From Kineococcus sp. NBC_00420 (GTDB lineage Bacteria; Actinomycetota; Actinomycetes; Actinomycetales; Kineococcaceae), in NCBI RefSeq assembly GCF_036021035.1, contig NZ_CP107930.1, positions 2,046,001-2,110,000 of the forward strand: DNA of 64,000 bases, in the 5' to 3' direction. Shown one piece after another: positions 1 through 64,000 of the stretch. The notes under the pieces were generated by a model, which made no database searches, was not told where the DNA came from, and saw only the letters and a program-made list of their open reading frames with translations. A program made the position numbers and the translations under genes. Positions within the stretch are counted from its first letter, which is position 1. Each line of letters opens with the position of its first letter.

Positions 1-1166
1 GCCGCACGCTCGCGGTAGGCGTCGGGGGTCGAGAAGTCCTCCAGCGCGGCGGTGAGGGCCTCGAGGGCCTCCCGGGCGTCCGCCTGGACAGGGAGGCCGG
101 CGTGCTTGACCGCGTCGAGGGAGGCGACGTTCACGTTCACGAACTTCACGTCGGGGTTCTGGAACACCGTCCGGGAGGCCGTCGTGAAGTCGGAGTAGCG
201 GGTACCGATGCCGATCACGACGTCGGCCTCCGCGGCGATCTCGTTCGCGGCCGTCGTCCCGGTGGACCCGATGGCCCCCAGCGACAACGGGTGGTCGTAG
301 CGGATCGCCCCCTTGCCCGCCTGCGACTGCCCGACGGGGATGCCGGTGGCCTCCACGAACGCCTTGAGCGCCTCGGTGGCCCGCGAGTACACGACCCCAC
401 CCCCCGCGACGACCAGCGGCGCCTTCGCGGAGCGGATGAGTTCCGCGGCCTCGGCGATCACGACCTTCTCCGGGACGGGCCGGGCGATGCGCCAGGTCCG
501 TTCCCGGAACAGCTCCACCGGGAAGTCCCAGGCCTCGGCCTGCAGGTCCTCGGGAAGGCAGATCGTCGCCGCCCCCGTCTCCGCCGGGTCGGTCAGCACG
601 CGCATCGCGCCCAGCAGCGCCGAGGGGAGCTGCTCGGGACGCCAGACCCGGTCGAAGAACTTCGACAGCGGTCGGAACGCGTCGTTGACCGACACGTCGT
701 AGCCGTAGGGCTGTTCGAGCTCCTGCAGCACCGGCGAGGCGACCCGGGTCGCGAACACGTCGCTGGGCAGCAGCAGGACGGGGATCCGGTTGACCGTCGC
801 GAGCGCGGCACCGGTCAGCATGTTCGTGGACCCCGGGCCGACCGACGCCGTCACGGCGAGGGTCTGCAGCCGGTCCTGCTGGCGGGCGAAACCCACGGCG
901 GCGTGGACCATGGCCTGCTCGTTGCGACCGGTCATGTACCGCAGCTGCGCCGGCGGGTTCCAGTCCGGCGTGCCGACCTCGGCCTCCAGCAGGGCCTGCC
1001 CGATCCCGGCCACGTTGCCGTGACCGAAGATGCCGAAGACGCCGCCGAAGAACTGCTGACGGACGCCGTCGCGTTCGCTGAACTGGGCCTGCAGGAACCG
1101 CACGACGGCCTGCGAGACCGTCAACCGCACCGTCTGCACCGTCGGGTTGGGGGGAACCGCACTCAT
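1..1166 (-). CDS. iolD: IolD, 3D-(3,5/4)-trihydroxycyclohexane-1,2-dione hydrolase (3' end off window)
   Basis: This ThDP-dependent cytosolic enzyme opens the ring of the diketo-inositol intermediate to 5-deoxy-glucuronate in myo-inositol catabolism. About 388 codons of the usual roughly 630-650 are visible; the C-terminal ThDP-binding domain runs off the left edge. Near the N-terminus (about residues 75-90) is RNEQAMVHAAVGFARQ, carrying the conserved Glu that activates ThDP. It is followed by the GPGSTNMLTGAALATVNRIP region and a central domain typical of the family. The start is the ATG at 1166, 16 nt after the iolB stop, so it is the fourth gene of the leftward iol operon. The remaining iol genes (iolA, iolE, iolG) are not in the window and may lie further left; that is inference. 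Confidence 0.95.
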   Translation of the reverse strand, partial: MSAVPPNPTVQTVRLTVSQAVVRFLQAQFSERDGVRQQFFGGVFGIFGHGNVAGIGQALLEAEVGTPDWNPPAQLRYMTGRNEQAMVHAAVGFARQQDRLQTLAVTASVGPGSTNMLTGAALATVNRIPVLLLPSDVFATRVASPVLQELEQPYGYDVSVNDAFRPLSKFFDRVWRPEQLPSALLGAMRVLTDPAETGAATICLPEDLQAEAWDFPVELFRERTWRIARPVPEKVVIAEAAELIRSAKAPLVVAGGGVVYSRATEALKAFVEATGIPVGQSQAGKGAIRYDHPLSLGAIGSTGTTAANEIAAEADVVIGIGTRYSDFTTASRTVFQNPDVKFVNVNVASLDAVKHAGLPVQADAREALEALTAALEDFSTPDAYRERA

Positions 1167-1182
1167 CTCGATCTCTCAGTTC

Positions 1183-2100
1183 TCAGCGGGGTACGGGACT
1201 GGCGCCCGTCGGGGTGGAGTAGAAGGGCAGCCGGGGGTCGACCGGCTGCTGTTCCCAGGTCGATCGCACCCAACCGTGGGCGGGATCGTCGCAGATCTTC
1301 CAGGCCCGTTCCGTCTCCGGTCCGGCCATGACGTTCAGGTAGTACATGTCGTAGGCGGGGTTGGCCACCGAGGGCCCGTGCCAGCCGTGCGGGATCAGCA
1401 CGACGTCTCCGGACCGGACCTCCTCCAGCACCTCGATCGGTCGCGCGGGGTCGTCGACGTCGCCGTAGACCTGCTGGAACCCCACGCCGCCGGGAACGGT
1501 CGGCACACCGGCCGGGGCCAGCGCGCGGAACTCGTAGTAGTAGATCTCCTCGAGGTCGCTCTCCACGTCGCTGGTCCGGTCGTGGCGGTGCGGCGGGTAG
1601 GACGACCAGTTGCCGCCGGGGGTGATGACCTCGCAGGCGATGAGCTTGTCGGTCTCGAACGCCGCCGGGGTGGCGAAGTTGTTGACCTGACGGCTGCACT
1701 GCCCGGCCCCGCGCAGTTCGACGGGAACCCCCGAGGCCGGGCCGTAGCGGAAGGGCAGGCGGCGTGACGCCCGTGCGCCCGGGAACGAGAACACGCCGCC
1801 TGCGGCGCTGTGGACGCTCAGCGCGCTGTCGCGGCCGACGTAGGCGAAGTCGCTGACCCCGTCGAAGACCCCGGTGCGGCCGTGGAGTTCGAGCGTCTCC
1901 CCCTCGACCGTCACCGAGCAGGAACCCGACAGCGGCAGGACGAGCAGTTCGTCCGCACCGGTGGCGAAGGTGTGGCGGGCGCCGGGCGCCAGGGTCAGGG
2001 TGCGCAGGCCGGAGAACCCCCAGCCCGCCGACTCCGGCGTCACGACCAGGTCGAAGCCGTCGGCCCCCGCGCTACCGGCGGGGACGTGGAGATCGGTCAC
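1183..2100 (-). CDS. iolB: IolB, 5-deoxy-glucuronate isomerase
   Basis: IolB converts 5-deoxy-D-glucuronate to 2-deoxy-5-keto-D-gluconate, the substrate of IolC. The 305-residue protein has the bicupin family length. The metal-binding cupin motif is YPPHRHD (His171, His173), followed by LEEIYYYEF (Glu185). The C-terminal cupin has VLIPHGWHGPS and YDMYYLNVMAGP, both typical of IolB. The GTG at 2100 is chosen because GAGGAG lies a few bases upstream, overlapping the stop of the preceding aldolase gene. An upstream in-frame start would run about 50 nt into that gene. It lies between the aldolase and iolD in one transcription unit. Confidence 0.95.
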   Translation of the reverse strand: MTDLHVPAGSAGADGFDLVVTPESAGWGFSGLRTLTLAPGARHTFATGADELLVLPLSGSCSVTVEGETLELHGRTGVFDGVSDFAYVGRDSALSVHSAAGGVFSFPGARASRRLPFRYGPASGVPVELRGAGQCSRQVNNFATPAAFETDKLIACEVITPGGNWSSYPPHRHDRTSDVESDLEEIYYYEFRALAPAGVPTVPGGVGFQQVYGDVDDPARPIEVLEEVRSGDVVLIPHGWHGPSVANPAYDMYYLNVMAGPETERAWKICDDPAHGWVRSTWEQQPVDPRLPFYSTPTGASPVPR

Positions 2101-2110
2101 GGGAGACTCC

Positions 2111-2995
2111 TCAACGGACGAGCGAGACGGCGGTCTTGACGGCGGTGGCGACGTCACCGTCCGGCGGGTAGAGCAACGTCCGGCCCACCGTGAGGCCGCG
2201 CACCGACGGCAGCGCGAGCGCCTTGCGCCACGTCGCGAAGGTCTCCTCCGGGGAGGTCGCCGGGTCCCCGCCGAGCAGCAGGGTCGGCAGGGTGGTGGAC
2301 TCCATGACGCGTTCCATGTCGTCGACGACGGGGATCTTGAGCCAGGTGTACGCCGTCGTGCGCCCCAGGGCCTGGGCCACGTTGACGGACTTGATGACCC
2401 CCTCGGCGCTGAGGTCGTGGACGACCTTGCCGCCCTCGTTGCGCGACCAGAAGGGTTCGATCATCGCGATGAGCCTGCGGGCGGCGAGTTCGCTGATGGC
2501 GTCGGCCGAGGCCGTCAGCGTCGGCAGGGTGCCGGCGTCGTCGAGGGCGATGCGGGTGAGGAACTTGCCGCCGTCGAGGTTCATGTCCTCGATGGCCTGC
2601 GCGTCGTAGCCGGTGAAGCGGTCGTCGAGTTCGAACGCGGCCCCCTGCAGGCCACCACGGTTCATCGACCCGAAGACGACCTTGTCCTCCAGCGCCCCGA
2701 GGAGGGTGAGGTCCTCGATGATGTCGGCGGACCCGAGGAGGCCGTCGACGCCGGGGACGGCGAGCGCCACCTGCAACCGGTCGAGGAGTTCGGTCCGGTC
2801 GGCCATCGCCATGGCGTTGCCGCCGACGCCGTTGGCCCCGCGGGCGGGGTGGTCGGCGGCGATGACCATGAGGCGACCGTCGGACCCCAGCACCGGACGT
2901 CGCCGCCGCGCCCGGGAGAGCTCGAGGATGCGTTCGGGGTGGCGCGCGCGGATCTCCGAGACCTCGGCGTAGTCCTTCGCGAACTGGTCAGGCAC
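2111..2995 (-). CDS. DeoC/LacD-like (beta/alpha)8 aldolase of the iol operon
   Basis: The 294-residue protein belongs to the class I aldolase-like family found inside actinobacterial inositol operons (the Cgl0158-type family). Visible landmarks are MVIAADHPARGANG near the N-terminus, GSADIIEDLTLL, FGSMNRGG, TAYTWLKIPVV and LPTLLLGGDP. The likely role, inferred from position, is cleavage of 2-deoxy-5-keto-gluconate-6-phosphate to dihydroxyacetone phosphate and malonate semialdehyde, the IolJ step. I see no IolJ of the usual class II type in the window. The GTG start at 2995 overlaps the iolC stop by 8 nt (GTGCCTGA), so translation is probably coupled to IolC, the kinase making its presumed substrate. 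Confidence 0.85.
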   Translation of the reverse strand: MPDQFAKDYAEVSEIRARHPERILELSRARRRRPVLGSDGRLMVIAADHPARGANGVGGNAMAMADRTELLDRLQVALAVPGVDGLLGSADIIEDLTLLGALEDKVVFGSMNRGGLQGAAFELDDRFTGYDAQAIEDMNLDGGKFLTRIALDDAGTLPTLTASADAISELAARRLIAMIEPFWSRNEGGKVVHDLSAEGVIKSVNVAQALGRTTAYTWLKIPVVDDMERVMESTTLPTLLLGGDPATSPEETFATWRKALALPSVRGLTVGRTLLYPPDGDVATAVKTAVSLVR

Positions 2996-3962
2996 GGGCA
3001 GCGACCTCCTCGAGCAGGGCCTCCACCTCGGAGGTGAACGGCATGGCGGTGGAGCACTCGCGCCGGGTGGCGACGATGGCGCCGGCGGCGTTGGCGAAGC
3101 GCAGGACCTTCTCGAGGTCCCAGCCGGAGAGCAGGCCGTGGCAGAGCGCACCGCCGAACCCGTCGCCGGCGCCGAGCCCGTTGACGACCTCGACCGGGGT
3201 CGGCGGGACCTCGACGAACTCGGTCCCGTTGGGGCCGCGGGTCGCGCCGAGCACGCCCTTGGGTCCCTGCTTGACGATGGCGATCTCGACCCCGGCGGCC
3301 AGCAGCGCCTCGGCGGCCCTGCGGGGTTCCGTCTCGCCCACGGCGACCTCGCACTCCTCCTTGTTGCCGACGGCGACGGTCACGTGCTGCAGCGCACGCT
3401 GGACCTGTTCGGTCGCCTCGGCCGCGGAGGACCAGAACATCGGGCGGTAGTCGAGGTCGAGCACGGTGAGCGGGGCGCGCCCGCGGGCCTGCCAGGCGGC
3501 GAAGTGCGCTCCGCGGCTGGGTTCCTCGGAGAGTCCCGTGACCGTGGCCCAGAAGATGCCGGCCGCGCGGACGGCGTCGAGGTCGAGTTCCTCGGCGCGG
3601 ATCTGCAGGTCCGGCGCGGTGGGCTGACGGTAGAAGAGCAGCGGGAAGTGGTCGGGCGGGTACATCTCGCAGAACGCCAGGGGCGTGTTGAGCCCGTCGA
3701 CCCCCGAGACGAACCGGTCGGAGACCCCGAAGTCCGCGAGCGCCTTGTGGATGAACGTCCCGAAGGCGTCGTGACCCGTGCGGGTGATGACGGCCGCGGC
3801 GCGACCGTGCCGGGCGGCGGCGACGGCGACGTTGGTCGCACTGCCTCCCAGGTACTTCCCGAAGGTCTCGACGTCCTCGAGGCCCGTGTTGTCCTGCAAC
3901 GGGTAGAGGTCGACGCCGACCCTGCCCATGGTCACGACGTCCAGCGCGGCCGTGTTGCTCAC
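2988..3962 (-). CDS. iolC: IolC, 5-dehydro-2-deoxygluconokinase (PfkB family)
   Basis: IolC phosphorylates 2-deoxy-5-keto-D-gluconate with ATP. The 324-residue protein is a complete ribokinase/PfkB fold: GKYLGGSATNVAVAAARHG (about residues 35-53) is the N-terminal PfkB signature, and NGLGAGDGFGGAL (261-273) is the C-terminal signature with catalytic base Asp267. The GTG start at 3962 has GGGAGGGG upstream. It is the first gene of the leftward iol operon. Its promoter region holds a TTGACA -35 box on the minus strand (4054-4059) next to a TTTGTC-AG-GACAAA palindrome, so repression by the divergent GntR protein is likely. Confidence 0.94.
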   Translation of the reverse strand: MSNTAALDVVTMGRVGVDLYPLQDNTGLEDVETFGKYLGGSATNVAVAAARHGRAAAVITRTGHDAFGTFIHKALADFGVSDRFVSGVDGLNTPLAFCEMYPPDHFPLLFYRQPTAPDLQIRAEELDLDAVRAAGIFWATVTGLSEEPSRGAHFAAWQARGRAPLTVLDLDYRPMFWSSAAEATEQVQRALQHVTVAVGNKEECEVAVGETEPRRAAEALLAAGVEIAIVKQGPKGVLGATRGPNGTEFVEVPPTPVEVVNGLGAGDGFGGALCHGLLSGWDLEKVLRFANAAGAIVATRRECSTAMPFTSEVEALLEEVAARA

Positions 3963-4053
3963 GCGAGGTCCCCTCCCAGTCCGGATGATCTGTGCCGTTC
4001 CGGGCCGCAGCGGCGCGGTGGCAGGGACGAGCGTGCTCCGCGGAAGGCCTCCG

Positions 4054-4075
4054 TGTCAAGCTTTGTCAGGACAAA
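4054..4075. promoter_or_regulatory. IolR-type operator and iolC -35 region
   Basis: Positions 4062-4075 read TTTGTC-AG-GACAAA, a perfect inverted repeat with a 2-bp centre. TTGACA on the minus strand at 4059-4054 is a consensus -35 box for iolC, with CACGCT (4030-4035) as a possible -10 at 18-bp spacing. Nearly the same sequence, GTCAAG-n-GTCARGACAAA followed by AACCT, recurs at the MFS promoter (8095-8118). The core resembles the motif reported, from memory, for the GntR-type IolR of Corynebacterium glutamicum. Confidence 0.75.
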
Positions 4076-4083
4076 CGAACCTC

Positions 4084-4113
4084 CTGACGTGCACACCTCC
4101 GGACGGCTACGAT
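4084..4113 (+). promoter_or_regulatory. Probable promoter of the GntR regulator
   Basis: CTGACG (4084-4089), an 18-bp spacer and TACGAT (4108-4113) form a plausible sigma-A-like promoter directed at the GntR gene. It lies directly downstream of the 4062-4075 palindrome, so autoregulation is likely. The ATG at 4112 falls inside this -10 box, which argues against it as a start codon. Confidence 0.55.
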
Positions 4114-4171
4114 GACGGCTCGGCGGCACGGCGATGTAGCTGCGCCGCCCATCGCGACGTTCGGAGCTGTG

Positions 4172-4909
4172 GTGAACGATCTGTTCTACGACCTGGACCG
4201 CTCGAGCCCGGTCCCCCTGTACTTCCAGGTCGCCCGCCAGATCGAGCAGGCCATCGAGGGTGGCAAGCTCCCCCCGGGTTCCCGGCTCGACAACGAGATC
4301 CACCTGGCCGACCAGCTCGGGCTGTCCCGCCCGACGATGCGTCGCGCGATCCAGCAACTGGTCGACAAGGGCCTGCTGGTCCGCAAGCGCGGCGTCGGCA
4401 CCCAGGTCGTGCACGGTCAGGTGACCCGCCCCGTCGAGCTGACCAGCCTGCACGACGACCTGGTGCAGTCGGGACAGCACCCGGCGACGCAGGTCCTGCT
4501 GCACGAGATGGACGGCGCCGCCGACGACGTGGCCGGCAGTCTCGCGATCGCCCCCGGGACCCCCGTCCTGCACCTGCGCCGGCTGCGGACCTCCGGCGGT
4601 GAACCCCTCGCGGTGCTGGAGAACTGGCTGCCCGCCCCCTACACCGACCTGACGCTGGAGGCCCTCACCGAACGCGGCATGTACCAGTTGCTGCGCAGCC
4701 GCGGGGTGGGGATGCGCGTTGCGCGGCAACGGATCGGGGCCCGCCGGGGCAGCGCCGAGGAGTGTTCGCTGCTCGACGAGCGCCGGGGTGCGCCGCTGCT
4801 GACGATGGAACGCACGACCCACGACGACTCGGGCCGCGTCGTCGAGTACGGCCGCCACGTCTACCGGGCCAGCCGCTACGCGTTCGAGGTCACCCTCGTC
4901 GACCGCTGA
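4172..4909 (+). CDS. GntR/HutC-family transcriptional regulator of the iol locus (IolR-like)
   Basis: The 245-residue protein has an N-terminal winged HTH (about residues 5-75, with PLYFQVARQIEQAIEGG and LGLSRPTMRRAIQQLVDKG) and a C-terminal UTRA ligand domain (about 90-240), the HutC subfamily plan. The GTG at 4172 is chosen because it gives the usual short N-terminus before the HTH, has GGAGC upstream, and an earlier in-frame start lies in the -10 box. It is divergent from iolC. In corynebacteria a GntR-type IolR represses the iol cluster and iolT1; the shared operators here support the same role. The effector, probably an inositol catabolite, is inferred. Confidence 0.85.
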   Translation: MNDLFYDLDRSSPVPLYFQVARQIEQAIEGGKLPPGSRLDNEIHLADQLGLSRPTMRRAIQQLVDKGLLVRKRGVGTQVVHGQVTRPVELTSLHDDLVQSGQHPATQVLLHEMDGAADDVAGSLAIAPGTPVLHLRRLRTSGGEPLAVLENWLPAPYTDLTLEALTERGMYQLLRSRGVGMRVARQRIGARRGSAEECSLLDERRGAPLLTMERTTHDDSGRVVEYGRHVYRASRYAFEVTLVDR

Positions 4910-4912
4910 CGC

Positions 4913-5941
4913 TCAGCCGTCGATCAGCACCGCGCCGGCGACCTCCGCGAGTCCGGTCCCGAAGAGTTCGACCGGGGTGAAGGCCCCCGGTCGTCCTTCC
5001 CCGGCCGCGAGCCGCAGCGCGACCTCGGTCGCGGCGGCGACCGTGAAGTCCATGGCCTCCTCGGCCCGCAGCCACGCCGTGCGGGTCGTGCCGTCGGGCC
5101 ACCCGACGCGGGCCCGGGCCCAGGTGTGGGCGCGCGGACGCGGAGTGGCCTTCATCCGGATCCGGGCCAGCGCACGGGCCGCCACCCGGGAGACGGGCCG
5201 CGTCGCCAGCACCGGCGCGAGGGCGCGCAGCACCCCGGCCGGGACCCCGGTGGGGACGAGCGCCGAGGCCGCGGTGACGTCGTCGGTACGGCTCAGCCGT
5301 CGGGCGGCGAGCAGTTCCCCCGACGGCAGGGTCCCGGTGACGACGGAGTCGCCGTCGGGGGTGGCGACGCGTTCGGGCTCGCGTCCGAGGGTGCCGGCCT
5401 CGGAGAACCCGCGGACGATCGTGCGGGCCAGCGCCTCGCCCAGCCGCCCCTCCTCACCCGCGACGGAGGCGATCGCGTCGATCCGCACCCGGCTCGGGAC
5501 CCCGCGCCCCTCCTGTCCGGCGAGGGCCGCCCCGAGGGCGGCCTGGGTGCCGAGCACCCCGAACCCGGCACAGCCCACCGCGGTCCGCCCGGTGGCCGCG
5601 AGGGCGTCGTGACGGTCCAGGACCTCCTGCAGCGCATCGGGTTCGTTGCCGACGTCGACGTAGTGCGTGCCGGGCGGGCAGGCGTCCAGCACCGGGCCCG
5701 CGGTCTCCAGGAACGGGCCGACGGTGTTCACCACGACGGCCGGCCCCGCCTGGGCGATCGCCGCCAGCGCCCGGGGCGTGTCGGCCTCGAGGACCCGGAT
5801 GTCACCGCTGATCCCGAGCGCCTCCAACCGACCGCGGTCGCGGCCGACCAGGACGACGGGACGCCCCGTCGCCGCGACGTGCTGCGCGACCCGTCGACCG
5901 ACCCGGCCGGTGGCCCCGAGGACCCACACCTCTGCACTCAC
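4913..5941 (-). CDS. Saccharopine-dehydrogenase-like NAD(P)-binding oxidoreductase
   Basis: The 342-residue protein begins with a Rossmann fold (EVWVLGATGRVGRRVAQHVA, GxxGxxG at about residues 8-13). It continues with VVNTVGPF and GTHYVDVGNE, the pattern of the trans-acting enoyl reductase/saccharopine dehydrogenase-like family. The substrate cannot be told. The GTG start at 5941 has AGGAGG upstream. The gene is divergent from a TetR regulator, with two 17-bp palindromes between them, so it is probably that repressor's main target. The reading frame continues upstream but would cross the operators. It converges with the iol GntR gene, with 3 nt between stops. Confidence 0.78.
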   Translation of the reverse strand: MSAEVWVLGATGRVGRRVAQHVAATGRPVVLVGRDRGRLEALGISGDIRVLEADTPRALAAIAQAGPAVVVNTVGPFLETAGPVLDACPPGTHYVDVGNEPDALQEVLDRHDALAATGRTAVGCAGFGVLGTQAALGAALAGQEGRGVPSRVRIDAIASVAGEEGRLGEALARTIVRGFSEAGTLGREPERVATPDGDSVVTGTLPSGELLAARRLSRTDDVTAASALVPTGVPAGVLRALAPVLATRPVSRVAARALARIRMKATPRPRAHTWARARVGWPDGTTRTAWLRAEEAMDFTVAAATEVALRLAAGEGRPGAFTPVELFGTGLAEVAGAVLIDG

Positions 5942-5953
5942 GTGTTCCTCCTG

Positions 5954-6000
5954 ATGACATGGCGTGTCATGACCATAGCCGTGATGACATGCCGTGTCAT
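5954..6000. promoter_or_regulatory. Two TetR-type operators
   Basis: ATGACA-N5-TGTCAT occurs twice, at 5954-5970 and 5984-6000, with centres 30 bp apart, nearly three helical turns on one DNA face. Copy 2 covers the -35/spacer region of the TetR gene, whose -10 TACGAT is at 6006-6011. Copy 1 lies over the probable promoter of the divergent oxidoreductase. Confidence 0.85.
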
Positions 6001-6017
6001 CCCCGTACGATGACGGG

Positions 6018-6599
6018 GTGGGCCGATGGGAACCGGGGACGCGGGAACGTCTGGAGCGCGCTGCCCTCGAGCTCTTCGTCGAGCAGGGTTTCGCGGAGAC
6101 GACGGTGCCGCAGATCACCGCGCGGGCCGGCCTCACCACGCGGACGTTCTTCCGGCACTACGCCGACAAGCGCGAGGTGTTCTTCGCCGGCGAGGACGAG
6201 GTCCTCGCCTCCGTCGCGGGCCACCTGGCCACGGCCGACCTCTCCGACGGGGCCCTGCCCCGCCTGCTGGCCGACCTGCCCGGCGTGGCGCTGGCGATGT
6301 TCGGCGACCGCCGCGAGGAACTCCGGCTGCGCCGCGGCCTGGTGGCCTCCGACGAGGGGCTCGTCGAACGGGAACTGCGCAAACGCGCCGCCCTCACCGC
6401 GACCGTCCAGCGCGGCCTCCTGGACCACGGGGTGGCCCGGGAGGAAGCCGCGCTGGCCGCGGGGGTCAGCACGACCCTCATGCACACCGCCGTCCAGGCC
6501 TGGCTCGACGGGGTGGAGGGCACGATCGACGTCGTGGTGCGTCGCACGACCTCGCAGCTCGTCGATCAGCTGGCGAAGTCGCGCACCTCCTTGTCGTAG
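6018..6599 (+). CDS. TetR-family repressor (copy 1)
   Basis: This 193-residue one-component repressor has an N-terminal TetR HTH (about residues 10-55, with recognition region LTTRTFFRHYADKRE) and a variable helical ligand domain. The GTG at 6018 is preferred: TACGAT sits at 6006-6011, exactly 6 nt upstream, and the N-terminus GRWEPGTRERL then aligns with ARWEPGSSQRL of the TetR protein at 12295. The alternative GTG at 5994 lies inside operator copy 2. The mRNA is therefore probably leaderless. The 3' end overlaps the convergent MFS gene by 34 bp. It probably represses itself and the divergent oxidoreductase; the ligand is unknown. Confidence 0.88.
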   Translation: MGRWEPGTRERLERAALELFVEQGFAETTVPQITARAGLTTRTFFRHYADKREVFFAGEDEVLASVAGHLATADLSDGALPRLLADLPGVALAMFGDRREELRLRRGLVASDEGLVERELRKRAALTATVQRGLLDHGVAREEAALAAGVSTTLMHTAVQAWLDGVEGTIDVVVRRTTSQLVDQLAKSRTSLS

Positions 6600-8038
6600 A
6601 TCCGGCCCGAGGTGACCGCGTCCTCGAGTTCCTCCAGCGTCCGGCCGCGGGTCTCCGGGACCTGGGTGTGCACGAACACCAGGGCCAGCAGGTTGATGAC
6701 GGCGAAACCGAAGAAGCACCCGGTGATGCCGACGGACGCGACCAGCGTCGGGAAGTACAACCCCAGGAACGCGTTGGTCAGCCACAGGACGAACACCGAC
6801 GTCCCCATGCCGAGCGCCCGCATCTTCTGCGGGAAGATCTCGGACAGGGTGACCCAGGTGGCCACGTTGAGGAACGTCTGCATCGACCCGACGAAGGCCA
6901 CCACGAGGAACAGGATCACCCACGGACGCAGGGCGTTGCCCACCGGCAGGGCCAGCGACGCCGCACCGATCAACAGGTGGCAGACGGTCGTCAGGGTGTA
7001 GCCGATGACGAACGTCTTCCGGCGGGAGAAGCTGTCCATCATCCGCAGCGCGATGAGCGCGCCGACGACGGCGATGATCCCGGGCGCGATGTTCACGATG
7101 AGCGCCGTGCTGTCGTCGAACCCGGCCTCCTTCAGGATGGCCTGGCCGTAGTACATGATCGAGTTGATCCCCGTGAGCTGCTGCGCCACACCGAGTCCGA
7201 TGCCGATCAGCAGGATCCGCCGCAACCACCGGTTGGACAGGATCTGGCGCCAGTCCAGGGCGACGCGCTTGGAGTCCTCCCACGTGGCGTCGACGATCTG
7301 GCGCGCCTCGGCCTCCGCCCGGCCGGCGGGACGGAGTTCGCGCAGGACCTCGACGGCCTCGTCGAACTTGCCGTGGTCGATCAGCCAGCGCGGGGACTCC
7401 GGCACCCGCAGCATCCCGACGAAGAGCGCGATCGCGGGCAGGGTGACGAAGGCCAGCATGATGCGCCAGACCCCGCCGTACTCGCCCCACACGTTGCCGA
7501 CGATCGCGTTGACGACGAACGCGGCCAGCTGGCCGATGACGATCATCATCTCGTTGCGTCCCGACAGGGACCCGCGGATCTCGTAGGGCGCGAGTTCGGC
7601 CAGGAACACCGGCACCACCGTCGAGGCGGCCCCGACCGCCAGGCCGAGCAGGACGCGGCCGACGACCATGACCGCGAAGGTCGGCGAGAACACGCAGACC
7701 AGGGCGCCGACGAAGAAGAACGCCGACATCAGCAGGATGGCCTTGCGCCGACCCCACGCGTCGGAGAGCCGTCCACCGGTGATCGCACCGACGGCGGCGC
7801 CGAAGAGGAGCGAACTGGTGACGACCCCCTCGGTGAACGCGGTGAGCCCGAGCTCCTCGACCATCGGGTCGAGGGCCCCGTTGATGACGCTCGTGTCGTA
7901 GCCGAAGAGCAGGCCGCCGAACGTCGCGACGAGGGCCACCACCCCGAGCCTGCGGCGGTACGGACCTGCGCTCAGGGGCGGCAGCGCCGTCCCCGCTCCT
8001 CGTCCGGACGGGACCGACTGGCCCTGGGTGGTCGACAC
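6566..8038 (-). CDS. Sugar-porter MFS transporter, probable myo-inositol importer (IolT-like)
   Basis: The 490-residue membrane protein has the 12-TM sugar-porter plan with all family motifs: GGLLFGYDTSVINGAL in TM1, GRLSDAWGRRK after TM2, PESPRWL before the central loop, QQLTGINSIMYYG in TM7 and PETRGRTLEELE at the end. It is a proton- or gradient-driven cytoplasmic-membrane importer. Inositol is inferred as substrate because its promoter carries the same operator as iolC, with the repressor-type site overlapping -35. The GTG at 8038 has AAGGAG 7 nt upstream; the ATG nine codons earlier has no such site. It is separated from the iol operon by an unrelated TetR-oxidoreductase pair. Confidence 0.88.
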   Translation of the reverse strand: MSTTQGQSVPSGRGAGTALPPLSAGPYRRRLGVVALVATFGGLLFGYDTSVINGALDPMVEELGLTAFTEGVVTSSLLFGAAVGAITGGRLSDAWGRRKAILLMSAFFFVGALVCVFSPTFAVMVVGRVLLGLAVGAASTVVPVFLAELAPYEIRGSLSGRNEMMIVIGQLAAFVVNAIVGNVWGEYGGVWRIMLAFVTLPAIALFVGMLRVPESPRWLIDHGKFDEAVEVLRELRPAGRAEAEARQIVDATWEDSKRVALDWRQILSNRWLRRILLIGIGLGVAQQLTGINSIMYYGQAILKEAGFDDSTALIVNIAPGIIAVVGALIALRMMDSFSRRKTFVIGYTLTTVCHLLIGAASLALPVGNALRPWVILFLVVAFVGSMQTFLNVATWVTLSEIFPQKMRALGMGTSVFVLWLTNAFLGLYFPTLVASVGITGCFFGFAVINLLALVFVHTQVPETRGRTLEELEDAVTSGRIYDKEVRDFAS

Positions 8039-8075
8039 GGGAGAACTCCTTCGTTCCGGATGCACCTCGACCGGA

Positions 8076-8112
8076 ACCGTAAGCGGCTGCTCGTCAAGAT
8101 GTCAAGACAAAG
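8076..8112 (-). promoter_or_regulatory. Promoter and IolR-type operator of the MFS transporter
   Basis: On the minus strand TTGACA (8105-8100), an 18-bp spacer and TACGGT (8081-8076) form a near-consensus promoter. The palindrome TGTC-AA-GACA (8100-8109, flanked by AAG) overlaps this -35 box and matches the iolC operator in core, upstream GTCAAG and downstream AACCT. Confidence 0.78.
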
Positions 8113-8212
8113 TAACCTCACGCGACCCTCCACCCCTCCGACGAGGCGGCCGGCGCAGCCGCGCGAGAGGATCACCGGGTACCCGCAGCCACCGCGATCC
8201 CTGGGGAGTCCC

Positions 8213-8689
8213 GTGAACGACGCCGACCTGCTCGCCCGCCTCACCGCCGACGAGGAGGAGCTGCTCCTGGACCGGTTCGACGAGGACGACGCGTGGCGCC
8301 TCGGTTCGCTGCTCGTGCAGCGCGGGCGGGCCGAGGGACTGCCGCTGGCGCTCGCGATCCGCCGCAACGGTCAACGCCTCTTCCACGCCGCGCTGCCCGG
8401 TTCCGCCGCGGACAACGACCGCTGGCTGCAGCGCAAGATGAACGTCGTGGACGCCTTCGGCCACTCGTCCTTCCTGGTGGGGACGCGGTGGCGCCTCAGC
8501 GGGGGCGACTTCGACGTGGACGCGCGGCTGGACCCCCGCGAGTTCGCCGCGCACGGCGGGGCGTTCCCGCTGCGGGTGCGCGGGGTGGGCGTCGTCGGAT
8601 CCGTCGCGGCCTCGGGGCTGCCCCAGGCCGAGGACCACGCGTTCGTGGTCCGCGTGCTGGCGGAGTTCCTCGCCCCCACCCGGCCCTGA
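8213..8689 (+). CDS. UPF0303/heme-degrading-domain-like protein
   Basis: The 158-residue protein matches the UPF0303 (DUF967) family, which shares the HbpS/GlcG-like fold. Landmarks are LALAIRRNGQRLFHAALPGS, NDRWLQRKMNVV and GSVAASGLPQAEDHAFV near the C-terminus. The biochemical role of the family is not settled; the name heme-degrading domain is by fold only. The GTG at 8213 has GGGGAG upstream. It stands alone, divergent from the MFS gene. Confidence 0.72.
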   Translation: MNDADLLARLTADEEELLLDRFDEDDAWRLGSLLVQRGRAEGLPLALAIRRNGQRLFHAALPGSAADNDRWLQRKMNVVDAFGHSSFLVGTRWRLSGGDFDVDARLDPREFAAHGGAFPLRVRGVGVVGSVAASGLPQAEDHAFVVRVLAEFLAPTRP

Positions 8690-8735
8690 CGACCGGGGGC
8701 GATGAGTTCCGGGCCGGCGGGAGGTCGTGACCGGC

Positions 8736-9089
8736 ATGAGGATCGACCACGTCCTGGCCGTCGCACCCGTCACCGACCTGGCGGCGGCGACCGACTGGTA
8801 CACGCGCCTGTTCGGCCGCGTCCCCGACAACCGCCCCATGGAGACCCTGGTCGAGTGGCGGCTCACCGACACGGGGTGGCTGCAGGTCTTCCGCACCGGC
8901 GGCTCCCCCGGGACGACGACCGTCAACCTGGCCGTCGCCGACCTCGACGAAGCGCTCAGCGAACTCCGGGGGCGGGGACTGCAGCCCGGTGAGGTGCTCG
9001 AGGCGAGCAAGGGGGTCCGGTTGTCCGCGCTGAGGGACCCGGCCGGGAACACGGTGACGCTGATCAGCGGGTTCCGCGTGGAGTACTGA
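8736..9089 (+). CDS. VOC (glyoxalase/bleomycin-resistance fold) protein
   Basis: This 117-residue single-VOC-domain protein has MRIDHVLAVAPVTDLAAAT at the start, WYTRLFGR, and RLSALRDPAGNTVTL at the end, the pattern of paired beta-alpha-beta modules. The family includes metal-dependent dioxygenases, isomerases and binding proteins; the substrate cannot be predicted. The ATG at 8736 is preferred over the GTG at 8727 because GGGAGG at 8719-8724 is only 2 nt from the GTG. Confidence 0.75.
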   Translation: MRIDHVLAVAPVTDLAAATDWYTRLFGRVPDNRPMETLVEWRLTDTGWLQVFRTGGSPGTTTVNLAVADLDEALSELRGRGLQPGEVLEASKGVRLSALRDPAGNTVTLISGFRVEY

Positions 9090-9105
9090 CCCGTCGTCGC
9101 CCGCC

Positions 9106-9474
9106 TCAGAGCTCGATGCCGCGCTCCAGGACGGCCAGCAGGCGACGGGCCATGGCGAGGTTGGCGCGGGAGCGGTCGAGCACGAGGTAGAGGAACAGGC
9201 CCTGGCCGTTCGTGCTCTGCAGCAGGCGGAGCAGGTGGAACTGGGTCCCGAGGGTGACGAGGATGTCCTCGGGGGCGTCGTCCAGGCCCAGGCGGGCCAG
9301 GGTGCGCAGTTCGGCGCGCACGACGTCGGTGTTCCCCGCGGCGGCGACCTCGAGGTCGAGGGTGCCGCCCCCGGCGGAGCCCAGGGTCATGCCGGACTCG
9401 TGGTCGACCAGCAGGGCCGCGATGGCACCCTCGATCTCGAGGGCGCTCTTCAGGGTTTCGTTGACGTTGCTCAC
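9106..9474 (-). CDS. Roadblock/LC7-domain protein
   Basis: This 122-residue single-domain protein has LEIEGAIAALLVDHESGMTLG at the N-terminus and LFLYLVLDRSRANLAMARRL near the end, characteristic of bacterial roadblock/LC7 proteins. These usually modulate Ras-like GTPases such as MglA-type proteins, but no GTPase gene is adjacent. The GTG start at 9474 has AGGAG upstream. Confidence 0.7.
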   Translation of the reverse strand: MSNVNETLKSALEIEGAIAALLVDHESGMTLGSAGGGTLDLEVAAAGNTDVVRAELRTLARLGLDDAPEDILVTLGTQFHLLRLLQSTNGQGLFLYLVLDRSRANLAMARRLLAVLERGIEL

Positions 9475-9598
9475 AGCGGTGCTCCTGGGTTCGAGGGGGG
9501 CGAGGCGTTCCGGGAAGTGGTGGGCGGGGCTGCTCGCCCCGACACCTCAACCATGTCGCGGTGACCGTGAGTGTTCAACTAGCGACCCTGCGGTTACC

Positions 9599-9645
9599 CC
9601 CAGTGGCAGAGCGACCCGCTTCTGGGCGGGTGAGACCCCACTGGG
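9599..9645. other. Bipartite inverted repeat (possible terminator or RNA hairpin)
   Basis: Outer arms CCCAGTGG (9599-9606) and CCACTGGG (9638-9645) enclose inner arms ACCCGC (9614-9619) and GCGGGT (9626-9631). The nested stem lies 54 nt beyond the stop of the kinase gene transcribed towards it, so it could terminate that transcript; there is no T-tract. The rest of the 225-bp gap (9475-9699) shows nothing else clear. Confidence 0.5.
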
Positions 9646-9699
9646 CCGGACGGGTGAGAAGGGTCCCCTCACCGCCCCGGAACCGGGCCCGGCGCGGGC

Positions 9700-10602
9700 T
9701 CAGACCAGCGGATCGGCCACGATCCGGGCCAGCGTCGAGCGCCCCAGCGCGCTCATCCGCGGGTTCGTGACCTCGTAGTACCAGACGAGACCCATCGCCT
9801 GCTGGAACGCCCACGCCTGCGACCGGACCCAGGCGAGCCCGTCGCTCCCGACCGCGGTCCGGAACTCCTCCCGCTCCGGGTCGTCGAAGAGGTGCCACCC
9901 GACGACCAGGTCGAGCGCGGGGTCCGCCGGCGCGAGGCCCCCGACGTCGAGGACACCGGCGAGGCGCCCCGCGGCGACGAGCACGTTGCCCGGGACGAGG
10001 TCCCCGTGCACGACGACGTCAGCCGACACGTGCGGCAGCCGCCGGAACCCCGACCACAGCGCCCGCAACCGCGCGACGTCGAGGAGGTCGCGGAGGTCCT
10101 CGCTCCGCTCGAAGCACTCGGCCATCCACGCGTCGTGCGCGTGCAGGTCACCCCCGCGACCCGGACCAGTGAAGCGCCTGCCGTGCAACGGGAGGGAGCG
10201 CACGTCGCGGACGAACCCGGCGAGGTCGCGGGCCAGTTCCGCGCCGTGGGCCACGTCGACCTCGTCCGCGGTGGTGCCCGGCAGCCAGGTGAAGACCGAC
10301 CACTCGAAGGGGTACCCCTCCCCCGGCGCTCCGAGCGCCACCGGTTCCGGGGTGGGGAACCGGGTGACCCCGAGGAGCTCGCGGGCGGCCTCGACCTCGC
10401 GGCGCACGAGCCCGGCCGCTCCGGGGTGCAGCGGCAACCGCACCACCCACCGCTCCCCCAGCCGGAACACGGCGTTCACCGTCCCCGGTCCGTCGAGGGC
10501 GCGGACCGGTTCGTCCCGCCAGCGCGGGAACTGCCCGGCCACGAGCCGCCTCACCAGCTCGGCACTCACGTCGACCTGGTCCTCGTGCATCGGCAGCGTC
10601 AC
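9700..10602 (-). CDS. Aminoglycoside-phosphotransferase-family kinase
   Basis: The 300-residue protein has the APH/ChoK-like kinase fold: an N-lobe with FRLGERWVVRLPLHPGA, the catalytic loop VVHGDLVPGNVLV, and the metal-binding region LDVGGLAPADPALDLV. The canonical DFG-like Asp is retained as DVGG. Chromosomal relatives phosphorylate diverse small molecules, so resistance should not be assumed. The GTG start at 10602 overlaps the cutC stop as GTGA, which suggests translational coupling to CutC. Confidence 0.8.
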   Translation of the reverse strand: MTLPMHEDQVDVSAELVRRLVAGQFPRWRDEPVRALDGPGTVNAVFRLGERWVVRLPLHPGAAGLVRREVEAARELLGVTRFPTPEPVALGAPGEGYPFEWSVFTWLPGTTADEVDVAHGAELARDLAGFVRDVRSLPLHGRRFTGPGRGGDLHAHDAWMAECFERSEDLRDLLDVARLRALWSGFRRLPHVSADVVVHGDLVPGNVLVAAGRLAGVLDVGGLAPADPALDLVVGWHLFDDPEREEFRTAVGSDGLAWVRSQAWAFQQAMGLVWYYEVTNPRMSALGRSTLARIVADPLV

Positions 10603-11297
10603 GACATCGCCCCCACGGCCGCGGTGACGAGGTCCGGATCGGTCCGGTACCGGGCCCCGAACCCCGCGTCGGCGGCCAGCAGCGACCGGGCCGAGAGGTG
10701 GACGGCACCCACGCCGGTGGCGGCCACCAGGTCCGGGACCCGCTCGGGACGCACCCCGCCGCCCGCCATCACCGTGAGCCGGCCGGCCGCCGCCACGACG
10801 GCGCGGGCGATCCGGTCGGTCCCGTCGTGGGCGGAAGACGCACCCCCGGACGTGAGGACGCGGTCCGCACCGACGGCCAGGAGGTCCTCGACGCCGGACT
10901 CGACGTCGGGGTTCACGTCGAAACCCCGGTGGGCGGTGAGTTCCGCACCCGCGGCGACGTCACGGAGGCGACGCAGGGCGTCGAGGTCGAGACGTCCGTC
11001 GGACCGCAGCGGCCCCACGACGATCCCCGCGGCGCCCGCCCCGAGCACCGTCCCGGCGTCGCGCAGGACGATCGCGAGGTCGTCCGCGTCGTGGACGAAG
11101 TCGCCCGGCCGGGGCCGGAGCAGGACGTGCACCCCGACCGGTCCGGCAGCCTCGACCGCCCGTTCGACGAGGCCGAGCGACGGGGTCAGACCGCCGACCT
11201 CCAGGGCCACGCACAACTCCACCCGGTGCGCGCCGGCGGCGCGGGCGACCCGCACCCCGTCGACGTCGGTCACGGCCACTTCGACGACGGTGCTCAC
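10599..11297 (-). CDS. cutC: CutC-family protein
   Basis: The 232-residue TIM-barrel protein has the CutC landmarks VELCVALEVGGLTPS, VLLRPRPGDFVH, LTAHRGFDV, VLTSGGASSAHDG and VMAGGGVRPE. CutC was first linked to copper homeostasis in E. coli, but its direct role in copper handling is doubted and the enzymatic function is unknown. The GTG at 11297 gives the family length; longer in-frame extensions would enter the upstream epimerase-like gene. It shares a GTGA junction with the kinase downstream. Confidence 0.85.
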   Translation of the reverse strand: MSTVVEVAVTDVDGVRVARAAGAHRVELCVALEVGGLTPSLGLVERAVEAAGPVGVHVLLRPRPGDFVHDADDLAIVLRDAGTVLGAGAAGIVVGPLRSDGRLDLDALRRLRDVAAGAELTAHRGFDVNPDVESGVEDLLAVGADRVLTSGGASSAHDGTDRIARAVVAAAGRLTVMAGGGVRPERVPDLVAATGVGAVHLSARSLLAADAGFGARYRTDPDLVTAAVGAMS

Positions 11298-11316
11298 GCC
11301 CCCACCCTGTCGGGCC

Positions 11317-12210
11317 TCAGGCGAAGTAGCCACCCCCGGCGAGGTCCTCGCCCAGCGTCGGACCGGCCGGTTCCCAGCCGAGCAGGGCCCGGGTCCTGAG
11401 GCTGGAAGCCTGCAGGTCGAGCGCGAAGAACGTCCCGATCCAGCCGAAGTGGTCGGTGGCCGCTTCCGGGGCGACGGGGACCACGGGGAGGTCGAGCCCC
11501 GCGCCGATCGCGGTGGCGATCTCCTTCGTGGTGATCCCCTCCTCGGCGACGGAGTGCAGGACGTTGCCGGCGGGGGCACACTCGACGGCGAGACGGACCA
11601 TGCGGGCCGCGTCGGTGACGTGGACCGCCGACCAGTGGTTCGAGCCGTCACCGACGTACCCGGAGGAACCCGCCGCCCGTGCGGCGGCGACGAGGGCGGC
11701 GATGAAACCGTGGTCCCCGGCGCCGTGGACGGTCGGGGCGAACCGGGCGGCCAGGACCCGCACCCCCTTCTGCGCGTACTCGAGGGCGAGGTTCTCCGCC
11801 CCGCCCCGGAAGGAGTCGAGGCCGTACGAGGGGTTGACGTCGTCCTCGGTGCCGGCCCGGCCCCGGGCGATGCCACCGAGGCCGCTGGCCATCAGGAACG
11901 GTCGGTCGGAACCCACGAGGGTGTCCGCGATCGTCTGCACCGCAGCACGTTCGGCGGCGTTGGAGACGGCCGGGTTCGCGAAGTCGTGCTTGTTGGCGAG
12001 GTGGACGGTGCCCTCGGTGGACTCCGCGCCGCGGCGCAGGGCGTCGAGGTCGTCGAGGTCGCCGCGCAGGACCTCGGCCCCCTTGGCCTGCAGCGCGGCG
12101 GCGGAGGCGTCGGAGCGCGCCAGGCCGAGGACCTGGTGCCCGTGGGCGAGGAACTCGTCGACGGTGTGCGAACCGATCCAGCCCGATGCTCCGGTGATGA
12201 AGACGCGCAC
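11317..12210 (-). CDS. Extended SDR/NAD-dependent epimerase-like oxidoreductase
   Basis: The 297-residue protein starts with MRVFITGASGWIGSHTVDEF, a GxxGxxG Rossmann motif of atypical extended SDRs. YGLDSFRGGAEN occupies the usual YxxxK position, with Tyr but no lysine four residues on, so catalysis may be altered or absent. The GTG at 12210 has GAGGAG upstream. It is divergent from a second TetR gene with two operators between, and is probably its target. The arrangement repeats that at 4913-6599. Confidence 0.8.
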   Translation of the reverse strand: MRVFITGASGWIGSHTVDEFLAHGHQVLGLARSDASAAALQAKGAEVLRGDLDDLDALRRGAESTEGTVHLANKHDFANPAVSNAAERAAVQTIADTLVGSDRPFLMASGLGGIARGRAGTEDDVNPSYGLDSFRGGAENLALEYAQKGVRVLAARFAPTVHGAGDHGFIAALVAAARAAGSSGYVGDGSNHWSAVHVTDAARMVRLAVECAPAGNVLHSVAEEGITTKEIATAIGAGLDLPVVPVAPEAATDHFGWIGTFFALDLQASSLRTRALLGWEPAGPTLGEDLAGGGYFA

Positions 12211-12229
12211 GTGGTTCTCCTCAAGTAGT

Positions 12230-12279
12230 GATGTCAGCTTGCGACATCACCGTAGCGCTCGATGTCAGGTTCTGTCATC
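12230..12279. promoter_or_regulatory. Two TetR-type operators (second module)
   Basis: GATGTC-N7-GACATC (12230-12248) is a perfect inverted repeat. GATGTCAG-GTT-CTGTCATC (12261-12279) is a second with one mismatched pair. Centres are about 31 bp apart. The second copy lies directly upstream of the TetR -10 TAGGAT (12283-12288). The half-sites resemble GATGACA of the 5954-6000 operators. Confidence 0.8.
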
Positions 12280-12294
12280 ACCTAGGATGGGGAC

Positions 12295-12858
12295 ATGGCA
12301 CGGTGGGAACCCGGTTCGTCGCAGCGGTTGCAGCAGGCGGCCCTCGACCTCTTCGACGAGCAGGGCTACGAGCGGACCACCGTGGCCGAGATCGCGGCCC
12401 GCGCCGGGGTGACCGAGCGGACGTTCTTCCGCTGCTTCAGCGACAAGCGCGAAGTGCTGTTCGCGGGCAGCGAGCGACTGCTGGAGGAGTTCACCCTCGC
12501 CGTGGCGAACTCCGCCGCCACCGCCCCCGCCGAGATGGCCGCGGACGCGCTGGCCGGTTCGAGCGAGTTCTTCGGCGAGGAACGCCGGCCGTGGGCCCGG
12601 CGCCGCGCGGCGGTCGTCTTCGGCCACCCCGCGCTCGCCGAACGCGAACAGCTGAAGATGAGCGCCCTGGCGACGGCCGTGGCCGCTGCCCTGCGCGAGC
12701 GCGGGGTCGACGAACCCGCGGCGACCCTGCTGGCGCACTCCACGATCACGGTGTTCCGGGTCGCGTTCGAGACCTGGATCGCGGACGACACGGGCCGGAC
12801 GATGACGCAGATCCAGCAGGAGCTGTTCGCGGCCCTGCGCCTCAGCCTGGCCGGCTGA
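12295..12858 (+). CDS. TetR-family repressor (copy 2)
   Basis: The 187-residue TetR protein has its HTH at about residues 8-53, with recognition region VTERTFFRCFSDKRE, clearly similar to LTTRTFFRHYADKRE of the repressor at 6018. The C-terminal domains diverge more. The ATG at 12295 is 6 nt downstream of TAGGAT (12283-12288), so the transcript is probably leaderless. It is divergent from the epimerase-like gene and probably regulates that gene and itself. Given similar recognition helices and half-sites, cross-regulation between the two modules is possible. Confidence 0.87.
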   Translation: MARWEPGSSQRLQQAALDLFDEQGYERTTVAEIAARAGVTERTFFRCFSDKREVLFAGSERLLEEFTLAVANSAATAPAEMAADALAGSSEFFGEERRPWARRRAAVVFGHPALAEREQLKMSALATAVAAALRERGVDEPAATLLAHSTITVFRVAFETWIADDTGRTMTQIQQELFAALRLSLAG

Positions 12859-12903
12859 ACCGGCTGAACCAGAACCCGCCGGCCCGGCGCGGCGCGGGCG
12901 GTC

Positions 12904-13983
12904 TCAGCTCCAGGGTTCGCCGCCGACCCGGACGTCGGCGTGCGCGCGGGCCGACTCGGCCATGGCCAGGCTGATCGCGTGGTCCTGGCAGGCCTGCGCC
13001 AACGGGTACGGCTCGTCCCCCTCGCCGCGCGCCCAGGCCCCCGTCCGGGCCAGGAGTTCGGCCACGGCCACGTCGTCGTCGCTCATCCGCGTCCCGGCCC
13101 AGGCGTTGCGGTGCACGACCCGGCCGTCGAGGGCGATCGTGTCGAGGTCCACGCCCTCGAGGTTCAGGTCGATCCCGCGCCGCCGGTAGGAGAGGAGCGA
13201 GGTGACCGGGGTGACCGGGTCGACGAGCCGCGTCACGGCGTCGTCCGCGATCTCACCGCGGGTTCCCCGCACCAGGAGGCGACGGCCCCGCAGCGGGTTC
13301 CACCACTGGTTGTCGGTGAAGTCGTAGAGCCCCGTGCGGCCGCCGAAGTCGAGGGTCGCGAGGGTCGTCGTCGCGTCCCGGGGTCGCGCCGACGGGTCCC
13401 ACCCGGCACCCGAGAGCGGGTCCAGGAGCGGGGCGGTGAACTCGCGGGCGTTCACGACGACGTCCTCCGTCCCGACGCCGAGGAGGCCTCGGACCAGCGA
13501 CACCGCGTGGTACATGTGCGTCGAGGAGATCTGCACCGACGTCGGTTCCCCGATGGTCCCGTCGCGGACGACGGCCAGCCGGGCCGCGTGACCGGGCATC
13601 AGCAGGTACTGCTCCGCCACCTGGACGCGTCCGGAACCGCCGACGTCGTGCCACAACGACCGCAGACCCTCGACGTCCGGGGCGGGCGGCGTCTCGGCCA
13701 GGACCGGCACGCCCGCCGCGACGAGTTCGCGGACGAGGTCCGGCATCGCGGCCCAGGGCACCGACGCGATGACGAAGTCGGGCCGCTCGCGCAACGCCTC
13801 CTCCAGGGTCAGCACCGCGGGAACCCCCCACCCGGCGCTGATCTCCTCGGCACGACCGGCGGTGCGGGTGACCACCGAGGTCACCCGCAGCCGGTCGGGC
13901 GCCATCCGGGCGAGGCGCACGAAGAACTGCGACCTCCACCCGCTCCCGACGACGGCGAAACGGGTCGGGGCGGGTGGGGTCAC
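12904..13983 (-). CDS. Gfo/Idh/MocA-family oxidoreductase
   Basis: The 359-residue protein has an N-terminal Rossmann domain (TRFAVVGSGWRSQFFVRLA), the PDFVIASVPWAAMPDLVREL segment, and LAETPPAPD in place of the usual EKP motif, where the catalytic-site Lys is missing. A C-terminal dehydrogenase-like domain follows. The substrate is unknown and the missing Lys suggests altered chemistry. The GTG at 13983 has AGGAGG upstream. It starts 45 nt after the purL stop in the same direction, so it may be read through from the purine operon. Confidence 0.78.
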   Translation of the reverse strand: MTPPAPTRFAVVGSGWRSQFFVRLARMAPDRLRVTSVVTRTAGRAEEISAGWGVPAVLTLEEALRERPDFVIASVPWAAMPDLVRELVAAGVPVLAETPPAPDVEGLRSLWHDVGGSGRVQVAEQYLLMPGHAARLAVVRDGTIGEPTSVQISSTHMYHAVSLVRGLLGVGTEDVVVNAREFTAPLLDPLSGAGWDPSARPRDATTTLATLDFGGRTGLYDFTDNQWWNPLRGRRLLVRGTRGEIADDAVTRLVDPVTPVTSLLSYRRRGIDLNLEGVDLDTIALDGRVVHRNAWAGTRMSDDDVAVAELLARTGAWARGEGDEPYPLAQACQDHAISLAMAESARAHADVRVGGEPWS

Positions 13984-14028
13984 AGTTCCTCCTGCGTTCG
14001 TCCCACCGGGCGGTGGGTGGGTGGGGAC

Positions 14029-16341
14029 TCAGCCGAAGTGCCGGGGCAGCGTCCCCGTGTGCGCCTCGCGGAGTTCCGCGACGGGAACCTGGAACCGGCC
14101 CTGCACGTCGAGCAGGCCGGGCACGCTCCCGTCGCCGTCGTCGGTCACCCCGATGCGCACGTGCGCGAGACCGCGCGCGGTGCACATGTCGGTGAACCGG
14201 ATCTCCTCCTCGCGCGGCACGGACACGATCGCCCGGCCGGCCGACTCGGAGAACAACGCGGTGAACGCGTCGATCCCGTCGCGGTCGAGGAGTTCGTCGA
14301 GCCACACCCGTGCGCCGACCCCGTACCGCAGGACGGACTCGACGAGGGCCTGCGCGAGGCCACCGTCGGACAGGTCGTGGGCGGCGTCGATCAGACCGTC
14401 GCGCGAGCACTGCACGAGGATGTCCCCGAGGAGCTTCTCGTGGGCGAGGTCGAGCACCGGCGGCAGGCCGCCGAGGTGACCGTGTTCGGCCCAGGCCCAC
14501 TCGGAACCACCGAGTTCGTCGCGGGTGGTGCCGAGCAGGTAGACGTTCTGCCCGGACTCCTTCCACCCCGACGGGGTGCGACGACGGACGTCGTCGAGGA
14601 CGCCCAGGACCCCGATGACCGGGGTGGGGAGGATCGCGGAGTTCAGACCGTCGTCACCGGTCTGGTTGTAGAGCGACACGTTGCCACCGGTGACGGGAAC
14701 CCCGAGTTCCTCGCACGCGAGCGCCAGACCCTGCACGGCCTCGGCGAACTGCCACATGACCCCGGAGTCCTCGGGCGAGCCGAAGTTCAGGCAGTCGGTG
14801 ACCGCGAGGGGTTTCGCCCCGGCCGCGGCCACGTTCCGGTACGCCTCGGCCAGCGCGAGCTGGGCCCCGGTGCGCGGGTCGAGCCGCGCGAACCGGCCGT
14901 TCCCGTCGAGGCTCAGCGCGACCCCGAGGTTCGTCTCCTCGTCGACGCGCACGACACCCGCGTCGTCGGGGGTCGCGAGCGCCGTCCCCCCCATGACGTA
15001 GCGGTCGTACTGGTCGGTGACCCACGCCCGCGAGCAGAGGTTCGGCGAGGCGACCATGCGCAGCAGGGTGTCGCGAAGTTCCACGTCGGTGCCGGGACGA
15101 GGCAGGGAGTCGGGGGTGTTCGCCTGCAGCGCGTCCTGCGACGCGGGACGTTGGTAGGGGCGTTCGTAGACCGGGCCGTCGTGGGCGACGGTGCGCGGCG
15201 GGACGTCGACGACGGTCTCGCCGTGCCACTGCACGACGAGGTGGGTGCCATCGGTGACCTCGCCGAGCACGGCGGCCTCGACGTCCCACTTCGCGGTGAC
15301 CGCGAGGAACTCCTCGACGTTCGCCGGCGTGACGATCGCCATCATGCGTTCCTGGGACTCGCTCATGAGGATCTCCTCGGGCGAGAGCGAGGGGTCGCGC
15401 AGCGGGACGCGGTCGAGGTGGATGACCATCCCGCCGTCACCGGCCGAGGCCAGTTCGCTCGTGGCGCAGGACAACCCGGCCCCGCCGAGGTCCTGGATGC
15501 CCTCGACCAGACCGGCGTGGAACAGGTCCAGGCAGCACTCGATGAGCACCTTCTCCTGGAACGGGTCCCCGACCTGGACGGCCGGCCGCTTCGAGGGGCC
15601 GGTCGCGTCGAACGTCTCGCTGGCCAGCACCGAGACGCCGCCGATGCCGTCGCCGCCGGTGCGGGCGCCGAAGAGCACGACGAGGTTGCCGACGCCACGG
15701 GCGTTGGCCAGGTGCAGGTCCTCGTGGCGCAGCGAACCGATGCAGAGGGCGTTGACGAGGGGGTTGCCCTGGTAGGTCGGGTCGAAGACGACCTCGCCGC
15801 CGATGTTCGGCAGCCCGATGCAGTTGCCGTACCCGCCGACCCCGGACACGACGCCCGGGACGACGCGGGCGGTGTCGGGGTGGTCGATCGCCCCGAACCG
15901 CAGCGAGTCCATGACGGCGATCGGGCGGGCACCCATGGCCATGATGTCGCGGATGATCCCGCCGACGCCGGTGGCCGCACCCTGGTAGGGCTCGATGTAG
16001 CTGGGGTGGTTGTGGGACTCGACCTTGAAGGTCACGGCCCAGCCCTGACCGATGTCGACGACCCCGGCGTTCTCGCCGATCCCGACCATGAGGGACGTCT
16101 TCATGTCCTCGGTGAGGTGGTCGCCGAAGGTCTTGAGGTGGACCTTGGAGCTCTTGTAGGAGCAGTGCTCGCTCCACATGACCGAGTACATCGCGAGCTC
16201 GGCGCCGGTGGGGCGGCGCTGCAGGATCTCGCGGATCCGCTCGTACTCGTCGGCCTTGAGGCCGAGTTCCTTCCACGGCTGCGGGTGGTCCGGGGTCTGC
16301 TCCGCACGACCCACGGTGTCCAGGGCGGTGAGCGTGCTCAC
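14029..16341 (-). CDS. purL: PurL, phosphoribosylformylglycinamidine synthase subunit II (small type)
   Basis: PurL is the ATP-dependent catalytic subunit that converts FGAR to FGAM in de novo purine synthesis, using ammonia delivered from PurQ with PurS as bridge. At 770 residues it is the small PurL lacking fused PurS-like and glutaminase domains. Landmarks include [45 protein letters not shown] and [13 protein letters not shown]. The GTG at 16341 overlaps the purQ stop as GTGA. It is the third gene of purSQL. Confidence 0.97.
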
Positions 16342-17015
16342 GCGAGTGCCTCCAGTCCGGCGCTCAGCACCGAGGTGAACAGGCCGAGGCCGTCCAGTCC
16401 CGGGCCGAACAGTTCCTCGACGGCGTGCTCGGGGTGCGGCATGAGCCCCACGACGTTGCCGCGTTCGTTGCTGATCCCGGCGATGTCGCGCATCGACCCG
16501 TTGGGGTTGCCGTCGAGGTAGCGGAAGACCACGCGGCCCTCCCCCTCGAGGCGGTCCAGCGTCGCGGTGTCGGCGACGAAACCGCCTTCGCCGTTCTTCA
16601 GCGGGATCGTGATCTCCTGTCCCGCCGCGTACGTGGACGTCCACGCGGTGGCGGTCGACTCGACCCGCAGCCGCTGGTCGCGGCACAGGAACTTCTGGTG
16701 GTCGTTGCGGACCAGCGCACCCGGCAGCAGGTGCGACTCGCACAGCACCTGGAAGCCGTTGCAGATGCCCAGGACGGGCATCCCGCCCCCGGCCGCGCGG
16801 ACGACCTCGGCCATCACGGGCGCGAAGCGGGCGATCGCGCCGCAGCGCAGGTAGTCGCCGTAGGAGAACCCGCCCGGCAGGACGACCGCGTCGACCCCGT
16901 GCAGGTCGGCGTCGGCGTGCCAGAGCACGACGGCCTCGCCGCCGGCGAGACGCACCGCGCGACGGGCGTCGCCGTCGTCGAGCGACCCGGGGAAGGTCAC
17001 GACGCCGATCTTCAC
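16338..17015 (-). CDS. purQ: PurQ, FGAM synthase glutaminase subunit
   Basis: PurQ is a class I glutamine amidotransferase supplying ammonia to PurL. In 225 residues the triad is visible: Cys85 in [10 protein letters not shown], and His194 and Glu196 in [27 protein letters not shown] is the conserved family segment. The GTG start at 17015 overlaps the purS stop as GTGA, and its own stop overlaps the purL start, consistent with coupled synthesis of a defined complex. Confidence 0.97.
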
Positions 17016-17284
17016 GCGGTGACCTCGGCCGGGGTGCCGGAGGCGTCCCGGACGCTGACGACGTCCTCGATCACGGGGTTCGAGAGCAGCGTCTCGGCGG
17101 CCTTCCGGGCCTGCTCGAGCACCTCGGGGGTGACCTCGCCGGCCACCTCCAGCTCGAAGCGCTTGCCCTGACGGACGCTGGTGAAGAGATCGAACCCGAG
17201 GCGCGGAAGGGCGCCGACGACGGCCTTCCCCTGCGGGTCGAGGATCTCGGGTTTCGGCATGACGTCGATGACGACGCGGCCCAT
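17012..17284 (-). CDS. purS: PurS, FGAM synthase small subunit
   Basis: The 90-residue PurS bridges PurQ and PurL and is needed for ammonia channelling. It reads [20 protein letters not shown] at the start and [10 protein letters not shown] in the middle, both diagnostic. The ATG at 17284 has AAGGAG upstream; the same frame is open for kilobases further upstream, but only as antisense coding to the diguanylate cyclase and esterase genes. It is the first gene of purSQL, divergent from the GGDEF gene with a 96-bp gap. Confidence 0.96.
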
Positions 17285-17380
17285 GCGCGGCGCTCCTTCG
17301 AGGAGGGGGGAGATCGGCGTGCTCAGGCTACCGCCGCCGCGGAGGCTCAAGGACCGCCGCGCTCCTGCCGACCAGAGGAC

Positions 17381-18886
17381 GTGGACACCGCTCGCGCCCG
17401 ACGCCGTGTGAGCACGTCCGTGCTCTTCGACGTCGGTGTCTTCGCGGCGGGACTGCTCGTGCTGGTGGGCGCCGCCCTGTGGTGGCACGCGACCGGGGCC
17501 AACCGGGACGTCTTCACGGCGCTGGCCTTCTGCATCCCCGTCGGCTGGGTCCTCACCCGCTTCCCGCTGATGGTGACGAGCGTGGCCACCGGCATCCAGG
17601 TGCCCTTCGCCCCCGTGCTGCTGTTCTACCTGCAGACCTTCTACGACACCCCCGTCGCGCTGCTGGCCTGGCCGCTCACCGCGCTGCCCGCGTACCTGGT
17701 CGACCGGCGGGCCTGGACGAGCCGGCTCTTCAACGCCGGTTCCTCGATCGTCTCCAGCCTGCTCGCGACCCTGGTCGTCGCCGCGCTGCAGCCGCTCGAC
17801 CCGGTCCGTCCGGCGCAGCTGTTCGCGGTGCTGGCCGGGGCGGCGACCTACTTCGCCGCCGACACCCTGCTCTCGGCCGTGTCCATCGCGATCGAGTACC
17901 GCCGGACGCTGTTCGAGGAACTGGCCGACCCGGGCGCGCTCATCGGTGGGGCGCTGTTCCTGCTCGTCTCCGTCCTCGGCTACCTCGCGGCGGCCGTCAA
18001 CATCGCGATGCCCACGTGGATCGCCTCGCTGATCCTCGTGCCCGGGATGGCCGTCGTTGTCGCGGCGTGGGCGTGGCGACGCGCCCACCAGAGCCGTGCG
18101 CAGCAGCGTCAGCTGTTCGAGGCCGCCGTCCGCATCCACGCGGTGACCACCGCGGACGACCTCGTGACCGTGCTCGAAGCACAGCCCGCGACGCTGGTCT
18201 CCGGCGGGCGCCTCGCGGTCCGGACCCAGCCCCCCGGTCCTGGCGAGGTCGGGTACGAGCTCGGCGACGAGGATCCACTGCGCTGGATCGTCGCCCCCCG
18301 GGCGAGCAACCGGGAGGGTCAGCAGTTCGACGAGGTCGCCCTGGCCTCGCTGGGCTCGCTGGCCTCGGCCGCGCTGGTCCGGCTGCGACTGGCCGCGGAG
18401 GCGGAACGGCTGGCCCTCGTCGACCCGCTGACCGGGCTGCCGAACCGGCGGGCCTTCACCAGCCGGCTGGAGCAGGCCGTGGGCGCGGAGTCGGCCATCG
18501 CGGTCCTCTTCGTCGACCTCGACGGGTTCAAGGCCGTGAACGACACGCTCGGGCACGCGGCGGGTGACGAGCTGCTCTGCGAGGTCGCGGACCGGCTGCG
18601 CAGCGCGGCCGGGGCCGGCGGTTTCGCCGCCCGGCTCGGGGGCGACGAGTTCGCCCTGGTCCTGCCCGACCTCTTCCCCGGGGTCGCCGACGACACGGCC
18701 GAGGCCGTCGTCGTGGCGCTGCGCACGCCGTTCCTGCTCTCCGCCGGGCCGGCCACGATCAGCGCCAGCGTGGGGCTGACCGCCTTCGAGGACGGCGACG
18801 ACGCCGACTCGCTGCTCTCCCGGGCCGACGCCGCGATGTACGCGGCCAAGCGCTCCGGCGGCGGGCGGTGCGTCCTCGCCGAGTGA
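17381..18886 (+). CDS. Membrane-bound GGDEF diguanylate cyclase
   Basis: This enzyme makes the second messenger c-di-GMP from two GTP. The 501-residue protein has six to seven predicted TM helices (about residues 12-230), a linker of about 100 residues that could be GAF-like, and a C-terminal GGDEF domain: VDPLTGLPNRRAF at 347-359, VDLDGFKAVNDTLGH, and an intact GGDEF motif at 420-424. The RxxD inhibitory site expected five residues before GGDEF is absent (AGAG), so feedback inhibition may be missing. No EAL or HD-GYP partner is nearby. The GTG at 17381 is uncertain; the GTG at 17408 is an alternative. Confidence 0.88.
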   Translation: MDTARARRRVSTSVLFDVGVFAAGLLVLVGAALWWHATGANRDVFTALAFCIPVGWVLTRFPLMVTSVATGIQVPFAPVLLFYLQTFYDTPVALLAWPLTALPAYLVDRRAWTSRLFNAGSSIVSSLLATLVVAALQPLDPVRPAQLFAVLAGAATYFAADTLLSAVSIAIEYRRTLFEELADPGALIGGALFLLVSVLGYLAAAVNIAMPTWIASLILVPGMAVVVAAWAWRRAHQSRAQQRQLFEAAVRIHAVTTADDLVTVLEAQPATLVSGGRLAVRTQPPGPGEVGYELGDEDPLRWIVAPRASNREGQQFDEVALASLGSLASAALVRLRLAAEAERLALVDPLTGLPNRRAFTSRLEQAVGAESAIAVLFVDLDGFKAVNDTLGHAAGDELLCEVADRLRSAAGAGGFAARLGGDEFALVLPDLFPGVADDTAEAVVVALRTPFLLSAGPATISASVGLTAFEDGDDADSLLSRADAAMYAAKRSGGGRCVLAE

Positions 18887-18897
18887 CGACGGGCTGC

Positions 18898-18924
18898 GGG
18901 ACGGGAGGCGGGACGGGAGGCGGG
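18898..18924 (+). repeat. 12-bp tandem repeat with G-quadruplex potential
   Basis: The unit GGGACGGGAGGC occurs twice (18898-18909, 18910-18921) and begins a third time. This gives five GGG runs separated by 2, 4, 2 and 4 nt on the coding strand, 11 nt after the stop of the GGDEF gene, which fits the usual G-quadruplex pattern. Confidence 0.7.
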
Positions 18925-18960
18925 ACGAGGTCCTGGGGAGTCCTCGCGGAGATCCGGTGA

Positions 18961-18986
18961 CCGGCACCCCTCGACGGGGGTGCCGG
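18961..18986. terminator. Strong GC hairpin between GGDEF and esterase genes
   Basis: CCGGCACCCC (18961-18970) and GGGGTGCCGG (18977-18986) are perfect 10-bp arms around a 6-nt loop. There is no T-tract, as is common in high-GC actinobacteria. It can end the GGDEF transcript. It also lies 14 nt before the esterase start. Confidence 0.65.
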
Positions 18987-19000
18987 GCCACCATCGGAGA

Positions 19001-19888
19001 GTGACGACCTCGACGCGGCGGGCAGTGCTCGCGACCGGTGCCGGTGTGCTCGTCGTGGGCGGGGCCGCGGTGGCCCTGGAGGTCCGGCCCGTCCGGAGCC
19101 GGATCCGGACGACCCTGGGCATCGGGCAGGTCGCGGACCCCGTGCCGTCGGCCGGGGCCGGGGAACCCGTCTTCGCGACCTTCGACTCCGCGGCCCGCGC
19201 TCGCCCGGTGACCTGGGGCTGGGCGACTCCCCCGGGCGTGGCCCCGGCCGGTCTGCCGGTGCTCCTCGTCCTGCACGGCCGCGGTGACGACGCGCGCGCC
19301 GCGTTCACCCAGCTGGGCGTCCACCAGTTCCTCGCCGCGCACGTCGGGGGCGGTGGGTCCCCGTTGGCGGTGGTCTCCGTCGACGGCGGGTCGAGCTACT
19401 GGCACCCCCGCGCGAACGGTGACGACCCGCTCGCGATGCTGCGCGAGGAACTGTTCCCCCGGCTCCACGACACGGGGTTCGACCTGTCCCGCTGGGCGGT
19501 CGCGGGGTGGTCGATGGGTGGCTTCGGCGCCCTCCTGCTGGCCCGGGAGGTCACCGCGGGACGGTTCCCCACGTCGGGGGAACTCGTCGCCGCGGCCGCG
19601 GGGAGCCCGGCGTTGTTCGCCTCCGCCGGGGCGACGTCGGCGGGGTCCTTCGACGACGCCGCCGACTGGCGGGAGTTCGGCGACCTGGTCCCCGGCCCGG
19701 CGACGGGGTCGGTCGCGCTCTCGGTGTCCTGCGGGGTCGACGACCCCTTCCGGGAGCAGACCGAGGCGTACCGGGCGGCCTGCGATCCCGCCCCGGCGGG
19801 CGGGATCGGCGACGGCGCCCACACCATGGGCTACTGGCGCAGCCTGGTCCCCGGGTGGTTGCGGTTCGTCGACGTGCAGCTCGCGTGA
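19001..19888 (+). CDS. Exported alpha/beta-hydrolase-fold esterase
   Basis: The 295-residue protein starts with TTSTRRAVLATGAGVLVVGG, a twin-arginine-like signal followed by a hydrophobic stretch, so it is probably exported or membrane-anchored. The hydrolase domain has VLLVLHGRGDD (oxyanion region), the nucleophile elbow GWSMGGFGALL, a candidate acid in CGVDDPF and a candidate His in GDGAHTMGYW. The substrate is unknown. The GTG at 19001 has GGAGA directly against it, an unsuitable spacing, and CACCAT 6 nt upstream, so it may be leaderless. Confidence 0.78.
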   Translation: MTTSTRRAVLATGAGVLVVGGAAVALEVRPVRSRIRTTLGIGQVADPVPSAGAGEPVFATFDSAARARPVTWGWATPPGVAPAGLPVLLVLHGRGDDARAAFTQLGVHQFLAAHVGGGGSPLAVVSVDGGSSYWHPRANGDDPLAMLREELFPRLHDTGFDLSRWAVAGWSMGGFGALLLAREVTAGRFPTSGELVAAAAGSPALFASAGATSAGSFDDAADWREFGDLVPGPATGSVALSVSCGVDDPFREQTEAYRAACDPAPAGGIGDGAHTMGYWRSLVPGWLRFVDVQLA

Positions 19889-19922
19889 ACCGTCACGGGG
19901 CGGACGATCGCGGGGCGGACGA

Positions 19923-21356
19923 TCACCGTGCGGACGTCTTCTCGCGAGCCTGCGCGAAGTCGCGCGGACGGAACCGGCCCTCGTGCAACCGGCTCTCGAT
20001 CTCCTCCAGGCTGTGCCCCGTGAGCTCGGGCATCTTCCGGTACAGGAAGACGAACGAGACGACGTTGAACGCGGCGTAGAGCCAGAACGTCTGGCCCGTG
20101 CCGATCGTGTCGATGATGCTCAGCAACGACAACGTGATGAGCAGGTTCGTCCCCCACAACGACGCCGACTGGGCGGCGGCGCCGGCGGACCGGGTGGCGA
20201 GCGGGTAGATCTCGGAACCCGTGAGCCACCCCATGAGCTGGATCCCCCCGGCGGTGAAGGCCATGAACGCGACGAGGGTGGCCACGATCCACGGGACCTG
20301 CGCCTTGCCGTCCTGGCCGGTGACGAAGAACGTGCCCAGCACGATCAGCGACAGGGCCGCCCCCGGGAGCGTGATGAGCGTGAGCCGACGCCGGCCGACC
20401 CGGTCGATGATGGCGAGGCCGATGAGCTGGGTGAGCAGGTAGGTGGCGCCGAGGGCGACCGAGACCTGCAGCGCGGCGCTGTCGGAGAACCCGTTGTCGG
20501 TGAGGATCGTCGGGGAGTAGTAGACGATCATCTCGATCCCGGACAGCTGGGTGAAGATCGCCAGCCCGCAGCCGACGATCAGCGCCGGCCGCACCCACGC
20601 CTCGCGCAGTCCCCGCCAGCCCTTGGTGCTGGCCTCGCTCTCGGCGTGCACGAGCCCGCTGATCTCGCGCAGTTCCCCGTCCACGTCGGCGCGGTCGGGA
20701 CGGACGCGCTCGAGCGCCTCACGGGCCCGGTCCTCCTGGTCCGACTTCAGCAGCCAGCGCGGGCTCTCCGGCAGGCGGAGCATCAGCAGGAACATGATCG
20801 CCGCCGGGACGGAGGCCGCGCCGATCGAGATCCGCCAGTCCACCTTCTCGCTGGCTCCGACGATCGTGGCGATGAGGATGCCGACCCCGATGGCGATCTG
20901 GAAGCACAGGACGAGGCGACCGCGGTACTTCGTCGGCGACAGCTCGGCGACGTAGGTGGGGGCGGTCTGGGTCGCGCCACCGACGGCGAACCCGAGCACG
21001 AGCCGCGCGAGGGAGAGGGTCACGGGATCGGGGGCCAGCGAGGCACCGAGCGTGCCGATCACGAAGATCACGGCCACGACGAGCAGGGTTCCCCGACGGC
21101 CCCGGCGTTCGCTGAGCCGACTGCACGTGAGGGCCCCGACCACCGCGCCGGCCAGGATCGAGGCGGCGATGACCTGTTCCCAGCCGTTGCCGGTCTCGAA
21201 GTCGTCACTGATCTGCAGCAGGGCACCGGAGATGATGCCGGTGTCGTAGCCGTAGAGCAGACCCGAGATGGCCGACACCAGGGCGACCACCACCACCGCA
21301 CCGGTCAGGCCACCACCGCCGTCCGCGGCACGATCCGACCCGTGGTGCTCGGTCAT
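19923..21356 (-). CDS. Sugar-porter MFS transporter
   Basis: The 477-residue, 12-TM sugar-porter protein has ISGLLYGYDTGIISGALL in TM1, SRLSERRGRRG, LPESPRWLL, FTQLSGIEMIVYYSP in TM7 and PELTGHSLEEIE at the C-terminus. It is a cytoplasmic-membrane symporter for a sugar or polyol. It is divergent from a gluconate-5-dehydrogenase-like SDR with a 140-bp gap, so the two may handle one sugar-acid or polyol; that is inference. It differs clearly from the porter at 6566 and has no IolR-type operator upstream. Confidence 0.88.
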   Translation of the reverse strand: MTEHHGSDRAADGGGGLTGAVVVVALVSAISGLLYGYDTGIISGALLQISDDFETGNGWEQVIAASILAGAVVGALTCSRLSERRGRRGTLLVVAVIFVIGTLGASLAPDPVTLSLARLVLGFAVGGATQTAPTYVAELSPTKYRGRLVLCFQIAIGVGILIATIVGASEKVDWRISIGAASVPAAIMFLLMLRLPESPRWLLKSDQEDRAREALERVRPDRADVDGELREISGLVHAESEASTKGWRGLREAWVRPALIVGCGLAIFTQLSGIEMIVYYSPTILTDNGFSDSAALQVSVALGATYLLTQLIGLAIIDRVGRRRLTLITLPGAALSLIVLGTFFVTGQDGKAQVPWIVATLVAFMAFTAGGIQLMGWLTGSEIYPLATRSAGAAAQSASLWGTNLLITLSLLSIIDTIGTGQTFWLYAAFNVVSFVFLYRKMPELTGHSLEEIESRLHEGRFRPRDFAQAREKTSAR

Positions 21357-21496
21357 GGGGTTCCTCCGACGTCATCGTGGGCGGTTTCCTGTTCTCAGGT
21401 GCGAAACGTCCAATACAAGCACTCCGCCCGGCGTCCCGCCCGTCGAGGGATCTGAGACGATCCACTCCCCGGACCGTCCGACCTGCGAGGAACCCC

Positions 21497-22267
21497 GTGA
21501 CCGCCAGCTCCCTCTTCGACGTCTCCGGCCGCCTCGCCCTGGTGACCGGTTCCACCCGCGGCATCGGGCGCGCCCTGGCCGAAGGTCTGGTCCGGGCCGG
21601 GTGCGACGTCGCCGTCAACGGACGGAGCGCGGAGGCCGCGGAGCGGGTCGCCGCCGAACTCAGCGCGCTCGGTCCGGGCACCGCCCACGCCTGCGCGTTC
21701 GACGTCACCGACTCCGCCGCGGTGGACGCCGCGGTCGCCGCGCTGGAGGAGGTCGCGCCGATCGACGTGCTGGTGAACAACACCGGGATGCAGCAGCGGA
21801 AGCCCTTCACCGAGTTCACCGACGACGAGTGGCAGCGGCTGCTCGACGTGAACCTCACCAGCGCGTTCACCGTGGCCCGGGCCGTGGCCGGGCGGATGGT
21901 CCCGCGCGGGCGGGGGAAGATCGTCAACGTCCTGTCCGTGCAGAGCGAGGTCGTCCGCCCGGGGATCGCGCCCTACGCCGCCACCAAGGGCGGGCTGAAG
22001 ATGCTGACCAAGGGCATGTGCGCCGACCTCGGCGGGTACGGGATCCAGGTGAACGGCCTGGGTCCCGGGTACTTCGCGACCGAACTCACCGCGGCCCTGG
22101 TGGCCGACGAGGAGTTCACCGCCTGGGTCTCCGGGCGGACCCCCGCCGGCCGCTGGGGCGACGTCGCGGAACTCGTGGGCCCGCTGCTGTTCCTGTGCTC
22201 CGACGCCTCGGGTTTCGTCAACGGGCAGACGCTGCACGTCGACGGCGGGATGCTCGCGGTCCTCTAG
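21497..22267 (+). CDS. SDR oxidoreductase, gluconate-5-dehydrogenase-like
   Basis: The 256-residue classical SDR has TGSTRGIGRALAEGL (cofactor site), NNTGMQQRKPF (NNxG), Ser in VNVLSVQSE, YAATKGG (catalytic YxxxK) and VDGGMLAVL at the end. The sequence order and C-terminus are closest in style to gluconate 5-dehydrogenase/IdnO-like SDRs, but substrate assignment is tentative. The GTG at 21497 with GAGG upstream gives the normal length. It is divergent from the sugar porter. Confidence 0.82.
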   Translation: MTASSLFDVSGRLALVTGSTRGIGRALAEGLVRAGCDVAVNGRSAEAAERVAAELSALGPGTAHACAFDVTDSAAVDAAVAALEEVAPIDVLVNNTGMQQRKPFTEFTDDEWQRLLDVNLTSAFTVARAVAGRMVPRGRGKIVNVLSVQSEVVRPGIAPYAATKGGLKMLTKGMCADLGGYGIQVNGLGPGYFATELTAALVADEEFTAWVSGRTPAGRWGDVAELVGPLLFLCSDASGFVNGQTLHVDGGMLAVL

Positions 22268-22349
22268 CCCCCACTCCGTCGCGATCGAGCACAGTCCTCG
22301 TCGCTCAGGTTCCGTCACGCCGGAGTGGAACGAAGAGCTTCTCGCAGAG

Positions 22350-22382
22350 CGGATCGAGCCGACTTCCGCTCCAGTCGATCCG
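22350..22382. terminator. Inverted repeat between convergent genes
   Basis: CGGATCGA (22350-22357) and TCGATCCG (22375-22382) form an 8-bp stem with a 17-nt loop, between the convergent SDR (ends 22267) and RpiR gene (ends 22402). It could serve either strand. Confidence 0.45.
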
Positions 22383-22401
22383 GCGAGGGTGGGGCGCGGG
22401 G

Positions 22402-23253
22402 TCAGCTCTCGAGCTCGGCCAGCGCGTCGTGGGCCTTCGCGACCTCACCGACGCGGTGCCGACCTGCACTGCCACGTCGGGCGAGGACACCTTCGGCCAG
22501 CACGGCGACCGTCGTCATGACCGCGGCGTAGCTGTCGAAGGCTCCCGGACCGTCGACCGGGACCACGAGCCGGTGCGCGACGGGGGCCGCGGGTGGCCCG
22601 GCGGCGGGATCGGTGAGCAGGACGCACGGGATCCCGAGCTCCGCGGCCAGTTCCAGCACCGCCGGGACCGCCGGTGTCCGACGCCGGAAACCCACGACGA
22701 CGAGGAGGTCCCGCGCGTCGAGTCCCGCGACCTCCTCGGCAACGGTCTGTCCCGGCAACGGCGCGACGGAGACGTCAGGCCGGGCCTGGAGGAGCTGTTC
22801 ACGGAGGTGCAACGCCACCGGGTAGCTGTTGCGCCAGCCGAGGACGAGAACCCGCCGGGCCGCCGCCAACGTCGTGACGACGCCGTCCAGGTCGGTGGCA
22901 GAGAGGTTCTCCGCGGTCCGGGTGAGGTTCTTGACGTCGTGCGCGACGTGCGTCGCGACCGGCCCTGGGCTGCCGTCGGGGAGACCGCCCGTCGGTACCC
23001 CCCGGGCCCGCAACGACCGCGCGTCCACCCTGGCCTCGGCGTAGGAAGTGAAACCGAGCCGCCGGAAGAACCGGCTGACCGTCGCCTTCGAAGCACCGGA
23101 GAATTCCGCCAGTTCCGCGCCGCTGAACCCGGCCAGGTCGTCGGCCCGTTCCAGGACCACCTCGGCGACCTGACGTTCGGAGGGGGTGAGGTCGGACCAC
23201 ACCGCGTCGATGCGGCCCCTCACACCCGGCTCGTTCACGCCCGGTTCGCTCAT
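22402..23253 (-). CDS. RpiR/MurR-family regulator with SIS domain
   Basis: The 283-residue regulator has an N-terminal HTH_6 domain (about residues 12-80; LTPSERQVAEVVLERADD and FSGASKATVSRFFRRLGF) and a C-terminal SIS domain (about 120-255; ARRVLVLGWRNSYPVALHL and DLLVVVGFRRRTPAV) that normally senses phosphosugars or, in ureide loci, nitrogen intermediates. The ATG at 23253 overlaps the upstream amidohydrolase stop as ATGA, so it is the third gene of that operon and likely its regulator. The palindrome at 25770-25779 is a candidate target. Confidence 0.85.
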   Translation of the reverse strand: MSEPGVNEPGVRGRIDAVWSDLTPSERQVAEVVLERADDLAGFSGAELAEFSGASKATVSRFFRRLGFTSYAEARVDARSLRARGVPTGGLPDGSPGPVATHVAHDVKNLTRTAENLSATDLDGVVTTLAAARRVLVLGWRNSYPVALHLREQLLQARPDVSVAPLPGQTVAEEVAGLDARDLLVVVGFRRRTPAVPAVLELAAELGIPCVLLTDPAAGPPAAPVAHRLVVPVDGPGAFDSYAAVMTTVAVLAEGVLARRGSAGRHRVGEVAKAHDALAELES

Positions 23254-24479
23254 GCTCGTCGGCGGGCCACGTCGAGCACGGTGGCCTCGAACGCGTCGAT
23301 ACCGATCGCCACGTCCTCGAGGGTCACCTTCTCCCCCGGGGCGTGACTGATGCCGTCCTCGCAGCGCACGAAGATCATGGCGACGGGGGTGACGGCGGCG
23401 ATGGCCATGGCGTCGTGCCCGGCCCGGCTCCAGATCGTCAGGGGTTCGGGGTCACCGGTCGCGGCGATGCCGGCGGTGACGGACTCCACGAGGTCGGCGT
23501 CGCAGTACACCCCCGCCGCGGCGTGGACCTCGATGAGTTCGAAACCCAGTCCGCGCAGGCCGCAGAACTCCTGCGCGTAGGCGGTGATCGCGTCGACCAG
23601 GACGTCGCGCTGCTCGTCGTGCTCGGCCCGGACGTCGAGGGTGAACTCGACCAGACCGGGGACGACGTTCACCCCACCGGGGAAGGCCTGCAGCCGACCG
23701 ACGGTGGCGATGCCGCCGAGTTCCACGGCGAGGCGCTCGACGGCGAGCACCACCTGGGACGCACCGACGAGGGCGTCCTTCCGCTTGCCGTAGGGAGTTC
23801 CCCCGGCGTGGCGGGCCTCACCGACGACGCGGCCGGTGAAGCGCCGGGCTCCCGCGATCGAGGAGACGACCCCCAGGGGGCGCCCGGCGGCCTCGAGGTG
23901 CGGACCCTGTTCGATGTGCAGTTCCAGGTACCCGACGAGTTCCTCCGGCCTCCGGGCCGCCTCGCCGATCCGGGCGGGGTCGAGGCCGAACCGTTCCGCC
24001 GCCGACCGGACGCTGACGCCGTCGCGGTCGGTCCGCTCCCACCAGTCCTCGTGCCAGTTCCCGGCGACCGCGAAGCTGCCCGTGAGCGCGGTGGAGAACC
24101 GGGTGCCCTCCTCGTCGGAGAACGCGACCACCTCGAGCGCGAACGGCAGTTCCGCGGCGCGCGGGACGAGTCGGGCCGCGACCTCGATCGCACTCACGAC
24201 GCCGAGCATCCCGTCGTAGCGTCCCGCGTCGGTCACGGTGTCCAGGTGCGAACCGAGCACGAGCGCGGGCAGCCCGGGTTCGCGGCCCTCCAGGCGTCCC
24301 CACTGGTTCCCCGCCTGGTCGCGCCAGGTCCGCATCCCGACCCCGGCCATCCACCCAGCGGCCATCTCGTTGACCCGGGCGTGCTCGGGCGAGAGGTGGA
24401 CGCGTTCGATCCCGTGTCCGATCGCGGAGACCGCGGCGAGTTCTTCGCAGCGGTCCATCGCGCGCTGTGCCGCACTCAC
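23250..24479 (-). CDS. M20-family allantoate amidohydrolase / N-carbamoyl-amino-acid hydrolase
   Basis: This 409-residue di-metal amidohydrolase has GSHLDTVTDAGRYDGMLGV (metal ligands His and Asp), AFSDEEGTRF (catalytic and metal Glu), ELHIEQGP and RAGHDAMAIA. The family includes AllC (allantoate to ureidoglycine, NH3 and CO2), ureidoglycolate amidohydrolases and carbamoylases. The adjacent ureidoglycine-glyoxylate-type aminotransferase favours allantoate or a later ureide. The GTG at 24479 overlaps the aminotransferase stop as GTGA. It is part of a leftward three-gene operon. Confidence 0.86.
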   Translation of the reverse strand: MSAAQRAMDRCEELAAVSAIGHGIERVHLSPEHARVNEMAAGWMAGVGMRTWRDQAGNQWGRLEGREPGLPALVLGSHLDTVTDAGRYDGMLGVVSAIEVAARLVPRAAELPFALEVVAFSDEEGTRFSTALTGSFAVAGNWHEDWWERTDRDGVSVRSAAERFGLDPARIGEAARRPEELVGYLELHIEQGPHLEAAGRPLGVVSSIAGARRFTGRVVGEARHAGGTPYGKRKDALVGASQVVLAVERLAVELGGIATVGRLQAFPGGVNVVPGLVEFTLDVRAEHDEQRDVLVDAITAYAQEFCGLRGLGFELIEVHAAAGVYCDADLVESVTAGIAATGDPEPLTIWSRAGHDAMAIAAVTPVAMIFVRCEDGISHAPGEKVTLEDVAIGIDAFEATVLDVARRRA

Positions 24480-25753
24480 CGGGCGTAGACCTCCTGCGCC
24501 GCCACGGTTCCGCCGCCGGGCGCCACGTCCGCACCGTGCGCACGGAGCACCTGTTCGAGGGACGCGAGCGTCACGAGGACGGTGTCCTTGCGGGCGTTGT
24601 AACCCATCGTCCCGATGCGCCAGACCTTGCCGGCGAGCGGGCCGAAACTCGTGCCGATCTCGATGCCGTAGTCGTTCAGCATCTCCGCGCGGACGGCGTC
24701 GCCGTCGACCCCGGCGGGGATCAGGACGGCCACGACGTTGTGCATCTTGTGCTCGACGTCGCCGTAGACCTCCAGCCCGAGACCCCGGACGCCGGCGAGC
24801 ATGGCGTCGCCGTGCAGCCGGTGCCGGGCGATCCCGTTCTCGAGCCCCTCCTCGAGCACCAGCCGGGCGCACTCCCGTGCGCCGTAGAGCATCGTGGTGG
24901 CCTCGGTGTGGTGGTTCAGCCGCTTCTCGCTCCAGTAGTCGAGGATCATCCCGAGGTCGAAGTAGTTCGAGCGGATGCGGGCCGGGCTCGGCAGGGTGTC
25001 CTCGTCGGACTCCGGGTCGGCGCGCAGCCCGGCCTCCACGCTGTGCCGGGCCCGGATCACCTCGACGGCGCGCGGGGACAGCGAGACCGGGGAACTGCCC
25101 GAGGGACCACCGAGGCACTTCTGCAGACCGGCGGTGGCGGCGTCGACCTCCCACGCGTCCATCTCGAAGGGGTTCCCGGCGATCGAGGCCGTGCAGTCGA
25201 CGTAGAGCAGGGCGTCGTAGCGGTGGCACATCGCGCCGACCCCTTCGAGGGGCTGGTTCATGGTGGTCGAGGTGTCGCCCTGGACCATCGCGACGAGCTT
25301 CGGCCGCACCTCGCGGACGGCGGCCTCGAGGGCCTCGAGGGTGAACACCTCACCCCAGGGGACCTCGATGGTGTGGACCTCCGCGCCGCAGCGTTCGGCG
25401 ACCTCGCGCAGCAGGTGGCCGAAGCGGCCGAAGACGGGCACGAGGACCACGTCGCCGGGCGAGAGGAGGGACACCAGCGCCGCCTCGATGCCGGCGCGCG
25501 AGGTGCCGTCGACGAGGACGGTCGCCTCGTTGGTGGTGCGGAACACCTCGCGGTAGAGGGCCTGCGTCTCGTTCATGTACGCCGTCATCGCCGGGTCGTA
25601 CTGCCCGACGAGCTGGGCGGACATGGCGCTCAGGATGCGCGGGTCCACGGTGATCGGCCCCGGGCCCATGAGCAGTCGCGGCGGCGGCGCGACGGGCGCC
25701 CCGACCGAGGAGCGGAGCAGGCCGGGGTTCAGGAGCGGGATCGACTGTTCCAC
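24476..25753 (-). CDS. pucG: Class V aminotransferase, (S)-ureidoglycine-glyoxylate type
   Basis: The 425-residue PLP enzyme resembles PucG, which transfers the amino group of ureidoglycine to glyoxylate, giving glycine and oxalurate, and more broadly alanine-glyoxylate aminotransferases. Landmarks are RLLMGPGPITVDPRILSAM, VDCTASIAGNPFEMD and the PLP lysine in GLQKCLGGPSG. GTG at 25753 is chosen, with AAGG upstream; the only earlier in-frame start is a TTG at 25783 without support. It is the first gene of the operon with the amidohydrolase and RpiR regulator, and divergent from the amidase gene. Confidence 0.8.
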   Translation of the reverse strand: MEQSIPLLNPGLLRSSVGAPVAPPPRLLMGPGPITVDPRILSAMSAQLVGQYDPAMTAYMNETQALYREVFRTTNEATVLVDGTSRAGIEAALVSLLSPGDVVLVPVFGRFGHLLREVAERCGAEVHTIEVPWGEVFTLEALEAAVREVRPKLVAMVQGDTSTTMNQPLEGVGAMCHRYDALLYVDCTASIAGNPFEMDAWEVDAATAGLQKCLGGPSGSSPVSLSPRAVEVIRARHSVEAGLRADPESDEDTLPSPARIRSNYFDLGMILDYWSEKRLNHHTEATTMLYGARECARLVLEEGLENGIARHRLHGDAMLAGVRGLGLEVYGDVEHKMHNVVAVLIPAGVDGDAVRAEMLNDYGIEIGTSFGPLAGKVWRIGTMGYNARKDTVLVTLASLEQVLRAHGADVAPGGGTVAAQEVYAR

Positions 25754-25769
25754 GACATCGACCTTATGC

Positions 25770-25779
25770 AACGATCGTT
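25770..25779. promoter_or_regulatory. Palindrome between pucG and amidase promoters
   Basis: AACGATCGTT is a perfect 10-bp palindrome in the 53-bp gap between the divergent pucG and amidase genes. It is the best operator candidate for the RpiR regulator encoded at the end of the pucG operon. The palindrome is short and could be chance. Confidence 0.45.
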
Positions 25780-25806
25780 CCAAAGACCAGCCCTGAGGAG
25801 CCTCCT

Positions 25807-26859
25807 GTGACGGTCCACCTGCTTCCCTCCACGCCGAGCACCGTCCGGTGGGGCGACCTGCCCTGCGCCGGGGACCGCCCCGTGCTCGAGGTCGACCCCG
25901 GCGACGTCGTGGTCGTCGACACCGTGAGCCACGAGGGGATCCTCGAGGACCAGGGCCGCGACCCGATCGCCTTCTTCACCGCCCGCGGGATCGACGCGGC
26001 GGCCGTCCTGGCCGACGCCGTCGAGATCGCCCGTTCCGTCGCGCACGACCCCCTCGTCCAGGGCCCGCACGTCGTGACCGGCCCCGTCCGCGTCCGGGGC
26101 GCGCGACCCGGCGACGTGCTGTCGGTGACCGTCGAGGCTCTGGAACTGCGCGCGGACTACGGCGTGGTCAGCAACCGGCACGGCCGGGGTGCCCTGCCCG
26201 GGGAGTTCCCGCTCGGTGGTGTCGACGTCGTCTCCGTGCTGGCCCGGGTCGAGACCGACCCCGACACCGGTCTGCGCCGCGGCAGCCTCCCCGCCGGCCC
26301 GGACACCGACGTCCGGGTGCGGTTCCCGCTGAGACCCTTCCTCGGTCTCATGGGGGTGGGGACTCCCGGCCCGGACCACCTGCACTCCGTCCCGCCGGGG
26401 ATGCACGGCGGGAACGTCGACGTCTCGGCGCTCGGGGTCGGCTCCACGCTGCACCTGCCCGTCCAGGTCGACGGCGCGTTGTTCTACACCGGCGACCCGC
26501 ACTACTCCCAGGGCGACGGGGAGGTCGCGCTGACCGCCTTCGAGGCACCGCTGCGCGCCACCCTCCGCCTCGACCTCGTCCCCGCGGACGCCGTCCGGGT
26601 CCGCGACGCGCTGTGGGGGGAGACCCCGGAACTCCTGGTGCCCATCGGCATCGACCTGGACCTCGGCGAGGCCATGCGGAAGTCGGTCCGCACCGCGATC
26701 GCCCTGCTGGTCGACCTCGGGATGGATCCCGCCCACGCGCTGGCCTACCTCTCCGCCGCCGGCGACTTCGCGGTCTCCCAGGTCGTGGACCGGGTGAGCG
26801 GCGTGCACGGGACGATCCGCAAGGCCGACCTGGTGGAACTCAGCCGGCTCCGCGACTGA
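25807..26859 (+). CDS. Acetamidase/formamidase-family amidohydrolase
   Basis: The 350-residue protein of the FmdA/AmdA family hydrolyses small amides to the acid and ammonia. The core signature is present: PPGMHGGNVDVSALGVGST and ALFYTGDPHYSQGDGEVALT. FLGLMGVGTPGPD is also conserved. In this context it may hydrolyse an amide from ureide breakdown such as formamide or oxamate; the substrate is inferred. The GTG at 25807 has AGGAG upstream. It is divergent from pucG and ends 6 nt from a convergent SDR. Confidence 0.86.
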   Translation: MTVHLLPSTPSTVRWGDLPCAGDRPVLEVDPGDVVVVDTVSHEGILEDQGRDPIAFFTARGIDAAAVLADAVEIARSVAHDPLVQGPHVVTGPVRVRGARPGDVLSVTVEALELRADYGVVSNRHGRGALPGEFPLGGVDVVSVLARVETDPDTGLRRGSLPAGPDTDVRVRFPLRPFLGLMGVGTPGPDHLHSVPPGMHGGNVDVSALGVGSTLHLPVQVDGALFYTGDPHYSQGDGEVALTAFEAPLRATLRLDLVPADAVRVRDALWGETPELLVPIGIDLDLGEAMRKSVRTAIALLVDLGMDPAHALAYLSAAGDFAVSQVVDRVSGVHGTIRKADLVELSRLRD

Positions 26860-26865
26860 CGTCGT

Positions 26866-27597
26866 TCACCACGGGATGACCCCGTCGTCCTCGAAGAACC
26901 CACCCGTCGGTCCGCCGTCGGGCAGGGTCGCCAACCGGATCGCCGTCGCCGCCCCCTGTTCCGGGGTGCGGATCCCGCGGTGACCGTTGAGGTCGGTGGC
27001 GACGAAACCCGGGCACGCCGCGTTGACGAGGACGTCCGTCCCGGCGAGTTCCTGGACGTACTGCAGCATCACGGCGTTGAGGAACGTCTTCGACGGCGCG
27101 TAGGCCACCGCGACGGGGCCGGTGGTCGTCGCGCTCCCCGCACCGGCCTGGCGGGTCAGCGAACCGACGCTGCTGGAGAGGTTCACGATGCGCGGGGAGG
27201 GGGACCGGAGCAACAACGGCAGCATCGCGTTGGTGACCCGGATGACCCCCAGGACGTTGGTCTCGACGACCGCACGGACGATGTCCAGGTCCACCCCGAT
27301 CGGGTTCTGCGGCATCCCACCGGTGATGCCGGCGTTGTTGACCAGCGAGTCCAGTCGACCCCAGCGTTCCTCGACCGCTGCGGCCGCGGCCGCGACGCTG
27401 CTGTCGTCGGTGACGTCCAGCGCGACGCCGAACGCGTCGACCCCTCGCTCCCGCAACCTCGACACCGCCTCCTCCCGTCGGAGGCTGTCGCGGGCTCCGA
27501 CCCCGACGCTGAAACCCGACGCCCCCAACCCGGCGGCGATCTCGAACCCGATGCCCTTGTTGGCCCCGGTGACCAGGGCGACCTTCTGCTCACTCAT
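26866..27597 (-). CDS. SDR oxidoreductase
   Basis: The 243-residue classical SDR has TGANKGIGFEIAAGLG, NNAGITGG, Ser in IVNLSSSVGS and YAPSKTF (YxxxK). It resembles carbonyl-reductase-like SDRs often annotated as NAD(P)-dependent alcohol or ketone reductases. The ATG is at 27597. It is divergent from a LysR regulator with a T-N11-A type box between, the classic arrangement of a LysR protein and its target. The substrate is unknown. Confidence 0.84.
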   Translation of the reverse strand: MSEQKVALVTGANKGIGFEIAAGLGASGFSVGVGARDSLRREEAVSRLRERGVDAFGVALDVTDDSSVAAAAAAVEERWGRLDSLVNNAGITGGMPQNPIGVDLDIVRAVVETNVLGVIRVTNAMLPLLLRSPSPRIVNLSSSVGSLTRQAGAGSATTTGPVAVAYAPSKTFLNAVMLQYVQELAGTDVLVNAACPGFVATDLNGHRGIRTPEQGAATAIRLATLPDGGPTGGFFEDDGVIPW

Positions 27598-27653
27598 GCC
27601 GACGATCGTGCGGGCGCAACGGTTCCCGGGTCCAACACCGTCCCGGTCACGAC

Positions 27654-27685
27654 CGATACCCGTGGAGTATCGATGGGGGTAGCCT
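27654..27685. promoter_or_regulatory. LysR-type box and leaderless -10 of the LysR gene
   Basis: CGATAC-N7-GTATCG (27654-27672) is a perfect inverted repeat holding an ATAC-N7-GTAT LysR box (T-N11-A, 27657-27669). TAGCCT (27680-27685) is a -10 box 6 nt before the ATG of the LysR gene; the repeat overlaps its -35 region. Confidence 0.75.
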
Positions 27686-27691
27686 TCCCGG

Positions 27692-28531
27692 ATGGAGACC
27701 CGGGAACTGCGCTACTTCGTCGCCGTCGCCGAAGAGCTGCACTTCGGTCGCGCGGCGGAGCGACTCGGCATCGCGCAACCACCCCTCTCCCGAGCCATCA
27801 GCCGGCTGGAACGTCGGTTGGGGACCCCCCTCCTCCTGCGGACCAGTCGCTCGGTGACGCTGACCGAGGCGGGTGGCGTCCTGCTGCACGAGGGACGGGC
27901 CGCGCTCGACGCCGTCGAAGCGGCAGAGGTGCGCACCCGCCGCGCGGCGACGGCCGAACCCTCCGTCGTCCTCGCGACCAAGGCCGCGGCCTCGAGCGAA
28001 CTCCTCGCGAAGCTCCTGCACGCCTACGCCGCCGAACCCGGGGCCGCACACGTCGAGGTCCTGCTCTGCGGTCCCGCCGAGCAGGAGCGGCTGCTGCGCA
28101 CCGGCCGCGCCGACGTCGCGATCCTGCACCGCCCGTTCGACGACACCCGGGGTTTCGACACCGAGGAACTGCTGACCGAGGGGCAGGTCGCGATCCTCCC
28201 CGCGGGCCACCCGCTCACGACCCGCCGCACCGTCCGGCTCGCGGAACTCGACGGGCAGGCGGGACTGCCGATGCCCCGCTGGCCCCGGCCCGACGGGAGC
28301 TACCCCGACGGGCCCGGGCCCGAGGTCCGCGACCACGCGCAACTGCTGCAGCTCGTCGCCCTCGGTCGCACCCTCACCGTCGCCCCGGAATCGGCCCGGT
28401 CGCAGTTGCGCGACGACGTCGTCGCCGTCCCGGTCCTCGACGCACCGGAGGTCACGACGGTCATCGCGTGGCCGCCGAGCAGCCGGTCCCGCGCCGTGGC
28501 CGACCTCGTCCGCACCGCGACCCGCCTCTAG
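27692..28531 (+). CDS. LysR-family transcriptional regulator
   Basis: This 279-residue regulator has the LysR winged HTH (about residues 1-62: ELRYFVAVAEELHFGRAAERL, AQPPLSRAISRLERRLG) and a substrate-binding domain (about 90-275). The ATG at 27692 lies 6 nt after the -10 TAGCCT, so it is probably leaderless. It likely controls the divergent SDR through the 27654-27672 box. The PhzF gene follows on the same strand after 9 nt but appears to have its own -10. Confidence 0.88.
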   Translation: METRELRYFVAVAEELHFGRAAERLGIAQPPLSRAISRLERRLGTPLLLRTSRSVTLTEAGGVLLHEGRAALDAVEAAEVRTRRAATAEPSVVLATKAAASSELLAKLLHAYAAEPGAAHVEVLLCGPAEQERLLRTGRADVAILHRPFDDTRGFDTEELLTEGQVAILPAGHPLTTRRTVRLAELDGQAGLPMPRWPRPDGSYPDGPGPEVRDHAQLLQLVALGRTLTVAPESARSQLRDDVVAVPVLDAPEVTTVIAWPPSSRSRAVADLVRTATRL

Positions 28532-28540
28532 GGTCGACAG

Positions 28541-29371
28541 GTGCCCGCGCTGCCGTTCACCCAGGTCGACGTCTTCTCCGAAGAACCCCTCAGCGGGAAC
28601 CCGGTCGCCGTCGTCCACGACGCCGACGACCTGACGAGCGGGCAGATGCAGCGGTTCGCGAACTGGACGAACCTGTCGGAGACGACGTTCCTGTTGCGTC
28701 CCGGTTCCTCCGACGCCGACTACCGGGTGCGCATCTTCACGACGGAGGAGGAACTGCCGTTCGCCGGGCACCCGACCCTCGGCTCGGCGCGGGCGTGGCT
28801 GACCGCGGGAGGGACCCCTCAGACGCCCGGAACCGTCGTCCAGGAGTGCGGGGCCGGCCTGGTCGAGGTGCGCGTCGAGGAACCGCACCTCGCCTTCGCC
28901 GCACCGCCGCTGTTCCGGGAGGGCCCGCTCGAGGCGGAACTCCTGGAACGGCTCGTGGCGGGCCTCGGGATCTCCCCCGCGGACGTCGTCTCGGGCGCAC
29001 ACCTGCACAACGGACCCCGCTGGGTCGTGCTGCAGGTGACCGACGCGGCAACGGTTCTGGGTGTGGTACCGGTTCCGGGTCCACTGGTCGGCCTCGACGT
29101 GGGGGTGGTGGGGCGACACCCCGCCGGGCACGAGGCGCAGGTCGAGGTCCGGGCGTTCCTCAGCGACGGCCGGGCAGTCGCGGAGGACCCCGTCACCGGC
29201 AGCCTGAACGCGGGGATCGGGCAGTGGCTCACCGACCTCCCGCCCCGCTACGTCGCGGCGCAGGGAACGGCGATGGGTCGGAGCGGACGGGTGCACGTCG
29301 AGCGGGACGGTTCCCGGGTGTGGGTCGGCGGCGCCACGACCGTCGTGGTGTCCGGGGTCGTTCGACCCTGA
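28541..29371 (+). CDS. PhzF-family isomerase
   Basis: The 276-residue protein has the duplicated diaminopimelate-epimerase-like fold of the PhzF family: TQVDVFSEEPLSGNPVAVV, catalytic Glu47 in NLSETTFLL, LPFAGHPTLGSARAWL and EDPVTGSLNAGIG. PhzF isomerises dihydro-hydroxyanthranilate in phenazine pathways, but most relatives have other unknown substrates and no phenazine genes are here. The GTG at 28541 is 6 nt after TAGGGT (28529-28534), which overlaps the LysR stop codon, so it may have its own leaderless promoter. Confidence 0.84.
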   Translation: MPALPFTQVDVFSEEPLSGNPVAVVHDADDLTSGQMQRFANWTNLSETTFLLRPGSSDADYRVRIFTTEEELPFAGHPTLGSARAWLTAGGTPQTPGTVVQECGAGLVEVRVEEPHLAFAAPPLFREGPLEAELLERLVAGLGISPADVVSGAHLHNGPRWVVLQVTDAATVLGVVPVPGPLVGLDVGVVGRHPAGHEAQVEVRAFLSDGRAVAEDPVTGSLNAGIGQWLTDLPPRYVAAQGTAMGRSGRVHVERDGSRVWVGGATTVVVSGVVRP

Positions 29372-29377
29372 GGTCGG

Positions 29378-30004
29378 TCAGCCTTCCTGGTCCCGGATCC
29401 AGAGACCCATGAGCCTGCTGAAGAACTGCAGGAGTTCTTCGGCCGGCGTGCCCTCCGGGTCGGCGAGCTCGGCCAGGGCCAGTCCGTCGACGAAGACCCC
29501 GACGAACCCGGCGAGCACCTCCGGGTCGACGTCACCGCTGCCGTCCGGCACGTGCGCCTGCACCCAGGGGTCGGTGACCGAGCGCGCCGCCTCCCGCATC
29601 GCGCTGTACTGCTGCCGGGCGATCTCCGCCCGCCCCTCGGACCGCAGCGACCAGGTGGTCAACTCGTAGAGGGACAGGCGGCGGCCCCGGTCGAAGGACT
29701 CCTCCGCGGCGAGGGCGGCGCGCAGTCGCCGGAGCGCGTCCTCCGCCGGACCCTGGGCGACTCCGGGGGCCACGTCGCGTCCGGCGCCCTGCACCTCGCG
29801 CAGGTGGGCGAGGGCGACCTCCTGCACCAGTTCGTCCTTGCTGGCGAACCAGTAGTGGACGGTGCCCAGCGGAACCCCCGCCTCCTCGGCGATGCGGCGG
29901 GTGGTCGTCGCGGCGACCCCGTCACGGCCGACCACCCGGGCGGCGGCGGCGATGAGCTCGTCCCGCTTCGCGGCCGGGTCTCGACGGGTTCTCGGTGGCG
30001 CCAT
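29378..30004 (-). CDS. TetR-family repressor of the monooxygenase cluster
   Basis: The 208-residue TetR protein has its HTH at about residues 12-57 (VAATTTRRIAEEAGVPLGTVHYWFASKDELV shows the recognition region in its second half) and a C-terminal helical domain of the BetI-like type. The start is the ATG at 30004. It is divergent from the flavin monooxygenase operon, with the palindrome GGTCAATTGACC between. A near-identical composite site lies at the far end of that cluster (35802-35829), so it probably represses both promoters. The ligand is presumably the substrate or product of the monooxygenase; unknown. Confidence 0.87.
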   Translation of the reverse strand: MAPPRTRRDPAAKRDELIAAAARVVGRDGVAATTTRRIAEEAGVPLGTVHYWFASKDELVQEVALAHLREVQGAGRDVAPGVAQGPAEDALRRLRAALAAEESFDRGRRLSLYELTTWSLRSEGRAEIARQQYSAMREAARSVTDPWVQAHVPDGSGDVDPEVLAGFVGVFVDGLALAELADPEGTPAEELLQFFSRLMGLWIRDQEG

Positions 30005-30048
30005 ACCCGGGATGGTCGCACACCCGTCGCGGCACCGGACAAATTTCC

Positions 30049-30076
30049 GGTCAATTGACCTGGACGCTTGACCAGA
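30049..30076. promoter_or_regulatory. TetR composite operator at the monooxygenase promoter
   Basis: GGTCAATTGACC (30049-30060) is a perfect 12-bp palindrome. A further half-site TTGACCAGA starts 19 bp after the palindrome start (30068). The second TTGACC can serve as -35, with CATCGT (30092-30097) as -10 at 18 bp. Confidence 0.8.
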
Positions 30077-30145
30077 AGGTGACCGTGCGCGCATCGTGTT
30101 CCTGCACAGCCCGACTCCTCTCCCCCCCACCTCCTGGAGGTCCTG

Positions 30146-31504
30146 ATGTCCACCCCCTCGCCGCCCCTCGGCCCGCTCGAGGACCGGGGTGACGCCGTGC
30201 TCGTCGTCGGCGCCGGACCGGCCGGACTCGCGGCCGCCCGGGCCCTGCGGGCCCGCGGGCTGACCTACGACCACGTCGACCGCCACGGCGTCGGCGGGAT
30301 CTGGGACATCGACGCCCCCGGTTCGCCGATGTACGAGGCCGCCCACTTCATCTCCAGCCGCACGTTGTCGGGTTTCGAGGGTTTCCCGATGCCCGCGGAC
30401 TACCCGGACTACCCCCACCACCGTCAGGTCCTCGCGTACCTGCGCGCCTTCGCCGACGCCTACGACCTCAGCGACCGGGTCGAGACCGGGGTCGAGGTCC
30501 GTGACGTCGACCGGTCCGGCGACCGCTGGCGGGTCACGCTGGCCGACGGCCGTCGGCGGGAGTACGCGGGGATCGTCTGCTGCAGCGGCGCCCAGTGGTT
30601 CCCCGTGCTGCCCGACCTGCCGGGTGAGTTCGCCGGTGAACTGCGGCACAGCAACACCTACCGCAGCGCCGACGAGGTCCGCGGCCGGCGGGTCCTCGTC
30701 GTCGGTGGCGGCAACAGCGGGTGCGACATCGCCGTCGACGCGGCCCGGACCGCCGACCGCGTGCTGCTGAGCATGCGGCGCGGGTACTGGTTCATCCCCA
30801 AGCACGTCTTCGGACGACCCTCCGACGTCTTCGCCGCGGGCGGCCCGCACCTGCCGGTCCGGTTGCAGCAGAAGGTCTTCGGGTGGGTCCTGAACCTGCT
30901 GAACGGTCGTCCGGAACGGTGGGGCCTGCAGAAACCCGACCACCGGCTCTTCGAGACCCACCCCGTCCTGAACAGCAACCTGTTCCTCGCCCTGCAGCAC
31001 GGGGACGTCGAACCACGTCCCGCGATCCGTTCCGTGGACGGTCACCGGGTGGTGTTCACCGACGGTCAGGAGGCCGAGGTCGACACCATCATCGCCGCGA
31101 CCGGCTACCGCCACGCGGTTCCCTACGCCCAGCGCTTCCTGGGCAGCGACCAGCACCCCGACCTCTACCTCACGAGCTTCTCCCGGCAGTACGAGGGCCT
31201 GTTCGGCATCGGTTTCACCGAGACGAACTCCGGGGCGTTCAAGCACTTCGACGCCCTGGCGCAGATGATCGCGAGCCACCTGGACGACCGCCGGAACCGG
31301 CCGGAGCAGTACCGGGGCTTCCGGCAGTTCATCGCCGACGACACCCCTGACCTCACCGGCGGGCTCTCCTTCGACTCCTCCGCACGCCACCAGGGCTACG
31401 TCGACGCCGATGCCCTGACCCGGTACCGCGCCGCGGTCGGACGCCGGTTCGGGTGGCGCCTGCAGACGGGCACCCGCCGCGACCTCGCCGGGGTGCGGTC
31501 GTGA
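30146..31504 (+). CDS. Flavin-containing (Baeyer-Villiger/FMO-type) monooxygenase
   Basis: This 452-residue class B flavoprotein monooxygenase has VVGAGPAGLAAARAL (FAD site, 22-27), the FMO fingerprint FAGELRHSNTY (FxGxxxHxxxY, 162-172), VVGGGNSGCDIA (NADPH site, 187-192) and IIAATGYRHAVPY. Such enzymes oxidise ketones, aldehydes or heteroatoms using NADPH and O2. The ATG at 30146 has GGAGG upstream. It leads a four-gene operon with SDR, aldehyde dehydrogenase and MFS, joined by 4-nt overlaps. The set suggests stepwise oxidation of an alcohol or ketone and export or uptake, similar in gene types to the mycobacterial mymA operon; the substrate is not known. Confidence 0.9.
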   Translation: MSTPSPPLGPLEDRGDAVLVVGAGPAGLAAARALRARGLTYDHVDRHGVGGIWDIDAPGSPMYEAAHFISSRTLSGFEGFPMPADYPDYPHHRQVLAYLRAFADAYDLSDRVETGVEVRDVDRSGDRWRVTLADGRRREYAGIVCCSGAQWFPVLPDLPGEFAGELRHSNTYRSADEVRGRRVLVVGGGNSGCDIAVDAARTADRVLLSMRRGYWFIPKHVFGRPSDVFAAGGPHLPVRLQQKVFGWVLNLLNGRPERWGLQKPDHRLFETHPVLNSNLFLALQHGDVEPRPAIRSVDGHRVVFTDGQEAEVDTIIAATGYRHAVPYAQRFLGSDQHPDLYLTSFSRQYEGLFGIGFTETNSGAFKHFDALAQMIASHLDDRRNRPEQYRGFRQFIADDTPDLTGGLSFDSSARHQGYVDADALTRYRAAVGRRFGWRLQTGTRRDLAGVRS

Positions 31505-32418
31505 TCCGGCAGGCGGCACGGGCGCTCACCGGACTGCTGCGGGCCCCGGGCTTCGACCCCCGGGGCAAGGTGGTCGTCATCACCGGCGGCGCCGGCGGCA
31601 TCGGCAGCGCCCTCGGACGCCGACTGGCCCGCGACGGGGCGAGCATCGCCGTGCTCGACCGCGACGCCGAGCGCTGCCGGCAGGTCGTGGCGGACCTCCC
31701 GCGGGTGGGGACCGCCCACCACGAGGGTTTCGTGGGTGACCTCACCGACCCGGCGCAGGTGAGTGAACTCCTCGACGACGTGGGCGGCGTCTACGGGTAC
31801 GTCGACGTGCTCGTCAACAACACCGGGATGACCAGTGCCGAACGGTTCGCGGACCGGTCCCTGGAGTCGATCGACCACGAGCTCCTGGTGAACCTGACCT
31901 CCCCCCTCTACGTCACCCGCGCGGCGATCCCGTTGCTGCGCAGAGCGAGCGACCCGCGCATCATCTCCACGGTCTCGCTCGCCGGGATGATGCCGCAGGC
32001 GGAGACGCCGATCTACTGCGCCTCCAAGTTCGGCCTCCGCGGAGCCATGCTCTCCATCGCCCTGGACCTGGAGCCGCACATCCGCGTCTCCTCGGTCCTG
32101 CCCTCGGCCACCGACACCCGGATGCTGCGCCAGGAGGCCGTCGACGGGGGCAACGCCCTGCAGTTCCAGTCACCCCCGCAGAGCGCGGAGGACGTCGTGG
32201 ACGCCGTGGTGCGGTTGCTGCACAGACCGAGGTTGGAGGGGTACCCGAAACCGCGGGAGGCGCGCCTCGTCCGCGCCGCGATGGCGTTCCCGAACCTGCT
32301 CCCCGTGGCGCTGTCCTTCTTCGAGGGCAAGGGCGAGGCGGGTCGCCACCGCTACCTGGCGGAACTGCAGCGGCGGGGTGACGTCGTCGAGGTCGACGGC
32401 CGGCTGGTCCTCCGGTGA
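31501..32418 (+). CDS. SDR oxidoreductase (SadH-like)
   Basis: The 305-residue SDR with a C-terminal extension has ITGGAGGIGSALGRRLA, NNTGMTSAERF, Ser in ISTVSLAGMM and YCASKFGLRG (YxxxK). The C-terminal 80 residues, with VRAAMAFPNLLP, are typical of SDRs next to FMO-type monooxygenases in mycobacteria and relatives. It probably interconverts the alcohol and carbonyl forms of the monooxygenase substrate. The GTG at 31501 overlaps the monooxygenase stop as GTGA, and its stop overlaps the aldehyde dehydrogenase start in the same way. Confidence 0.87.
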   Translation: MIRQAARALTGLLRAPGFDPRGKVVVITGGAGGIGSALGRRLARDGASIAVLDRDAERCRQVVADLPRVGTAHHEGFVGDLTDPAQVSELLDDVGGVYGYVDVLVNNTGMTSAERFADRSLESIDHELLVNLTSPLYVTRAAIPLLRRASDPRIISTVSLAGMMPQAETPIYCASKFGLRGAMLSIALDLEPHIRVSSVLPSATDTRMLRQEAVDGGNALQFQSPPQSAEDVVDAVVRLLHRPRLEGYPKPREARLVRAAMAFPNLLPVALSFFEGKGEAGRHRYLAELQRRGDVVEVDGRLVLR

Positions 32419-33851
32419 GCGTGATCGTCCTCGTCGACCCGGCCACCGGTGAAACCGTCGGCACCTCCCCCGTCCAGGGTCCGGCAGAGGTGGACAAGGC
32501 CGTCCGCGTCGCCCGCGAGCGGGTCCGGGAGGGGATCTGGTCGGCGCGTCCGGTCCGGGAACGGGGCGCGGTCCTGCACCGCCTCGCGGACCTGGTGGAA
32601 CGCGACGCGGACCACCTGGCGGGCCTGGACTCCCGCCAGTCGGGTCGGCCGATCACCGAGGTCCGGGAGAACGACCTGCCGGGTGCGGTGGAGTCGCTGC
32701 ACTGGTTCGCCGGTGCCGTCGACAAGCTCACCTCCCCCGTCACCGGCGGGCCGAACGGGGGCACCGGGCACGCGCTGTCGTTGACCCTGCTCGAACCCGT
32801 CGGGGTGGGCGCGGCGATCCTGCCGTGGAACTACCCGCTGGCCATGGCGGCCTGGAAGGTCGGGCCCGCGCTGGCCGCGGGCAACAGCCTGCTGCTCAAA
32901 CCCGCCGAGGCGACCCCGGGATCCGCCCTGCACCTGGCGGAACTCGCCCGCGAGGCCGGGCTCCCCGACGGCGCGCTGACCGTCCTCACCGGAACGGGCG
33001 CCGACACCGGCGCGGCCCTGGCGGGTCACCCCGACATCGACGCGATCTCCTTCACGGGTTCCACCACCGCCGGTGCGGCGATCCTGCGGGCGGCCGCGGA
33101 CAGCGGGTTCAAGCGGGTGACGCTGGAGATGGGTGGCAAGAACCCCCAGGTGGTGTTCCCCGACGCGGTCCGGGGAGTCGGCCCCGGGGAGTTCGACCGC
33201 CTCCTGGACCACGTGGTCGAGTCGGCGTTCCTCTCCAGCGGCCAGAACTGCACCGCGGGCTCGCGGATCCTGGTCCACGAGGACGTCGCCGAGGAACTCC
33301 TGTCCGCTCTGCTGGAACGAGTGGCCACGCTGACCGTCGGCGACCCCGCGGACCCGGCCACCCGGCTCGGGCCGCTGATCAGCGCCGGGGCCCGCGACCG
33401 CGTCCACGGTCTCGTGCTGCGGGCCGTGGCCGCGGGGGCCCGTGTCCTCACCGGCGGAACCCCCTGCCCCGGTCCGGGTTTCGGCTACCCGGCCACGGTG
33501 CTCGTCGACGTGGCCGCCGGGGCCGAGATCGAACGCGAGGAGGTCTTCGGACCCGTCGTCACCGTCTCCACGTTCCGGACCGAGAGCGGGGTGGTGGCCC
33601 GGGCCAACGACACCCGCTACGGCCTCGCGGCCTCGGTGTGGACGCGCGACGTGGACCGCGCGCTGCGCCTCGCCCGGTCCCTCGACGCCGGGATCGTCTC
33701 GATCAACGCCTACAGCGAGGGGGACGTCGCGACCCCGTTCGGCGGTTTCGGGTCCTCCGGGTTCGGCGCCCCGGAGAAGTCGCTGGAGGCCTTCGCCCAG
33801 TGGACCCGGCGCAAGGCCGTGTGGCTGCACGCCGGTGGGTCACCGGCGTGA
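32415..33851 (+). CDS. NAD(P)-dependent aldehyde dehydrogenase
   Basis: The 478-residue ALDH-superfamily enzyme has catalytic Cys279 in SSGQNCTAGS, general base Glu238 in VTLEMGGKNP, LPWNYPLAMAAWK (cofactor region), FTGSTTAG and EEVFGPVV. It converts an aldehyde to the acid, probably as the last step of this operon's pathway. Similar in type to betaine-aldehyde or gamma-aminobutyraldehyde dehydrogenases, but substrate choice cannot be read. GTGA overlaps join it to the genes on both sides, so the four proteins are likely made in balanced amounts. Confidence 0.92.
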   Translation: MSVIVLVDPATGETVGTSPVQGPAEVDKAVRVARERVREGIWSARPVRERGAVLHRLADLVERDADHLAGLDSRQSGRPITEVRENDLPGAVESLHWFAGAVDKLTSPVTGGPNGGTGHALSLTLLEPVGVGAAILPWNYPLAMAAWKVGPALAAGNSLLLKPAEATPGSALHLAELAREAGLPDGALTVLTGTGADTGAALAGHPDIDAISFTGSTTAGAAILRAAADSGFKRVTLEMGGKNPQVVFPDAVRGVGPGEFDRLLDHVVESAFLSSGQNCTAGSRILVHEDVAEELLSALLERVATLTVGDPADPATRLGPLISAGARDRVHGLVLRAVAAGARVLTGGTPCPGPGFGYPATVLVDVAAGAEIEREEVFGPVVTVSTFRTESGVVARANDTRYGLAASVWTRDVDRALRLARSLDAGIVSINAYSEGDVATPFGGFGSSGFGAPEKSLEAFAQWTRRKAVWLHAGGSPA

Positions 33852-35128
33852 GCGGGGACACCGCCGCCGACCCGCCACCGACGCGGTGGGTGCTCACCCT
33901 CACGCTGGCCTGGCTGGGGTTGTGGATCGCCCAGTTCGCGCCGCTGCAGGTCCTGCTGCCGGGGCTGACCTCCCGGGTGGTGACGTCGACGTCCTGGATC
34001 CGGGTGGTCCTGGTGTTCGGCGTGGTCGCGGGCGTCGCCGGCGGGGTGGCCGCAGTGGTCGTCCCGCGGGTGGGTCGCTCCCTGGACCGCGCCGACGGGA
34101 GCGGGAGCGGACACCGGGCGTGGTTCGCCACGGCGGTGGGCGTCTGCGTGGTGGGGCTGGTCGCGCTCGGCCTGCAGACGACGGTGGTGGGGGCGACGCT
34201 GGCGTGGTCGGTGGCCCTGCTGGGGCAGTGCGCGGCCGGCGTGGTCCTCACCACCGCACTCGCCCGCCACGTGCCGCCGCGCTACCAGGCCACCGTCTCC
34301 ACGGCCGTCGCGGTGGCCAACGCCGCTGGTGTCGTGCTGGGAACGGCGCTCGCCGGGGCGAGCGGGGACGACTTCGCGCGGGGAGGAGCGCTGCTGGCCC
34401 TGGCGGTGCTGGTGACCTGCCTGCCGTTCGCCCTGACCCGGCCACCACCGCGGGTCGACACCGTCACGACCGCCGCGGCGCCGGACGGGAGCGGACCGGG
34501 GCCGGCGACGCGCTCGCGACGACCGCTGCGGGTCGCGTTCACGGCTCGGAGCCTGCTGACCCTGGGGAACGCGCTCGGGACGACCCTGCTGCTGTTCTTC
34601 TTCACCTACGACCTGCACCTGCCCGACGCCGAGACGTTCCTCGTCGAGGTGGTCGTCGTCTACGTGGTGGCGACGGTGCTCACCGCCGCCGTCTGCGGTC
34701 CGCTGTCGGACCTGCTGCAGGCGCGGCGGGTCTTCCTCGTGGCCGCCGGCGTGCTGCAGGCCGGGGCGGCCCTCGTGCTGGCCCTCTCCCCCACCCGGAC
34801 GGACGTCGTGACCGCCGCCGTCGTGATCGGGGTCGGGTGGGGCGCCTTCATGGCGGTCGACCAGGCCGTCGTGGCCACGGTCACCGACGGGGTCGAGGGA
34901 CGGGGACGTGACGTCGCCGTCCTCGGGGTCGCGTCCTCGTTGCCCCAGAACCTCGGCCCGCTGCTGGCCTCGCTCGTGGTCGCGGCGGCCGGTGGGTTCG
35001 CACCGCTGTTCCTCGTCGCCGCGGTGGTGGTCCTGACCGGCGGGGCAGCCGCCGTGGCCCTGCCCCGCGGTCCCGGCCGGGTCAGGCGAGCGGGCGCGCC
35101 GGTCGCCACATCGAGGCCGGGCCGGTGA
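33848..35128 (+). CDS. MFS transporter of the monooxygenase operon
   Basis: The 426-residue protein has about 12 hydrophobic helices and the general MFS layout; a loop around residue 205-225 splits the two halves. Sugar-porter motifs are lacking. It resembles MFS proteins that often accompany catabolic dehydrogenases in actinobacteria. Direction of transport cannot be told. The GTG at 33848 overlaps the aldehyde dehydrogenase stop as GTGA. Its last 47 bp overlap the end of the convergent GNAT gene. Confidence 0.83.
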   Translation: MSGDTAADPPPTRWVLTLTLAWLGLWIAQFAPLQVLLPGLTSRVVTSTSWIRVVLVFGVVAGVAGGVAAVVVPRVGRSLDRADGSGSGHRAWFATAVGVCVVGLVALGLQTTVVGATLAWSVALLGQCAAGVVLTTALARHVPPRYQATVSTAVAVANAAGVVLGTALAGASGDDFARGGALLALAVLVTCLPFALTRPPPRVDTVTTAAAPDGSGPGPATRSRRPLRVAFTARSLLTLGNALGTTLLLFFFTYDLHLPDAETFLVEVVVVYVVATVLTAAVCGPLSDLLQARRVFLVAAGVLQAGAALVLALSPTRTDVVTAAVVIGVGWGAFMAVDQAVVATVTDGVEGRGRDVAVLGVASSLPQNLGPLLASLVVAAAGGFAPLFLVAAVVVLTGGAAAVALPRGPGRVRRAGAPVATSRPGR

Positions 35129-35741
35129 CGGTCCCGAGCGCCTCGACGGTGGCCAGGAAGCGGAACCCGAAGGACTCGTAGAGCGTCCGGCTGCGGGGGG
35201 TCGACGCCTCCAGGTAGGCGGCCGCCCCGGCGGCGTCCACCTGACGCAGCCGGGAGGCCAGCAGCGTCGACCCCACCCCGAGACCCCGGGCGCCGTCGCC
35301 CACCCCGATCGCGGTGAGGTACCAGTGCTCCGGGACCGGGCGGTGCCGCGCCAGCACGGCCTGGTTGGCCAGGGCACGACGGATCCCCCTCCAGCCCAGC
35401 GCCTTCCAGAAGGTCGGGAGCTGAGCGACCTGCGCCGGGAGGTGACCCGCGCTCCCGGGGGCCTCCCAGGCCGCCGCACCCAGCACGCGCCCGTCGGGAC
35501 CCACGGCGACGTCCACCGCACCGTGGCGCAGGGCCCCCGACGCCAGCACGGCCCCGAAGAAGCCGCGGGTGCGCCGGTGACGCTCGGGTCCGGTCCCGGT
35601 GAACGTCGCCATCACGGGGTCCGCGGCGAAGGCGGTGGCCAGGACGTCGGTGACGACCTCGAGCTCACCGGGCGCGGCGGGGCGCACCTCGACGACCGGC
35701 GGGGCGGCAGCGTCCTGGGGGGTGAGCGGGGTCGGGAGCAC
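35082..35741 (-). CDS. GNAT-family N-acetyltransferase
   Basis: The 219-residue protein has one GNAT domain: LYLTAIGV-type strand (HWYLTAIGVGDGARGLGVGSTLL carries the acetyl-CoA loop Q/RxxGxG/A as RGLGVG) and AYLEASTPRSRTLYESFGF at the C-terminus. The acceptor is unknown; the layout resembles the MarR/puromycin-acetyltransferase-like group. GTG at 35741 is chosen for AGGAGG upstream; a longer form from 35807 would begin inside the operator. The operator at 35802-35829 matches that at 30049, so it is probably co-regulated with the monooxygenase operon. Confidence 0.78.
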   Translation of the reverse strand: MLPTPLTPQDAAAPPVVEVRPAAPGELEVVTDVLATAFAADPVMATFTGTGPERHRRTRGFFGAVLASGALRHGAVDVAVGPDGRVLGAAAWEAPGSAGHLPAQVAQLPTFWKALGWRGIRRALANQAVLARHRPVPEHWYLTAIGVGDGARGLGVGSTLLASRLRQVDAAGAAAYLEASTPRSRTLYESFGFRFLATVEALGTVTGPASMWRPARPLA

Positions 35742-35784
35742 GGGTCCTCCTGGTCGTGGCGGGTCCCTGGTCCGGGACTCCTCC

Positions 35785-35829
35785 ACTGTAGGCAGATATC
35801 TGGTCACTTGACCAGTTCATGTGACCAGA
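35785..35829 (-). promoter_or_regulatory. TetR composite operator and promoter of the GNAT gene
   Basis: GGTCACTTGACC (35802-35813) differs by one base from the 30049 palindrome. The extra half-site GTGACCAGA starts at 35821, again exactly 19 bp after the palindrome start. TACAGT on the minus strand (35790-35785) is a likely -10 for the GNAT gene. Confidence 0.8.
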
Positions 35830-35847
35830 TGGCCCCGCGCCCCGCAG

Positions 35848-37248
35848 TCAGACCAGCTTCATCGCCTCGATCAGGGTCGTCCGCAGGATCTGCTCCATCT
35901 CGTCGAACTCCGCCTGACCGGTGGTCAGCGCCGGCGCCACCTGGATGACCGGTTCGCCGCGGTCGTCCGGACGGGCGTAGAGACCGTTCCGGAACAGGGC
36001 CGACGGCAGGAACTGCTTGATGAGCGTCTCGCGCTCCCCGAGGTCGAACGTCTCCTTCGTCGTCTTGTCCTTGACGAGTTCGACGGCCCAGAAGTACCCG
36101 TCGCCCCGGACGTCGCCCACGATGTCCAGGTCCAGCAGCTTCTTCAGGGTGTCGCCGAGGGCCTGCTCGTGGTCGAGGACGTTCTGGTTCAACCCCTCGC
36201 GCTCGAAGATGTCGAGGTTCGCCAGCGACACCGCCGCCGACACCGGGTGCCCGCCGAAGGTGTACCCGTGGGGGAAGAAGTTCTTGCCCTCGAGGAAGGG
36301 CGCCATGATGCGGTCCGAGGCGATCATCGCGCCGATCGGGCCGTAGCCGGAACTCATGCCCTTCGCGCAGGTGATGATGTCGGGCTGGTAGCCGAACTTC
36401 TCGCAGGCGAACATCGTGCCGTGGCGGCCGAAACCGCAGATGACCTCGTCCGAGACGAGCAGCACGTCGTACCTGTCGCAGATCTCCCGCACCAGCTGGA
36501 AGTAGCCGGGCGGCGGGGTGAGGCACCCACCGGAGTTCTGCACGGGTTCGAGGACGACGGCCGCGACCGTGTCGGGACCCTCGAAGAGGATCGCCTCCTC
36601 GATGCGGGCCGCGGACCACCGGCCGAACTCGACCGGGTCGGTCGGGGCACCCATCCGCTCGGCACGGTAGATGTTCGTGTTCGGCACCCGGAAACCACCC
36701 GGGGTCAGCGGTTCGAAGGCCTGCTTCATCGCCGGCAGGCCGGTGATCGCCAGCGCCCCCTGCGGAGTCCCGTGGTAGGCGGTCGCCCGCGAGATGACCT
36801 TGTGCTTCAGTGGTTTCCCGGTGAGCTTGAAGTACTGCTTGGCGACCTTCCAGGCGCTCTCGACGGCCTCGCCACCCCCGGTGGTGAAGAACACCCGGTT
36901 GAGGTCACCCGGGGCGTAGGACGCCACCCGTTCCGCGAGCTGGATCGCGGGTTCGGTGGCGTAGCCCCAGACGGGGAAGAACGCGAGGGTCTCGGCCTGC
37001 TTGGCCATGACCTCGGCGAGTTCCGCGCGACCGTGCCCGACCTGGACGACGAACAGGCCCGAGAGGCCGTCGAGGACCTTGTGACCCTGGTCGTCCCAGA
37101 CGTAGGCACCCTCGCCCTTGACGATGACGGGAGCCGGCCTGTCCTGGTAGGCACCCATGCGCGCGAAGTGCATCCACAGGTGGTCGCGCGCGGCGGTGGT
37201 GAGGTCGGAGGACCCCGCACCCTGGACGACCTGCTCGGTCACGGTCAT
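35848..37248 (-). CDS. Class III (omega) aminotransferase
   Basis: The 466-residue PLP enzyme of the GABA/beta-alanine-pyruvate aminotransferase type has VVQVGHGRAELAEVMAKQA, FFTTGGGEAVESAWK, the Asp motif LLVSDEVICGFGRHG and the PLP lysine in ITCAKGMSSGYGP. It transfers a terminal amine, such as beta-alanine or a polyamine-derived amine, to pyruvate or a keto acid. The ATG at 37248 has GAGGAGGG upstream. It is divergent from PucR, with an inverted repeat between, so it is probably a PucR target; this fits degradation of pyrimidine or purine nitrogen. Confidence 0.88.
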   Translation of the reverse strand: MTVTEQVVQGAGSSDLTTAARDHLWMHFARMGAYQDRPAPVIVKGEGAYVWDDQGHKVLDGLSGLFVVQVGHGRAELAEVMAKQAETLAFFPVWGYATEPAIQLAERVASYAPGDLNRVFFTTGGGEAVESAWKVAKQYFKLTGKPLKHKVISRATAYHGTPQGALAITGLPAMKQAFEPLTPGGFRVPNTNIYRAERMGAPTDPVEFGRWSAARIEEAILFEGPDTVAAVVLEPVQNSGGCLTPPPGYFQLVREICDRYDVLLVSDEVICGFGRHGTMFACEKFGYQPDIITCAKGMSSGYGPIGAMIASDRIMAPFLEGKNFFPHGYTFGGHPVSAAVSLANLDIFEREGLNQNVLDHEQALGDTLKKLLDLDIVGDVRGDGYFWAVELVKDKTTKETFDLGERETLIKQFLPSALFRNGLYARPDDRGEPVIQVAPALTTGQAEFDEMEQILRTTLIEAMKLV

Positions 37249-37359
37249 GCCGAACCCTCCTCGAGTTCCAACGACGACGTCTGCGGGGGTTGTCCGCCGG
37301 GGGTTGCCCGTCGATCCTCCCACCCTCCCGCCGCAGATGACAGGGGCACCAGCGACGCA

Positions 37360-37406
37360 TCGTCGGTGCTGCGCCAGGACCACCGACGAACCGTCGGCGT
37401 TAGCCT
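37360..37406. promoter_or_regulatory. PucR-type inverted repeat and leaderless -10
   Basis: TCGTCGGTG (37360-37368) and CACCGACGA (37381-37389) are perfect 9-bp arms around a 12-bp spacer, between the class III aminotransferase and PucR genes. TAGCCT (37401-37406) is a -10 box 6 nt upstream of the PucR GTG start. Confidence 0.72.
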
Positions 37407-37412
37407 GCCCCC

Positions 37413-38939
37413 GTGCTCACCGTCGCGGACGTCCTGGCGCTGCCCGTCCTGGCCGCGGGCGGCCCCCGGGTGCGCTCCGGCGAGGACCGCCTCGGGGTGC
37501 GCGTGCGGTGGGTGCACGTCAGCGAGCAGACGGAGGTCGCCGGGCTCCTGGGGGGTGGCGAACTGCTGCTCTCCACCGGCATGGGGCTGCGCGACGTGGA
37601 CCTCGCCGGCTACGTCGCCTCCCTCGTCGACGCCGGCGCCGTCGGCCTGGTCGTCGAACTCGGCGACCACCTCGCCGCCCTGCCGCCGGCGCTGGTCCGC
37701 GCCGCCCGCGCCGCCCGGTTCCCGCTGGTCGAACTGCACCGGGTGGTCCGGTTCGTCGAGGTGACCGAGCAGGTGCACGCCCGATTGCTGGTGGACCAGC
37801 ACGAGCGCCTGCGCTTCGCCGAACGCGTCCACGCCTCCTTCGCGGGGCTGAGCACGACGGGGGCCACGACGGCGGAGGTCCTGGACCGGGCGGCGGAACT
37901 CCTCGACGGGCCCGTGGTGCTCGAGGACGTGGCCCACCGCGCGGTCGCCCACGTCGCCGGGCCGGCGGGGACGGCGCAGGTGCTCTTCGACTGGTCGCGG
38001 CGCTCGCGGCGCGAGGGCGGCCACGAGGGGTGGTCGACGGCGCCGGTGGGCGCACCGGGCAACCGCTGGGGCCGACTCGTCGCCCCGGGCCCGAGCGGGG
38101 GCCGCGACGCGGTGCTCGTCCTGGAACGCGCCGCGGAGGTCCTGACGGTGCTGCGGCTGCTGTCCCCCGAGGGGGACCGCGACCTCGCCGACCGCGCGCA
38201 CGCGGACCTCGTGCAGGACCTGTTGCGGGCCCGCCCCGTGGACGAAGCCGCACTGCGCCAACGGGTCCGCGCCCTCGGGTTGCCGACCCGCGGGGGTTTC
38301 GCCGCTGCGGCCGTGCACACTCCCGGCGGCGCGGACCGGGCCACGGTGGCGCAGACGCTCGCCCACGTGGGCGGGGTCGGCATCACCGGCGTCCTCGGCC
38401 ACGACGTCGTCGGCGTGCTGCTGGTGGGACGGGAGGACGCGACGGCGACGTTGCTGCCGCGGCTCGCGCAGGCCCTCCCCGCCGCGGCCACCCTCGGCGC
38501 CGCCGGGGTGGTCGGTGAGCTCAGCGCCACGGCGGAGGGTTTCGCCGAAGCCCGTCACGTCGCCCAGGTCGCGGCCGCCGCGCCGCGCCGGGTCCCGGGT
38601 GCGGTCCACCGCACCGCCGACCTCGGGGTGCGGGGGTTGTTGTGGCACCTGCGCGGCGACCACCGGGTCGCGCAGTTCGCGGAGGCGCAGCTGTCCTCGG
38701 TGCTGGACGCCGTCGACGGTGGCGACGCCGACCTCGCCCTGCTCACCGCCTACCTCGAGGTCGGCGGTTCGATGACCCCGCTCGCGGCGCGGCTGCACCT
38801 GTCCCGGCCGGCGACCTACGGTCGGGTGGAACGGCTCGCCCAGCGCCTCGGCCGCGATCTCGACGACCCGGAGACCCGGGTGGCGCTGCACCTCGCGCTG
38901 CTCACCCGGGCCCAGCAGGGACTGCTCAGGGACGGGTGA
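37413..38939 (+). CDS. PucR-family transcriptional regulator
   Basis: The 508-residue protein has the PucR N-terminal domain (about residues 1-125: [45 protein letters not shown]), a central GGDEF-like/CdaR region without catalytic motif, and a C-terminal HTH_30 (LEVGGSMTPLAARLHLSRP). PucR activates purine-catabolism genes in Bacillus under nitrogen limitation, and the neighbours (allantoinase, NCS1 permease) support a ureide role. The start is the GTG at 37413, without a ribosome-binding site but 6 nt after TAGCCT, so leaderless. Its 3' end overlaps allB by 14 bp, convergent. Confidence 0.88.
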   Translation: MLTVADVLALPVLAAGGPRVRSGEDRLGVRVRWVHVSEQTEVAGLLGGGELLLSTGMGLRDVDLAGYVASLVDAGAVGLVVELGDHLAALPPALVRAARAARFPLVELHRVVRFVEVTEQVHARLLVDQHERLRFAERVHASFAGLSTTGATTAEVLDRAAELLDGPVVLEDVAHRAVAHVAGPAGTAQVLFDWSRRSRREGGHEGWSTAPVGAPGNRWGRLVAPGPSGGRDAVLVLERAAEVLTVLRLLSPEGDRDLADRAHADLVQDLLRARPVDEAALRQRVRALGLPTRGGFAAAAVHTPGGADRATVAQTLAHVGGVGITGVLGHDVVGVLLVGREDATATLLPRLAQALPAAATLGAAGVVGELSATAEGFAEARHVAQVAAAAPRRVPGAVHRTADLGVRGLLWHLRGDHRVAQFAEAQLSSVLDAVDGGDADLALLTAYLEVGGSMTPLAARLHLSRPATYGRVERLAQRLGRDLDDPETRVALHLALLTRAQQGLLRDG

Positions 38940-40269
38940 GGAGTTCCCCGCGGGGTTGCGCCCCGAGGTCGAGGAGTTCACCGCGACGCCAGGTCGAGCG
39001 CACCGCGCCGGTGAAGGTGCGCCCCTGGTAGGGCGTGACCTTGTTCTTGTGCTGCAACGTCTCCGCGTCCACCATCCACTCCTCCTCAGGGGCGAAGACG
39101 GCGAAGTCGGCGACGTTCCCGGCAGCGATCCGACCTCGGTCGGTGAACCCCGCGAGGTCGGCGGTGGCCGAGGACATCCAGCCGACGACGGTCTCCAGCG
39201 CGACCCCGCGGCCGCGGGCGGCCGTCCACACGGCGGGCAGGCCGAGCTGCACCGAGGCGATGCCGCCCCAGGCGGCCCCGAAGTCCCCCTCCTCCAGGCG
39301 CTTCAGCTCCGCGGTGCACGGGGAGTGGTCGGAGACGACGCAGTCGATCGTCCCGTCCAGCAGCCCCCGCCACAACGCGTCCTGCTCGGCGCGGTCGCGG
39401 ATCGGGGGGCAGCACTTGAACGACGTGTCGCCGTCGGGGACCTCGGCGGCGTCGAGGGTCAGGTAGTGCGGGCACGTCTCGACGGAGAGGTGGGTGCCGG
39501 CCGCCTTCGCCGCCCGGACCTCGGCGAGGCCGGCCGCCGAGGACAGGTGCACGACGTGCACGCGGGCCCCGGCACGGGCGGCCGCCTCGGCGACGGAGCG
39601 CACGGCGAGCGCCTCCGCGGCCGGCGGACGCGATCCGACGAAGTCCGCGAAGCGGCGACCACCCGGGTGGGCGTGCGCGCCGATCTCCCCGGCGTCCTCG
39701 GCGTGGGCCAGCAGCAGGCCGTCGAAGCGCGCGAGTTCGGTCAGCGCCTCCTGCAGACCGGCGGCGTCCAGGGGCTGGAACTCCTCGATCCCGGAGTCGA
39801 GCAGGAAGCACTTCACCCCGAACACCCCGGCCTCGTGCAGCGGTTCGAGCTGGTCGGCGTTGCCCGGCACGGCGCCGCCCCAGAAACCCACGTCGATGAC
39901 GCACTTCCCCTGCGCAGCCGTCCGCTTCAGCTCCAGCGCCTCGGGGTCCAGGGTCGCCGGGGTGCTGTTCAGCGGCATGTCGAGGATCGTCGTGATCCCC
40001 CCGGCCGCCGCGGCGCGGGTCGCCGAGGCGAAACCCTCCCACTCGGTACGCCCGGGTTCGTTGACGTGGACGTGGGTGTCGACCAGGCCCGGCAGCAGCA
40101 CCTCGTCGTCGGCGAGGACCACCTCGCGGGCCGCGTCCCAGACGTGGTCGAACGCCTCGACGCCGACGACCAGCCCGTCCTGCACCCCGACCGAGACCGG
40201 TCGCTGCGCACCGTCCACGACAGCCCGTGCCGCCCGCAGCACCAGATCCACCCGCACGTCCTCGCTCAC
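38926..40269 (-). CDS. allB: Allantoinase
   Basis: AllB opens allantoin to allantoate. The 447-residue cyclic amidohydrolase has metal ligands His66 and His68 in DTHVHVNEPGRTEWEG, Lys153 in GVKCFLLDSG (the carbamylated bridging lysine), VHVVHLSSA, CPHYLTLDA and SDHSPC, all as in AllB. The C-terminus has NKVTPYQGRTFTG, which is also allantoinase-like. The GTG at 40269 overlaps the GntR stop as GTGA. It is the last gene of the leftward NCS1-racemase-GntR-allB operon, which lets the cell take up and open allantoin or hydantoins. Confidence 0.93.
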   Translation of the reverse strand: MSEDVRVDLVLRAARAVVDGAQRPVSVGVQDGLVVGVEAFDHVWDAAREVVLADDEVLLPGLVDTHVHVNEPGRTEWEGFASATRAAAAGGITTILDMPLNSTPATLDPEALELKRTAAQGKCVIDVGFWGGAVPGNADQLEPLHEAGVFGVKCFLLDSGIEEFQPLDAAGLQEALTELARFDGLLLAHAEDAGEIGAHAHPGGRRFADFVGSRPPAAEALAVRSVAEAAARAGARVHVVHLSSAAGLAEVRAAKAAGTHLSVETCPHYLTLDAAEVPDGDTSFKCCPPIRDRAEQDALWRGLLDGTIDCVVSDHSPCTAELKRLEEGDFGAAWGGIASVQLGLPAVWTAARGRGVALETVVGWMSSATADLAGFTDRGRIAAGNVADFAVFAPEEEWMVDAETLQHKNKVTPYQGRTFTGAVRSTWRRGELLDLGAQPRGELLTRP

Positions 40270-41006
40270 CGTTCCTCCTCTGCCGTCGACGCCGTTCCGC
40301 CCGTGTCCCGTCCGCCCAGTGTGCGGTAGCGCGTCCGGCGCACCGGAGCCGCCGCCGGCGGTGAGGACGACCGGCGGGACCGGACCCGCGCGGTCAGGTT
40401 CTCCTGGTGCGCGGAGGCGGTCGCCAGCAAGGCCTCCGCGTCCCCCGCGGCGAAGGCCGCGAGCATGGCGGCGTGCTCGGCGTGCAGGTGCGCGGCCTCG
40501 GCGGGGGCGAGGTCCTCCATCGGCCGGTACGGCTCGGTGAGGTCCCAGATCCGGTCGAAGACGGCCAGCAGTCGCGGCATCGCGGACGGCCGGGTCAACG
40601 CGACGTGGAACGCACGGCTCTGGTGGTGGTACTCGCGTTCGTCCCCGTCGGCGACGGCCTGCTGCAGCTTCTCGTGGGCCTCCCGGGCGGCGGCGACGTC
40701 GCCGGGGCGGACGAGCCGGACGGCGACGGCGAGCGCCGCGAGTTCCAGCGTGCCGCGGACGTCGAAGAGTTCGGCGAGTTCCCCCTCGGCGAGCAGGGTC
40801 ACGGTGTACCCGCGACGGGGTTGGTGCTCGACGAGCCCCTCCCCCACGAGCGTCATGAGGGCCTCGCGCACCGGGATGCGGCTGACGTCGTGGGTGGTGG
40901 CGAGGACGTCGACCTCCAGGGCCGAACCGGGTGGGACGATCCCCTCGACGATGTCGTTGCGGATGGCGTCCAGCACCGGACGACCGCTCCTACCGGCCGA
41001 GACCAC
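40266..41006 (-). CDS. GntR/FadR-family regulator of the allantoin operon
   Basis: This 246-residue regulator has an N-terminal winged HTH (PVLDAIRNDIVEGIVPPGS, SRIPVREALMTLVGEGLVEH) and a C-terminal all-helical FCD domain (about residues 90-215). The preferred start is the GTG at 41006, with AGGAGG 11 nt upstream, overlapping the racemase 3' end by 17 nt; the GTG at 41027 is possible. Longer forms would lie deep in the racemase gene. It sits inside the operon it probably controls; the effector is likely a ureide. With PucR this gives the locus two regulators. Confidence 0.86.
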   Translation of the reverse strand: MVSAGRSGRPVLDAIRNDIVEGIVPPGSALEVDVLATTHDVSRIPVREALMTLVGEGLVEHQPRRGYTVTLLAEGELAELFDVRGTLELAALAVAVRLVRPGDVAAAREAHEKLQQAVADGDEREYHHQSRAFHVALTRPSAMPRLLAVFDRIWDLTEPYRPMEDLAPAEAAHLHAEHAAMLAAFAAGDAEALLATASAHQENLTARVRSRRSSSPPAAAPVRRTRYRTLGGRDTGGTASTAEEER

Positions 41007-41757
41007 CCGACGACCGACCTCCTCCACCCGCGCCTGCGCGCAGGGGCCATCCCCGCACGTCCTTGGCTCGGGGCGGAGCGTAGCTGCGGACCTTGGAGGT
41101 GGACAGCCCCAGGGCGACCAGCGATTCGGCGAGGCGGGCACCGGCGGCGACCCCGTCGACGACCGGCACGGCCAGCGCGGCGGTGACGGTCTCGTGGACG
41201 CCGGACATCCCCGCGCAGCCGAGCAGGACGACCTCGGCGCCGTCCTCCTCGACGAGGCGGCGGGCCTGCTCGACGAAACCCTTCGCGGTGACCTCGGGGT
41301 TCGCCTCGAGTTCCAGGACGGGCAGGTCGACGCTGCGGATGCCGACGCAGCGCCCCGCGAGGCCGGCGAGCAGCAACCGGTCGTGGATGGCGGGTGCGGC
41401 CCGATCGAGGGAGGTCACGACGCCGTAGGTCCGCCCGAGCAGGCACGCGGTGTGCGCGGCGGCCTCGGTGATGTCGACGACGGGCACGTGCAGGACGTCC
41501 TGCAACGCCTCGCGACCGACCTCGCCGAAACCGGCGTGCACGACGGCGTCGAACTCGCCGTCGTGGTTCTGGACGGCGTCGAGGACACCGACGGCGGAGA
41601 GGTAGCTCTCGAAGTTCGACTCGACCGAGGCCGGGCCGAAGGTGGGGGTGAGCGCCACGATCCTGGTCGTCGCCGACACCGCGGCCTGCGCGGAACGCCG
41701 GATGACCTCGGTCACCGCCTCGGAGGTGTTGACGTTGACGACCAGGATCGTGGGCAT
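40990..41757 (-). CDS. Asp/Glu/hydantoin racemase-family protein
   Basis: The 255-residue protein is related to hydantoin/allantoin racemases: TILVVNVNTSEAVTEVI, VVDITEAAAH, VVLLGCAGMSG. The second catalytic Cys is present (Cys181), but the first, normally in a CFGD motif, is Gly76 in HAGFGEVG (codon 41530-41532). A two-base racemase mechanism is therefore doubtful; it may be an isomerase, decarboxylase or one-base enzyme. Relatives with the AGFGE variant are common in actinobacteria and proteobacteria, as far as I recall. The ATG at 41757 shares one base with the NCS1 stop (TGATG). Confidence 0.82.
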   Translation of the reverse strand: MPTILVVNVNTSEAVTEVIRRSAQAAVSATTRIVALTPTFGPASVESNFESYLSAVGVLDAVQNHDGEFDAVVHAGFGEVGREALQDVLHVPVVDITEAAAHTACLLGRTYGVVTSLDRAAPAIHDRLLLAGLAGRCVGIRSVDLPVLELEANPEVTAKGFVEQARRLVEEDGAEVVLLGCAGMSGVHETVTAALAVPVVDGVAAGARLAESLVALGLSTSKVRSYAPPRAKDVRGWPLRAGAGGGGRSSGGLGR

Positions 41758-43247
41758 CAGACGGTTTCCCGGCTCGGGATGGAGTTCTTCAGGGCCAGGT
41801 AGAGCAGGAACGAGATCGCGGCCCCGATGAACCAGCTGAACGACGCGGCGGTCGGGTTGGTGAAGAACACGATGACGATGCCGATGACCGCGGCCACCGC
41901 GGTCGCTGCGACCGCGACGGGGTTCCAGCCCTTCGTGTAGTGGTAGGTGCCCTCGGGGCTCATCGTGAACAGGTCGTCGACGACGACCTGCTGCTTCTTG
42001 ACCAGGTAGTAGTCGGCGATGAGGACCCCGTACAACGGCCCGATGAACGCACCCAGCGTGTCGAGGGTGTAGTGGATCGTCTCGGCCGAGTTGTAGAGGT
42101 TCCACGGCGTGATGAGGACGGAACCGACGGCGGCGATCATCCCACCCGTGCGCCAGGAGATCTTCTGCGGTGAGACGTGCGAGAAGTCGAACGCGGGTGA
42201 GACGAAGTTCGCGACGATGTTGATGCCGATGGTCGCGATGATGAAGGTCAGGCAGCCCAGGATCGCGACGGTGATGTCGTCGAGGCGGTAGACGGTCTCG
42301 ACCGGGTCGGTGATGAGCTGGCCGTAGACCGGGATCGTCGCCGAGGCCGTGACGACGCAGAGGACGGCGAACACGAGGAAGTTCACCGGCAGGCCGAGGA
42401 AGTTCCCCCGCTTGACCGCGGCCATCGACGTCCCGTACCGGGCGAAGTCGCCGTAGTTCAGCATCGGCCCGGAGAAGTAGGACACCACCAGCGCGATGGC
42501 CGAGATCATCATCCCCACCGCACCGATCCCGTGGTGGGTGATGTTGCCCAGGTTCAGCGAGACGTTCGAGGGGCCGGCCTCGGTCACCAGGTAGGCGGCG
42601 AGGGCGAACATGACCACGTAGACGGCGGGACCGCAGAAGTCGATGAACTTGCGGATCGCGTTCATCCCCCGCCAGAACACGAGGGCCTGCAGGACCCACA
42701 TGACACCGAACGCGGCCCAGCCGATCGTGCTGAGACCGACGAACCCGTGCTGGGCCTTGTCGGCGTAGGGCGCGAGGTCCGGGTCGATCTTCAGGACGAG
42801 CAGCACGAGGGCGTTGGAGGCGAGGAAGGTCTGGATGCCGTACCAGGCCACCGCGATGAGCCCGCGGATGACGGCGGGGACGTTGGCACCCAGCACCCCG
42901 AACGTGACCCGGGAGACCACGGGGTAGGGAACACCCGTCGCCTGGCTGGGTCGCGCGACGAGGTTGCAGAGGAAGTACACGATGACGATCCCGACCAGCA
43001 GCGAGATGAGCACCTGCCAGGCCGCGAGCCCGAGGGCGAAGAGGCTGCCGGCGGTCACGTACCCGCCGACGCTGTGCACGTCGGACATCCAGAAGGCGAA
43101 GAAGTTGTAGGACTTCCAGCTCTGCTGCTTCAACGGGGCGAGATCGGAGTTCGTCAGGCGCGGGTGGTATCCGTCCTTGATGAGGCCGTCCCCTGCTGCG
43201 TGCGAATGGCCGGTGAGTTCCACCTCGGCTCGCGTCACCTCGGTCAT
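41757..43247 (-). CDS. NCS1-family permease (allantoin/hydantoin/cytosine type)
   Basis: The 496-residue protein with about 12 TM helices is of the nucleobase:cation symporter-1 family. Landmarks: SWKSYNFFAFWMSDVHSVGG at the N-terminus (just before TM1), GVPYPVVSRVTFGVLGANVP, WYGIQTFLASNAL, and ITPWNLYNSAETIHYTLDTLG. The NxDLAPL and WxxWxxF-like pattern and its operon place it with allantoin/hydantoin permeases such as PucI. The ATG at 43247 has AGGAG upstream. It is the first gene of the operon ending with allB, divergent from an MBL-fold hydrolase. Confidence 0.9.
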   Translation of the reverse strand: MTEVTRAEVELTGHSHAAGDGLIKDGYHPRLTNSDLAPLKQQSWKSYNFFAFWMSDVHSVGGYVTAGSLFALGLAAWQVLISLLVGIVIVYFLCNLVARPSQATGVPYPVVSRVTFGVLGANVPAVIRGLIAVAWYGIQTFLASNALVLLVLKIDPDLAPYADKAQHGFVGLSTIGWAAFGVMWVLQALVFWRGMNAIRKFIDFCGPAVYVVMFALAAYLVTEAGPSNVSLNLGNITHHGIGAVGMMISAIALVVSYFSGPMLNYGDFARYGTSMAAVKRGNFLGLPVNFLVFAVLCVVTASATIPVYGQLITDPVETVYRLDDITVAILGCLTFIIATIGINIVANFVSPAFDFSHVSPQKISWRTGGMIAAVGSVLITPWNLYNSAETIHYTLDTLGAFIGPLYGVLIADYYLVKKQQVVVDDLFTMSPEGTYHYTKGWNPVAVAATAVAAVIGIVIVFFTNPTAASFSWFIGAAISFLLYLALKNSIPSRETV

Positions 43248-43371
43248 GGCAGCTCCTGCGCTTCGTGGTGCGTGTGGGGCCCGTCTCGGGCGCACCGGCG
43301 GGACCGGCGCTGGAACGACGCTATTGACCTCAGGTTTCGCGCTTGTAACCTCGCGGATATATTCCGTGACC

Positions 43372-44016
43372 ATGCGCGTCACGCACTTCGGCCACTCGTG
43401 CCTGCTCGTCGAGACCGGTGCCGCCCGGATCCTGGTGGACCCCGGCACCTACAGCCACGGTTTCGAGGAGCTCGAGGACCTCGACGCCGTCCTCGTCACC
43501 CACGCCCACCCCGACCACGTCGACGTCGAGCGCCTGCCGTCGTTGCTGGACAGCAACGATTCAGCGGTGCTGCACGCCGAACCGTCGACGGCGGCCTCGC
43601 TCACCGAGTCGGGTCTGCGGGCCTCGCCCCTGCACCCCGGGGACTCCGTCGTCATCGGGGGCGTCACGGTGACCGCGGTCGGCGGTCGGCACGCCGTCAT
43701 CCACGCCGACATCGCCCGCATCGGCAACGTCGGCCTGGTCTTCACGGCCGAGGGTGAGCCCACGCTGTTCCACCCCGGCGACTCCTACGAGGCGGTCCCG
43801 GAGGGCGTCGACGTGCTCGCCGTCCCGTTGAACGCCCCGTGGGCCGCGTCGAAGGAGACCGTCGACTTCGTCCGCGCCGTCGGTGCCCGGGAGGGTCTGC
43901 TCATCCACGACGCCCTGCTCGCCCCGCCCGGGCGCGCCACCTACGCCGGCCACGTCCGCAACCTCGGCGGCCTGGCCGTCCGCGACACCGAGGGCACGAC
44001 TCCCCTCAGCTTCTGA
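43372..44016 (+). CDS. Metallo-beta-lactamase-fold hydrolase (UlaG-like)
   Basis: This 214-residue protein has a compact MBL domain: MRVTHFGHSCLLVETG, LVTHAHPDHVD (HxHxDH with His44, His46, Asp48, His49), GGRHAVIH and LFHPGDSYEA. It matches the short UlaG-like/MBL-fold metal-dependent hydrolase group, whose substrates are mostly unknown. The ATG at 43372 is used; TATATT at 43358-43363 could be its -10. A GTG two codons upstream is possible. Its end overlaps the UvrA-like gene by 11 bp, convergent. Confidence 0.82.
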   Translation: MRVTHFGHSCLLVETGAARILVDPGTYSHGFEELEDLDAVLVTHAHPDHVDVERLPSLLDSNDSAVLHAEPSTAASLTESGLRASPLHPGDSVVIGGVTVTAVGGRHAVIHADIARIGNVGLVFTAEGEPTLFHPGDSYEAVPEGVDVLAVPLNAPWAASKETVDFVRAVGAREGLLIHDALLAPPGRATYAGHVRNLGGLAVRDTEGTTPLSF

Positions 44017-46456
44017 GCCGGAGGTGGGCGGCGGTGGCGCCGACGTCCGCGGCGACGACGTCGATCGGCGTTCCCTGCGCGACCACGCGGCCACCGTCCT
44101 CACCACCGCCGGGGCCGAGGTCGACCAGCCAGTCGGCGCCGAGCAGCACCGCGGCGTCGTGCTCCACCACGACGACGGTGCTGCCCGCGTCCACGAGTCC
44201 GTGCAGCAGCCGCAGCAGCCGTTCGACGTCCGCGGGGTGCAGACCGGTGGTGGGTTCGTCGAGCAGGTAGAGCGTCCCCGCCACGCTGGTGCGCTGCAGT
44301 TCCGTCGCGAGCTTGATGCGCTGGGCCTCCCCACCGGAGAGTTCGGTCGCGGGTTGCCCGAGGCGCAGGTAGCCCAACCCGATGTCGCGCAGCGCGTTCA
44401 GACCGCGCAGCGCGACGGGGAGGTCGTCGAGCGCCGCACAGGCCTCGTCGACGGTCAGGGCGAGGACGTCGGCGACGGTGAGGCCGCGGTGGGTGATCTC
44501 CAGGGTCTCCGACGCGTAGCGGGTGCCGTGGCAGTCCGGGCAGGGCGACCACGTCCCGGGCAGGAACAGCAGCTCCACCGACAGCGCCCCCTCCCCCTTG
44601 CAGGTGGGACAGCGGCCGGCGGCGACGTTGAACGAGAACCGGCTCGCCGTCCACCGGCGGCGCCTCGCCTCGGGTTCCCGGGCGAAGGCCTCGCGGACGG
44701 CGTCGAACAACCCCGTGTACGTCGCGAGGTTCGAGCGCGGGGTGCGCCCGATCGGGCGCTGGTCGACGCGCACCAGCCGGGTGACCCCGTCGAGGCCGGT
44801 GGCGCCGCGCACGACGGGGCGCTCCCCCGTCGGTCCGTCCGCCTCGTCGGAACCGTCGGACTCGGTGGGCTCCTCGCTCCCCAGGTGGTCCGCGACGACG
44901 TCGGCGACGATCCCCGCCAGCGTCGACTTCCCCGCCCCGGACACCCCCGAGACCGCGGTGAACACCCCCAGCGGGAGGTCGACGTCGAGGTCCCGGACGG
45001 TGTGCGAGGAGGCCCCGGTGAGGCCGAGCCACCCCGTCGGGGTCCTCGCGGGCCTCCGCAGCTCGGGACGGGACCCCGGGATCAGGAACTCCCGGGTCAC
45101 CGACTCCGCGACGTCCTGCAGACCCGCGACCGGGCCGGAGTGCAGGACCCGGCCACCGGCCGACCCCGCTCCCGGCCCCACGTCGACGAGCCAGTCCGCC
45201 GAGCGGACGACGGCCATGTCGTGCTCGACGACCAGCACGCTGTTCCCGGCGTCGCGCAGGCCGGCGAGGACGTCCAGCAGCGCGACGGTGTCCGCCGGGT
45301 GCAACCCCGCCGAGGGTTCGTCCAGGACGTAGACCACGCCGAACAACCCCGACCGCAGTTGCGTGGCGAGCCGCAACCGCTGCAACTCCCCGGTGGAGAG
45401 GGTCGGCACCGTGCGGTCGAGGGCGAGGTAGCCCAGACCCAGGTCGACCACGGCGGCGGCACGGGCGAGCAGGTCGCGCACGATGACGTGCGCCGGCCCG
45501 TCGGCGGGGACGTCGGCGCCACCGAGGGCCTCGACGAGGCGCCGCACCGGCAACCCGGCCAGCTCGACGACGTCGTACCCCGCGAAGGTCACCGCCAGCG
45601 CCTCCGGCCGCAACCGGCGACCACCGCACGCCGGGCACGGTGTGGCCTGCAGGAAACCCCGCAGCCGTTCCTTCGTGCTCGACGACCCCGTCGTCGCGAA
45701 GGTGTGCATGACGTGGTCGCGCACGCTGGTCCAGGTGCCCTGGTAAGGACGCTGGATGCGGTGCGCCTCGCGCACGGGGTGCACCGTCACGACGGGTTTC
45801 TCGTCGGTGAAGAGGATCCAGTCGCGGTCCGCGCGGGGCAGGTCGCGCCAGGGGGCGTCGACGTCGTGGCCGAGGGTCGCGAGGACGTCCCGGAAGTTCT
45901 TGCCCTGCCAGGCCCGCGGCCACGCGGCGATCGCCCCGTCCCGGATGCTCAGGGACGGGTCGGGGACGACGGACTCCTCGGTGACCGAGAACTCCGTGCC
46001 GACCCCGTGACACCGCGGGCAGGCCCCCACCGCGGTGTTGGGTGAGAACGCGTCGGAGTCGAGCCGCGACGCACCCGCCGGGTAGTCACCGGCCCGCGAC
46101 AGCAGCATCCGCAACGAGTTCGACAACGTCGTGACCGTGCCCACGGTGGAACGTGACGACGACCCGGACCGGTTCTGCTGCAGGGCGACCGCCGGGGGAA
46201 CGCCGGTCACGGCGTCGACGTGCGGCGCCGCGACCTGCTGGATCAGGCGCCGGGCGTACGGCGCGACGGACTCGAGGTAGCGCCGCTGCGCCTCCGCGTA
46301 GATCGTGCCGAAGGCCAACGACGACTTCCCCGAACCAGACACCCCGGTGAACGCGACGACCGCACCGCGGGGCAGGTCGACGTCGACGTCGCGCAGGTTG
46401 TGGTCGCGGGCACCGCGGACGTGGAGGAAGTCGTCGCGCTGGGAGTCGTCGGGCAC
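44006..46456 (-). CDS. Short UvrA-like ABC ATPase lacking the UvrB-binding region
   Basis: The 816-residue protein has two ABC domains. The first has [20 protein letters not shown] (Walker A), [15 protein letters not shown] (signature) and [12 protein letters not shown]; the second has [28 protein letters not shown] and [12 protein letters not shown]. Zinc-site pairs CPRC, CPACGG, CPTC and CPDCHG are visible. True UvrA has about 950 residues; the insert that binds UvrB is missing, as in the UvrA-like proteins linked to drug resistance (DrrC type). DNA-lesion or intercalator binding is likely, repair by UvrBC unlikely. The GTG at 46456 is 6 nt after TACGGT, so probably leaderless. Confidence 0.87.
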
Positions 46457-46503
46457 CCGTCCACCGTAGGGGCGGCGCAGCGGCGTCGTACCCGGGGGGA
46501 AGG

Positions 46504-46866
46504 TCACCCCAGCAGCGGGCGCGGGTCGAAGACGACCCGGATGCGGTCGATCCCGTCCGGGCCGACGTGCATCCGGTTCACCACGGGGAACGGATCGACG
46601 CCGTCGAGGCGGGTCCGCATCTCGAACCAGGTGACGACCTCGTCGCCGTCGACCAGCAGCTTCTCCACCACGACCTCCTCGAGGAAGCCCTCGCGCATGC
46701 CGAGCAGCCCGGCGACGCACTCGTCGGGTCCGTCCGCGACGCCCATCGGACCCCGGAAGGACACCTGCGGGTCGAACAGGCCGCGCAGGGCCTCGGCGTC
46801 CCCGGCGTTCCAGCCGCGGAAGTAGTCCTCGGCGTGCTCACGTGCGGTGGCCCCTGCAGTGGTCAT
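46504..46866 (-). CDS. SnoaL/NTF2-like protein
   Basis: The 120-residue single-domain protein of the NTF2 superfamily has REHAEDYFRGWNAGDAEALRGLFDP at the start (first half of the cone fold) and FEMRTRLDGVDPFPVVNRMHV near the end. Members include polyketide cyclases, isomerases and many small proteins of unknown role. The ATG at 46866 has AGGAG upstream. It is divergent from a LysR gene and is its likely target; no natural-product genes are adjacent. Confidence 0.8.
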   Translation of the reverse strand: MTTAGATAREHAEDYFRGWNAGDAEALRGLFDPQVSFRGPMGVADGPDECVAGLLGMREGFLEEVVVEKLLVDGDEVVTWFEMRTRLDGVDPFPVVNRMHVGPDGIDRIRVVFDPRPLLG

Positions 46867-46961
46867 CGTGATCTCCTCTCGTCGTCCTGGTCCTCCGAGC
46901 CTGCTCCGGCTCGAGCCAGAAGTCCAAGACCGGTTCGTGACCGCTGCCATACGATGCGGTG

Positions 46962-47846
46962 ATGGAGCTGAGGGCACTGCAACACTTCGTCGCCGTCGTC
47001 GACGAGGGGGGATTCACCCGCGCCGCGGCGAAGCTGCGGGTCGCCCAACCCGGGGTCAGCTCCCAGGTCCGCAACCTCGAACGCGAACTGGGACAGGCGT
47101 TGTTCGAACGCCACGCCCGCGGCGCGACCCTCACCGCCGCGGGGCAGGTCGCGCTCCCGCACGCCCGGGCGGCCCTGGCCTCGGCCGCCGCGGTGGCCGA
47201 CGACGTCGCCGCGCTCACCGGATTGCTGCGCGGGACGCTGCGGGTCGGGATGCTGCTCTCCAGCAGCGGGATGCAGATGCCCGCCCTCCTGCGGGAGTTC
47301 CGCGACCTCGCCCCCGCCGTCGAACTCCGGGTGACCGAGGACGACGCGGCGAACCTGCTCGTCGCCGTGCGGGAGGGGACGCTCGACGTCGTGTGGACGG
47401 CGACCGCGGACCGCGAGCTCGACGACCTGACCGGGGTCACCGTCGCCCACGAACCCCTCGCCGCGCTGGTCGCCACGGACCACCGGTGGGCCCGCCGTCG
47501 CACGGTGCCCCTCGCCGAACTGTGCGGGGAACCGTTGCTGTCGGTCCCACCCGGCGGGGGTCTGCGCACGGTGCTGGACGAGACCTGCGCCGCCCACGGC
47601 CTGACGTACCGGATCGCCCTGGAGGCGAACTCCCCCGTCCTGCTGGCGTCCCTGGCCGCACAAGGGCTGGGCGTGGCCCTCGTCCCTGCCTCGTTCGCGG
47701 ACTCCTCCACGGGAGACACCGTGCACCCGCTGCGGATCGTGCGGCCGGGGCTGGTGGGTCGGGTGCAGGTGCTCTGGCGGCGGGAGAACCCCTCCCCCGC
47801 GACGCGCGCGTTCACCCGGCTCGTGACGCGCACCACCCACGGCTGA
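46962..47846 (+). CDS. LysR-family transcriptional regulator
   Basis: The 294-residue LysR protein has its HTH at about residues 1-60 (ELRALQHFVAVVDEGGFTRAA, AQPGVSSQVRNLERELG) and a substrate-binding domain after residue 88. The ATG at 46962 lies 6 nt after TACGAT (46950-46955), which fits a leaderless transcript and decides against the GTG one codon earlier. It probably controls the divergent SnoaL-like gene; no clear T-N11-A box was found in the 95-bp gap. Confidence 0.88.
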   Translation: MELRALQHFVAVVDEGGFTRAAAKLRVAQPGVSSQVRNLERELGQALFERHARGATLTAAGQVALPHARAALASAAAVADDVAALTGLLRGTLRVGMLLSSSGMQMPALLREFRDLAPAVELRVTEDDAANLLVAVREGTLDVVWTATADRELDDLTGVTVAHEPLAALVATDHRWARRRTVPLAELCGEPLLSVPPGGGLRTVLDETCAAHGLTYRIALEANSPVLLASLAAQGLGVALVPASFADSSTGDTVHPLRIVRPGLVGRVQVLWRRENPSPATRAFTRLVTRTTHG

Positions 47847-47877
47847 CGGCCCGGCCGCCGGCGGGCAGGATGGTGAC

Positions 47878-48747
47878 GTGTCCAGTCCCGTCCTGTTCCT
47901 GATGTCGACCGGCCCCGACGGCACGACGGCGTTCGCGCCGGCCGACCCGAGCGCCCCGCACCTGCGCGTCGACGACCTCGGCGCCACCCGCGGCGACGGG
48001 ATCTTCGAATCGGTGAACGTCGTCGGCGGCGTCGCGCAGAGCCTGCGCCACCACCTCGACCGGTTCGCGCGCTCCGCCGCGATGGTCGACCTCCCCGCCC
48101 CCGACGCGACCGCGTGGGCCGTCGCGCTGAAGCAGGCCGTGGCTGCGCACGACCCGGTGCCCGAACTGCTGGTGAAGCTGATCATGACCCGCGGGGTCGA
48201 GGGCAGCGGTGTCCCCACCGGCTGGGTGCACGCCTTCGTCGCCGCCGACCACACCCGCGAACGGGCCGAGGGCATCGACGTCCTGGCCCTAGAACGCGCC
48301 TACCCCAGCGACGTGATGACGCGGGCGCCCTGGCTGCTGCAGGGAGCCAAGACGTTGTCCTACGCGCTGAACATGGCCGCGTTGCGCCACGCCCGCGCCC
48401 GGGGCGCCCACGACGTCGTGTTCCTGGCCTCCGACGGCGAGGTCCTCGAGGGCCCGAACTCGACCGTCGTCGCCGTCTTCGGCGACCGCTGGGTCACGAC
48501 ACCACCGGAACTCGGCATCCTCGAGGGGACGACCCAGGGCCGCGCCTTCGACTTCGCGCAGCAGCGCGGCGACCGGACCGAGATCGGGCGGGTGGGCCTG
48601 GCGGACCTGCACTCAGCCGACGCGCTGTGGCTGGTCTCCAGCGGCCGCCTCAGCGCCCCCGTCCGCAGCGTCGACGGCACCCCCCGCCCCGTCGACGTCG
48701 TGCTGTCCGCCGAACTGCTGCAGCACCTGCTCACCGTCCACGACTGA
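47878..48747 (+). CDS. Class IV aminotransferase, aminodeoxychorismate-lyase-like
   Basis: The 289-residue fold-type IV PLP enzyme has LGATRGDGIFESV, the PLP lysine in LLQGAKTLSYALNMAAL, LEGPNSTVVAVFG and LGILEGTTQGRAFDFA. It is like 4-amino-4-deoxychorismate lyase (PabC), which makes p-aminobenzoate for folate, but branched-chain and D-amino-acid transaminases share these motifs. No pabA or pabB is nearby. The GTG at 47878 is used. A very strong hairpin follows the stop. Confidence 0.78.
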   Translation: MSSPVLFLMSTGPDGTTAFAPADPSAPHLRVDDLGATRGDGIFESVNVVGGVAQSLRHHLDRFARSAAMVDLPAPDATAWAVALKQAVAAHDPVPELLVKLIMTRGVEGSGVPTGWVHAFVAADHTRERAEGIDVLALERAYPSDVMTRAPWLLQGAKTLSYALNMAALRHARARGAHDVVFLASDGEVLEGPNSTVVAVFGDRWVTTPPELGILEGTTQGRAFDFAQQRGDRTEIGRVGLADLHSADALWLVSSGRLSAPVRSVDGTPRPVDVVLSAELLQHLLTVHD

Positions 48748-48761
48748 GCCGCCGGGGTTGT

Positions 48762-48812
48762 GGGTCGTGGTCACCACGCGCCGAACCTACTGGCGTGTGG
48801 TGACCACGACCC
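48762..48812. terminator. Bidirectional terminator hairpin with 16-bp perfect arms
   Basis: GGGTCGTGGTCACCAC (48762-48777) and GTGGTGACCACGACCC (48797-48812) pair perfectly, and CGCC/GGCG extend the stem inside the 19-nt loop. It lies between convergent genes ending at 48747 and 48834. Each arm contains an 11-bp near-palindrome (GTGGT-n-ACCAC). Confidence 0.85.
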
Positions 48813-48833
48813 GAAACCGCGGCCACGGGACGA

Positions 48834-50252
48834 CTACAGGCCGTAGGTCTCCAGCAACCGCAGCCAGACCTCGCTCACCGTGGGGTAGCTCGGGACGGCG
48901 TGCCAGAGGCGCTCCAACGGCACCTCGCCGACGATCGCGACCGTCGCGGCGTGCAGCAGTTCGGCGACGTCCTGACCGACGAACGTCACGCCGACGATCA
49001 CTGTGCGCTGCTCGTCGACGACCATCCGCGCCTTCCCGGCGTAGCCGTCGGCGACCAGGGACGCACCCGCGACGTTGCCGAGGTCGTAGTCGACGACCTT
49101 GACGTCGAGGCCCTCCTCGCGGGCCTGGGCGGCGGTCAACCCGACCTGCGCGACCTCGGGGTCGGTGAACACGACCTGCGGGACGGCGTGGTGGTCGGCC
49201 GTCGCGGTGTAGCGCGACCACGGGGGCGTCTCGATCGGCCCGGCGGCCCGGGCGGCGATCGCGTCACCGGTGGCGCGGGCGTCGTACTTGCCCTGGTGGG
49301 TGAGCTTCACGCGGCCGGACACGTCGCCCGTCGCGTACAGCCAGGAGCCTTCGACCCCGGCGACGAGTCCGGTGTCGTCGACCTCGAGGGATCCGCCGTC
49401 CTGCAGCCCGACGGTCTCCAGCCCGATGCCGCGGGTGGCGGGGCGACGTCCGGTGGCGACGAGGAACTCGTCGGCGTCGACGGTCGAACCGTCACCCAGG
49501 GTCACGTGCACGCCGCTGTCGTCCCGGGAGACCCGCGCGAGCTCGGCGCCCGTGCGGACGTCGATCCCGTCGGCGCGCAACGCCTCCGCGACCATCTCGC
49601 CGGCGAAGTCCTCCTGCCCGGCCAGCAGCCCGGAGCGCACGAGGAGGGTGACCTGCGACCCCAGACGCGCCCAGGCCTGGGCGAGTTCGCAGCCGACGAC
49701 GCCGCCACCGATCACGGCCAGGCGCGCGGGCACGCTCTTCGCGCTCGTCGCCTCCCGGCTCGTCCAGACCCGGGAGTCCGCGAGCCCCGGGACGTCGGGC
49801 AGGACGGGCACGGAACCGGTCGACACCACGACGGCCTGACGGGCGGTCAGCTCGACCGTCCCCTCGGCCGTCTCGACGGAGACCGTCCGCGTCCCGGTCA
49901 GCCGCGCGGTCCCCCGCACCAGACCGAGTCCCGCGGAGTCCAGCCACTTCGCCTGGCTGCTGTCGTCCCAGCCGCTGGTGAAGCTGTCCCGGCGTTCCAG
50001 GACCTTCGCCGCGTCCAGGGACCCGGTCACGGCCTCGGCCGCGCCCTTCAGCCGCTGCGCCGCGGCGAGCGCCTGCCCGGAGCGCAGCAGAGCCTTCGAC
50101 GGCATGCACGCCCAGTACGAGCACTCACCGCCGACGAGCTCCTTCTCCACCACCACGACGTCCAGCCCCGTCCGCCCGGCCCGGTCCGCGACGTTCTCGC
50201 CCACCGCCCCGGCTCCGATGACCACGACGTCGACCTCTCGCTGAGTGCTCAC
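48834..50252 (-). CDS. Pyridine-nucleotide disulfide oxidoreductase (dihydrolipoamide-dehydrogenase-like)
   Basis: The 472-residue FAD/NAD(P) flavoprotein has VVIGAGAVGENVADRAG (FAD), the redox disulfide GGECSYWACMPSKALLRSG (CxxxxC as in lipoamide and mercuric reductases), VIGGGVVGCELAQAWARLG (NAD) and YATGDVSG. The C-terminal His-Glu pair region reads HAVPSYPTVSEVW rather than HAHPTLSE, so it is a variant, closer to the uncharacterised group often found in actinobacteria. The start is the GTG at 50252 with TAGCGT 7 nt upstream, probably leaderless. It is divergent from the glutamate-cysteine-ligase-like gene. Confidence 0.88.
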   Translation of the reverse strand: MSTQREVDVVVIGAGAVGENVADRAGRTGLDVVVVEKELVGGECSYWACMPSKALLRSGQALAAAQRLKGAAEAVTGSLDAAKVLERRDSFTSGWDDSSQAKWLDSAGLGLVRGTARLTGTRTVSVETAEGTVELTARQAVVVSTGSVPVLPDVPGLADSRVWTSREATSAKSVPARLAVIGGGVVGCELAQAWARLGSQVTLLVRSGLLAGQEDFAGEMVAEALRADGIDVRTGAELARVSRDDSGVHVTLGDGSTVDADEFLVATGRRPATRGIGLETVGLQDGGSLEVDDTGLVAGVEGSWLYATGDVSGRVKLTHQGKYDARATGDAIAARAAGPIETPPWSRYTATADHHAVPQVVFTDPEVAQVGLTAAQAREEGLDVKVVDYDLGNVAGASLVADGYAGKARMVVDEQRTVIVGVTFVGQDVAELLHAATVAIVGEVPLERLWHAVPSYPTVSEVWLRLLETYGL

Positions 50253-50316
50253 GCTCGCGACGCTAGGGCAAGCCCGTCGTGCGGCGACAGGGGCCCCGGT
50301 GTGGTGTGATCGTCGC

Positions 50317-51468
50317 GTGGGTCGACGTGCCGTGGAGTTCAACGCCTCCCCCCGCCCGACGCTGGGCGTCGAGTGGGAGATGGTGCTCGTCGACCGGTCC
50401 TCGCGCGACCTCGCCTCCCGGGCCTCGGAGGTGCTGGACGCGGTCGACCGCGAGGACTCCCCGACGGGGCCGCGGATCACCAAGGAACTGCTGCGCAACA
50501 CCCTCGAGATCGTCACCGGGGTCTGCGACACCGTCGGGGACGTCGTCGAGGACCTCTCGGGTTCCATCGCGGCGATCCGCCGGGTGAGCGATCCGCTGGG
50601 CCTGGAGCTGATGTGCGCGGGGACCCACCCCTTCGCGCGCTGGGACGAGCAGCAGGTCACCCCCGACGAGCGCTACGCGGAACTGCTGGAACGCACCCAG
50701 TGGTGGGGCCGCCAGATGCTCATCTGGGGCGTCCACGTCCACGTCGGCGTCAACTCGGTGCACAAGGTCCTGCCGATCCTCAACACCCTGCTGAACCACT
50801 ACCCGCACCTGCAGGCCCTCTCCGCGAGTTCGCCGTACTGGACGGGCTTCGACACCGGCTACGCCAGCAACCGCGCGCAGATGTTCCAGCAGCTGCCGAC
50901 GGCGGGGCTGCCGTTCCAGTTCGGCGCCTGGGGCGAGTTCGAGACCTACGTCGACGACATGCTGGTGACCGGCGTCATCGACGGTCTCTCCGACGTGCGC
51001 TGGGACATCCGCCCCTCCCCGAAGTTCGGCACGATCGAGGTCCGGGTCTGCGACGGGACCCCGACCATGCGGGAACTGCGGGCCGTGACCGCGCTCATCC
51101 ACTGCCTCGTCGTGCACCTCGACGACCGGCTCGAGGCCGGTGAGGAACTCCCGACGATGCCGCCGTGGCACGTCCAGGAGAACAAGTGGCGCGCCTCCCG
51201 CTACGGCCTCGACGCCGAGATCATCGTCGACGGCGCAGGCCGCGAGCGCCTGGTCACCGACGACCTCACGGACTGGCTGAACCGCCTGGAACCCGTCGCC
51301 CGGCAGCTGGGGTGCGCCGACGACCTCGCCCTGGTCGCAGAGATCCCCCGCCGCGGCGCGAGCTACCAGCGGCAGCGCCGCACGTTCGCGGAAGCCTGCG
51401 AGCGGGGCGCCGAGAACCCGTTGCACGACGTCGTCGACTCCCTCGTGCGGGAGATGCACGAGGCCTGA
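50317..51468 (+). CDS. Carboxylate-amine ligase / glutamate-cysteine ligase type 2 (YbdK-like)
   Basis: The 383-residue ATP-grasp-like GCS2-family protein has RPTLGVEWEMVLVDRSSRDL, GTHPFARWDEQQVTP, IWGVHVHVGVNS, LSASSPYWTGFDTGYASNR and FGTIEVRVCDGTPT. YbdK-type proteins have weak gamma-glutamylcysteine synthetase activity; some actinobacterial relatives serve other ligations (EgtA-like is a separate subgroup). The exact product is uncertain. The GTG at 50317 gives the normal N-terminus; TGTGAT six bases before it could be a -10. Confidence 0.86.
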   Translation: MGRRAVEFNASPRPTLGVEWEMVLVDRSSRDLASRASEVLDAVDREDSPTGPRITKELLRNTLEIVTGVCDTVGDVVEDLSGSIAAIRRVSDPLGLELMCAGTHPFARWDEQQVTPDERYAELLERTQWWGRQMLIWGVHVHVGVNSVHKVLPILNTLLNHYPHLQALSASSPYWTGFDTGYASNRAQMFQQLPTAGLPFQFGAWGEFETYVDDMLVTGVIDGLSDVRWDIRPSPKFGTIEVRVCDGTPTMRELRAVTALIHCLVVHLDDRLEAGEELPTMPPWHVQENKWRASRYGLDAEIIVDGAGRERLVTDDLTDWLNRLEPVARQLGCADDLALVAEIPRRGASYQRQRRTFAEACERGAENPLHDVVDSLVREMHEA

Positions 51469-51477
51469 CAGTGGGCG

Positions 51478-52596
51478 TCAGCCCGCCAGCGCCTCGGCCA
51501 CCGTGATCGCCGGGAGGCCGTGCGCCGCAGCGACTTCGGCGTTGGCGAGCGAACCAGCGTGGGTCGAGAGCCCACCGGCGAGCGCGGCGTCCGCGGTCAG
51601 CGCCGCCTTCCAGCCGCGGTCGGCGAGCTTCACGACGTAGGGCAGCGTCGCGTTCGTCAGGGCGTACGTCGACGTGTGCGGGACGGCACCCGGCATGTTG
51701 GCGACGCAGTAGAACACCGACCCGTGCACGGTGAACGTCGGGTCGTCGTGGGTGGTGGGGCGGGAGTCCTCGAAGCAGCCGCCCTGGTCGATGGCGATGT
51801 CGACGAGGACCGACCCGGGACGCATCTGCGCCACGAGGTCGTTGCTCACGAGTTTCGGCGCCTTCGCGCCGGGGACCAGCACCGCACCGATGACCAGGTC
51901 CGCGGCCCGCACGGCGCGGGCGAGTTCGTAGGAGTTCGAGACGATGGTGCGGACGGCACCCCCGAAGCGGGCGTCGACCTCGCGCAGCTTGGGCAGCGAC
52001 AGGTCGAGCACGGTCACCTCGGCCCCCATGCCGAGCGCGATCTGCGCGGCGTTCTGACCGGAGACGCCGGCGCCGATGACGACGACGTCGGCCCCGCGGA
52101 CGCCGGGGACCCCACCCATGAGCACGCCCCGGCCACCAGCGGCCCGCATCAACGAGTAGGCGCCCACCTGCGGCGCGAGACGGCCGGCGACCTCGCTCAT
52201 GGGGGCGAGCAGCGGCAGCGAGCGGTCGACGAGCTGAACCGTCTCGTAGGCGATCGCGGTGGTGCCGGACGCGAGCAGCGCGTCGGTGCACTCGCGCGAC
52301 GCCGCGAGGTGGAGGTAGGTGAACAGCACCTGGTCGGCGCGGAGGCGGTGGTACTCCTGCGCGATGGGCTCCTTGACCTTGAGCAGCAGGTCGGCACCGT
52401 CCCAGACCTCGTCGACATCGGCGAGGACCTTCGCACCCGCGGCCTCGTAGTCCTGGTCGGGCAGGGAACTGCCGAGGCCGGCACCGGCCTCGACGAGGAC
52501 CTCGTGGCCGTGACCGACGAGTTCGTGGACCCCGGCCGGGGTCAGCGCCACGCGGTACTCGCGGTTCTTCACCTCACGGGGGACGCCGATGCGCAT
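51478..52596 (-). CDS. ald: Alanine dehydrogenase
   Basis: Ald interconverts L-alanine and pyruvate plus ammonia with NAD. The 372-residue length is typical. Landmarks: MRIGVPREVKNREYRVALTP, LLKVKEP (substrate Lys), FTYLHLAAS (catalytic His), VVVIGAGVSGQNAAQIA (NAD) and YCVANMPGAVPHTSTYALTN. The ATG at 52596 has GAGGAG upstream. It is divergent from an Lrp-type regulator, as in mycobacterial ald/aldR, so control by alanine availability is likely. Confidence 0.96.
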   Translation of the reverse strand: MRIGVPREVKNREYRVALTPAGVHELVGHGHEVLVEAGAGLGSSLPDQDYEAAGAKVLADVDEVWDGADLLLKVKEPIAQEYHRLRADQVLFTYLHLAASRECTDALLASGTTAIAYETVQLVDRSLPLLAPMSEVAGRLAPQVGAYSLMRAAGGRGVLMGGVPGVRGADVVVIGAGVSGQNAAQIALGMGAEVTVLDLSLPKLREVDARFGGAVRTIVSNSYELARAVRAADLVIGAVLVPGAKAPKLVSNDLVAQMRPGSVLVDIAIDQGGCFEDSRPTTHDDPTFTVHGSVFYCVANMPGAVPHTSTYALTNATLPYVVKLADRGWKAALTADAALAGGLSTHAGSLANAEVAAAHGLPAITVAEALAG

Positions 52597-52709
52597 GGTG
52601 CTCTCCTCAGGTCGGTCGGTGGTGACGGGTTGGTCGCTCTCCGTCCAGGGTGAAGAGGGTTCGAGGGGACGGCAAGCAACCTGCAGGAGATTCGTGGGAG
52701 GGTCGGTTC

Positions 52710-53219
52710 GTGGCAGATCCTTCGAGAGACCGCCCCCTCGACCCGCCGTCGCCGAAGAAGCTGCAACGGGTGGTGGACCCCGTCGACCGCGCGATCCTGC
52801 GCATCCTGGCCGAGGACGCCCGCACCACCAACGCGGCCCTGGCCCAGCAGGTGGGGATCGCCGCCTCGACCTGCCTGCTGCGGGTCCGGGCGCTGCGCGA
52901 GTCGGGGGTCATCCGGGGTTTCCACGCCGACGTCGATCCCGCGGCCCTCGGGCTGGACCTGCAGGCGATGATCGCCGTGAAGCTCGCCGCCCACGCGCGC
53001 GGCAGCATGGGGCCCTTCGTGGCCCGGATGCGGCGGCGCCCCGAGGTCCTCGACGTCTACTTCGTCGCCGGGGCCGACGACTACCTGCTGCACGTGGCGG
53101 TGGAGAGCACCGCGGCCCTGCGCGACTTCGTCGCCGAGCACCTCTCCCACGACGCCGACGTGGGCCTCACCGAGACGAGCCTGATCTTCGAGCACACCCG
53201 TGGGGTGGGGCGCGGGTAG
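52710..53219 (+). CDS. Lrp/AsnC-family regulator (AldR-like)
   Basis: The 169-residue regulator has an N-terminal HTH (VDPVDRAILRILAEDARTTNAALA, IAASTCLLRVRALRESGVI) and a C-terminal RAM effector domain. GTG at 52710 is chosen for GGGAGG upstream; a start at 52650 would add 20 residues with no support. It is divergent from ald. Mycobacterial AldR represses or activates ald in response to amino acids; the same is inferred here. CCTGCAGG at 52680-52687 in the gap is a weak operator candidate. Confidence 0.87.
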   Translation: MADPSRDRPLDPPSPKKLQRVVDPVDRAILRILAEDARTTNAALAQQVGIAASTCLLRVRALRESGVIRGFHADVDPAALGLDLQAMIAVKLAAHARGSMGPFVARMRRRPEVLDVYFVAGADDYLLHVAVESTAALRDFVAEHLSHDADVGLTETSLIFEHTRGVGRG

Positions 53220-53252
53220 GACCGGGTCCGCGCCGCTGGTTCAGGCGCCGGT

Positions 53253-55262
53253 TCAGGCGACGGGCAGCGTGGCCAGGAACTCCTGCAGGACCGGCACCGG
53301 CAGGTCGCGGCGAGCCGTGCCCAGGCTGCGCAGCGAGGCCCCGGAGGAGGGCACCCGTTCGCGCAGCGCCTGGGCGTGGTGCTCGACGAGGCGTTGCAGC
53401 GCAGCGCGGCAGCGGTCGTGGTCGGCGACCCAGGCCTGCCGGCGGGCGAACGCCTTGACCAGGCCGGGGAAGCGGTAGCGGCCACCGGGTTCGGCCCGCA
53501 GGAGGTGGGCGTCGACCAGTTCCTCCAGCACCCCACGGGCGTGGACCGGGGCGACGTCCAGCACCGCGGCCGCGGCACCGCCGTCGAGCCAGGCGCAGTC
53601 GGGCACCGCGAGCAGGCAGAACGCCTGCCCCAGTTCGCGTCCCAGGCTGTCCTGCACTCGTCGCAGCGGCGCGTCGACGATCGCGCAGTCGGCGGCCATC
53701 ACCACCGGTTCGCGCAGGTCGTCGGCGAGCTGGGCCGCGATCTGGGCGATGCTCCACCCCGGCCGGTCCAGCAGGCGCGCGGCCGCGACGCGCACCGCCA
53801 GCGGCAGGTGCGAACACGCGGCGACCACCTGCTCGGACACCTCCCGCTCGGCGAGGACCCGCTCGTGGCCGGCCACCGCTCCCAGCAGCTCGAGCGACTC
53901 CTCCGCGGGCAACGGCCCGACGGTGGTCCAGCGCACCGGGGACAGCGCGGGCAGCCGCCGGGCGCTGGTGAACAGGACGGCGCTGCCGGCTCCGGCGGGC
54001 AGCAGGTCCCGCACCGTCTCCGCCGTGGTGACGTGGTCCAGCAGCAGCAGGAGGCGCCGTCCGTCGGTCACCGTGCGCCAGGTCGCGATCCGTTCGGCGC
54101 GCGCCTCGGGGACCGCGTGCGGTGCGGTCCCCAGCGCGCGCAGGAACGCACCCAGCACGTCGTGCGCGTTCACCGGGCCCGCACCGCCGCGGAGATCGGC
54201 GTAGAGCTGACCGTCGGGGAAGCTCCCCCGCACCCGGTGCGCGACCTGCACGGCCAGGGCGCTCGTCCCGGTTCCGCCCAGCCCGGTGAGACCCTCGACC
54301 ACGAGCCGGCCCGCGTCCGGCAGGGACGCCGCCAACCGGTCGAGGAGTTCCGCCCGTCCCACGAACGGCTCGGCCCGCGGCGGCAGCTGCGCCGGAACTC
54401 CGGCGGGCGCCCCACCCGGGGCGTCGGCGTCGGGGCGGCGGGTCGCGATCCGTCCCGCCAGCGCGGGGTCGGCCCGCAACACCCTCTCGTGCAACGACTG
54501 CAGACCGGGACCGGGGTCGACACCGAGTTCGGCGGCGAGGAACTCGTGCGCCTCGCGGTAGGTGGCGAGCGCCTCCGCCTGACGGCCGCTGCGGTAGAGG
54601 GCGAGCATCAGCAGTTCCCGGCGGCGTTCGCGCAGCGGTTCCGCGGCCACGGCGTCCACCAGCTCGGCGACGGTTCCGGGCCCGGGCCCGGGCCCGGCCG
54701 TCTCGAGCTCGGCCGCCCACAGGTCCTCCACCGCGTCGGCGTGCAGCAGTTCCAGGTGGGCGCGGCGAGCGGTCAGGTACGGGCCGTCCACCCCGGCCAG
54801 CGCACGACCGGTCCACCGCGCCAGGGCCGTGCGCAACCGCTCGTGCGCCAGGGAGTCCCGTCCCTCGCGCACGGCGGCGCGGGCCGCGGCGACCTCACCG
54901 CGGAACAGGTCCACGTCCACCACCCCCGGCGGCAGGAACAGGCCGTACCCCCCGGAACGGGACTCCAGCCGGACCTCGCCGTCGGCTCCGCAGGCGGTGA
55001 GGACCCGCCGCAGGCGGGAGACGTAGGTGCGGACCGTCGTGCGCGCCCCGGTGGGGGCCTCGCCGTCCCAGAGCGCCTCGACGAGTTCCTCGACGGGGAC
55101 CACCTGCTCCGACCGCAGCACGAGGACCGCCCAGAGGGCCCGCTGCTGAGGGGTGCCGAGGTCCACGTCCGTGCCGCACCAGCGCATCGAGACCGCACCG
55201 AGGACCGTCAGTTCGAGGTCCGGTGCGGGCTCCCGGTCCTGCCGGGAGACGTCGTGGGGCAC
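53253..55262 (-). CDS. SARP/AfsR-type regulator with degenerate NB-ARC P-loop
   Basis: This 669-residue regulator has an OmpR-like winged HTH (about 15-100), a BTAD domain (about 108-255: VDVDLFRGEVAAAR, YLTARRAHLELLHADAVED, LYRSGRQAEALATYREAHEFLAAELGVDPGP), and an NB-ARC ATPase domain (about 295-600). Its P-loop reads GLGGTGTS (327-334): the essential Lys is Thr333, so ATP hydrolysis is doubtful. The C-terminal TPR repeats of AfsR are missing, so it is mid-sized. SARPs activate specialised-metabolite genes by binding 11-bp-period direct repeats; two such arrays lie at 59286-59314 and 60239-60290. The start is the GTG at 55262 with GAGAGGA upstream. Confidence 0.9.
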   Translation of the reverse strand: MPHDVSRQDREPAPDLELTVLGAVSMRWCGTDVDLGTPQQRALWAVLVLRSEQVVPVEELVEALWDGEAPTGARTTVRTYVSRLRRVLTACGADGEVRLESRSGGYGLFLPPGVVDVDLFRGEVAAARAAVREGRDSLAHERLRTALARWTGRALAGVDGPYLTARRAHLELLHADAVEDLWAAELETAGPGPGPGTVAELVDAVAAEPLRERRRELLMLALYRSGRQAEALATYREAHEFLAAELGVDPGPGLQSLHERVLRADPALAGRIATRRPDADAPGGAPAGVPAQLPPRAEPFVGRAELLDRLAASLPDAGRLVVEGLTGLGGTGTSALAVQVAHRVRGSFPDGQLYADLRGGAGPVNAHDVLGAFLRALGTAPHAVPEARAERIATWRTVTDGRRLLLLLDHVTTAETVRDLLPAGAGSAVLFTSARRLPALSPVRWTTVGPLPAEESLELLGAVAGHERVLAEREVSEQVVAACSHLPLAVRVAAARLLDRPGWSIAQIAAQLADDLREPVVMAADCAIVDAPLRRVQDSLGRELGQAFCLLAVPDCAWLDGGAAAAVLDVAPVHARGVLEELVDAHLLRAEPGGRYRFPGLVKAFARRQAWVADHDRCRAALQRLVEHHAQALRERVPSSGASLRSLGTARRDLPVPVLQEFLATLPVA

Positions 55263-55358
55263 GGGACGGTCCTCTCGAGTGCGCGGTGGGTGTGCTCGTA
55301 GGGTGAGCGCTCGGGCCCCCGCGGGGACAGAGCTGCAGCGCCAGAGATGGACGGCCCC

Positions 55359-55379
55359 ACCTTGTGGATCTCACAAGGT
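55359..55379. promoter_or_regulatory. Operator-like palindrome between SARP and PucR/CdaR-like genes
   Basis: ACCTTGTG (55359-55366) and CACAAGGT (55372-55379) are perfect 8-bp arms around a 5-bp centre in the 138-bp divergent region, 21 bp before the right-hand start. It does not resemble the SARP heptamers, so the neighbouring PucR/CdaR-like protein is the likelier binder. Confidence 0.7.
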
Positions 55380-55400
55380 CCACAGCTGGAGGGGGAACCG

Positions 55401-56597
55401 GTGACCGGAACGTCCGAGCGGACCGAGCGCGGGGCCGACCGGCCCCCGATCACGACGCTGACGGAACTCTTCACCCGCGCCCAGGACAGCGTTCCCGCCC
55501 TGACCCTGGAGGTCATCGACCTCATCCACGACCGGGTGGTGGAGTACGGCTCGACGACGGTGACCCAGCAGATCGGGCACACCGAGGGTCAGCTCCGCGA
55601 CTTGGTGACCGGGCTGGCCTGCGGTCGGGGCCCCGACGACCGCGAACTCGGAGCGGCTCGCGACCTGGGCCGGCAGCGGGCCCTCGACCGCGTCCCGCTG
55701 CACGCACTGATCAGCGCCTTCCAGGTCGGTTTCCAGCGGCTCTGGGCCCACCTGCAGGAACTCGCCCGGGAGTCCGGGCGCCAGGAGCTGCAGCTGGACC
55801 TGCTGGCGGGCGTCGACGGCGTCTGGTCCTGGATGCAGGCCATCACCGCGGCCGCCTCCCAGGCCCACAGCGAGGCCACCGTGGCCCTGGAGGCGGTCGA
55901 CATCCGCTCCACCCACCGCTTCGTGCAGGCCCTCAGCCAGGGCGACGTCGAACGCGACGTCGCCGAACGCGCCGCGGTCAGCCTGGGCTACGACCTCGCG
56001 GGGCAGTTCCAGGTGGTGTGCTGGTCGGTCGGCGGCTGGTCGGAACTGCAGGTGCAGCGCTGGCACGAACGCGACGGGGTACCGCGGCCGGCGACGCAGC
56101 ACCTGCAGGTCGCCGGCGTCGGGCAGACCATGGTCGCCGTCCTGCAGGGCACGGACCCCGCGAAGCTCGTCGCCCGGGTCCACCGGGTCGACCCCGCCGC
56201 CCGGGTCGGCGTGGGCCTGAGCCGTCCGGGCGTCCCGGGGGCGGTCGACAGCTACCGCGACGCCGTCCTCTGCCTGGCCCACGCCGACCCCCGCCGACCG
56301 GTCGTGGCCTTCGAGCAGTGGTGGCTCCCGGTCAGCCTGAGCGAGCAGGCCCCGCGGTTGCGCCAGGTGCTCGAACCCGGCCTGCGGGCCGCCGTGGACA
56401 ACCCGCACCTGCTCCAGACGGTCACCGCCTTCGCCGACGCGGGGTCGTCGCTGTCGGCCACGGCGAGCGCCCTGCACGTGCACGTCAACACCGTCCGCTA
56501 CCGCCTCGACCGCTGGCGGACGCTGACCGGGTGGGACCCGACGACGTGGGACGGGTTGTGCCGCACGCTCCTGGTCGACTGGACCCGCGACGGGTGA
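55401..56597 (+). CDS. PucR/CdaR-type HTH regulator
   Basis: The 398-residue protein has an N-terminal helical domain (RsbRD/PucR_1-like, about residues 20-165: FTRAQDSVPALTLEVIDLI, HALISAFQVGFQRLW), a central region resembling CdaR GGDEF-like domains, and a C-terminal HTH_30 (SSLSATASALHVHVNTVRYRL, about 350-395). Proteins of this plan regulate diverse genes in actinobacteria, often next to specialised-metabolism genes. GTG at 55401 has GGAGGGGGA upstream; extensions would cross the palindrome. It is divergent from the SARP and may control it. Confidence 0.84.
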   Translation: MTGTSERTERGADRPPITTLTELFTRAQDSVPALTLEVIDLIHDRVVEYGSTTVTQQIGHTEGQLRDLVTGLACGRGPDDRELGAARDLGRQRALDRVPLHALISAFQVGFQRLWAHLQELARESGRQELQLDLLAGVDGVWSWMQAITAAASQAHSEATVALEAVDIRSTHRFVQALSQGDVERDVAERAAVSLGYDLAGQFQVVCWSVGGWSELQVQRWHERDGVPRPATQHLQVAGVGQTMVAVLQGTDPAKLVARVHRVDPAARVGVGLSRPGVPGAVDSYRDAVLCLAHADPRRPVVAFEQWWLPVSLSEQAPRLRQVLEPGLRAAVDNPHLLQTVTAFADAGSSLSATASALHVHVNTVRYRLDRWRTLTGWDPTTWDGLCRTLLVDWTRDG

Positions 56598-56633
56598 CCC
56601 GCAGCGAGCGGCCCCGAAGCGGTCGACCCGCGG

Positions 56634-57818
56634 TCAGACGAACGCCGCCACCTGCTCCTGCGAGCCCAGCAGGGTGCGGGCGTAGACGTCGACGTTGAGC
56701 CCCGGGGCGAGCAGCGGGTGGCGGGAGAGGACCTCCACGTCGCGCCAGACGGCCTGCAGCGGGTTGCCCGCGGCGAAGGAGCGGGCCCCGCCGGCGTCGA
56801 GCAGGTGCCCCAACGCCGCGCGCGTGGAGACGGTGATCGTGGCCAGGTCCGCCCGCACGCGCGCCCGGGTCGCGACGTCGAGCTGACGTCCCTCCCGCGC
56901 CCCCCGCTCGACGTCGCCGGTGGCGCGGGCCAGGTGCAGGCCGGCGGTGTCCACCAGCCGGGCGGCGCTCGCCACGTCGAACCGCACGCCCGGCGCGTCC
57001 CGCGCGTCGGCGTAGGTGGAGGAGGCGAGCGGACGGCCCTTCCCGAGGGCGTCGAGCACGAGCTCGAGACCGGCGCGCGCCATCCCCACCAGGACGGCAC
57101 CGGCGCACACGCCCAGGGCCGAGTAGGCGGTCGTCGACCGCAGGGGGTCGGCCGCGTCCGGCGCGCCCGCCCCGAGGAGGGCCGCGAACGGCGCGCAACG
57201 CCGCTGCGGCACGAGGACGTCCTGCGCGACGGCGGTGTCGCTGCCCGTGCCCGCCATCCCGACGACGTCCCAGGTGGGTTCGACGTCCAGCGCCTCGACG
57301 GGGACGAGAACCGCCTCCACCGCGGGCCGTTCGTCCTGGACGTCCTGGACGAGGACGGGCAGCAACGCCCACCGCGCGTGGTGGATGCCCGACATCGGCT
57401 GCCAGCGTCCGCTGACCCGCAACCCGCCGGGGACGCGGCGGCCGGTGCCGGTGGGGAAGAAGCTCCCGCACACGCCGGCGCGCGGGTCGTCGGCCCACAG
57501 CTCCTCGCGACCGGCCGCGGGGAACCGGGAGGCGAGCAGGCCGGCGCCGGAGAGGATCACCGCGCACCACGCGGCCGACCCGGACCCGCGGGCCAGTTCG
57601 GCGTGCACGTCCACGGCGGTCGCGATCGAGGCGCCGAGGCCACCGAGGGCGGCGGGGGCGTGCAGGGCGAAGAACCCCGCCTCGTGCAGGGAGCGCGCGT
57701 CTGCCGGGGTCAGGCGGTGCCCCCGTTCCGCCGCCGGTGCCCCCGCACGCAGCGCCGGGACGAGATCGCAGGCGGCCGCCACGAGGTGGTCGCGGGCGGC
57801 CGGTCGGGTGTCGTTCAC
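56634..57818 (-). CDS. Acyl-CoA-dehydrogenase-fold flavin monooxygenase (group D type)
   Basis: The 394-residue protein has an acyl-CoA dehydrogenase fold with the C-terminal domain of the Acyl-CoA_dh_2 group (HsaA/DszC-like): LHEAGFFALHAPAALGGLGA, GSGSAAWCAVILSGAG, VSGRWQPMSGIHHARW, and ARATGDVERGAREG with NPLQAVWRDVEVLSRH near the end. Members hydroxylate aromatic or polyketide substrates with reduced flavin from a partner reductase; none is encoded in this cluster. The GTG at 57818 overlaps the glycosyltransferase stop as GTGA and has GAGGAGGA upstream. It is the second gene of a leftward SARP-site-controlled operon. Confidence 0.85.
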   Translation of the reverse strand: MNDTRPAARDHLVAAACDLVPALRAGAPAAERGHRLTPADARSLHEAGFFALHAPAALGGLGASIATAVDVHAELARGSGSAAWCAVILSGAGLLASRFPAAGREELWADDPRAGVCGSFFPTGTGRRVPGGLRVSGRWQPMSGIHHARWALLPVLVQDVQDERPAVEAVLVPVEALDVEPTWDVVGMAGTGSDTAVAQDVLVPQRRCAPFAALLGAGAPDAADPLRSTTAYSALGVCAGAVLVGMARAGLELVLDALGKGRPLASSTYADARDAPGVRFDVASAARLVDTAGLHLARATGDVERGAREGRQLDVATRARVRADLATITVSTRAALGHLLDAGGARSFAAGNPLQAVWRDVEVLSRHPLLAPGLNVDVYARTLLGSQEQVAAFV

Positions 57819-59131
57819 GGGGTCCTCCTCGGGTCGGTTCCGGCGTGCGTGACCGTTCCGAGCGGGCGACGGGCGCTGGTCGCCAGCTCGATCTCCGTCG
57901 CCGCGGCCCGGGCACCGTCCTCCTGCCCCAGGGCGGCACCGATCGAGCGTGCACGTCCGGCGGCCGCCTCGGTCAGGACGCCGCGGAGGGCCTCGACCAG
58001 CCGGGGGGCCGTCAGGTCGCGGAACGGGAACCAGGCGCCGATGCCGAGGTCGTGCAGGCGTCCGCCCCAGAAGGGCTGGTCGAAGGAGACGGCGCAGACG
58101 ACGGTCGGCAGCCCGGCGGTCACGGAGGCCGCCGTCGTCCCGGCGCCCCCGTGGTGAACCGCGGCGGCGCAGCGCGGGAACAGCAGCGTGTGGTCCACCG
58201 GCCCGACGACGCGGACCCGCTCCGTCGCGTCCGCCGCGGCGAGGTCGGTCCACCCGGCCCCCACCAGCCCGCGGACCCCCAGTTCCCGGCACACGGCCTG
58301 CACCAGGGCGAAGAGGGCGGCGGGATCGGCGACGGGCATGCTGCCGAACCCGAAGAACACCGGCGCCTCGCCCGCGCGCAGCCACTCCTCCAGGTCCGCG
58401 TCCCACGTCGCCTCGCCCCAGCGCTCCCGTTGCTCCGGCGTCGCCACGACGGGCCCGGTGAGCGGGAACCGCGGCGACCAGGATCTCAGTTCCGGGACCA
58501 GCGCCTCGCCGTAGGCCTGCAGTTCCAGCGCACCGGCCTGCGCCAGGCGCCGGGCGATCGGGACGGTGATCGCGGGCAGGCCCACGGAGCGGCGGAAGGC
58601 GTTGGTGTAGCCCGCGGTGGCCTTCTGCTCCCACCGGGCGTACAGGGCGTGGGTCGCCCGGTTCAGGGGCCGGGGAACGCGTCGCCGCGTCAGCATGAAC
58701 GACGGGAAGGCGGAGTTCGCCCGTCGGGGGGCGTGGTGGATCGCGACGACCGCGGCCCCCGACGCCTCGGCCAGGCACGACGCCTCGTCCAGCAGCAGGG
58801 TGTTCGAGACGATGACGTCCGCGCCCTCGCAGGCCCGGACCATCGCGGGGTGCAGGACGTCCGCGTGGACGGCCTTCATCCGCACGAAACCCTCCAGGTA
58901 CTGGTGGACGTCGGAGTTCCGGAGGAACTCCTGGCCCTGGTCGGAGCGGAGGAACGCGCGCATGTCGAACCCGAACGGGACCACGGGGAGGCCGAGGGCC
59001 TCACCGAAGTGGGTGAGGTCGTCGGTGGTGGCCAGCACGACCTCGTGGCCGCGGCGGACCAGTTCGGCTCCGAGGACGGCGGCCGGCTGGACGTCGCCGC
59101 GGGAACCCATGGCCAGGAGTGTGATGCGCAC
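57815..59131 (-). CDS. GT1-family glycosyltransferase
   Basis: This 438-residue GT-B enzyme is like those acting on sterols, macrolides and other lipophilic acceptors. The N-terminus reads MRITLLAMGSRGDVQPAAVL, followed by VRRGHEVVLATTD. The donor-binding region has VFFGFGSMP, RCAAAVHHGGAGTTAASV (PSPG-like HHGGAGT) and GLPTVVCAVSFDQPFWGGRL. It transfers an NDP-sugar to a small-molecule acceptor; neither is known. No deoxysugar genes are nearby, so a common NDP-hexose is likely. The GTG at 59131 has GAGGTGGG upstream. It is the first gene of the leftward operon behind heptamer array 1. Confidence 0.9.
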   Translation of the reverse strand: MRITLLAMGSRGDVQPAAVLGAELVRRGHEVVLATTDDLTHFGEALGLPVVPFGFDMRAFLRSDQGQEFLRNSDVHQYLEGFVRMKAVHADVLHPAMVRACEGADVIVSNTLLLDEASCLAEASGAAVVAIHHAPRRANSAFPSFMLTRRRVPRPLNRATHALYARWEQKATAGYTNAFRRSVGLPAITVPIARRLAQAGALELQAYGEALVPELRSWSPRFPLTGPVVATPEQRERWGEATWDADLEEWLRAGEAPVFFGFGSMPVADPAALFALVQAVCRELGVRGLVGAGWTDLAAADATERVRVVGPVDHTLLFPRCAAAVHHGGAGTTAASVTAGLPTVVCAVSFDQPFWGGRLHDLGIGAWFPFRDLTAPRLVEALRGVLTEAAAGRARSIGAALGQEDGARAAATEIELATSARRPLGTVTHAGTDPRRTP

Positions 59132-59438
59132 GGTCAGCCCACCTCGGTTCCGCGGAGTGCTGCGGGCGGACGGTACCGCCGCGCACGGGTCGGGGTTCGG
59201 GTGACGGTGACCACGGGTGCTGCCTCCGGTGCTCGGTGGGGCGGGACGTGCTCGACGGGTGCTGGCACCAGTGCCGCACGGGGTTGTCGACGTGGCGTGG
59301 ACGTCTCGTCGACGCGGAAAACCGAGGACCAGCGGACCTTCTGCTGCACAACGGCTCTCGACCGGCCGACGCGAGGCCGGAACTCATGCCCGTCCTTCCG
59401 TGGACGGCGCGGTCCCCCGCGGCCGGTAGTTTCCCAGC
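59132..59438. other. 307-bp divergent control region
   Basis: This gap separates the glycosyltransferase (leftward) and MBL (rightward) genes. It holds the SARP-type heptamer array at 59286-59314, a GGTGC-TG-GCACC palindrome near 59258-59269, a small CCGTCC/GGACGG hairpin (59390-59407), and a -10 TAGTTT (59427-59432) for the MBL gene. No convincing small gene was seen; short open frames here lack coding signs. Confidence 0.7.
59286..59314 (-). promoter_or_regulatory. SARP-type heptamer array 1
   Basis: GTCGACG, GTGGACG and GTCGACG start at 59286, 59297 and 59308: three heptamers with an exact 11-bp period (4-bp spacers). On the leftward transcribed strand they read CGTCGAC, CGTCCAC, CGTCGAC. 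This matches the geometry of known SARP sites. It lies 155 bp before the glycosyltransferase start. Confidence 0.82.
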
Positions 59439-60233
59439 ATGAACAGTTCCAGGAGACCGGTGCACGTCCGTCGTCCCGCGGGAGGCTGGGAACTCCTCCA
59501 GATCGCACCCGAGGTGTTCTGCGCGCGGACGCCCCTCGCGAACTGGTACCTGCTGCGCGACGGGCGCGACCTGACCCTGATCGACGCCGGCTACCCCGGC
59601 CACGGGGAACTCGTGCTGGCCTCCGTCGCGGCGCTGGGGCACCAGCCCCGCGACGTCCGTGCGGTCCTGGTGACCCACGCCCACGTCGACCACGTCGGAG
59701 GGCTGGGCGCCGTGCTGCGCGCGGTGCCGGGGGTCCCCGTGCTGCTGGACCCCGCCGAGGTCGCGCACGCCCGTCGCGAGCACCTGGAACAGGTCGGCGT
59801 CCCGACGGTGCTGCGCCAGGCGTGGCGTCCCCGCGTCGCGGCCTGGGCCGTGCGGGCGGTGCGCAGCGGCGGCACCCGGGACGTGCGGATCGCCGACGCG
59901 CAGGCGTTCCCGTCCCCCCGCGCCGGCGCGGCCCTCGACGTCCCCGGCCGCCCCGTGCCGGTGCCGACCCCCGGGCACACCAGCGGGCACAGCGCGTTCC
60001 TCCTCCCCGACCTGGGTGTGGTCCTGACGGGCGACGCCCTCGTGACGGGACACCCGCTCAGCGCGGTCGAGGGCCCGCAACTGCTGCGGGGTTTCTTCCA
60101 CCACGACCCGGCGGCCACCGCGGCGGCCCTGGACGTGCTGGCTGCGGTGCCGGCGGACGTCATCGGTCCCGGGCACGGCGTCCCGCTGGAGTTCCCGCTG
60201 GACCGGGCGGTGGCCGCCGCGCGGTCGCGCTGA
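59439..60233 (+). CDS. Metallo-beta-lactamase-fold hydrolase of the SARP cluster
   Basis: The 264-residue MBL protein has VTHAHVDHVGGLG (HxHxDH: His80, His82, Asp84, His85), VPTPGHTSGHSAFLLPD (next His), LTGDALVTGHP (bridging Asp) and IGPGHGVPL (last His), so all metal ligands are present. It resembles glyoxalase II-like and lactonase-like hydrolases; in biosynthetic loci such proteins cleave thioesters, lactones or serve self-protection. The ATG at 59439 has no ribosome-binding site but lies 6 nt after TAGTTT, so it is probably leaderless. Confidence 0.85.
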   Translation: MNSSRRPVHVRRPAGGWELLQIAPEVFCARTPLANWYLLRDGRDLTLIDAGYPGHGELVLASVAALGHQPRDVRAVLVTHAHVDHVGGLGAVLRAVPGVPVLLDPAEVAHARREHLEQVGVPTVLRQAWRPRVAAWAVRAVRSGGTRDVRIADAQAFPSPRAGAALDVPGRPVPVPTPGHTSGHSAFLLPDLGVVLTGDALVTGHPLSAVEGPQLLRGFFHHDPAATAAALDVLAAVPADVIGPGHGVPLEFPLDRAVAAARSR

Positions 60234-60238
60234 CGAGA

Positions 60239-60290
60239 CGTCGACACGGGCGTCCACGGGGCGTCCACGCGGCGTCGACACGTCGTCGAC
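60239..60290 (+). promoter_or_regulatory. SARP-type heptamer array 2
   Basis: CGTCGAC, CGTCCAC, CGTCCAC, CGTCGAC and CGTCGAC start at 60239, 60251, 60262, 60273 and 60284: five repeats with steps of 12, 11, 11 and 11 bp. They use the same two variants as array 1 and face the rightward FAD oxidase operon. The array ends 71 bp before the start codon. Confidence 0.85.
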
Positions 60291-60293
60291 GGG

Positions 60294-60350
60294 CAGGAGG
60301 TGGAGTGGTCCACGACGCCGGAACGAGCGGCGACCACGTTCCACCTCCTG
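60294..60350 (+). promoter_or_regulatory. 5'-leader hairpin abutting the FAD-oxidase ribosome-binding site
   Basis: CAGGAGGTGGA (60294-60304) and TCCACCTCCTG (60340-60350) pair over 11 bp, with an inner TGGTC/GACCA stem (60306-60310, 60332-60336). The last paired G is the first base of the GGAG (60350-60353) used by the GTG at 60362. It could regulate translation or end leader transcripts. Confidence 0.65.
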
Positions 60351-60361
60351 GAGACGATGCT

Positions 60362-61792
60362 GTGAAGAACGCTGTGGACACCGCGACCGGGCAGTCCCCG
60401 GTCACCCCCGCCCTGGACGGCCTCGACGCCCTGGTCGGTGCCGTGGACGGGCAGGTCCTGCTCCCGGGCGACGACGGGTACGCCGCCGAGTGCTCGCCCT
60501 ACAACCTCGCCGTGGCCCACGCGCCGGCAGTCGTCGTCGGTGCCGCGAGCGCCGCCGACGTGCAGGCCGCGGTGCTCTTCGCGGCCCGCCGGGGACTGCC
60601 GGTGGCCGTGATGGCCACCGGTCACCAGGGTTCGCCGTCCACCGACGGTGCGGTGCTGATCACCACCCGCCGGATGGACGACGTGAGCGTCGACCCCGTC
60701 CGGCGCACGGTGCGCGTGGGGGCCGGGGTCCGCTGGCAGGCGGTGGTGGACGCCGCCGCCGAGCACGGGCTCGCCCCGCTCAACGGGTCCTCGCCCCTGG
60801 TCGGCGTGGTCGGCTACACCCTCGGCGGGGGGTTGAGTCCCACGATGGGCCGCGCCCACGGCTGGGCCTCCGACCACGTCACCGCCCTCGACGTCGTGAC
60901 CGCCGACGGGCGGCTGCACCACCTCGAGAACCGGCCGGACTCCCCCGACGCCGACCTGTTGTGGGGTCTGCTGGCCTCCAAGAGCAACGTGGGGATCGTC
61001 ACGGCGCTGGAGTTCGGGTTGTTCCCCGTGACCCACCTGCACGCCGGGGGGTTGTTCTTCGCCGGTGAGCACGCCGGAGCCGTGCTGTCCGCCTACGCCG
61101 ACCTGACCGCGAACGCCCCGGACGAACTCACCACCTCGATCGCGCTGACGCGCTTCCCGCCGCTGCCGTTCCTGCCGGACTTCCTCAGCGGGAAGTTCGC
61201 GGTGCACGTGCGTTTCTCCCTCCTCGGAGACGCGGCCACGGCCGACGCGTTGCTCGCGCCGTTGCGCGGGTGCGCCCCGGTGGTGCTGGACACGGTCGCC
61301 GAGATCCCCTACCGGGAGAACGCGGCCATCCACGACGATCCCGTCGACCCGGCGCCCTTCGTCCAGCGCACGGTGCTGCTGCGGGAGTTCACGCCCGGGT
61401 CGCTGGCCGACCTCGTCGACCTGTTCGGTCCCGACTCCGACTGCCCGGCGCACATCGTGGAACTGCGCCAGCTCGGTGGTGCGCTCGCCACGAACCCCGA
61501 CCTGCCCTACGCCGCAGCGCACCACGACGCCGCGTTCGCGTTGTGCGTCTTCGTCATCGGCCCGGCGCAGGCCGGCCCGGCGTCGGCGTGGACGGACCGG
61601 GCGTTCCGTCGCCTGGAACCGCACTCGGCGCCGGGCACGTACGCGAACTTCGTCGCGGCCTGGGACACCGACCCCGAGGACGTCCGCCGGGCCTACCTGC
61701 CCGAGACCTTCGCCCGTGCGCAGCGGGTGAAGGCGACCTACGACCCGCAGAACCTGTTCCGCCTCAACCACAACGTCCTGCCCCGCTCCTGA
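60362..61792 (+). CDS. FAD-linked (berberine-bridge-type) oxidoreductase
   Basis: The 476-residue PCMH-type FAD enzyme with C-terminal BBE segment has LPVAVMATGHQGSP (His88 is the likely covalent FAD link), VGAGVRWQAVVDAAAEHGLA, VVGYTLGGGLSPTMGRAHG (with the cysteine of bicovalent members absent), and YDPQNLFRLNHNVLP at the end. Such oxidases use O2 to oxidise alcohols, sugars or polycyclic intermediates and are frequent in natural-product clusters. The GTG at 60362 has GGAG upstream; the frame is open far upstream, but only as antisense coding. It leads a rightward operon with the SnoaL-like gene. Confidence 0.88.
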   Translation: MKNAVDTATGQSPVTPALDGLDALVGAVDGQVLLPGDDGYAAECSPYNLAVAHAPAVVVGAASAADVQAAVLFAARRGLPVAVMATGHQGSPSTDGAVLITTRRMDDVSVDPVRRTVRVGAGVRWQAVVDAAAEHGLAPLNGSSPLVGVVGYTLGGGLSPTMGRAHGWASDHVTALDVVTADGRLHHLENRPDSPDADLLWGLLASKSNVGIVTALEFGLFPVTHLHAGGLFFAGEHAGAVLSAYADLTANAPDELTTSIALTRFPPLPFLPDFLSGKFAVHVRFSLLGDAATADALLAPLRGCAPVVLDTVAEIPYRENAAIHDDPVDPAPFVQRTVLLREFTPGSLADLVDLFGPDSDCPAHIVELRQLGGALATNPDLPYAAAHHDAAFALCVFVIGPAQAGPASAWTDRAFRRLEPHSAPGTYANFVAAWDTDPEDVRRAYLPETFARAQRVKATYDPQNLFRLNHNVLPRS

Positions 61793-61815
61793 TGCGACTC
61801 CCCTGGAGAACGAGA

Positions 61816-62328
61816 ATGACCACGCGAACCCTCACCACCGAAAGCGCGACGTCCGCGGAACTCAGCCACCTCGTGGACCACCACGAGGTCGTCGACGCCG
61901 TCCTGCGCTACACCCGCGCCCTGGACCTCGCCGACGCCGACCTCATGACCTCGGCGCTCACGCCGGACGCGACCGTCGACCTCACCCCGGCCACGGCGAA
62001 GATCGGTCTGGAGTTCCCCGTCCTGACGCCCCGGGAGACCGTCGTGGGCGCTCTCGTCGGCGCCGTCGGTCCCCTGGACACCAGCCACAGCGTCACCAAC
62101 CCGCGCAGCGAGATCACCGGCGACACCGCCGTCCTGACCTGCTACGCCCAGGCCATGCACTTCCTGCCCGGCCAGGGACCCGACCCCGTCCAGACCCGGC
62201 ACGCCCTGATGATGAACCGCTACACCGCCCGGCTCGTGCGTGACGGGGCCACGTGGCGCATCCAGCACCTCAGCATCGACAGCGCCTGGTTCGAGGGTGA
62301 CCCGACCGTCCTGGTCTCCCAGGTCTGA
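61816..62328 (+). CDS. SnoaL-like (NTF2 fold) protein of the SARP cluster
   Basis: The 170-residue protein of the SnoaL_4/scytalone-dehydratase-like group has HHEVVDAVLRYTRALDLADADL at the start, TDATVDLT-type strand (ALTPDATVDLTP), and HALMMNRYTARLVRDG with WRIQHLSIDSAWFEGD near the end. Relatives act as dehydratases, cyclases or ring hydroxylase partners. It follows the FAD oxidase after 23 nt, so the two are probably co-expressed under heptamer array 2. The active-site acid/base pair cannot be assigned without structure. The ATG at 61816 follows GGAGAACGAGA. Confidence 0.84.
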   Translation: MTTRTLTTESATSAELSHLVDHHEVVDAVLRYTRALDLADADLMTSALTPDATVDLTPATAKIGLEFPVLTPRETVVGALVGAVGPLDTSHSVTNPRSEITGDTAVLTCYAQAMHFLPGQGPDPVQTRHALMMNRYTARLVRDGATWRIQHLSIDSAWFEGDPTVLVSQV

Positions 62329-62413
62329 GCCCCCGGCGGGGTGGTCGGGACGGGCGCGGTGTCCTCGCGCCCGAACCCGGCCACCCACCCGGCCCGTCGT
62401 CAGCCACCTGTTC

Positions 62414-62465
62414 TTGACTGAACGGTCCACCACGGCGTAGGTTAAAGACCGAACAGTCCACTACG
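62414..62465 (+). promoter_or_regulatory. Promoter with double TetR-type operator
   Basis: TTGACT (62414-62419), an 18-bp spacer and TAGGTT (62438-62443) form a promoter. GACYGAACRGTCCACYACG occurs at 62416-62434 and 62447-62465, 31 bp apart, covering the -35 and the start region. The GACYGAACRGTC core is an imperfect inverted repeat typical of TetR sites. Confidence 0.82.
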
Positions 62466-62481
62466 AGAACGGAGCACGACG

Positions 62482-63228
62482 ATGAACGCAGCACTCACCG
62501 GCAAGACGGCCCTGGTGACCGGCGGGACCTCCGGCATCGGCCTGGCGGTCGTCCGCCGGTTCGTCGAGGAAGGGGCCCACGTCGTCGTGACCGGGCGGCG
62601 CCAGACGCAGCTCGACGCGGTCGCGGCCGAACTCGGCGACGCGGTGACCACCGTGCAGGCCGACGCCTCCGACCCGGCGCAGGTGAACGCCCTGTTCGAG
62701 GCCGTCGCCGCTCGCGGCACCGGACTGCACGCGGTCCACGTCAACGCCGGCGGCGGGGAGTTCAAGCCCCTGGCCGAGGTCAGCGCGCAGGACATCGACA
62801 CCGCCTTCGCGACCAACGTCCGCGGCACGATCCTCACCGTGCAGGGCGCGCTGCCCTTCCTCGGGGAAGGCGCCGCGATCGTGGTGACCGGCTCCACCGC
62901 CGGATCGGGGACGGAGAAGGACTTCGGCCTCTACGGCGCCTCGAAGGCCGCGGTGGCGACGCTGACCCGCACCTGGGCCGCCGAGCTCGCCCCGCGCGGG
63001 ATCCGCATCAACACCGTCGTCCCCGGCCCCACCGAGACGCCGGGACTGACCGGTCTGGCCCCGGGCAACGAAGCCGGTCTCCTGGCGGCCATCGCCGCCG
63101 GGCTGCCCTTCGGCCGGGTCCTGCGCCCCGAGGAGGTCGCCGCCACCGTCCTCTTCCTCGTCTCCGACCAGAGCTCCGGCATGACCGGCGGCGAGGTCTT
63201 CGTCGACGGCGGCTCCACCATCGCCTGA
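62482..63228 (+). CDS. SDR oxidoreductase
   Basis: The 248-residue classical SDR has TGGTSGIGLAVVRRFVEEG, NAGGGEFKPL, Ser in VTGSTAGSG, YGASKAAV (YxxxK) and VDGGSTIA at the end. Such SDRs next to TetR operators and MFS exporters are common, often with the TetR gene on the other side. The ATG at 62482 has GGAG upstream. It is followed after 54 bp by an MFS gene on the same strand. Whether it belongs to the SARP cluster is open: its promoter is of another type. Confidence 0.87.
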   Translation: MNAALTGKTALVTGGTSGIGLAVVRRFVEEGAHVVVTGRRQTQLDAVAAELGDAVTTVQADASDPAQVNALFEAVAARGTGLHAVHVNAGGGEFKPLAEVSAQDIDTAFATNVRGTILTVQGALPFLGEGAAIVVTGSTAGSGTEKDFGLYGASKAAVATLTRTWAAELAPRGIRINTVVPGPTETPGLTGLAPGNEAGLLAAIAAGLPFGRVLRPEEVAATVLFLVSDQSSGMTGGEVFVDGGSTIA

Positions 63229-63282
63229 CCCACCCGGTCCGGACCAGCCCGCACCACACCAGCCGACGAGGAGGAGACCCCG

Positions 63283-64000
63283 GTGAGCGACCGCACCACG
63301 TCCGTCCCGGCCACGACGGAACGCGAACCCGCACCCCCACCGTCGCCCGCGCGCCGGGGACGACTCGGCGTCGCGTCCGTCGCCCTCGGGTCGTTCGCGA
63401 TCGTCCTCTCGGAGTTCCTCCCCGTCGGACTCCTCCCGGCCATCGCCTCCGGCCTCGACGTGCCCGTCGGGACGGCCGGACTGATGGTCGTCGTCACCGG
63501 GCTCCTCGCGGCGGTCGCCGCTCCCGCGGTCACGGTGGCCGCCTCCGGACTCGACCGGCGCGTCGTGCTCACCGGGCTCAGCGCACTGCTGGTCGTCTCC
63601 GACGTCCTCGCCGCCCTGGCCCCGACCTTCCCGCTCCTCCTGCTCGCCCGGGTGCTCCTGGGGATCAGCCTCGGCGGGTTCTGGGCGATCGGGGCCGGGA
63701 TCGCCGGGCGCCTCGTGGCCCCGGCGGACACGATCCGGGCGACCGCCCTGATCACCGGGGGGATCTCCGTCGCCACGGTCGTCAGCCTCCCGCTGGGCGC
63801 GGCGGTCTCGGCGTTCGCGAGCTGGCGCCTCGCCTTCGTCATCGGCGGTGCGGTCGGCCTCGCCGCCCTCGTCCTGCAACTGATCGCCCTGCCCGGTCTC
63901 CCTGCGGCGCAGCGTGTCCGGGTCTCGGCGCTCGGCGCGCTGTTCCGCGTGCCCCGCGCCCGGGTCGGACTCCTCGGGGCCGCGTTCGCCTTCGCCGCGC
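63283..64000 (+). CDS. MFS transporter, DHA1/AraJ-like (5' part, cut by window edge)
   Basis: About 239 codons are visible, with six TM helices and VLSEFLPVGLLPAIASGLDV in TM1-loop, the hallmark of AraJ/NepI-type drug:H+ antiporters, then LLARVLLGISLGGFWAIGAG in TM4 and VSLPLGAAVSAFASWRLAF (motif C region, TM5-loop-TM6). It is probably an efflux pump. The GTG at 63283 has GAGGAGGAG upstream. It is the second gene of the operon behind the double TetR-type operator. Confidence 0.88.
   Translation, partial: MSDRTTSVPATTEREPAPPPSPARRGRLGVASVALGSFAIVLSEFLPVGLLPAIASGLDVPVGTAGLMVVVTGLLAAVAAPAVTVAASGLDRRVVLTGLSALLVVSDVLAALAPTFPLLLLARVLLGISLGGFWAIGAGIAGRLVAPADTIRATALITGGISVATVVSLPLGAAVSAFASWRLAFVIGGAVGLAALVLQLIALPGLPAAQRVRVSALGALFRVPRARVGLLGAAFAFAA

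Follow-up and report, generated by a model that had tools for sequence, protein, structure and literature searches.

The window, by which we mean the whole 64-kb stretch of DNA that was analysed, contains a small cluster of genes around a regulator of the SARP family, with two arrays of phased heptamers placed between its genes (Table 1). Gene families were assigned with Pfam and NCBIfam, and nine proteins of the window were compared with Pfam. Several more specific functions named by NCBIfam, such as Rgt (rifamycin-inactivating) and class B3 beta-lactamase, were rejected on scores far below the curated cut-offs.

Table 1. Genes, heptamer arrays and candidate promoter elements of the cluster, in window coordinates.
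Feature	Position	Strand	Remarks
SARP regulator, medium-sized, 669 aa	53253..55262	-	Trans_reg_C, BTAD and NB-ARC domains
PucR-type regulator	55347..56597	+	adjoins the SARP gene; C-terminal HTH; disfavoured as binder of the arrays
HsaA-like flavin monooxygenase	56634..57818	-	acyl-CoA dehydrogenase fold; second gene of the glycosyltransferase operon; family match below the curated cut-off
Glycosyltransferase	57815..59131	-	EryCIII-like C-terminal and GT28 N-terminal domains; first gene behind array 1
Candidate -10 hexamer GGCACT	59270..59275	-	at +17 from the first base of array 1's last heptamer; weak, 1/3
Array 1	59286..59314	-	three copies of CGTCSAC at an 11-bp period, oriented towards the glycosyltransferase operon
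MBL-fold hydrolase	59439..60233	+	between the arrays
Array 2	60239..60290	+	five CGTCSAC heptamers, spacing 12, 11, 11, 11, reading towards the FAD-oxidase operon
Candidate -10 hexamer TGGAGT	60301..60306	+	at +17 from the first base of array 2's last heptamer; 2/3
BBE-type FAD oxidase	60362..61792	+	closest to BagK/FevA1, with 478 bits against a curated cut-off of 800
SnoaL-like protein	61816..62328	+	Pfam
SDR oxidoreductase	62482..63228	+	probably in the operon of the FAD oxidase and SnoaL-like genes, judging from spacing

All eight heptamers listed in the preliminary description were found at the positions given there. On the minus strand, array 1 reads CGTCGAC (59308), CGTCCAC (59297) and CGTCGAC (59286); array 2 reads, on the plus strand, CGTCGAC (60239), CGTCCAC (60251), CGTCCAC (60262), CGTCGAC (60273) and CGTCGAC (60284). 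The 11-bp period that had been described for both holds for the two steps of array 1 and the last three of array 2, whereas the first step of array 2 is 12 bp, leaving its first copy 1 bp out of phase. Heptameric direct repeats at this period are therefore present in both promoters, with the one 12-bp step in array 2, and their linkers vary from copy to copy while the heptamers are conserved. The arrays had also been placed ahead of both operons of the cluster. Their reading directions agree with this, but the MBL-fold gene that lies between them had been missed: array 1 occupies the divergent gap between the glycosyltransferase and MBL genes, and array 2 the gap between the MBL and FAD-oxidase genes. 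The SARP gene itself has no array in front of it. One 11-bp step ahead of array 2, overlapping the stop of the MBL gene, the window reads CGCTGACGAGA (60228-60238), a stretch similar to the unit with which array 1 opens (CGTCGACGAGA) and possibly the decayed remnant of a sixth repeat.

We scanned the window without any preset pattern for heptamers repeated three times at a fixed period with at least 20/21 matches. At an 11-bp period only two places were recovered in the 64 kb, namely arrays 1 and 2, which bears out the earlier statement that the window holds no such array elsewhere. The same scan gave no places at a 10-bp period and, at 12 bp, one unrelated match with a G-rich repeat, GGACGGG (18887-18930). 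No CGTCSAC triple at 11 bp occurred in any of 200 windows simulated under a Markov-1 model, compared with three overlapping triples observed. A motif search over the genome, proposed in the preliminary description, was carried out on the single contig of 5.43 Mb. Three-copy arrays are restricted to this cluster: the relaxed pattern YGTCNAC x3 at 11 bp gave its only matches here (three, overlapping), and the reversed pattern gave none in the genome. The pair CGTCSAC-N4-CGTCSAC occurs 12 times, five of them at these arrays; the remaining seven fall at six places, one of which is counted on both strands. When up to two mismatches are allowed the pair is not rare, with 35 occurrences in the window against 22.9 expected. 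CGTCGAC is itself common, with 162 copies on both strands of the window (the genome is 73% GC), and for this reason single words and isolated pairs carry little meaning, while phased runs do.

The abundance of CGTCGAC is also what a reading of the arrays as chance or as a decayed tandem repeat would draw on, together with a feature of the class-wide sample. YGTCNAC x3 was found in 9 of 393 other genomes of the class and in 2 of 10 genus-mates (G002, G009), with no known link to a SARP of this kind. In six of the nine class-sample genomes (G102, G286, G367 and G358 among them) the linkers are equal or almost equal, as in plain tandem repeats; they differ in G351, G301 and G365. In the window the linkers differ while the heptamers are kept, and the simulations, the recurrence of such arrays near related SARPs and the -10 offset (both described below) speak against coincidence as well, so we regard this explanation as scarcely credible. 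The class-wide matches were rejected as SARP targets, as the 14-19 kb around those of G351, G301, G365, G387 and G182 hold no homologue of ten window genes, the SARP included, at E <= 1e-6. The G351 match (L260, C2:1523235) reads TGTCAAC-N4-TGTCTAC-N4-TGTCAAC, with no SARP homologue in the surrounding 19 kb.

Other wide matches were likewise set aside. A link between the motif and the FAD-oxidase family as such was rejected: among 39 upstream regions scanned for three phased heptamers (9 of the 20 of one locus set and 30 further loci, part of the matches listed), two have the pair, those of the window and of L164 in G527. When all 20 loci of the first FAD-oxidase set were searched for the exact pair, only the window's own was found. 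A single pair at a Saccharothrix locus (L097), where the SARP is the only homologue of window genes in 21.7 kb, was taken as chance.

The gene that had been called a SARP is one. Its product carries an OmpR-type DNA-binding domain (PF00486, residues 37-106, 2.3e-10), a BTAD (PF03704, residues 115-262, 4.4e-35) and an NB-ARC domain, and no TPR family matched at E 0.001. An assignment to AfsR proper was rejected, since the NCBIfam AfsR equivalog scores 460 bits against a cut-off of 1430 and covers only residues 9-628; on its sequence, the protein is a medium SARP and not AfsR itself. The residues by which AfsR contacts DNA and the sigma factor have been reported (PMC10936776). In an alignment to 8k60, with residue positions counted by hand, the DNA-contact residues Q48, W74, P79, T88, R92 and R94 are identical in the window SARP, and K95 is replaced by R and S46 by T. 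Two of the sigma-contacting residues are kept (E68, E77) and two others differ, with E in place of D71 and G in place of E76. According to the same source, R92 touches the third-base T of the repeat, and the base pair touched by T88 differs between AfsR's two repeats. In the window that third-base T is constant in 8/8 heptamers, and their varying position, position 5, is the one contacted by T88 in the AfsR repeats.

Nine of the 10 other genomes of the genus matched in a search with the SARP, none of them closely; the matches span 31-45% identity over parts of the protein, and the top score corresponds to 40% identity over residues 6-497. We therefore based the comparison on relatives of the regulator and not on orthologous operons. 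FAD-oxidase genes adjoin SARPs in genus-mates too (L125, L126, L128), with no CGTCSAC array seen upstream of them at these three loci. A BagK/FevA1-like FAD oxidase lies close to a SARP gene at L125, L126, L128, L130 and L134, as in the fev/bag clusters. At L126 of a genus-mate, where the linked SARP differs, CTGCAAC, CCACAAG and CTGCAAC were noticed by eye at 11 bp upstream of the FAD-oxidase match at 10158(-).

Among the matches listed from the collection of named genomes, the closest relative of the SARP is from Planotetraspora thailandica (47%). We examined five genomes of this one genus (G527, G547, G582, G565 and G485). The nearest relatives of the window SARP are the proteins named SARP1 here, found in G527 and G547 at 45-47% identity to it and 84% identical to each other. 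By identity alone, AfsR-like proteins of Streptomyces (47-51%) are roughly as near to the window SARP. In a 61-row tree the window SARP forms one group with both SARP1 rows (100/94), to which other short SARPs are joined (98/92); a 23-row tree again places it with SARP1 (99/94), all of these groupings being splits and not demonstrated clades, as the trees carry long-branch warnings and no outgroup. If either the window SARP or SARP1 is omitted, the other stays on the sister group's side of a 100/99 branch, opposite 14 long AfsR-like rows. TPR families were unmatched in SARP1 of both genomes and in the sister SARP of G527.

The 9.2-Mb genome of G547 has two YGTCNAC x3 arrays and no more. They form a divergent pair in the gap between a methyltransferase gene (PF04072) and a gene of the catalase family (PF00199), the latter being the single gene that separates them from SARP1. 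G527 has the same divergent methyltransferase/catalase promoter pair, carrying two-copy and partial arrays, and no three-copy array (YGTCNAC x3) anywhere in its genome despite the presence of SARP1. The Planotetraspora arrays read CGTCNAC towards their own gene and differ chiefly in the fifth base (G, C or T), more rarely in the first. Those at L228 and L230, which are less regular, were missed by the motif-free scan at 20/21 or 25/28 and found by motif. In whole-genome searches of the three congeners G582, G565 and G485, the best SARP1 match reaches 46-47% and the best catalase match 28-30%, and no three-copy array was found. SARP, target genes and arrays are consequently co-present or co-absent within Planotetraspora, in a manner that agrees with recognition of the arrays by the SARP and equally with co-inheritance. 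Isolated CGTCSAC pairs were rejected as evidence: the three genomes without SARP1 have 2, 4 and 4 of them, and G547 has seven, none on the SARP contig. Exact pairs were counted only when they lie in a target promoter.

At the G527 locus (L025), SARP1 is encoded at 9914-11911 and two divergent FAD-oxidase genes, 50% identical to that of the window, lie within ~8 kb. Upstream of the minus-strand gene lies CGTCGAC-N4-CGTCCAC. A LuxR-type regulator (recognised by eye) and a second, small SARP are encoded between SARP1 and the FAD-oxidase genes, and as this small SARP is nearer to the array-bearing gene, the pair could be a target of either SARP1 or the small SARP. In both G527 and G547, the FAD-oxidase genes that adjoin SARP1 show no array.

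These loci bear on the question of which protein binds the arrays. The PucR-type regulator encoded beside the SARP is a cluster-situated candidate with a C-terminal HTH. When ten window genes were compared with the Planotetraspora loci L228-L231 (in part for the transporter; E <= 1e-6), however, only the SARP and the FAD oxidase had homologues, so that the PucR-type regulator has none at these loci; the head-to-tail 11-bp arrangement is moreover SARP geometry and does not favour it. Binding by this protein is thus highly improbable. Operators of another OmpR/PhoB-type regulator, for instance a PhoP-like response regulator or the genome's other AfsR-like SARP, deserve more weight. AfsR and PhoP have been reported to bind overlapping 11-bp repeats (PMC10972967), the genome encodes one further SARP-like match (36% identical, in a 1074-aa open frame), and G527 has its second SARP in the same cluster. 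A global regulator, on the other hand, should have sites elsewhere, whereas the three-copy arrays of this genome are found only here. AfsR-like paralogues are present in 5/5 Planotetraspora genomes, and yet the arrays are confined to the two genomes with SARP1, as three copies in G547 and in partial form in G527. In the 32 kb of G547 that were searched, SARP1 is the single SARP, and nothing there corresponds to the second SARP of G527. We consider an alternative regulator of this type unlikely. The second SARP of G527, the lack of a three-copy array in that genome and the rootless tree have nevertheless raised its standing and lowered our confidence in the cluster's own SARP.

The sister group of short SARPs offers a further array. 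A motif-free scan of five sister-group SARP loci found CGTGAAC/CGTGAAG/CGTGCAC/CGTCAAC at 11 bp (25/28) in G527 (L265:6159-6202), upstream of NmrA-like and luciferase-like genes followed by the sister-group SARP gene. TTTGAT stands at +17 from its last repeat; the region aligns across the loci of five species, all having TTTGAT or TTTCAT in this position, and its repeats are less regular in the other four. In Nonomuraea dietziae (L070:9865-9897), three copies of TCAACGC at a period of exactly 11 bp lie shortly before a SARP gene, possibly as an autoregulatory array.

The position of the arrays relative to the promoters was examined by comparison with AfsR. In standard numbering the second repeat begins at -29 and the -10 element spans -12 to -7. 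The upstream AfsR repeat is reported to occupy -40 to -30 within a 22-bp box, and the 3' repeat of SARP sites to lie 8 bp from the -10 element (PMC10936776). Taken together, these values lead one to expect a hexamer at +17, counted from the first base of the last heptamer. Matches to T1, A2 and T6 were scored in five non-orthologous promoters; the orthologous G527 copies of two of them were displayed but left out of the score. At +17 the matches amount to 9/15, against at most 4 at 37 other offsets, with the reservation that there is some freedom in deciding which repeat counts as the last and that the sites had been viewed by eye at +17 before the scripted scoring. The binomial chance of this score is 3e-5 to 2e-4, assuming independence. 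The two window promoters alone give a weak 3/6, and the result derives mostly from the Planotetraspora promoters. With that weighting, the offset agrees with the earlier claim, made from the asymmetric heptamers, that each array reads CGTCSAC towards its own operon.

The interpretation of the arrays as SARP sites, put forward in the preliminary description, is supported in silico by their restriction to this cluster in the genome, the recurrence in Planotetraspora, the -10 offset and the domains of the SARP. Since similar arrays adjoin related activators in a distant bacterium, we predict that they are landing sites of a SARP. They are very probably SARP-type operators, the SARP of the cluster being the most likely ligand, and we hold with good though not complete confidence that they act as operators of two promoters activated by this protein. 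From the sequence we infer the following scheme. SARP protomers would sit side by side on the DNA, one per 11-bp repeat, on operators overlapping the -35 region, so that the last repeats would place the SARP against region 4 of the sigma factor of RNA polymerase. This contact would compensate for a poor -35 element and allow transcription from the -10 hexamer. Array 1 would in this way control the glycosyltransferase/HsaA-like operon, and array 2 the FAD oxidase/SnoaL operon, probably together with the SDR and transporter genes. The NB-ARC part would probably gate activity through nucleotide binding, as reported for AfsR.

A more general and distinctly tentative proposal, which we would put at somewhat less than an even chance, is that the short NB-ARC SARPs without TPR (that of the window, SARP1 of Planotetraspora and the sister group) share a CGT-N-N-A-C code, with the T of position 3 fixed and positions 4-5 conferring specificity, so that regulons could be read from genome sequence. 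If it is true, the targets of a genome's SARP could be identified from the phased arrays of that genome; the code is testable on a few related activators that differ in their heptamers. For the uncharacterised cluster itself, the analysis provides a sequence-level prediction of the regulon and a likely activator to overexpress. It also indicates that a SARP operator can be recognised in raw sequence when several features, namely uniqueness, orientation and distance to the -10 element, are considered together.

A full-text literature search with the exact word CGTCGAC found no published SARP site of the CGTCSAC type; in PMC3367932 and PMC6692506 these letters belong to primers. No literature joining Kineococcus, 'biosynthetic gene cluster' and SARP was found. 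Several known systems are nevertheless similar in part. The operators of the ActII-ORF4/DnrI type consist, like array 1, of three heptameric repeats upstream of cluster operons (PMC10972967). ActII-ORF4 is a small SARP, unlike the regulator of the window. Regulators of that type have a TCGAG-type heptamer. The PimR operator resembles the window in its heptamer triplet with 4-bp spacers (CGGCAAG x3, kept in other species) and differs in the heptamer, in belonging to a SARP-LAL and in not overlapping the -35 box (PMC5930380); spacers of SARP sites in general are reviewed as 4-15 nt (PMC10972967). In the ferroverdin and bagremycin clusters, as in the window, a SARP (FevR/BagI) is linked to an FAD-dependent oxygenase of the same family (FevA1/BagK) (PMC6692506). 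The 3,4-AHBA synthase, DhnA-type aldolase and o-aminophenol oxidase of those clusters are absent among the nine window proteins searched against Pfam. A further parallel is AfsR with its box in the afsS promoter of Streptomyces coelicolor, which shares with the window SARP the DNA-binding, BTAD and nucleotide-binding domains and the contact residues. AfsR differs in its C-terminal TPR and its two repeats, where the window has a 669-aa protein and three and five repeats of another heptamer. The AfsR repeat, CGTT(T/C)ATCGNN (PMC10972967), agrees with CGTCSAC at positions 1-3 and 6. The proposed mechanism and the family are known ones, those of a classical SARP promoter pair, and the heptamer CGTCSAC and the target cluster appear to be new within the literature searched.
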